Positions 1 through 12,395 of a stretch of 12,395 nucleotides of DNA are shown here, one piece after another. The stretch's first letter is position 1, and each line of letters opens with the position of its first letter. The DNA comes from Dehalococcoidales bacterium (GTDB lineage Bacteria; Chloroflexota; Dehalococcoidia; Dehalococcoidales; RBG-16-60-22). The translations under genes were made by a program, and so were the position numbers. The stretch lies in the NCBI GenBank assembly GCA_026416775.1, contig JAOAEN010000015.1, forward strand, positions 1 through 12,395, read 5' to 3'. Below the pieces are notes generated by a model. That model was given only the letters and a program-made list of their open reading frames with translations, made no database searches and had not been told where the DNA came from.

Positions 1-1
1 C

Positions 2-229
2 ATCACCGGCGTGGTGCTCACCGCCGGCTACATCCTGTGGATGCTACAGCAAGCATTCTTCGGGCCGGTGAAGGAAGAGTGCAATCATGTCAAGGACATG
101 GACGGGCTGGAGAAGTTCTACACCTTCCTGCTTGTGGCGCTCATCATGCTGGTGGGGATCTATCCGGCAGTCCTCACCGATGTCTTCAAAGTGGGGATCG
201 CGCCCATTGTAAGTCTCATCGGAGGTTAG
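2..229 (+). CDS. nuoM: NADH-quinone oxidoreductase subunit M, C-terminal fragment
   Basis: The window opens inside this gene; 75 C-terminal residues remain and the stop is TAG at 227-229. NuoM is an antiporter-like proton-pumping membrane subunit of respiratory complex I. The visible part has the typical end of the family: a membrane segment with AGYILWMLQQAFFGP, a short polar loop containing the DMDGLEKFY stretch, and a last hydrophobic helix (LLVALIMLVGIYPAVL). The identification rests on this tail and on nuoN beginning 10 bases downstream, the usual nuoM-nuoN order. The nearest in-frame start codons inside the window are internal, so the true start lies upstream of base 1. Confidence 0.88.
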   Translation: MTGVVLTAGYILWMLQQAFFGPVKEECNHVKDMDGLEKFYTFLLVALIMLVGIYPAVLTDVFKVGIAPIVSLIGG

Positions 230-239
230 GGAGACAGCT

Positions 240-1742
240 TTGAACCCAATAATCTTTAACCTTGAGAAGCTACCGGACTGGTTCGGGGTGCTCCCCGAGA
301 TCATCCTTCTTGTCTTTGCCGCACTCGTCATCATCCTTGACCTCTTCGTGAGCCAGAAGAAGATCCTTGCGGCAGTAAGCCTCATCGGCATCATTGCCAG
401 CGGGGCGCTCAGCCTCGGTTTCTGGGGCACGGAGCTTTCCTTCTTCAACGGGCTCATCCTCACCGATAGCTTTGCCGTCTTCTTCAAGCTGCTCTTTCTG
501 GGGGTCTCCTTCCTGATCGTCCTTGCCTCTGAAGATTATGTCAATAGCTTCCGGCGTCTTCAGGGCGAATACTATGCCCTGCTGCTCCTTGCCACCACCG
601 GCATGATGCTCATGGCAGGGGCAGGAGACATCACCACAGTTTATGTCTCCCTTGAACTAACGGGCATTTCGCTCTACGCACTTACCGGCTTCCTCAAAGA
701 CCGTAAGTCCACCGAGGCAGCGCTCAAATACCTCCTGCTCGGGGCAATTGCCTCTGCCGTGCTCCTCTACGGGCTGGCGCTCATCTTCGGCATCACCGGG
801 AAGACCGGGCTCGGCGAGATTGCCCGTGCTGTCCAGGCGCAGCTATCGGGAAGTGCTTCGGTAAGCCCGGCACTTTTCCTGGGCCTTGTGCTTCTCATCG
901 CCGGGTTTGGTTTCAAGATTGCCTCAATCCCCTTCCATATGTGGGTACCTGACGTGTACGAGGGCGCTCCCACGACCGTTACCGCCTTCCTCTCGGTGGC
1001 AAGCAAAGCTGCCGGTTTTGCCATCATCATGCGCGTTATCACCTCGGTGTTCGCCGCACCCGACTGGCTTGCCCGCGACTGGGCAACGGTCTTTGCGGTG
1101 CTTTCCGTGCTCACCATGACAGCGGCTAACATCGTTGCTATCCCCCAGAGCAATATCAAGCGCATGCTCGGGTACTCCAGCATCGCGCAGGCGGGCTACC
1201 TCATGGTGGGGCTTGCCGCCCTGGGAAGCTCTCCGTTCCCGGGGGCCCTCGCTGGCATGTCACCCGCCCAGAGCGGGGTGCTCTTTTTCCTGGCAAGCTA
1301 TGCTTTCACCAATCTCGGGGCATTTACCGCGATCACCATCATCGCGCAGAAGATTGGCAGCGATGAAATTGCCGATTACGCCGGCATGGGCAGACGCTCC
1401 CCGCTCCTCGCTCTGGCACTCACCTTCTGTCTGGTCTCACTCATCGGTATTCCGCCGGCATCCGGCTTTATGGCAAAGTTCTATATCTTCCGGGCTGCCG
1501 TACAGGCAGACCTGCTCTGGCTTGTCATCATTGCCGTCATCAACTCGGTTATCTCCGCATATTACTACCTGCGCGTCGTGAAGGTGATGTGGCTGGAAAG
1601 CCCGCCTTCCGCGGAAAAGGTGCCGTCTTCCGCGCTTCCGACCGTCTCGCTTGCTGTTTCGTGCCTGGGCGTACTCGCCCTCGGCACTATCCCCGGGCTC
1701 ATCATGAAGCTTGCCGAGATGGTAAACCAGTTCATGCCCTGA
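240..1742 (+). CDS. nuoN: NADH-quinone oxidoreductase subunit N
   Basis: Complete 500-residue antiporter-like membrane subunit of complex I, which couples quinone reduction to proton translocation. It is hydrophobic throughout, with about 14 predicted helices, the normal length for NuoN. Family landmarks are Glu139 in SLELTGISLYALTGF, Lys226 in GFGFKIASIPFH, Lys256 in SKAAGF, the SSIAQAGYLMVGL helix (commonly SSIAHAGY), and Lys413 in GIPPASGFMAKFYIF. These correspond to the charged residues of the proton channel known in the family. The start is TTG at 240, with a GGGAGA-like ribosome site just upstream. An ATG at this position is absent, and the reading MNPIIFNLEKLPDWFGVLPEI fits the usual N-terminus. 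It is the last gene of the nuo operon here. Confidence 0.95.
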   Translation: MNPIIFNLEKLPDWFGVLPEIILLVFAALVIILDLFVSQKKILAAVSLIGIIASGALSLGFWGTELSFFNGLILTDSFAVFFKLLFLGVSFLIVLASEDYVNSFRRLQGEYYALLLLATTGMMLMAGAGDITTVYVSLELTGISLYALTGFLKDRKSTEAALKYLLLGAIASAVLLYGLALIFGITGKTGLGEIARAVQAQLSGSASVSPALFLGLVLLIAGFGFKIASIPFHMWVPDVYEGAPTTVTAFLSVASKAAGFAIIMRVITSVFAAPDWLARDWATVFAVLSVLTMTAANIVAIPQSNIKRMLGYSSIAQAGYLMVGLAALGSSPFPGALAGMSPAQSGVLFFLASYAFTNLGAFTAITIIAQKIGSDEIADYAGMGRRSPLLALALTFCLVSLIGIPPASGFMAKFYIFRAAVQADLLWLVIIAVINSVISAYYYLRVVKVMWLESPPSAEKVPSSALPTVSLAVSCLGVLALGTIPGLIMKLAEMVNQFMP

Positions 1743-1857
1743 TGGACCGGTGCTTCCGGCATGCCTGCCGCTCTGCAAACGGGTCATGGGCCGAAAACGC
1801 TACTCCAGAAGCGGTAGGCCAAGACCAAAGTGATACCGCCGCATTACCTACTGACTA

Positions 1858-1886
1858 TTGGCTTACTCCTTTTGTATGAGTACAAT
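1858..1886 (+). promoter_or_regulatory. Candidate sigma70-type promoter for the CARDB protein gene
   Basis: TTGGCT (1858-1863, 4 of 6 to TTGACA) and TACAAT (1881-1886, 5 of 6 to TATAAT) are separated by 17 bases. Transcription would start near 1893. That gives a short leader carrying a ribosome site at 1907-1912 and leaves the upstream ATG at 1876 outside the transcript. Found by eye only; there is no experimental support. Confidence 0.45.
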
Positions 1887-1906
1887 AATAGTAACCGTTT
1901 CCACGC

Positions 1907-1912
1907 GGAGAG
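1907..1912 (+). promoter_or_regulatory. Ribosome binding site selecting a TTG start
   Basis: GGAGAG lies five bases before the TTG at 1918. The in-frame ATG at 1876 and TTG at 1858 have no Shine-Dalgarno-like sequence before them. This site therefore favours 1918 as the start of the CARDB protein. Confidence 0.55.
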
Positions 1913-1917
1913 AACGA

Positions 1918-4900
1918 TTGCGGTACCTTTCTGCGCTCCTGAGGCTGTCCTGTATCTGCGCCGTCGCCGCCATCCTCGCCATCGTCACGGCGACCGGTGT
2001 GGTGATGGCGGAGTCCCCTGCCGACCTCGCCGTCCATGCCATCACACTGTCCCCGCCCTTCCCACCAATCAACAGCAACGTGACGGTTACCGTAACGGTA
2101 AAAAATCAGGGTGGTGCCACCGCTCCGTCATGTCAGGTAGCCTGTTACCTCGATGAAAGCCTTCTCGGGACGGCCGGCATTGCAGCGCTGTCCCCGGGGG
2201 CTACGGCAGGCGCCACCTTCACCTTCCGCGCCCAGGCAGGGACACATACCATCCGTGCCGTGGTAGACCCCGGCAATGCTGTCCCCGAGGCAGACGAGAC
2301 CAACAACAGTAAAAGCTTCATTTTCACCACCCTTGCCCCCGACCTCGTCGTGCAGGCAATCTCCCCGGCACCGGGCAGCCCTTCAAGGGGAGAGAGCGTT
2401 ACCATCTCTGTTACTGTTAAGAACCAGGGAACCAGCCGTGCGTCTGCCTCGGCGGTCCACCTCTACATTGACGGCAACTCCCGGGGCTTGCGCGACATTA
2501 CCCCCCTTGAGCCAGGCGCCACCTCCACGGTGACCTATATCTGGACGGCTCAGGCAGGCACACACACCATCCGCGCGGTCGCCGATGAGACCGACCTGAT
2601 AAATGAAGGCGATGAGACAAACAACGAGACCATCCTTTACCTCACCGCCCTTGCCCCCGACCTCATTGTTTCGAGCATAACCTGGTCACCGCAGAACCCG
2701 TCAAAGGACGATAACGTCACCTTTACTGCCACCATCAAGAACCAGGGACAGGGGCGCTCCGACGCCTGCCAGGTCGGCTATGCTGTCGGCGATGACTATC
2801 GATCCGTGCTCACCGTGGATGCCCTGGACCCCGGCAAGAGCAGCAACATCACCTTTAACTGGACAATGAGGTCGGAAACGGACGTCCCAATAAGCGTGGT
2901 CGTTGACCCGCTCAACATCGTCGTGGAAGGCGATGAGACAAACAACAGCCTTACCGTCAGCCTGTCACCCTCGCTCCCCGACCTCGTCGTCAGCAACATC
3001 ACCTGGAACCCCGGAAATCCTAGTGCCGGCGATAAAATCACCTTTACCGCGACGGTCAGGAACCAGGGCACCGGCAGGGCTACCGCAAGCCGCCTCAGCT
3101 TCGCCATAGGTAACGAGCCCGCCAGCTACGCGGATATCGCCGCCATCGAGGCCAGCAAGACCGCCTCGGCGACCTTCAGCTGGGTTGTGCCCGACGAGAG
3201 CACATACGGCATATGGGTCCTTGCTGATATTGATAACCGCGTCCGGGAAAGCAACGAGCGCAACAACTCCCTGTCACAGACGATCAGCGTCATCCTGCCG
3301 GACATTTCCATCAGCTACGTTTCATATGCGCCGCAGAACCCGCAGGCGGGCGAGACGGTCACCTTCACCGCCAACATCACCAACACCGGAAACGGCCGGG
3401 CAATGGGCTTCTACGTCGGGTACTATCTAGACGATAAGCTCCTCGGCACCGATTTCGTCACCGGGATTGCACCCGGAAGCAGCTCCGCCACGACGTACAC
3501 CTGGAAGGCAGAGGGCGGACGCCACACCTTCCGCATCAGCGCCGACCACGACGGGAAAGTTCGGGAAAGCAACGAGGACAACAATGACAGGTCGGTCCCC
3601 ATTACGGTAAGCACCCCCGACATCGCCGTGGGGGCAATCACCTGGACACCCGCCGAGATAAAGCCAGCCGACAGGATGACACTTGCCATCAAGATTGAAA
3701 ACCGCGGTGCCCAGGCTGCCGGGGCCTTCCGCATCGCCTACTATGTTGACGGGGAGGTGTCCGGCTACAGCGATATCGGCTACCTGAACGCAATGTCCGC
3801 GACCACGCTCCAGTTTATCTGGGAAGTGGCATCCGGGCACCATACCATCACGGTTACCGCCGATGCCGGCAACCAGATTGCCGAAATCGATGAAACGAAC
3901 AACTCCCGGACATTGCACATTCCCTTTGCTGATCTTGCTGTCACGGAAATCACGGGCATGCCACGCGAGGCCAGTTCCGGGCAGGATGTCACCTTTACCG
4001 CTACCATCCGGAACGTGGCAAGTGGCCCTTCACCAGCCAGCCAGGTCACCTTCTGTGTCGATGGCGAGCCTGCTTTCACAACCGACCTTACCCCGCTACC
4101 GGGTAATTCCTCCACCACGCTCACCTTCAGCTGGAAGGCGATCTACGGCACCCATGAGGTCGCCGTTTCCGTCGACAGCAACGACGTCATCATTGAACCC
4201 GATGAGACCAATAACGAAAAATCGCTCACCTTCACCACGCGCACACCCGACCTCACCATTGAAGATATTGCCTGGTCAATGAAAGACCCCCTGAGCAGCA
4301 GTGCCACCACGATCACCATAACCGTCAGCAACCGCGGCGACGGTACCGCGCGGAATGTCGGGCTTGAGTGGTCGATCAACCGTGCCTCACCGGAAAGCGT
4401 GGAAATCCCCGAGCTCCTCCCCGGTGAATCCTACACGCTCAGCCGGGAGACAATGCTCAAGGGAGATAGCCACACCATCACCGCCACCGTTGACCCCGCG
4501 AACGGTCTTGTCGAACTTGATGAGACCAATAACGAGAAGACGATTACCTTCTCCACGCTCGTCCCCGACATTGCCATCAAGGTACTGCTCTCCCCGTCAC
4601 AGGCGGGCGCCGCGGAAGAAGTCCCCATCGTCGTCAGCGTGGAAAACCGGGGCAGGGTAAAATCACCGGCAACCACTCTCGTCCTCTATATCGACGGGGA
4701 GCCGATAGTCACCAAGGAAATCCCCACACTCGGCATCGGCGCCGTGGCAAGCAGCGACCTCACCTGGCAGGCTACCGCCGGAGAACATGAGATAACCGTC
4801 CGCGCCGACCCCGAGGGGCTTATTGAGGAAAGCAATAAGGACAACAACGCAAGGTCAGCCACCATCTCCGTCAGCACGTCTCCGCCCGAGACCCGCCCCA

Positions 4901-5052
4901 GGGAAGTGAAAAAGGCAGCCACCCCGCCGACAACCCCCCGCCGCGGAACCGCTGGCTTCCTCGGCAAATACTGGTGGTCAATAGCGGTTATCGCTCTTGT
5001 CCTCGGCGGCACCACCGTCTTTATGGTGCTGCGCTCGCTCAAAAAGAAATAG
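1918..5052 (+). CDS. Secreted, C-terminally anchored protein with nine CARDB repeats
   Basis: Large exported adhesin-like protein of 1044 residues from the TTG start at 1918 (1058 if ATG 1876 is used). Residues 1-31 form a signal peptide: short basic start, hydrophobic core CAVAAILAIVTATGVV, likely cleavage after VMA. Nine immunoglobulin-like repeats of about 105 residues follow. Each opens with a PDLxV-type strand, has a central VTxTVKNQG-like strand, and ends with DETNN or a variant; these are hallmarks of CARDB (cell adhesion related domain in bacteria). A Pro/Thr/Arg-rich linker, a membrane helix (WSIAVIALVLGGTTVFMVL) and a basic RSLKKK tail close the protein, so the repeats should face outward on a membrane anchor. 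No enzyme domain is visible. CARDB modules are thought to serve in adhesion or as spacers; the ligand is unknown. It has its own promoter and is probably not part of the nuo operon. Confidence 0.88.
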   Translation: MRYLSALLRLSCICAVAAILAIVTATGVVMAESPADLAVHAITLSPPFPPINSNVTVTVTVKNQGGATAPSCQVACYLDESLLGTAGIAALSPGATAGATFTFRAQAGTHTIRAVVDPGNAVPEADETNNSKSFIFTTLAPDLVVQAISPAPGSPSRGESVTISVTVKNQGTSRASASAVHLYIDGNSRGLRDITPLEPGATSTVTYIWTAQAGTHTIRAVADETDLINEGDETNNETILYLTALAPDLIVSSITWSPQNPSKDDNVTFTATIKNQGQGRSDACQVGYAVGDDYRSVLTVDALDPGKSSNITFNWTMRSETDVPISVVVDPLNIVVEGDETNNSLTVSLSPSLPDLVVSNITWNPGNPSAGDKITFTATVRNQGTGRATASRLSFAIGNEPASYADIAAIEASKTASATFSWVVPDESTYGIWVLADIDNRVRESNERNNSLSQTISVILPDISISYVSYAPQNPQAGETVTFTANITNTGNGRAMGFYVGYYLDDKLLGTDFVTGIAPGSSSATTYTWKAEGGRHTFRISADHDGKVRESNEDNNDRSVPITVSTPDIAVGAITWTPAEIKPADRMTLAIKIENRGAQAAGAFRIAYYVDGEVSGYSDIGYLNAMSATTLQFIWEVASGHHTITVTADAGNQIAEIDETNNSRTLHIPFADLAVTEITGMPREASSGQDVTFTATIRNVASGPSPASQVTFCVDGEPAFTTDLTPLPGNSSTTLTFSWKAIYGTHEVAVSVDSNDVIIEPDETNNEKSLTFTTRTPDLTIEDIAWSMKDPLSSSATTITITVSNRGDGTARNVGLEWSINRASPESVEIPELLPGESYTLSRETMLKGDSHTITATVDPANGLVELDETNNEKTITFSTLVPDIAIKVLLSPSQAGAAEEVPIVVSVENRGRVKSPATTLVLYIDGEPIVTKEIPTLGIGAVASSDLTWQATAGEHEITVRADPEGLIEESNKDNNARSATISVSTSPPETRPREVKKAATPPTTPRRGTAGFLGKYWWSIAVIALVLGGTTVFMVLRSLKKK
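2014..4877 (+). repeat. Nine tandem CARDB coding repeats of about 315 bp
   Basis: The repeats begin near 2014, 2335, 2656, 2974, 3295, 3613, 3928, 4243 and 4561. They are clear at protein level (PDL-type opening, NQG/NRG turn, DETNN close) but well diverged in DNA. Short shared DNA phrases remain around the DETNN codons. Repeats 4, 5 and 9 end with NERNN, NEDNN and NKDNN instead of DETNN. Divergence this deep suggests old duplications held by selection. Confidence 0.85.
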
Positions 5053-5082
5053 CCCCACGGGACTTGCCACCACCGTGGGGCT
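5051..5082. terminator. Bidirectional hairpin terminator between convergent genes
   Basis: AGCCCCACGG (5051-5060) and CCGTGGGGCT (5073-5082) form a perfect 10-bp GC-rich stem with a 12-base loop. On the minus strand the stem is followed by ATTTCTTTTTGAG, a T-rich tract, so it is a good intrinsic terminator for the minus-strand operon ending at 5144. On the plus strand the following bases are not T-rich, so termination there would be weaker. The left arm includes the last two bases of the CARDB gene's stop codon. Confidence 0.75.
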
Positions 5083-5143
5083 TACGCAAAACCGTCATCT
5101 TTCAACCGCAAGACAACTGCCTACCGGCCACCGCGGGAAAGGC

Positions 5144-5572
5144 TTACTGGAACCACAGCCCGGAGACGACCGCTCCACCCTCGCTTTCCCTGAACACCAC
5201 CTTCACCGTGAGGGCGCCCCTGCTGAATTTCGCCCTGTACATTACTACGGTATAGATACCCTGTACATTCTTCTCCGTGCTGGAGAACTCCTTTGTCAGA
5301 TAGTCCCCGTAGTTCTTCTTGATGCCATCACGCATCTGGATAAAGGCTGCCTCGGTGAGGGACGCCTTCATCGCCTCATCAAAGTGCTGGCTAAAGGCGG
5401 CATAGTCGCCGCTGTCAATTCCCTTGAGGATACCCTCAGCGATTTCAGGGGCGTATTCCGGCTCTGCCGGTGCCGTTGGCATCGGCTTCGTCGGCTTTCC
5501 ACCACAGCCTGCGCCCACAAGCACGAGGCAGAAAACGAGGGCAGCCGCCAGGTAAAACCGATAGCAGTGCAT
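5144..5572 (-). CDS. Small lipoprotein, DUF3887-like
   Basis: A 142-residue protein. Residues 1-22 are a signal sequence (LAAALVFCLVLVGAG) followed by Cys23-Gly-Gly, so it should be lipidated at Cys23 and held on the outer face of the membrane. The residue three before the Cys is Gly rather than the usual Leu, so the lipobox is slightly atypical. A Pro/Thr linker (25-38) leads to a compact domain with IAEGILKGIDSGDYAAFSQH, FDEAMK and a C-terminal beta segment. This pattern resembles DUF3887, a small extracytoplasmic domain of unknown function. The ATG comes two bases after the stop of the dehydrogenase gene, so translation is probably coupled. It is the last gene of the minus-strand operon, followed by the hairpin at 5051-5082. 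The family call is from memory of its pattern. Confidence 0.8.
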   Translation of the reverse strand: MHCYRFYLAAALVFCLVLVGAGCGGKPTKPMPTAPAEPEYAPEIAEGILKGIDSGDYAAFSQHFDEAMKASLTEAAFIQMRDGIKKNYGDYLTKEFSSTEKNVQGIYTVVMYRAKFSRGALTVKVVFRESEGGAVVSGLWFQ

Positions 5573-5574
5573 CC

Positions 5575-6312
5575 CTACCCGCTGATCTTCCCGAATTTTT
5601 CTTCCAGCGCCGCCCGGTCAAATATCTTGCCGGTGACTTCCTCGGGCTTGCATGCGGCAAGCATAGCGGTGTACTTCTGCCAGATGATGGGGTCTTCAAA
5701 GTCGCTCGTGTCGCGCCCCTCCATGAACCCCAGCACCACCTCCGTCTTCACGAAATAGGGACGGATGCAGGTGATGGCGATCCCCGGCTCACGCCGCATC
5801 TCGCGGGCAAGCCCCATCGTGAAGCGCTCCACACCCGCCTTGGTCACCCCGTAGGCGATGTTCATACGTATCTGGTGCGCCAGGATTGAGGAGACATTAA
5901 TGACCATCCCGCTCTTGCGCTCCAGCATATGGGGCAGCACCGCCTTGGTGCAGAGGAAAACACCATCAAGATTCACCGAAAGGATGAGCCGCCAGCGCTT
6001 GTAGGTCATCTGGACGAAGGAGTCCGGCGAGGTGACACCGGCATTGTTGACCAGCACGTGGATCCTGCCGAAGACCCTCTCCGCTTCATCAGCGGCGCGG
6101 ACGTAGTCATCCCGGTCGGTAACATCAAGCTGGACGGGATGCACCGGTTTGCCCAGCGGCTTGAAATACGCCATTGCCTCATCAAGGGCGTGCTGGCGCT
6201 TGTCCGCAATGACCACCTTCATGCCGTACTTGACGAATGCCTTGGCAATACCCAGCCCGATACCGCTGGCACCACCGGTAATGAAGGCAACCTTTCCTTC
6301 CAGGTCTTTCAT
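5575..6312 (-). CDS. SDR-family NAD-dependent oxidoreductase
   Basis: A 245-residue classical short-chain dehydrogenase/reductase of normal length. The cofactor motif TGGASGIG is at 12-19, Asp37 ends the second strand (known in the family to favour NAD over NADP), and NNAG is at 89-92 with structural Asn114. The catalytic set is Ser141/142, Tyr154 and Lys158 (YGVTK). The start is the ATG at 6312, with GAGGAGG four bases upstream; a longer in-frame reading to 6435 would add 41 residues that do not look like SDR and would overlap the upstream gene. It lies 26 bases after the selenoprotein gene and just before the lipoprotein gene, in one operon. It likely oxidises an alcohol or reduces a ketone; the substrate cannot be told. 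Confidence 0.93.
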   Translation of the reverse strand: MKDLEGKVAFITGGASGIGLGIAKAFVKYGMKVVIADKRQHALDEAMAYFKPLGKPVHPVQLDVTDRDDYVRAADEAERVFGRIHVLVNNAGVTSPDSFVQMTYKRWRLILSVNLDGVFLCTKAVLPHMLERKSGMVINVSSILAHQIRMNIAYGVTKAGVERFTMGLAREMRREPGIAITCIRPYFVKTEVVLGFMEGRDTSDFEDPIIWQKYTAMLAACKPEEVTGKIFDRAALEEKFGKISG

Positions 6313-6338
6313 GTTTCCTCCTCGCTTTTTATCGTGCC

Positions 6339-8030
6339 TCAGTGGGAGATCCCGCAGGAGCCGTCCTTGCACATGACCGGCACTGGCATGCGCAGGGGTC
6401 TGGGGTCTTTCCTCACGCCGGATTTCGGTATCCACGGGTCAATGGACACCGTCTGGAAATAGGAGTAATCGGTGCAGAGGTACAGCGGGTTCATCTCCCC
6501 GCCCACAACGACGAAGTTCACCATGCCGGGGCGCTTGAAGCGCGGGTTCATCTCGTCCACCAGCGACTCGGCGAGCTTCTCGGGGTCATCCCAGCCCTCT
6601 TTCTTGAGGTTCTTGGCGACCAGCGGGTCGACGACGAAGGTGAACGACCCGCCGAACGGACTCATCCTCTTCATGGTGTCGATGAGCTTCTGCCCGGGTC
6701 CCATGCCGCCGGTGAGGATGCTCCAGCCGCGGAAGAGGCTCACCGTGTTCTCGTTCGGCTTATAGCCCTTGCGCACGTGGAAGGGTGCCCAGACGGAAAG
6801 CTCCTCGTTTTCCCCGCAGCACATGTTGTTGTAGTTGATGTTGTTGCCGGTGCTTGCCGTGAAGGTGATGCCGGGACGCACATCGCCGAAGTTGATGCTC
6901 ATGAGCGTCCAGGCGCGCCCGATGACGGAGTTGGCGTAGTTCACCGGGCTTAAGGCACCCAGCCCGCAGTTCATGCCGATCTCGTTGCGGATGGGTCCGT
7001 TGACCACCATCATGCTGCCCCAGGAGGTCGTGGAGCTGGGCATGGAAGGTCGCCCCGAAGCGGCAAGGGCAAGGATGACCGGGAAGTGCTCCGGTCTTGC
7101 CCCCGCCATGACGGCGATGACGGCGACCTTCTCCACGGTGTATTTCAGCCTCTCCTCGTGGGTGGTGACCGACATCATCCCGACGACCTCGTCCGGGGCG
7201 TGGTCGGTACCGGTGAGCATCTCGGCGACGCGCTCCTCGGTGGGGAGCACTATCGGTAGCCCGTCGGTCCAGCCGTTTTCCAGGAAGAGGCGGTGCAAAT
7301 TCTCCTCAGTGTCCGGGGGCAGCAATCGCGGGTGCTCGGGACGCTTTTCAATCCTGGGGTGTTTTTCTTCCTCGGTGAGCGGTTGCGTCAGCGCCATGAT
7401 GATCTCCTGCGTGAGGGGCACGCCGGTGACGGGGTCGTTACCCTGGATGTAGCCCCGTATCGTCTCGCGGGAGACCCAGCCGACGGGGTAGGGTGGGAAG
7501 CTCCAGCGCAGGTACATGCCATGGGTACGGCTGTCGCGCTGGACGTATTCCGCAAAGCGGGCGGTAACGATCGGCGCGGTGGGCACGCCGTAGTCGTGCT
7601 CAAGTCTTCTGGCAAACTCGGCGATACTCGCCGAACAGCCGTCTCAGCCACCCACACCGAGGATGGCGGCATCCCCGTTTGCCTTGATCTCCGCCCATAG
7701 CTCGGGCTCATCGGTGAACATGCTGGTCTTCTTGTTACGCAGCACTGTCTTTACGCCCGGCATGTTGCGCCTGAACCAGTCCTGGAGTTCTTCCATGAAC
7801 TCGAGGCTGCCGGCAAAGCCGGTGCTGACGAGGTAAACTGTCTTGCCCTCAAGGCTGTCCAGACGCGGTGCCATCTGGAGGTTGGCGAACTCGGCAACGC
7901 TTGCCCGTGGCTGGTTGACCGGGTCGTGGATTGCCCAGGGCATGGTATCGGGGTCAAGCCCACGCCCGTAAATCCCGGAGGGCTGCCCCCGCGGGTCCAG
8001 AACCTGAAGTCTCTTCGTGACTTTGCCCAT
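6339..8030 (-). CDS. Probable selenoprotein: UGSC-like domain fused to an uncharacterised domain
   Basis: Two minus-strand reading frames (8030-7647 and 7643-6339) lie in the same phase, separated only by a TGA at 7644-7646. Read as selenocysteine they give one 563-residue protein with Sec129 in GVGG-U-D-G-C-S, a UxxC redox-type motif. Residues about 50-225 (MAPRLDSLEGKTV, then a strand ending at the Sec site, then GVPTAPIVTARFAEY) resemble the UGSC family of (seleno)proteins. A linker at 226-240 leads to a second domain with NGWTDGLPIV, VEKVAVIAVMAGARPEHFPV and NGPIRNEIGMNCGLGAL. This is a widespread uncharacterised family that I recall encoded beside UGSC genes. The C-terminus has CKDGSC. 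The ATG at 8030 has AAAGGAG three bases upstream; the ATG at 8066 has no such site and lies upstream of the predicted transcription start. First gene of the operon with the SDR and lipoprotein. A true nonsense mutation is the alternative. The enzymatic role is unknown. Confidence 0.8.
7616..7636 (-). promoter_or_regulatory. Candidate bacterial SECIS hairpin
   Basis: In the mRNA, seven bases after the UGA, GUUCGGCGA (7636-7628) pairs with UCGCCGAGU (7624-7616) around the loop GUA (7627-7625). The stem has nine pairs: seven Watson-Crick and two G-U at the base. The loop begins 16 bases after the UGA and its first base is G. This matches the known bacterial SECIS pattern: stem within the coding region, small apical loop, G among its first two bases, and a UGA-to-loop distance of at least about 16. 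SelB binding is inferred. Confidence 0.7.
7644..7646 (-). other. In-frame UGA, probable selenocysteine codon
   Basis: The codon lies between Gly128 and Asp130 of the fused reading frame, three residues before Cys132. Homology-like sequence continues in the same frame on both sides with no frame change. UGA also ends nuoN and the DUF169 gene, so it is not a generally reassigned sense codon. No selA, selB, selC or selD gene is present in the window to confirm decoding. Confidence 0.75.
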
Positions 8031-8069
8031 ACGCTCCTTTGCGATATGTCGTAATATATTTTTCATACT

Positions 8070-8098
8070 ATGATAGGAGAATGTCCCAAAAAGTTCAA
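8070..8098 (-). promoter_or_regulatory. Candidate sigma70-type promoter for the selenoprotein operon
   Basis: On the minus strand TTGAAC (8098-8093, 4 of 6) and TATCAT (8075-8070, 4 of 6) are 17 bases apart in an AT-rich stretch. Transcription would begin near 8063, giving a leader of roughly 33 bases to the ATG at 8030. Found by eye. Confidence 0.45.
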
Positions 8099-8109
8099 GC
8101 GCCCCTTAC

Positions 8110-8138
8110 TTGCAAAATGCTGTTACCTCAGTCAAAAT
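8110..8138 (+). promoter_or_regulatory. Weak candidate promoter for the DUF169 gene
   Basis: TTGCAA (8110-8115) and CAAAAT (8133-8138), 17 bases apart, each match consensus at four of six positions. The plus-strand gene starts at 8175, and no better pair was seen in the 144-base divergent region. Low certainty. Confidence 0.25.
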
Positions 8139-8174
8139 TGTGGCAAACGGGACTTTTCGGGAGGGGGAAGAGCG

Positions 8175-8948
8175 ATGGAAGGTCACTCGTTGTACCGGAG
8201 GCTCGGTCGCGAGCTGGAGAGGCTTCTTATCCTGAGGACTTCGCCGCTGGCCGTGAGGCTCGTCAGGGATGCTTCGGAAATACCCCGCGATGCCCTGCGT
8301 CCCCGCCGCGATGGCGGCTACCACCTTTCCCAGTGTCAGGCTTTTGCCCTCTCACGGCGCGGACGCCGTACCGTCGCCATGCTTAAGGAAGACCACTGGT
8401 GCTGGGCTCCGCTCATCGGTCTCGGGCTGGTGGAGCCGGAGCCGGCGCTGGGACTGCCGGAGACCGGCGAGCAGGTGCGGATGCTGCCGCGTCTTGAAAG
8501 GGGGAAGTATCTGGGCGTTGTCTCCGCGCCCCTGCGTGAGGCGGGGTTTGTGCCCGATGTGGTCATCATTTACGCCAACCCCGCGCAGGTGCGCAGTCTG
8601 CTGCTTACCGTCAAGTACGACGAGGGTGCCGCGATCGGCAACCGGCTTGACCCGATAAACTCGTGCGTCTATGCCATCGTGGACGTCCTAGAGACGGGAG
8701 AGTACCGCGTCCTTGTCCCGTGTGCCGGTGAATACGCGCGGGCGGCACCCGAGGAGCATGAGCTTATCTTTGCCCTGCCGCCGGTAAAGCTGGAAAGGCT
8801 TTTGTCCGGTCTTAGCCGGGCGGAGGAGTCCGGCGGGGGCTATGCCCGCTTCGGTTTTGAGATGCGTCCCGATTTTCCCCGCCCCGATTTCTACCGCCGG
8901 CTTTTTGCCACCTGGGGGCTTGACGTGGAACCGCAACCTGGCAGGTGA
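8175..8948 (+). CDS. DUF169 family protein
   Basis: A 257-residue soluble protein. It resembles the DUF169 family (COG2043, uncharacterised): an N-terminal helix with the SPLAVRLVRD stretch, Cys54 in LSQCQAFALSRRG, Cys76 near HWCWAPLIGLGLVE, then KYLGVVSAPL, VVIIYANPAQVRSLLL and C183 in VLVPCAGEYA. Several conserved cysteines suggest metal or redox chemistry, but no function is established. The ATG at 8175 is preceded by a purine-rich GAGGGGGAAGAG run; an upstream in-frame ATG at 8070 lacks a ribosome site and would add a non-family segment rich in Cys and Lys. The gene diverges from the selenoprotein operon and is followed 26 bases later by the alcohol dehydrogenase, so those two are probably co-transcribed. 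Confidence 0.85.
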   Translation: MEGHSLYRRLGRELERLLILRTSPLAVRLVRDASEIPRDALRPRRDGGYHLSQCQAFALSRRGRRTVAMLKEDHWCWAPLIGLGLVEPEPALGLPETGEQVRMLPRLERGKYLGVVSAPLREAGFVPDVVIIYANPAQVRSLLLTVKYDEGAAIGNRLDPINSCVYAIVDVLETGEYRVLVPCAGEYARAAPEEHELIFALPPVKLERLLSGLSRAEESGGGYARFGFEMRPDFPRPDFYRRLFATWGLDVEPQPGR

Positions 8949-8974
8949 AAGGTGTCCCGCAGGAGGTGCCCGCG

Positions 8975-10043
8975 ATGAAGGCGATGGTCTTGAAGGAACT
9001 CTGTGAGGTCATGGTGCCGGGGAAAGCCTACCGGGGGAGTCTTCCCCTGAAGGCGGAACCCCTTGAGCTTGCCGAGCTGCCGGTGCCCCAGCCGGGGAGG
9101 GGGGAGGTCCTGATCAGGGTCCTTGCCTGTGGCATCTGCCGCACGGAGCTTGACCAGATTGAAGGAAGGATCAGCCCGCCCCGTCTCCCCGTGGTCCCGG
9201 GGGCACCAGCCGGTGGGGGTGGTGGAGGCGTTGGGTGAGGGGGTGGGCCGCCTCAGGCGTGGCGACACAGTCGGGGTCTGCTGGATTTACCATGCCTGCG
9301 GTAAGTGCGAGTTCTGCCGGCGCGGTCTGGAAAACCTCTGTGCGGACTTTCGGGCAACCGGCTGCCATGCCGATGGTGGCTACGCGGAATACATGGTTGT
9401 CTCCGAAAGTTTTGCCTACAGGATACCTCCTGCATTCCGTGACCCCGTTTTTGCTGCCCCGCTCATGTGCTCGGGCGTGGTTGGCTTCCGCTCGCTCAAA
9501 CTTACCGGGATGGAGGATGGCTTGACGCTCGGCCTCTACGGCTTTGGTGCGGCAAACCATCTGGTCATCCAGATGGCGAATTTCCTTTATCCCCGTTCCA
9601 GGAAGTTCGTTTTCAGCCGTAATCCGGTGGAGCGTGAGCTTGCGTTATCACTCGGGGCAGACTGGGCGGGCGGCATTGACGAAAAAAGCCCCGAAGCGCT
9701 TGACTGCGCCATCGATACCACACCCGCCTGGCAGCCCGTATTGCGGGCACTTGAGAACCTGAAGAAAGGGGGCAGGCTTGTCCTCAACCTCATCCGCAAG
9801 GAGGACGCAGATAGACAGACCCTGGTTGCGCTGGACTATCCGAAGCACCTCTGGTGGGAGAAGGAAATCAAGACCGTCGCCAACGTCACGCGGAGGGATG
9901 CCGAAGAGTTCCTTGAGCTTGCCGCACGGGCAGGGATAAAGCCCGAGGTGCAGGTTTTTGCCCTTGAGGATGCGAACGAAGCACTCGTGGAGATGAAGAG
10001 CGGTAAGATCCGCGGGGCCAAGGTGCTCAGAATATCTTGGTAG
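8975..10043 (+). CDS. Zinc-dependent alcohol dehydrogenase, frameshifted in this sequence
   Basis: Medium-chain zinc alcohol dehydrogenase of about 355 residues if one base is removed from the G run at 9199-9203. The first frame carries Cys55 (CGICRTELD, catalytic zinc ligand) and runs to VVPG; the second resumes with HQPVGVVEALGEGVG, where His77 is the next catalytic ligand. The four structural zinc cysteines are 108, 111, 114 and 122 (CGKCEFCRRGLENLC). PLMCSG holds the third catalytic Cys, and YGFGAANHLVIQ is the NAD-binding glycine motif. The site reads GHQ where many members have GHE. The ATG at 8975 has AGGAGG eight bases upstream; a GTG at 8945 overlapping the DUF169 stop is possible but less likely. 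As written, translation ends at a TGA at 9236-9238, after 87 residues. All residues outside the shift look intact, so a sequencing error or a very recent mutation is likely. Confidence 0.85.
9199..9203 (+). other. G5 run with apparent +1 frameshift
   Basis: The expected reading GTG-GTC-CCG-GGG-CAC-CAG (VVPGHQ) needs four G, but five are present. Downstream codons continue the dehydrogenase in the shifted frame without further damage. The cause may be an assembly or sequencing error in a homopolymer, phase variation, or an early pseudogene. Confidence 0.8.
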
Positions 10044-10053
10044 CGGCTCTCAT

Positions 10054-10082
10054 TTGTCAGCAGGCCGGTGCGGTAGTAGAAT
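10054..10082 (+). promoter_or_regulatory. Candidate sigma70-type promoter for the cupin-like gene
   Basis: TTGTCA (10054-10059, 5 of 6) and TAGAAT (10077-10082, 5 of 6) are separated by exactly 17 bases, between the dehydrogenase stop and the next start. Transcription would begin near 10089, upstream of the AAGGAGG site at 10104-10110. This is one of the best promoter matches seen in the window. Confidence 0.55.
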
Positions 10083-10117
10083 AGGTGTCAATCTGGCATT
10101 TAGAAGGAGGACGAGCG

Positions 10118-10600
10118 ATGGGCGAAAAGGACATGCCGCAGGAAAAGATCCCGGAGACCAGGCCACCGATCAAGAAGTACGAGAAATACGTTCTGCGCGA
10201 TTCCTACAAACTCTTCTACCAGAAGGACTCGTTTCTGGCCACCCCCACGATGATGGAGGGTCTTGATTCCATCTTCACCATGCAGAGCATCGTGGCGCCG
10301 CTGGTCATGGCACCCAAGCCGCACAAGCACGATTTCCCGCAGGTGCTTGCCTTTATCAGCAGTGATGCGATGAACATCCACAACTTCGGGGCACTCATTG
10401 AGCTGCATCTCGGCGAGGGTGCCGACGAGGAGCAGTACATGATTACCACCAATACCCTGATTGCCATCCCGGCGGGGCTTTACCACTGCCCGATCATCGT
10501 GCACAGGGTGGACGTGGCTTTCTGGTTCGTTGAATTCATGCTCACCGGGGGCAAGAAATACGAGAAGATCTTTACCGACGGCACAAGCTCACCCCGGTAG
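10118..10600 (+). CDS. Cupin-like small protein
   Basis: A 160-residue soluble protein. The start is fixed by AAGGAGG seven bases before the ATG at 10118. The centre reads KPHKHDFPQVLAFI (His69, His71, Gln75) and later IPAGLYHCPI (Pro118, Gly120, His123). This resembles the two cupin motifs HxH-x3-E and PxG-x2-H, with Gln in place of the usual Glu, so a metal site of three His and one Gln is possible. Between them NFGALIELHLGEG and EEQYMITTNTL look like beta strands. The first 40 residues are charged and probably lie outside the barrel. I cannot name a substrate; it could be a dioxygenase-like enzyme, an isomerase or a non-catalytic binding protein. It has its own promoter and converges with the IclR-type gene. 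Confidence 0.8.
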   Translation: MGEKDMPQEKIPETRPPIKKYEKYVLRDSYKLFYQKDSFLATPTMMEGLDSIFTMQSIVAPLVMAPKPHKHDFPQVLAFISSDAMNIHNFGALIELHLGEGADEEQYMITTNTLIAIPAGLYHCPIIVHRVDVAFWFVEFMLTGGKKYEKIFTDGTSSPR

Positions 10601-10685
10601 GTGCGTCCCCGGCGCCAGCAAAGCGGCAGCACATCTCGCAGCCCCGCTCACCGGCATCCGAAACATGTGGAAGGAATCGGTAATG

Positions 10686-11507
10686 CTACAGAGATTCCGC
10701 GATGTTCTTCTCTATCTCGGCGCGAGCCTCCTGGATCGCCTTCAGGAACTCATCCGTCTTGGGTTTCATCCTGTTTTCTGGACCGAGGATGCCCAGAGCG
10801 ACCGGAATGATGTAATTCTGAATCGGGACGGCGATGCTCATCGCCTCCGGGATCCTTTCTCCGTATCCTATCGCGTACCCCTGCTCGCGGATGCGCTTCA
10901 ACTGGGCGAGCAGTTCTTCCTTGCTGGTAATGGTGCGTTCGGTGATTGGCTTGAAGTCGAGATTATTGATAACGATATCAAGGTCTTTGGGTGACAGTTG
11001 CGCCAGCAGCACCTTTGAAGCCGCTCCGGCGTGCAGTTCGCTGCTTACCTTCTTCTTTGCGACGACCTGCAGTTCATAGGTGCTGGGGATCTCGTAGAGC
11101 AGGATGTTATGCGTCCCGATGAGGACGTTGAGCCCGATGGACTCCCTGGTGTATGCGGCGAGGCGTTTCATCGGGTTCAGCGCGCAAGAGACGAGATACT
11201 GGTGCGTGACATCGGGGTCCGAGACAAGTTCGGTAATAAGCGAACCGATATAGTACTGACGGTTGAGGCGGTTGCGGACTGCCAGCCCGGCATCCTCGAG
11301 TGCCCGCAGCAGGCGCAGTGCGGTTGACCGGTGGATCCCGAGCTCATCAGCAATGACGGACAGGCTCGCCGGGCCGCGTTGCAGGAGCCTGAGGATTTCA
11401 GCCGTTCGATACACGGCTTTCAGGGTGGTGCGCTCTTTGGCCTTCTTCCTGGCAGGCGACGACCTCTTTATGTGCAGCACCTGTTCGGTCGGCAGTTTTC
11501 GTATCAT
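10686..11507 (-). CDS. IclR family transcriptional regulator
   Basis: A 273-residue DNA-binding regulator. A basic N-terminal tail (residues 14-30, rich in Lys and Arg) precedes a winged helix-turn-helix at about 31-85 (AEILRLLQRGPASLSVIADELGIHRSTALRLLRALEDAGL), a good fit to IclR. The effector-binding domain covers about 105-270: ESIGLNVLIG, HAGAASKVLLAQL, the hinge region EQGYAIGYGERIPEAMSIAVPI, and a C-terminal helix. Such regulators usually bind small aromatic or organic acids. The ATG at 11507 has only a weak GGGAA-type ribosome site. It follows the permease gene by 104 bases on the same strand but has its own candidate promoter. Its targets may be the neighbouring importer or the catabolic genes to the left; this is inference. 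Confidence 0.92.
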   Translation of the reverse strand: MIRKLPTEQVLHIKRSSPARKKAKERTTLKAVYRTAEILRLLQRGPASLSVIADELGIHRSTALRLLRALEDAGLAVRNRLNRQYYIGSLITELVSDPDVTHQYLVSCALNPMKRLAAYTRESIGLNVLIGTHNILLYEIPSTYELQVVAKKKVSSELHAGAASKVLLAQLSPKDLDIVINNLDFKPITERTITSKEELLAQLKRIREQGYAIGYGERIPEAMSIAVPIQNYIIPVALGILGPENRMKPKTDEFLKAIQEARAEIEKNIAESL

Positions 11508-11575
11508 GGTATTTCCCGCATCTCCGCCTCTTTGAGGTTGGAGGTTTTCTTACCCGGTGTTTCTGCCACCTATCC

Positions 11576-11604
11576 ATTATCCACATGGCTTCCCGTTTTG
11601 GCAA
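11576..11604 (-). promoter_or_regulatory. Candidate sigma70-type promoter for the IclR gene
   Basis: On the minus strand TTGCCA (11604-11599, 5 of 6) and GATAAT (11581-11576, 5 of 6) are 17 bases apart, just after the permease stop. Transcription would start near 11569, leaving a leader of about 60 bases. No intrinsic terminator was seen between permease and regulator, so read-through is also possible. Confidence 0.5.
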
Positions 11605-11611
11605 TACCCCC

Positions 11612-12395
11612 CTAGATAACCCCTCTCAGCCTGGGGTCGAGCGCATCCCTTAGCCCATCCCCGACCATATTGAAGGCAAAGACGACCAGCATGATCGCAG
11701 CCCCGGGGGCAATTGACATTACCGGATGGGATGCGAGATATTCGCGACCGGAGCTGACCATGGCACCCCAGGCTGCTGTGGGGGCTTCAATGCCGATGCC
11801 GAGGAAGCTGAGGCCAGCCTCGGCGAGGATTACTGCCCCCAGCATCATCGTAACGAGCACGATGAGAGGCGGCAGGCAGTTAGGCACGACATGACGGAGC
11901 ATAATACGGGTATTGGTCGCCCCGAGGGCACGTGCTGCCAGAACGTAATCGGTCTCCTTGACCGAAAGCACCTGGGCACACATCAGTCTGGCATAGGATG
12001 GCATCTGGCTGATACCCAGGGCGAGGACAACGTTGACAACCCCTCCGCCGAGAAGGGCGGCAATGACGAGGGCCAGCAAAATCATCGGGAACGACATGAG
12101 GGCATCAATGAATCTCATGATCACCGCGTAGACCCAGCCACCGTAGTAGCCGGCGATGAGGCCCAGGGACATGCCGAGGAAAGAGGCTATGGCGATGGCA
12201 CTCAGCCCGATTACTAAAGAAGTGCGTGCACCGAAGATGATCCGGCTCAAGGTATCTCTGCCTATGGAGTCGGTGCCGAGGAGGTGTTTACCGCTGGGCG
12301 GCGCGAGGGCATCTGCAAGGCTCGCTTTGTAGGGATCGTAAGGGGCAAGCCTCTCGGCGAAGACCGCGGCAACAAGCGTGACGAGGATGATGAAG
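11612..12395 (-). CDS. ABC transporter permease, DppC/OppC type, partial
   Basis: Inner-membrane permease of a peptide/nickel-type ABC importer; the frame is open to the window edge, so the N-terminus is missing. The visible 261 residues begin at the end of the first membrane helix. They then show YDPYKASLADALAPPSGKH and LLGTDSIGRDTLSRIIFGAR, a signature of this subfamily, followed by five more helices. The cytoplasmic loop AARALGATNTRIMLRHVVPN is the EAA motif that contacts the ATPase, and the end is DGLRDALDPRLRGVI. An internal TTG at 12250 is not the start, because the LLGTDSIGRDT signature lies before it. DppB-like permease genes normally lie upstream, beyond the window. The substrate may be a peptide or another small solute. 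Confidence 0.93.
   Translation of the reverse strand, partial: FIILVTLVAAVFAERLAPYDPYKASLADALAPPSGKHLLGTDSIGRDTLSRIIFGARTSLVIGLSAIAIASFLGMSLGLIAGYYGGWVYAVIMRFIDALMSFPMILLALVIAALLGGGVVNVVLALGISQMPSYARLMCAQVLSVKETDYVLAARALGATNTRIMLRHVVPNCLPPLIVLVTMMLGAVILAEAGLSFLGIGIEAPTAAWGAMVSSGREYLASHPVMSIAPGAAIMLVVFAFNMVGDGLRDALDPRLRGVI

Follow-up and report, generated by a model that had tools for sequence, protein, structure and literature searches.

According to the excerpted text of the 2008 GOS survey (PMC2398784), UGSC-containing selenoproteins form one of the major families. The same excerpts note a UGSC/Unknown_1 fusion (Figure S1A) and suggest a thioredoxin-like fold for UGSC proteins. A review of 2026 lists the family, with UGSC as its motif, among selenoproteins whose function is largely uncharacterised. 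Here we analyse a member of this family in a bacterial draft genome, where two apparent genes are very probably one, because the internal stop would be read as selenocysteine.

The locus and its reading frame

The window, the whole stretch of 12,395 nucleotides analysed here, comes from a draft genome of 1.46 Mb (347 contigs, 86.4% complete), whose closest named relatives among the matches listed are Dehalococcoidales of Chloroflexi. On the minus strand, a frame runs from ATG 8030, preceded by a Shine-Dalgarno-like AAAGGAG (8034..8040), to a TGA stop at 6341-6339. The sole interruption is the TGA at 7646-7644. Read through, the gene (6339..8030) is predicted to encode 563 residues with Sec129 (7644..7646) in the context GVGG-U-DGC-S, and the codon of Cys132, the second UxxC residue, lies at 7635..7637.

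A sequence-only reading of this DNA had reported two frames divided by the TGA alone at GVGG-U-DGCS, with residue 129 at the TGA and Cys at +3. It had also described a hairpin of nine pairs, here placed at 7636-7616, that begins 7 bases past the TGA, with the loop GUA after 16 bases, G first. Both descriptions were exact on re-reading; what they lacked was the minus strand and the continuation of the gene to 6339.

Family assignment and homologues

The read-through protein matches the Pfam UGSC model PF24696 with 74.3 bits, above the cut-off of 25, and the NCBIfam equivalog NF041046 (UGSC_fam) with 48.6 bits, below the cut-off of 125. The N-terminal half alone matched no NCBIfam family. The motif is U-D-G-C, which satisfies UxxC; the literal U-G-S-C is absent. 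The earlier identification of the UxxC site with that of UGSC proteins, with Asp-Gly between Sec and Cys, is thus correct by Pfam, whereas the link does not extend to the narrower NCBI model (48.6 of 125 bits). On these profile scores the protein is filed under Pfam UGSC, not under NF041046.

Two protein searches were made. In the first, the 7997 candidates with the most shared words were scored; 119 of the best 120 listed proteins, the window's own among them, have at most 430 residues, and P0015 alone is full length. Its Cys may be a Sec displayed as C, since its DNA relatives (76-78%) carry TGA. In the second search, with the UGSC region as the query, 18 of the best 120 of 134 proteins span the Sec site. 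At the protein level they have Cys (13), Leu (4) or Arg (1) at the site, and every one of the 18 retains the second Cys. The latter is invariant in 19 alignment rows (C144 in the numbering of P0002). Separately, Thr, Met or Leu stands in place of Sec in a number of UGSC relatives (L033/L055, L165, L110, P0127, P0128, P0134, P0136), and those with Leu retain the second Cys.

Plain open reading frames would give two proteins, one of 128 residues ending at the TGA and a second starting at GTG 7586, and the short lengths of 119 of the best 120 listed proteins, the window's own included, agree with such a division. However, by eye no Shine-Dalgarno site is evident at GTG 7586. Moreover, the residues between the TGA and this GTG are fixed while their codons vary: in 26 genes with the UDGC motif, Arg at +12 is found in all 26 with six codons and Glu at +15 in all 26 with two. 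Finally, the UGSC domain crosses the TGA, and site-spanning homologues with Cys exist. We consider two separate proteins very unlikely and favour a single read-through product.

Conservation of the in-frame TGA

A survey of 301 Chloroflexota genomes, our own included, yielded 71 UGSC matches in 32 genomes. Exactly one TGA is present in 68 of the 71; two of the remaining three span the site without TGA, and one is a fragment ending before the site. The genome studied has three UGSC copies with one TGA apiece, in the motifs UDGC (the gene described here), UPGC (L050) and UGSC (L051). When phylum loci are pooled with loci of the genome collection, 88 of the 92 rows printed (repeats counted) have U at the site, and the other four have Leu, Met and, for one gene listed twice, Thr. 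By their record titles, these loci come from Chloroflexi, Acidobacteria, Actinobacteria, Firmicutes, Deltaproteobacteria, Rokubacteria and Rhodospirillaceae. By a hand count of the printed rows, one TGA is found in 31 of 32 site-spanning rows of the phylum sample, and in the class sample (20 site-spanning rows, also counted by hand) there are 17 rows with one TGA, two with two and one with none. Position 129 of homologues had been named earlier as the place to look for Cys or Sec, and indeed TGA or Cys predominates there, the exceptions being four Leu and one Arg among the 18 proteins and paralogues with Thr or Met. In named Actinomadura strains (L115, L118, L120, L121) the TGA forms adjoin an IclR-type regulator; the window also has a nearby IclR gene.

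The same TGA occurs in all 26 UDGC genes, the window's included, in records from several phyla. In a draft assembly of 347 contigs one could suspect a pseudogene or a sequencing error, with the TGA standing for a sense codon. However, the recurrence of this TGA in 25 other UDGC genes of several phyla, followed by frozen codons, makes such an origin extremely improbable. Sequencing error, one of the cases in which the sequence-only reading would have been wrong, is excluded because the TGA recurs.

Reading through TGA would also be expected if the codon were reassigned throughout the genome, for example to Trp or Gly. However, the gene itself, NuoN and DUF169 all terminate in TGA, the 904-codon TGA-open stretch around the gene contains 12 TGAs, and the residues that homologues show at the site are Cys, Leu and Arg, with neither Trp nor Gly among them. 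The probability of reassignment is accordingly negligible, and insertion of selenocysteine is the preferred reading of the codon.

The SECIS hairpin

The candidate SECIS hairpin (7616..7636, minus strand) has nine pairs and the loop GUA at 7627-7625. Its stability in the window is ordinary, with z of -0.48 and 27% of 300 synonymous-codon shuffles at least as stable; over 72 genes the mean z is -0.96. The SECIS search proposed earlier gave no SECIS match in Rfam, whereas comparison across relatives was positive.

Synonymous codon choice at +1 to +8 past the TGA is frozen in the 26 UDGC genes (z from 3.5 to 12.5), and returns to ordinary values at +9 to +11 (z from 0.1 to 1.4). Within the frozen stretch, AGT is used in 26 of 26 genes (expected 3.8) and TCG in 17 of 18 (expected 2.2). 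Control codons in the same genes (n=106) have a mean z of 1.12, a standard deviation of 1.20 and a largest value of 5.3. Because the genes are related, their own control codons are a fair yardstick. Among 24 UGSC genes, AGT is used at +7 in 14 of 14 cases against 1.4 expected (z 11.2, with control codons no higher than 3.3). The 25 USTC genes have z from 4.9 to 6.2 at +4 to +9; this group is weaker because its control codons reach 5.5. The three groups were chosen by hand, and their rows are related, not independent. Outside the hairpin, the codon at +29 past the TGA is Arg CGT in 12 of 26 UDGC genes against 3.2 expected (z 5.3), which exceeds some hairpin codons.

The stem is conserved as well. 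In the UDGC genes 91.5% of pair cells are paired, against at most 50% when the stem is slid, and four pairs have changes on both sides. One pair, 12-30, is broken in 13 of 26 genes. Judged by codon freezing and stem co-variation across the UDGC genes, the predicted hairpin is a genuine SECIS, well beyond chance.

Selenocysteine machinery

Genes selA, selB and selD are present above the cut-off in the same genome, and selA and selB adjoin. The selD gene itself (L059, about 3754-4680) carries a TGA in frame, at GAGUACK. No selC turned up in the 86.4%-complete assembly, whether with a model, with ARAGORN on the contigs inspected or with the DNA of a relative, the last search having no positive control. 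ARAGORN named a tRNA-SeC in eight of nine relatives; in the ninth (the genome of L090) the best match is a serine tRNA. Of the four genes that the sequence-only reading suggested looking for, selA, selB and selD were thus recovered, and selC was not, in an incomplete assembly.

With SelA calls judged from best E-values, SelA is above the cut-off in 31 of 32 genomes with UGSC matches against 212 of 269 others, the latter number following from the count of UGSC genomes (Fisher p 0.007). The exception, G217, has the TGA form with SelA not above the cut-off. Among genomes behind other relatives, SelA is above the cut-off in 22 of the 22 searched.

With the ribosome at the TGA (7646-7644), SelB carrying Sec-tRNA would bind the hairpin just downstream, and selenocysteine would be inserted. 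From the comparison of relatives and the known working of bacterial SECIS elements, insertion at this codon almost certainly takes place. For the explanation as a whole, one two-domain UGSC-family selenoprotein made from a read-through gene, our rough probability is 0.93.

Protein structure and neighbouring genes

The structure model of the read-through protein has pLDDT of 91.8 and pTM of 0.91. Three parts can be distinguished, all encoded on the minus strand. Firstly, the UGSC domain (residues 40-192, 7455..7913) has a predicted Rossmann-like fold, in which Sec129 is placed between the strand 121-127 and the helix 130-147. As modelled, this domain is not obviously of the thioredoxin-like fold suggested in 2008. 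Secondly, a C-terminal domain of about 320 residues (about residues 222-540, 6411..7367) belongs to no Pfam family; this part was modelled at pLDDT of 86.4, and among solved structures it had no useful match. Thirdly, there is a CX4C tail, CKDGSC (residues 554-559, 6354..6371), with low model confidence and probably flexible. The tail is present in 115 of the best 120 listed proteins, the window's own included, most commonly as CKDGSCG (92 of 120), and is missing in relatives ending in Trp-Arg, for example L108 and L022.

In the model, the Rossmann-like UGSC domain would present Sec129 at the start of the helix, with Cys132 as the resolving partner, and a Sec-S redox pair is therefore the probable active centre. 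The Sec residues of glycine and proline reductase selenoproteins act by metal binding or by forming an adduct with the substrate. One possibility is that Sec129 acts in the same way, with no Sec-Cys thiol redox chemistry. The Rossmann-like rather than clearly thioredoxin-like model fits this, as do the paralogues that retain the protein with neither Sec nor Cys at the site; UxxC is also found in PrdB, according to excerpts of PMC1088965. However, the second Cys is invariant in 19 rows, and the common CX4C tail fits dithiol chemistry, so we regard such a role as unlikely and retain the Sec-S redox pair as the probable active centre.

A short-chain dehydrogenase (SDR) gene (5575..6312, minus strand), with GAGGAGG before its ATG, starts 26 bases downstream of the selenoprotein gene and is a probable operon partner. 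Of 64 loci, 13 have an SDR relative, with one place counted twice; this neighbourhood is weak evidence, because SDRs are common.

Other genes nearby were noted as well. A small protein at 10085-10600, cupin-like by eye and without a Pfam match, has relatives at L050 6131-6652 and L051 4055, close to the other two UGSC copies of the genome. Two of the three UGSC copies have a DUF169 gene nearby. A zinc alcohol dehydrogenase gene (8945-10043) appears split into ORFs 8945-9238 and 9123-10043, with the break near 9190-9210, which appears to be a draft error or a broken gene. The 1064-residue ORF at 1858-5052 has repeated units and, at the C-terminal end, a hydrophobic stretch; by eye it encodes a surface protein.

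A tentative scheme can be drawn for the remaining parts. The C-terminal domain may be where the substrate is held, and reduction of the selenylsulfide after each turnover may fall to the flexible CKDGSC tail; taken jointly, these two roles are plausible and somewhat short of an even chance. The downstream SDR would handle the same metabolite, for which we see the odds as evenly balanced. In glycine and proline reductases selenylsulfide recycling is done by separate partner proteins. A self-contained Sec reductase of new architecture, with a UGSC Sec-Cys centre, a C-terminal substrate-binding fold that lacks close relatives among solved structures, and CX4C recycling within the chain, is a speculative and rather doubtful extension of this scheme.

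Comparison with known systems

Division of its gene at the TGA has kept a widespread selenoprotein subfamily hidden, and 119 of the best 120 listed proteins are short entries. Read as one, the two halves reveal how the domains are ordered, where the active site lies and which gene may be an operon partner, and function therefore becomes testable. Codon freezing provides a simple test for SECIS elements in coding regions, where folding of single sequences says little.

Presumably the surroundings of the motif resemble those in PrdB and GrdB, of D-proline and glycine reductase, respectively. The Pfam model of GrdB gave no match in 61 members with hmmscan up to E 10, where filters drop weak hits. 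UxxC is shared with PrdB of D-proline reductase, as stated in the excerpted text of PMC1088965. With the UGSC family the protein shares the Pfam domain above the cut-off, Sec in UxxC, TGA in most relatives and a proposed redox role. In contrast to that family, it has UDGC in place of UGSC, scores below the cut-off of NF041046, and carries the fused domain of about 320 residues and the CX4C tail. The UGSC/Unknown_1 fusion of the GOS survey (PMC2398784) also combines UGSC with an unnamed conserved domain. The selenoprotein family is thus already described, and the additions made here are the anatomy of the UDGC form, the codon-level evidence for its SECIS element, and the tail.
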